In this document: positions 1-7,271 of the stretch, piece after piece | Numbering within the stretch: the stretch's first letter is position 1 | How the letters are laid out: the number at the start of each line of letters is the position of its first letter | Origin: Nitrospinota bacterium | GTDB taxonomy: Bacteria; Tectomicrobia; Entotheonellia; J063 | Assembly: GCA_003696125.1 (NCBI GenBank) | Contig: RFHZ01000034.1 | Span: 1-7,271, forward strand | Direction of reading: 5' to 3' | Length of the DNA stretch: 7,271 bases | Notes under the pieces: generated by a model | Databases searched by the model: none | Told to the model about the DNA's origin: nothing | The model's input: only the letters and a program-made list of their open reading frames with translations | Translations under genes and position numbers: made by a program

Positions 1-2188
1 CAAGAAGATTGACCTCTGCAGGAGGAGTACCTGTGGTCGACTCCTGGGCCGGGAGGAAGGCAAATCCCTGAGCTGGCCGGGTACCCTGTCTGGAACGGGA
101 GGGGAGACTTTCCGGAGACGACTCCTCAAGGACTTCTACCATAGAACGGGGTACCTTTACTACGCGCTCCCCACATTGCACTTCCAATACTCCTGCCGAT
201 TCGTAGAGCCCGACCACCACCCCCTGCAGTTTCCAGCGGGGCACGGCCACCGGGGTCCCCAAAGAGATCGGCCGGGACGAAGAAAGGGGGCGAGGAGCAG
301 GAAAGGCTGTATCCAGCGTCTTTGCTATCTGTTGAAAGCGTTTCCGGGGAAAGGCCACGCGATACCCTTCTTTCCCCTGTTGTCGTATCTCGTGCACCAA
401 CTGCTCCAGTTCGTGGCGGGCCTGGCGAAGAAGGGCTTCCCCTTCCTGACGCCTCCGTTCCCGCCACTCCGCTTTTTCTCGTTCTACCTCCTCGTACAGG
501 CGTTGGTACCGGGTCAGGCGTTGTTGAAGCATCGTTCGCTCCTGCTGAAGAGCTTCCCGTTCCTGCTCCAGGGACCGGAGGGCCTGGGCAAACTGCTGAG
601 TGACGGCATCATGCCAGGAAGCTGTCCCGGCCAGGAGTTCACGGGCCCGGGTGAGAATGGGGGCAGGCAGACCTAACATCTCGGCGACGGCCAGGGCATT
701 ACTCGGTCCCCATTGTCCGATACGCAGCCTGTACGTCGGTTGCAGCGTGGCCTCTTCGAACTCTACCGAGGCATTCATCATGTGAGGATGGGTGAAGGCG
801 TAGGTCTTGATTACGTTATGATGCGTTGTGGCAACGGTCTTGACACCTCGCTCGGTCAGGGAATCGAGGATAGCCATCCCTAGGGCTGCCCCTTCTGCCG
901 GGTCGGTACCGGTACCGACTTCGTCGAGGAGAACCAGGGAGCGTTCATCCGCTTCCCGGACAATGGTGTTGATGTGGAGCATGTGGGCAGAGAAGGTGCT
1001 GAGATTTTGGAATAGGCTCTGCCGATCACCGATGTCGGCAAAGATCTGCCTAAAGAGCCCGATACTGCTCCCCTCTGCCGCCGGGATATGGGAGCCGAGC
1101 AGGGTGATAAAGGTTAGCAGCCCTACCGTTTTTAAGATCACCGTCTTCCCGCCGGTATTGGGACCGGTAATGACCAGGGTGCGGAACGTTTTCCCCACGC
1201 TCAAGTCGATAGGAACGACTCGCTGCGTCCCACCCGCCTGCCGGAAGGCATCTTCTAGCAGGGGATGACGGGCCTGGCGCAGTTCGATATACCCCTCCTC
1301 GTTGAGCAGCGGTTCGGTACAGTGAAAATCGATACTAAAGCGGGCCCGGGCAAAGATGAAGTCGAGCTCCCCCAGGGTGGCCATGGCCTGCCGGATGGCC
1401 GCTGCCTGGGTCCGAATCTGGGCCGATAGGCGTTGCAGTATCCGGTAAATCTCCTCAGCTTCTCGACTCTTTAACTGCTGGAGTCGGTTGTTGAGCGGCA
1501 ACACCTGAAGCGGCTCGACAAAGAGGGTGGCCCCACTGCCTGACTGCCCATGCACGATTCCGGGGAGTTGCTTGCGGAAGTCTGGCTTTAAGGGGAGGAC
1601 GTAGCGATCGTTTTTGATGGTGACCAGCGGTTCTTGAACCACGGTGCGTTTGGCCTGGAGCAGAGATTCGAGTACCTGGCGGATCGCTTCCTTGACCTGG
1701 CGAAGCGTGCGTCGAATCTTGGCGAGGGCTGGACTGGCCGTATCCAGGATTTCTCCTCGCTCACCCAGTGTGTTCTGTAGCTCTTGATGCAAGGGGGTAA
1801 AAAGGGGAAGGGAGGCGGCCAGCGCTTCCAGATAGGGGAAGGTTCCCGGCTCTCGGGTACAGAGGGTTTTGGTCTGCTTGAGGAGGGGGAAGAAAGTTCG
1901 AAAGGGGAGCAGTTCTTCTCTATCAAGAACTTGACCACTTTCAACCTTATCTAAGAGGGGAGAGAGATCAGCCAGGGTTCGCAGATCGGGCCCCCATCCC
2001 CGCAACAGCATCTCTTTGGCTTCTGACGTCTCTCGTAATTTGGCATGTACCTGGGACCGTTCCGACCGGGGAGAGGCCTCTTGTAATGCCTTTCGGCCAG
2101 GGGGAGAGTGGGTATAGCGGTGGATTAGTGCTTTCCATTCATCAACTTCGAGCCCTTCTTGGGAGAAGTCCGTTCCTGAACGCCACAT
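1..2188 (-). CDS. mutS2: Endonuclease MutS2 (N-terminal 729 residues; C-terminal Smr domain lies beyond the left edge)
   Basis: This is a MutS-family ATPase of the MutS2 branch. The branch was first linked to suppression of recombination and, in Bacillus subtilis, to splitting of collided ribosomes. I translated the reverse strand and found one unbroken frame from the ATG at 2188 to the window edge. An in-frame TGA lies 12-10 nt upstream of that ATG, so no earlier start is possible. Visible parts are the N-terminal MutS2 domain with the family motif GIVHGQSGSGATLFVEP (about 210-226), Walker A GPNTGGKT (342-349), the ABC-like signature STFSAHM, Walker B with DEVGTGTDP (422-430), an H-loop TTHH (to 457), a long charged coiled coil (about 535-602) and a beta-rich KOW-like segment (about 637-688). 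The last visible residues (AEVNLL) match the start of an Smr nuclease domain. About 75 more residues are expected, giving roughly 800 in total, the usual family size. No strong Shine-Dalgarno lies just before the ATG. An AAGGA occurs farther upstream. It follows rpsU on the same strand. Confidence 0.95.
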   Translation of the reverse strand, partial: MWRSGTDFSQEGLEVDEWKALIHRYTHSPPGRKALQEASPRSERSQVHAKLRETSEAKEMLLRGWGPDLRTLADLSPLLDKVESGQVLDREELLPFRTFFPLLKQTKTLCTREPGTFPYLEALAASLPLFTPLHQELQNTLGERGEILDTASPALAKIRRTLRQVKEAIRQVLESLLQAKRTVVQEPLVTIKNDRYVLPLKPDFRKQLPGIVHGQSGSGATLFVEPLQVLPLNNRLQQLKSREAEEIYRILQRLSAQIRTQAAAIRQAMATLGELDFIFARARFSIDFHCTEPLLNEEGYIELRQARHPLLEDAFRQAGGTQRVVPIDLSVGKTFRTLVITGPNTGGKTVILKTVGLLTFITLLGSHIPAAEGSSIGLFRQIFADIGDRQSLFQNLSTFSAHMLHINTIVREADERSLVLLDEVGTGTDPAEGAALGMAILDSLTERGVKTVATTHHNVIKTYAFTHPHMMNASVEFEEATLQPTYRLRIGQWGPSNALAVAEMLGLPAPILTRARELLAGTASWHDAVTQQFAQALRSLEQEREALQQERTMLQQRLTRYQRLYEEVEREKAEWRERRRQEGEALLRQARHELEQLVHEIRQQGKEGYRVAFPRKRFQQIAKTLDTAFPAPRPLSSSRPISLGTPVAVPRWKLQGVVVGLYESAGVLEVQCGERVVKVPRSMVEVLEESSPESLPSRSRQGTRPAQGFAFLPAQESTTGTPPAEVNLL

Positions 2189-2213
2189 GCCTATTCCGTT
2201 TCAATTCCTTCGT

Positions 2214-2232
2214 GAGGACACACCACGTCCTC
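2214..2232 (-). other. Short hairpin in the leader just before mutS2
   Basis: GAGGAC at 2214-2219 pairs perfectly with GTCCTC at 2227-2232 across a 7-nt loop, 26 bases upstream of the mutS2 start. On the mutS2 strand no T-run follows, so it is not a classic terminator there. It could be a leader structure or a remnant. A 6-bp stem can arise by chance. Confidence 0.3.
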
Positions 2233-2253
2233 TTTCCCTATCCGGTAATGGCG

Positions 2254-2290
2254 AATAAACCAAACTAGGGGCTGTCAACGACACGCCCCT
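2254..2290 (-). terminator. Terminator-like hairpin between rpsU and mutS2
   Basis: Read on the minus strand, AGGGGC (2290-2285) and TGTC (2283-2280) pair with GACA (2276-2273) and GCCCCT (2272-2267), leaving one bulged G and a GTT loop. That is a 10-bp GC-rich stem. It is followed on the same strand by AGTTTGGTTTATT, a broken T-rich tail. The other strand has a C/T tail with no T-run, so the hairpin fits termination after rpsU. It begins 46 nt past the rpsU stop. The imperfect tail suggests partial read-through into mutS2 is possible. Confidence 0.6.
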
Positions 2291-2335
2291 CTCTCCTCAT
2301 GCGTCCACTCACCGTTCCCAATCGGTAAGCCGAGA

Positions 2336-2533
2336 TCAAGACTGTTGCTGTTTCAGCAGTTTGGCCGCCTTTTTCTTCGCCGCCAGAATCTTCCGCTTCC
2401 GTTTTACACTCGGTTTTTCGTAATATTCTCGCTTGCGGATTTCCGAGAGGATCCCGGCTTTTTCACACTGCTTTTTGAAGCGCTTTAAGGCATTCTCAAA
2501 GGGCTCATCAGTCCTAACCTTTACCCCAGGCAT
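2336..2533 (-). CDS. rpsU: Small ribosomal subunit protein bS21
   Basis: This 65-residue, very basic protein is bS21, a bacterial 30S component near the anti-Shine-Dalgarno region of 16S rRNA that helps translation initiation. The family pattern is clear: an N-terminal [19 protein letters not shown], then [22 protein letters not shown], then a Lys/Arg/Ala-rich tail ([18 protein letters not shown]). The length is within the family's usual 58-71 residues. The ATG at 2533 is preceded by a purine stretch AAGGGGGGAGAG that can serve as ribosome binding site. A sigma-70-type promoter lies about 130 nt upstream and a hairpin terminator lies downstream, so it can form a unit of its own. mutS2 follows on the same strand. 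A small upstream reading frame (2514-2612) overlaps its start. Confidence 0.97.
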
Positions 2534-2612
2534 ACATCTCTCCCCCCTTCTCTCTGCCCATAGACCGACACTCCTCGTCCGCCTCCTTTCTCGGCCACAC
2601 CTCTGTCTCCAT
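2514..2612 (-). CDS. Possible 32-codon upstream ORF overlapping the rpsU start
   Basis: In the rpsU leader an ATG at 2612-2610 is preceded by TTAGGAGAC, a good Shine-Dalgarno match at very short spacing. The frame runs [19 protein letters not shown] and on for 32 codons, ending at a TAG at 2516-2514, which is 20 nt inside rpsU in a different frame. Such an arrangement could couple or gate rpsU translation. I recognise no family, the composition is simply that of the purine-rich leader, and it may be chance. Confidence 0.25.
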
Positions 2613-2660
2613 GTCTCCTAACGGAACGATTCCCTCCAACCTATGGAAAAAGCTACATTT

Positions 2661-2688
2661 ATTTTACGAATTTTTTCGGTATTGTCAA
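2661..2688 (-). promoter_or_regulatory. Sigma-70-type promoter for rpsU
   Basis: On the minus strand a perfect -35 TTGACA (2688-2683) is followed by a 16-nt A-rich spacer and a -10 TAAAAT (2666-2661), one mismatch from consensus. Transcription would start near 2654 and give a leader of about 120 nt before the rpsU ATG. The sequence here is AT-rich against a GC-rich background. It lies in the gap between the transporter stop and rpsU, so rpsU is not dependent on transporter transcription. Confidence 0.75.
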
Positions 2689-2753
2689 GGATTTTCCTGG
2701 CTTCCCGCTTTTTCCGGGGGGGGAGAGGAGAGGCTAAGCCACAAGATGAGGGG

Positions 2754-4313
2754 TCAGGCGCGGTTGCGTCGGGTGAAGATAAGGAGAGTAGGAGGCAGGA
2801 GGAGCAAGGCCAGAACAGCCATGAGGAGGAAACAGTCTTGATAGGCAGCCATGCTCCCTTCGAGCACAAGGCGTTTCTGGAGCAGGGCGGCTGCCTTCAC
2901 CTGGGCCAGGAGTCCCACATCTCCCCCCGCCTCGACGATACGGCGTACCGTGGGGAAGAGGGTCTCCACCCCTTTCGTGGCCAGGCTCTGATTTTGGGCG
3001 ACCATCATGGTATGATAGATGGTCCTCCGCTTCAACAGCGTGGCCAACATGGCGATCCCTATGGTTCCTCCCAACCCCTGCTGCATGATGTTCATGATTC
3101 CAGAGCCCATCCGCACCTTCTCCGGTGGCAACGACATCAAAAGGGCGGTCATCAGCGGAGACATGATCGCCCCGATGCTCATATACCGCATGATAGAGAG
3201 CCAGATTAAGGTTGTCATGCTGGCCTCATTGTTTACCTGGGCGAATTGATAGGAGGCATAGGCGAAGAGGAGGAGGCCTGCGATCATGGGAAGACGGGGC
3301 TCCAGGCGATCGGTGAGCTTGCCGGCGACCATCATGACCGCTCCCATGCAGAGCGCTCCGGGCAGGAAGATCATCCCGGTCTGAAAAGGGGTGTAGTCCA
3401 AGGTGCGCTGAAACATGATCACTTGCAGAAAGGCGCTTCCCCAGAAATTCATGGCGTTGATAAAGGTGACGATACAGACCATACAAAAGGGGAAGAGCCG
3501 GAAGAGGTGCAACTCGACCAGGGGCTCTTTTTGCAGGAGTTCACTCACTAAGAAGGCTACAAAGGCGATACCGGCGATCCCAAACAGGGTGAGGATATAG
3601 GTGGAATCCCACTCCTTACGCTGTCCCTGGCTGAGGGCCAGCAACAGGGTGGTGACAAAGGTGGCCATGGTGAGGAGACCTAGAATATCCACCGTGCGCC
3701 GCCGCGCCTCCTGGCTGTTGGGCAGCACGAAAAAGCTGAGGAGGATACAGAGCACCCCCACCGGCACATTCACGTAGAACACCGCGCGCCAGTTTAAGAT
3801 ATCACTGAGGTAGCCTCCCAGGACCGGGCCGATGGAAGGACCAAAGGCGATTCCCATCCCATAGAGGCCGGTGGCCATCCCCCGCTCCTGGGGAGGGAAA
3901 GCCTCATTGAGCAGCACTAAGGCCAGGGGGAGAAGCGGGCCTCCTCCCACCCCTTGCAGGATGCGGAAGAAGATAAAGAGCCCATAATGCCAGGAAATGC
4001 CAGCGAGCATGGAACTGGTGACAAAGGTTAAGAGGGAAAGTATGTAGAGGTTGCGGTTGCCAAAGAGGTTCCCTAACCAGCCGACCATAGGCATACAGAT
4101 TGCACTGGCAATCATGTAGGCCGTAACCACCCACTGGACCTCGTCAACGTCCAGACTGAAGCCGGTCATCATTTCCGGGAGGATGACATTGACCGAGGTG
4201 CTGCTCAGGACAACGATAAAGGTACCCAGCATAACGGTAATGGCCGTCCACCATTTGTGCAGAGGGGTTCCCGGGCCCAATAGCCCGCCGCTTTTGGTCG
4301 GTTCGTCCGGCAT
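2754..4313 (-). CDS. DHA2-family (EmrB/QacA-type) 14-helix MFS drug efflux transporter
   Basis: This is an inner-membrane proton-driven exporter of the major facilitator superfamily, DHA2 group, probably moving hydrophobic drugs or metabolites out of the cell. From the ATG at 4313 it has 519 residues, typical for 14 helices. Helix 1 begins about 20 residues in (WWTAITVMLGTFIVVL). A motif-A loop GWLGNLFGNRN lies at about 78-88, and the antiporter motif C GMGIAFGPSIGPVLGGYL at about 152-169. Many further hydrophobic helices follow, ending in LLLLPPTLLIFTRR. The usual Asp of the helix-1 motif (LDxTIVNVALP) is Ser here (LSSTSVNVILP). A longer reading from a GTG at 4409 adds 32 residues. I prefer 4313 because the extension is not hydrophobic and the likely promoter at 4419-4448 would place transcription start near 4410. 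Neither start has a good ribosome binding site. No HlyD/EmrA partner gene is next to it, and the substrate cannot be told. Confidence 0.92.
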   Translation of the reverse strand: MPDEPTKSGGLLGPGTPLHKWWTAITVMLGTFIVVLSSTSVNVILPEMMTGFSLDVDEVQWVVTAYMIASAICMPMVGWLGNLFGNRNLYILSLLTFVTSSMLAGISWHYGLFIFFRILQGVGGGPLLPLALVLLNEAFPPQERGMATGLYGMGIAFGPSIGPVLGGYLSDILNWRAVFYVNVPVGVLCILLSFFVLPNSQEARRRTVDILGLLTMATFVTTLLLALSQGQRKEWDSTYILTLFGIAGIAFVAFLVSELLQKEPLVELHLFRLFPFCMVCIVTFINAMNFWGSAFLQVIMFQRTLDYTPFQTGMIFLPGALCMGAVMMVAGKLTDRLEPRLPMIAGLLLFAYASYQFAQVNNEASMTTLIWLSIMRYMSIGAIMSPLMTALLMSLPPEKVRMGSGIMNIMQQGLGGTIGIAMLATLLKRRTIYHTMMVAQNQSLATKGVETLFPTVRRIVEAGGDVGLLAQVKAAALLQKRLVLEGSMAAYQDCFLLMAVLALLLLPPTLLIFTRRNRA

Positions 4314-4418
4314 AAGAGGTATACTGGATACTACTCCATGCTTGAGGCTGGAGGTGGATAAGCGTCTGTCTATAGCTCTGGGCAAGAAGAAGCCTACTCT
4401 CCCTGGCACCGCATGTGT

Positions 4419-4448
4419 ACCCTATCTTAGAACCAGGGGAGATGTCAA
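4419..4448 (-). promoter_or_regulatory. Likely promoter of the DHA2 transporter gene
   Basis: A perfect -35 TTGACA (4448-4443) on the minus strand is followed after 18 nt by TAGGGT (4424-4419), a weak -10 match. The predicted transcription start is near 4412-4409. This gives either a leader of about 95 nt to the ATG at 4313 or an almost leaderless message if the GTG at 4409 is used. The weak -10 suggests low basal or activator-dependent expression. Confidence 0.45.
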
Positions 4449-4504
4449 CCGGTTTCTTCCCCACCACTCTCTCTGATTGAAGCCCCAATATCTCGCCTCC
4501 TGTC

Positions 4505-4533
4505 TTGACCTCTTAGCAGGAATATCCTAATAT
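4505..4533 (+). promoter_or_regulatory. Sigma-70-type promoter for the hydrolase-mtaB genes
   Basis: TTGACC (4505-4510), a 17-nt spacer and TAATAT (4528-4533) make a near-consensus promoter pointing at the hydrolase gene. The start of transcription would be near 4540, giving a leader of about 87 nt to the ATG at 4627. It faces away from the transporter promoter, with about 56 bp between the two -35 boxes, room for a shared regulator site. I found no convincing operator palindrome. Confidence 0.65.
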
Positions 4534-4626
4534 GAATCTCTGACGCAGGTATCGGCATCATGGCTAGCCTGTCTCATAGAGCCCAATAGGGTGTGGTGTT
4601 ATTCGAGAATTCCGATGGGAGGAAAG

Positions 4627-5550
4627 ATGGTGACTGCTCAACCTATGCCCCAAGGCCTGCCGCTATTTGACGCTGCCCGATCGATGGGGGTCGTCTTTGC
4701 CCGGGAGACCTTACCGCAGGACCGGTTTGTGACCGCAAATGGACTCCGCTTCCACTACCTGGAATGGGGAGAACCGCATAATCCTCCGATCCTGATGCTC
4801 CACGGCTTTGCCCAGACGTGTCACTCTTGGGATTTTGTGGCCCTCTCCCTGTGCGACCGCTTCCGTGTTCTCGCCCTTGACCAGCGAGGACACGGGGATA
4901 GCGAGTGGGCACCAGACGGCGATTACTCACCAGCGGCGTTTCAACGAGACCTTCATGCCGTTGTGCAGGCGCTCAACCTCCACGATTTCGTCCTCATCGG
5001 TCTCTCCATGGGGGGGAGAAATGCCTTTAGCTACGCCGCCAACCACCCGGAACGGGTGAAGGCGCTGGTCATTGTGGATGCCGCGCCAGAGACCCGACGG
5101 GCAGGGGTGGAACATATCCGTCGCTTTGTGCAGAGCACGGATGAACTCGATTCGTTTGAAGACTTTGTGGAACGGGTACGACAGTACAACCCGCGCCGAC
5201 CGGTCGAGCAATTACGGGGAAGCCTCCAGCACAATCTGAAGCAACTCCCCAATGGTAAATGGACCTGGAAGTACGACAGAGTCCTCCGCGCCCCGGGCAG
5301 ACCCATGGGCTCGGATCCTGCCTACACCCAACGACTATGGGGATATCTTGAGGCCTTGCAATGCCCTACCCTTGTGGTGCGGGGCGCAGAGAGTGATGTG
5401 GTGGCCCTGGAAACGGCTGAGAGGATGCACCAGAGAATCCCGAACAGCACTCTAGTCACGGTGGAGAGAGCAGGACATCTCGTTCCTGGTGACAATCCGG
5501 CCGGCTTTGTCCAGGCGGTTACCGCATTCCTGGCCACCCTGGAGAAGTAG
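4627..5550 (+). CDS. Alpha/beta-fold serine hydrolase
   Basis: This 307-residue cytoplasmic alpha/beta hydrolase has no signal peptide. Family marks, numbered from the ATG at 4627, are the oxyanion-hole turn MLHGFAQTCHSW (about 57-68), the segment ALDQRGHGDSEW, the nucleophile elbow GLSMGG with Ser127, an acid at Asp257 (GAESDVV) and the catalytic His284 in AGHLVPGDNP. The triad is therefore complete. The nucleophile is Ser, which favours an esterase, lactonase or C-C hydrolase over a haloalkane dehalogenase, which uses Asp. The substrate is not evident. I chose the ATG at 4627 because GGGAGGA lies just before it. Upstream in-frame ATGs at 4591 and 4615 lack such a site. It has its own upstream promoter, and mtaB follows after a 53-bp gap on the same strand, so the two are probably co-transcribed. 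Confidence 0.9.
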   Translation: MVTAQPMPQGLPLFDAARSMGVVFARETLPQDRFVTANGLRFHYLEWGEPHNPPILMLHGFAQTCHSWDFVALSLCDRFRVLALDQRGHGDSEWAPDGDYSPAAFQRDLHAVVQALNLHDFVLIGLSMGGRNAFSYAANHPERVKALVIVDAAPETRRAGVEHIRRFVQSTDELDSFEDFVERVRQYNPRRPVEQLRGSLQHNLKQLPNGKWTWKYDRVLRAPGRPMGSDPAYTQRLWGYLEALQCPTLVVRGAESDVVALETAERMHQRIPNSTLVTVERAGHLVPGDNPAGFVQAVTAFLATLEK

Positions 5551-5560
5551 CCGATCCGAC

Positions 5561-5575
5561 TCCCCCCAAGGGGGA
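5561..5575 (+). other. Small GC hairpin between the hydrolase gene and mtaB
   Basis: TCCCCC (5561-5566) pairs with GGGGGA (5570-5575) around a CAA loop, in the 53-bp gap. No T-run follows (ATATCATCC), so it is unlikely to be an intrinsic terminator. It may be an RNA-stability or processing element within the transcript, or chance. Confidence 0.35.
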
Positions 5576-5603
5576 TATCATCCGTGAGAGGAGCGGTGAG
5601 GAG

Positions 5604-7019
5604 ATGCTTTCACCTCGACAGCGGGCAACGACACTGGCGTACGCGGCACCGGAGGAGATGTGTTTCGGTTTTGCTCCTCATCCGGTGCGGTGTGGGCATG
5701 ACCTCCTCATCGGAGGGGGGACCGTCCTCCCTGAAGTGAACTTTACCCTCCCCCCGGTCTCCCTGGATGAGCAGAGCTTTCCTGAGGTGCGGCAACTCTT
5801 CCAGACGATGGCTACTCGTATCTTACAACGAGCACTCCGTCTCAACCAGCCTTCCCTGGTCTTAGAATTCGAGCACCTGTACGAATTCACCGATCGACCT
5901 GCCTGGGGTGCCCTGATCACCGCCGACCTGCGCAAGATCCTGGACGACTTCTACCAGCGGTACGGGCTGCAAACGGCCCTGCGGGTTACCGTGGCCGATA
6001 TCCGCGAGCAGGAGCGTCCACCTCGTATGCGGACAGGTGCGCAACTCGTTCAGATGCTGCAAGCTTTTGAACAGTGTGCAGATGCCGGTGCAGATATCCT
6101 CTCCATCGAGAGTACCGGTGGCAAGGAGCTCTTTGATCAGGCCTTACTGCTAGGGGATATCGAGGCGGTGGTGTTTGCCATGGGTGTGCTGGCCTGCCGG
6201 GACATGGAGTTTTTGTGGAGACACATCGTAGACATCGCCAGACGCTACGACCGGATACCGGGAGGAGATACGGACTGTGCGCATGCGAATACGGCCATGC
6301 ACCTGGCCCATCAGGGGATGATGCCCAAGGTGCTGGCCGCCTTGATCCGTCTTTTAGGGAGTGTACGTTCCCTGGTCGCCTGTGAAATGGGGGCCACAGG
6401 TCCCCTGAAGGATTGTGGCTATGAAAACCCGATCATCAAAGCAATCATGGGGGTTCCCATCAGCATGGAGGGGAAGGGCAGTGCATGTGCCCACTCCTCT
6501 CCACTCGGTAACATCACGGCGGCTGTCTGCGATCTCTGGAGCAACGAATCTGTCCAGGATGTGCGTCTCCTGGGCGGTTTTGCCCCGGAGGTCTTTACCG
6601 AGATTCTCATCTACGATTGCCGCCTGATGAATGCCGCCCTCCGTCAGGGGACTGCACCCGGCCTGCGCGATCTCTTCTGTCAGGCTGATCGAGCAGAAGA
6701 CCCGCAATCCTGGATGATGGATCTCCCTATCCTCTATGCCACAGCCCAGCGTATCGTGGAAGTACCCGGGGAGCAGGGGAGGAACACTGCCGAGATAGAC
6801 TACCAGCGTACACGGGCCGTGGCCCACTACGCCTGCACCATCCTCAGCGAGGCCAGCAGAGCACAGGCGTTCTCCCTCTCTCCCAAGGAGGAGCGATGGC
6901 TGGAACGATTGACTCGTACCATCGAGACGTTACCCGAGTCGGGGGAAGAACTACGGATGCGTGTCGAGTCGCACTATCCGTCCCTCTTCCTCCCGGCAGA
7001 GTATGGATTAACGAACTAG
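5604..7019 (+). CDS. mtaB: MtaB-like methanol:corrinoid methyltransferase (methanol-cobalamin methyltransferase B subunit)
   Basis: MtaB takes the methyl group from methanol and puts it on the Co(I) corrinoid of its partner MtaC, releasing water. This is the entry step of methanol use in methylotrophic methanogens and some acetogens. The whole 471-residue protein follows the Methanosarcina MtaB pattern as I recall it: LAYAAPEEMCFG and GGGTVLPEVNF near the N-terminus, then LSIESTGGKELFD, GGDTDCAHANTAM, GPLKDCGYEN, MEGKGSACAHSSPLGN and DLWSNESV. The three zinc ligands known in M. barkeri (Glu164, Cys220, Cys269) correspond to Glu169, Cys225 and Cys271, all kept, so it should be catalytically able. 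The length is close to the archaeal enzyme (about 460). GAGAGGAG about 10 nt upstream is a good ribosome binding site for the ATG at 5604. No mtaC or mtaA gene is adjacent, which is unusual. A related corrinoid methyltransferase with another small methyl donor remains possible. Confidence 0.9.
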   Translation: MLSPRQRATTLAYAAPEEMCFGFAPHPVRCGHDLLIGGGTVLPEVNFTLPPVSLDEQSFPEVRQLFQTMATRILQRALRLNQPSLVLEFEHLYEFTDRPAWGALITADLRKILDDFYQRYGLQTALRVTVADIREQERPPRMRTGAQLVQMLQAFEQCADAGADILSIESTGGKELFDQALLLGDIEAVVFAMGVLACRDMEFLWRHIVDIARRYDRIPGGDTDCAHANTAMHLAHQGMMPKVLAALIRLLGSVRSLVACEMGATGPLKDCGYENPIIKAIMGVPISMEGKGSACAHSSPLGNITAAVCDLWSNESVQDVRLLGGFAPEVFTEILIYDCRLMNAALRQGTAPGLRDLFCQADRAEDPQSWMMDLPILYATAQRIVEVPGEQGRNTAEIDYQRTRAVAHYACTILSEASRAQAFSLSPKEERWLERLTRTIETLPESGEELRMRVESHYPSLFLPAEYGLTN

Positions 7020-7037
7020 AGAAAGAGCTAAGCCGAT

Positions 7038-7271
7038 ATGCAACTCTCCTTTGATGACGGCACCCTGCTCCTCAAAGGCGCTACTCGCCAGCAGCATCTG
7101 CCACCACAGTTCCGGTGGGACGAACGGGTCGATGCCTGGCGGGCCCTTGCCTGCCACTATCGTGCCATTCGTGACTACTTCCTCCGGCAGGGAATCCCTG
7201 TAACGAACAGGGTGCCTCGCTATCATCACCTGCGGCTGTCGTCCCTGCGCCGCACCCAACAGCCCCTTCCC
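7038..7271 (+). CDS. XPB/SSL2-type DEAD/DEAH-box helicase, N-terminal fragment (runs off the right edge)
   Basis: An ATG at 7038, 18 nt after the mtaB stop, opens a frame of 78 codons that is still open at the window edge. The start (MQLSFDDGTLLLKG, then FRWDERVDAWRALACHYRAI and LRQGIPV) resembles the small N-terminal damage-recognition-like domain found before the helicase core in bacterial XPB/SSL2-type superfamily 2 helicases, whose core unwinds or translocates on DNA. The Walker A and DEAH motifs would lie beyond the window, so the call rests on this short domain only. The ribosome binding site is weak (AAAGAG at 7022-7027). The short gap suggests transcription together with mtaB, although no metabolic link is apparent. 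Confidence 0.65.
   Translation, partial: MQLSFDDGTLLLKGATRQQHLPPQFRWDERVDAWRALACHYRAIRDYFLRQGIPVTNRVPRYHHLRLSSLRRTQQPLP

Follow-up and report, generated by a model that had tools for sequence, protein, structure and literature searches.

An intact, deep-branching bacterial MtaB without a detectable corrinoid partner in a fragmented draft genome

Background

The described methanol:corrinoid methyltransferases closest to the protein considered here are the MtaB of M. barkeri, in whose structure (2i2x) we take E164, C220 and C269 to be the zinc-binding residues, and the acetogen-type enzymes of Acetobacterium and other Bacillota. The mtaB gene has been proposed as a marker for anaerobic methanol use, and a split of MtaB into two clades has already been reported (PMC5770442). 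In Brockarchaeota mtaB always adjoins a corrinoid protein gene (PMC8065059), and in Acidobacteriota mtaB is expressed (PMC10805028). A phrase search of the literature recovered no paper reporting an MtaB without MtaC.

The window analysed in this work is a stretch of 7,271 nt that makes up one whole contig (C703) of genome G000, a 4.18 Mb draft in 990 contigs with an estimated completeness of 94.8% and contamination of 8.0%, from a bacterial group with little sampling. An original prediction had recognized in it an intact mtaB between a hydrolase and a helicase with no mtaC nearby, and had offered two explanations: either MtaC is encoded elsewhere, or the enzyme represents a stand-alone branch with another corrinoid partner or another methyl donor.

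Results and discussion

An intact MtaB with a complete zinc site

The 471-residue product of this gene matches the PF12176 profile over positions 2-459 of 460 (E 8e-158), and its closest PDB sequence is the M. barkeri enzyme (2i2x_A). Its AlphaFold2 model, with a pLDDT of 91.4, aligns in Foldseek to that chain with TM scores of 0.93/0.95 and an rmsd of 1.8. The prediction of an intact MtaB is borne out by these matches, and the numbering that it gave for the three zinc ligands proves to be correct (Table 1). Against the NCBIfam equivalog MtaB_Meth (NF040651) the protein scores 456.7 bits, below the curated cutoff of 720, and it is thus an MtaB outside that curated methanogen subgroup. Judged by its sequence, its substrate is probably methanol.

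Table 1. Features of the window on and around mtaB
Feature	Position	Strand	Evidence
alpha/beta hydrolase, 319 aa, 53 bases 5' of mtaB	4591..5550	+	PF00561, E 3e-35
mtaB, methanol:corrinoid methyltransferase, 471 aa	5604..7019	+	PF12176, 526 bits; 2i2x_A, E 6.6e-101; model TM 0.93 to 2i2x_A
zinc ligand Glu169 codon (M. barkeri Glu164)	6108..6110	+	alignment, invariant in 44/44
zinc ligand Cys225 codon (M. barkeri Cys220)	6276..6278	+	alignment, invariant in 44/44
zinc ligand Cys271 codon (M. barkeri Cys269)	6414..6416	+	alignment, invariant in 44/44
XPB-type DNA helicase start, 18 bases past mtaB stop, truncated by contig end	7038..7271	+	PF18458

Gene neighborhood and origin of the contig

The contig carries, in order, genes for MutS2 and an EmrB-type transporter on the reverse strand and for an alpha/beta hydrolase, MtaB and an XPB-type helicase on the forward strand. 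Both immediate neighbors are of the types originally named: the upstream protein is an alpha/beta hydrolase whose PDB relatives are hydrolases and esterases, and the 78 residues of the downstream fragment contain an XPB damage-recognition domain (PF18458 XPB_DRD, E 5e-19). No mtaC lies in the window, as had been noted; the contig ends 252 bases 3' of mtaB, and the view stops inside the helicase. The three co-directional genes, separated by 53 and 18 bases, may form an operon; a single promoter-like site was found upstream of the run (4505-4533), no better than chance expectation. An ester hydrolase might conceivably supply methanol to MtaB. The window had no detectable plasmid relatives, and none of 24 pattern matches among viral contigs was an MtaB.

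The contamination estimated for the bin, together with the lack of MtaB in all four class relatives of G000 that were searched, would be in keeping with a contig contributed by a different organism that possesses MtaC. We nevertheless hold such an origin to be very improbable, as the tetranucleotide composition of the contig correlates with the rest of the bin at 0.954, the range for the bin's own contigs being 0.915-0.989, whereas the MutS2 loci of the class relatives correlate with the bin at just 0.54-0.57. Furthermore, the contig bears the only MutS2 of the bin and so duplicates nothing.

Phylogenetic position and sequence constraint

A maximum-likelihood tree was built from 44 MtaBs, with M. 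barkeri standing for the archaea and without the Acidobacteriota and Brockarchaeota enzymes; in it the window MtaB forms a single long branch between the methanogen-type and acetogen-type clades. It is at most 49% identical to any other member and falls outside every sampled mtaC-linked clade, a result that answers the tree check suggested with the prediction. Support is good for the branches that surround it; its exact place is unsure because of long branches and narrow sampling. Its grouping with unlinked MtaBs (clade L074/L076/L077; those of genomes G719, G435 and G477) was weakly rejected (p-AU 0.044).

If the partners had been lost, the enzyme might be a remnant that is decaying or has been repurposed for another substrate. 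Such a fate would fit the failure to find partner genes in the assembly, the unrelated genes that surround mtaB, the replacement by Ala of the Ser at position 361 that is invariant in the 43 other MtaBs, and the alteration of near-invariant positions 66, 104 and 374. We consider it quite unlikely, for all 471 codons form an unbroken reading frame, and the protein retains 87 of the 93 positions kept in at least 90% of other MtaBs, the zinc site among them. After thinning of the set at 75% identity, the window enzyme deviates at 4 of 87 such positions, the range for the other enzymes being 0-12, and its rate of departure is no higher than that of mtaC-linked MtaBs; accordingly, the sequence gives no sign of relaxed constraint, be it through decay or through release from partner contacts. 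The GC and GC3 of mtaB also resemble those of the neighboring genes, and nothing points to another substrate. Of the two explanations first offered, the one invoking a stand-alone branch is upheld as to the depth of the branch; for a different methyl donor, we found nothing in support.

Linkage of mtaB and mtaC in bacteria

We then considered how regularly mtaB and mtaC are linked. Among 387 genomes from the phylum of G008, 14 encode MtaB, as do 31 of 398 from the phylum of G005 (an Acetobacterium); at most surveyed loci an mtaC match lies within 1.5 kb of mtaB. In three genomes (G507, G429 and G462) mtaC is present somewhat beyond the first flank. No mtaC was found within about 8 kb of mtaB in G719, G435 and G379, nor on the shorter mtaB contigs of G302 and G477, and in G211 mtaB sits at a contig edge. 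In all six of these genomes without mtaC near mtaB, proteins with the cap domain of MtaC are encoded elsewhere; where such proteins were compared with linked MtaCs, which covered five of these genomes, identity was 53-64%. The cap-domain gene adjoins the gene for the reductive activator RACo in G477, G435 and G379, and that for a URO-D protein in G719. Separation of mtaB from mtaC is, in consequence, a recurring and normal variant in bacteria, and by analogy an unlinked MtaB would be expected to act in trans. As the survey shows, not all bacteria keep mtaB and mtaC linked.

Truncated genes were also encountered. An MtaB fragment next to mtaC (L079, G432:C1) covers profile positions 1-141 and then directly 407-460, and is likely an internally deleted mtaB; two small MtaB remnants (L049 and L050, G302:C49) occur alongside an intact MtaB of the same genome.

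Search for partners in the draft genome

A profile search of the G000 assembly, which encodes one MtaB, found no protein with the B12-binding_2 cap domain of MtaC and MetH (PF02607); the domain was present in all nine genomes searched alongside, namely the four class relatives and the first five MtaB genomes. Five proteins with a B12-binding domain (PF02310) were recovered, three of which are radical-SAM proteins by sequence inspection. The other two are mutase small subunits, which shows that the organism uses B12. These two short proteins were rejected as MtaC candidates, as they carry the mutase motif GLDGHDRG, adjoin a mutase large subunit in one case and epimerase-like and MeaB-like ORFs in the other (names assigned by reading the sequences), and match MtaC at no more than about 32% identity across some 90 aa.

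No RACo/RamA-type reductive activator (PF14574) was matched in this incomplete assembly. Its four URO-D proteins comprise HemE and three paralogues under all MtaA cutoffs, one of which, L008, reaches 108.7 bits (cutoff 244) and retains a His-x-Cys plus Cys pattern (HxC...C) that aligns with that of MtaA 4ay7. L008 (1495-2487) and L009 (1474-2475) are related paralogues, 37% identical, and L009 has HMH...C in place of this pattern. The genome-wide check proposed with the prediction therefore turned up neither an MtaC-type protein nor RACo, and nothing scoring above an MtaA cutoff, and the suggestion that MtaC is encoded elsewhere, which agrees with all six genomes with unlinked mtaB, lacks a counterpart in G000 itself. 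Methionine synthase is missing too: neither MetE (PF01717) nor a cap-domain MetH was found in the assembly, and large cap-domain proteins of MetH size occur in all four class relatives. Either auxotrophy or a loss of sequence from the draft could lie behind this gap, which makes every absence from G000 less certain and weakens claims of true absence. A core MetE accepting the methyl group from free methylcobalamin was discarded as a candidate acceptor, there being no PF01717 protein in the assembly.

Proposed readings: an MtaB acting in trans, or one without a dedicated partner

The partners are thus missing either because the assembly has a gap or because the organism has truly lost them, which would be unusual. 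Based on the intact MtaB with all its ligands, the constraint that it has kept, the recurrence of unlinked mtaB with partners elsewhere, and a 990-piece draft that also lacks MetH and MetE, we lean towards an ordinary MtaB acting in trans on an MtaC-type corrinoid protein, the MtaC-RACo locus having been missed by the assembly. The window gene would accordingly be a functional, deep-branching bacterial MtaB. Methanol would be activated on its zinc and the methyl group passed to Co(I) of the corrinoid protein. The gene for the latter, mtaC, would lie at a separate locus, perhaps beside that for a RACo activator, and this locus is most likely absent from the draft; the final acceptor of the methyl group might be tetrahydrofolate or another molecule. 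As mtaC lies beside RACo in three genomes, loss of one locus or small contig could have removed both partners. Against this proposal, at 94.8% completeness the chance that any random locus is missing is only about 5%, and MtaC, RACo and methionine synthase must all fall in gaps, the first two perhaps as one locus. The lack of MtaB in the class relatives also counts against it, and the isolation of the branch weakens inference from other clades.

A possible but more doubtful alternative is that MtaB is a true orphan, methylating either free cob(I)alamin or the corrinoid of a non-MtaC protein, with the methyl group going on to the MtaA-like L008 or to another acceptor. Besides the missing MtaC and RACo in a largely complete assembly of a B12-using organism, the deep and isolated branch and the MtaA-like ligand pattern of L008 would suit such a role. 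Its plausibility comes in part from a 1999 paper by Sauer and Thauer, cited in PMC5770442, according to whose title free cob(I)alamin can substitute for the MtaC of M. barkeri. Co(I) is, however, hard to maintain without a reductive activator, L008 is distant from MtaA and unlinked to mtaB, and every other genome with an unlinked MtaB that was tested has cap-domain proteins. In its strict form the proposal has a bacterium without MtaC and RACo using a native single-component MtaB, with free cobalamin or a non-MtaC corrinoid as acceptor of the methyl group from methanol; this we judge unlikely. Given the roughly 5% chance per missing locus on one side and the low prior for a partnerless MtaB on the other, the in-trans and orphan proposals stand fairly close, and our weighing of them is a matter of judgement.

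The finding of a deep MtaB branch in a genome with no detectable partners is a warning that the presence of mtaB alone does not necessarily signify a complete methanol pathway. If the partner loss is real, this would be an MtaB operating without a dedicated corrinoid protein.

Comparison with known systems

With M. barkeri MtaB of MtaBC the window enzyme shares the fold, the zinc ligands, its full length, the GDTDCA and KDCGYEN motifs and 40% identity; unlike it, the window gene has no adjacent mtaC, and its product forms a separate deep branch under the NF040651 cutoff. The acetogen-type MtaBs of Acetobacterium and other Bacillota have the same domain and conserved positions and are 40-49% identical to it, but most of them have mtaC adjacent, and the window enzyme falls outside their clade. 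With the unlinked MtaBs of G719, G435 and G477 it has in common unrelated genes around mtaB and no neighboring mtaC; these three genomes, in contrast to G000, where none was found, have a gene for an MtaC-like protein at another site, adjoining that for RACo or a URO-D protein.
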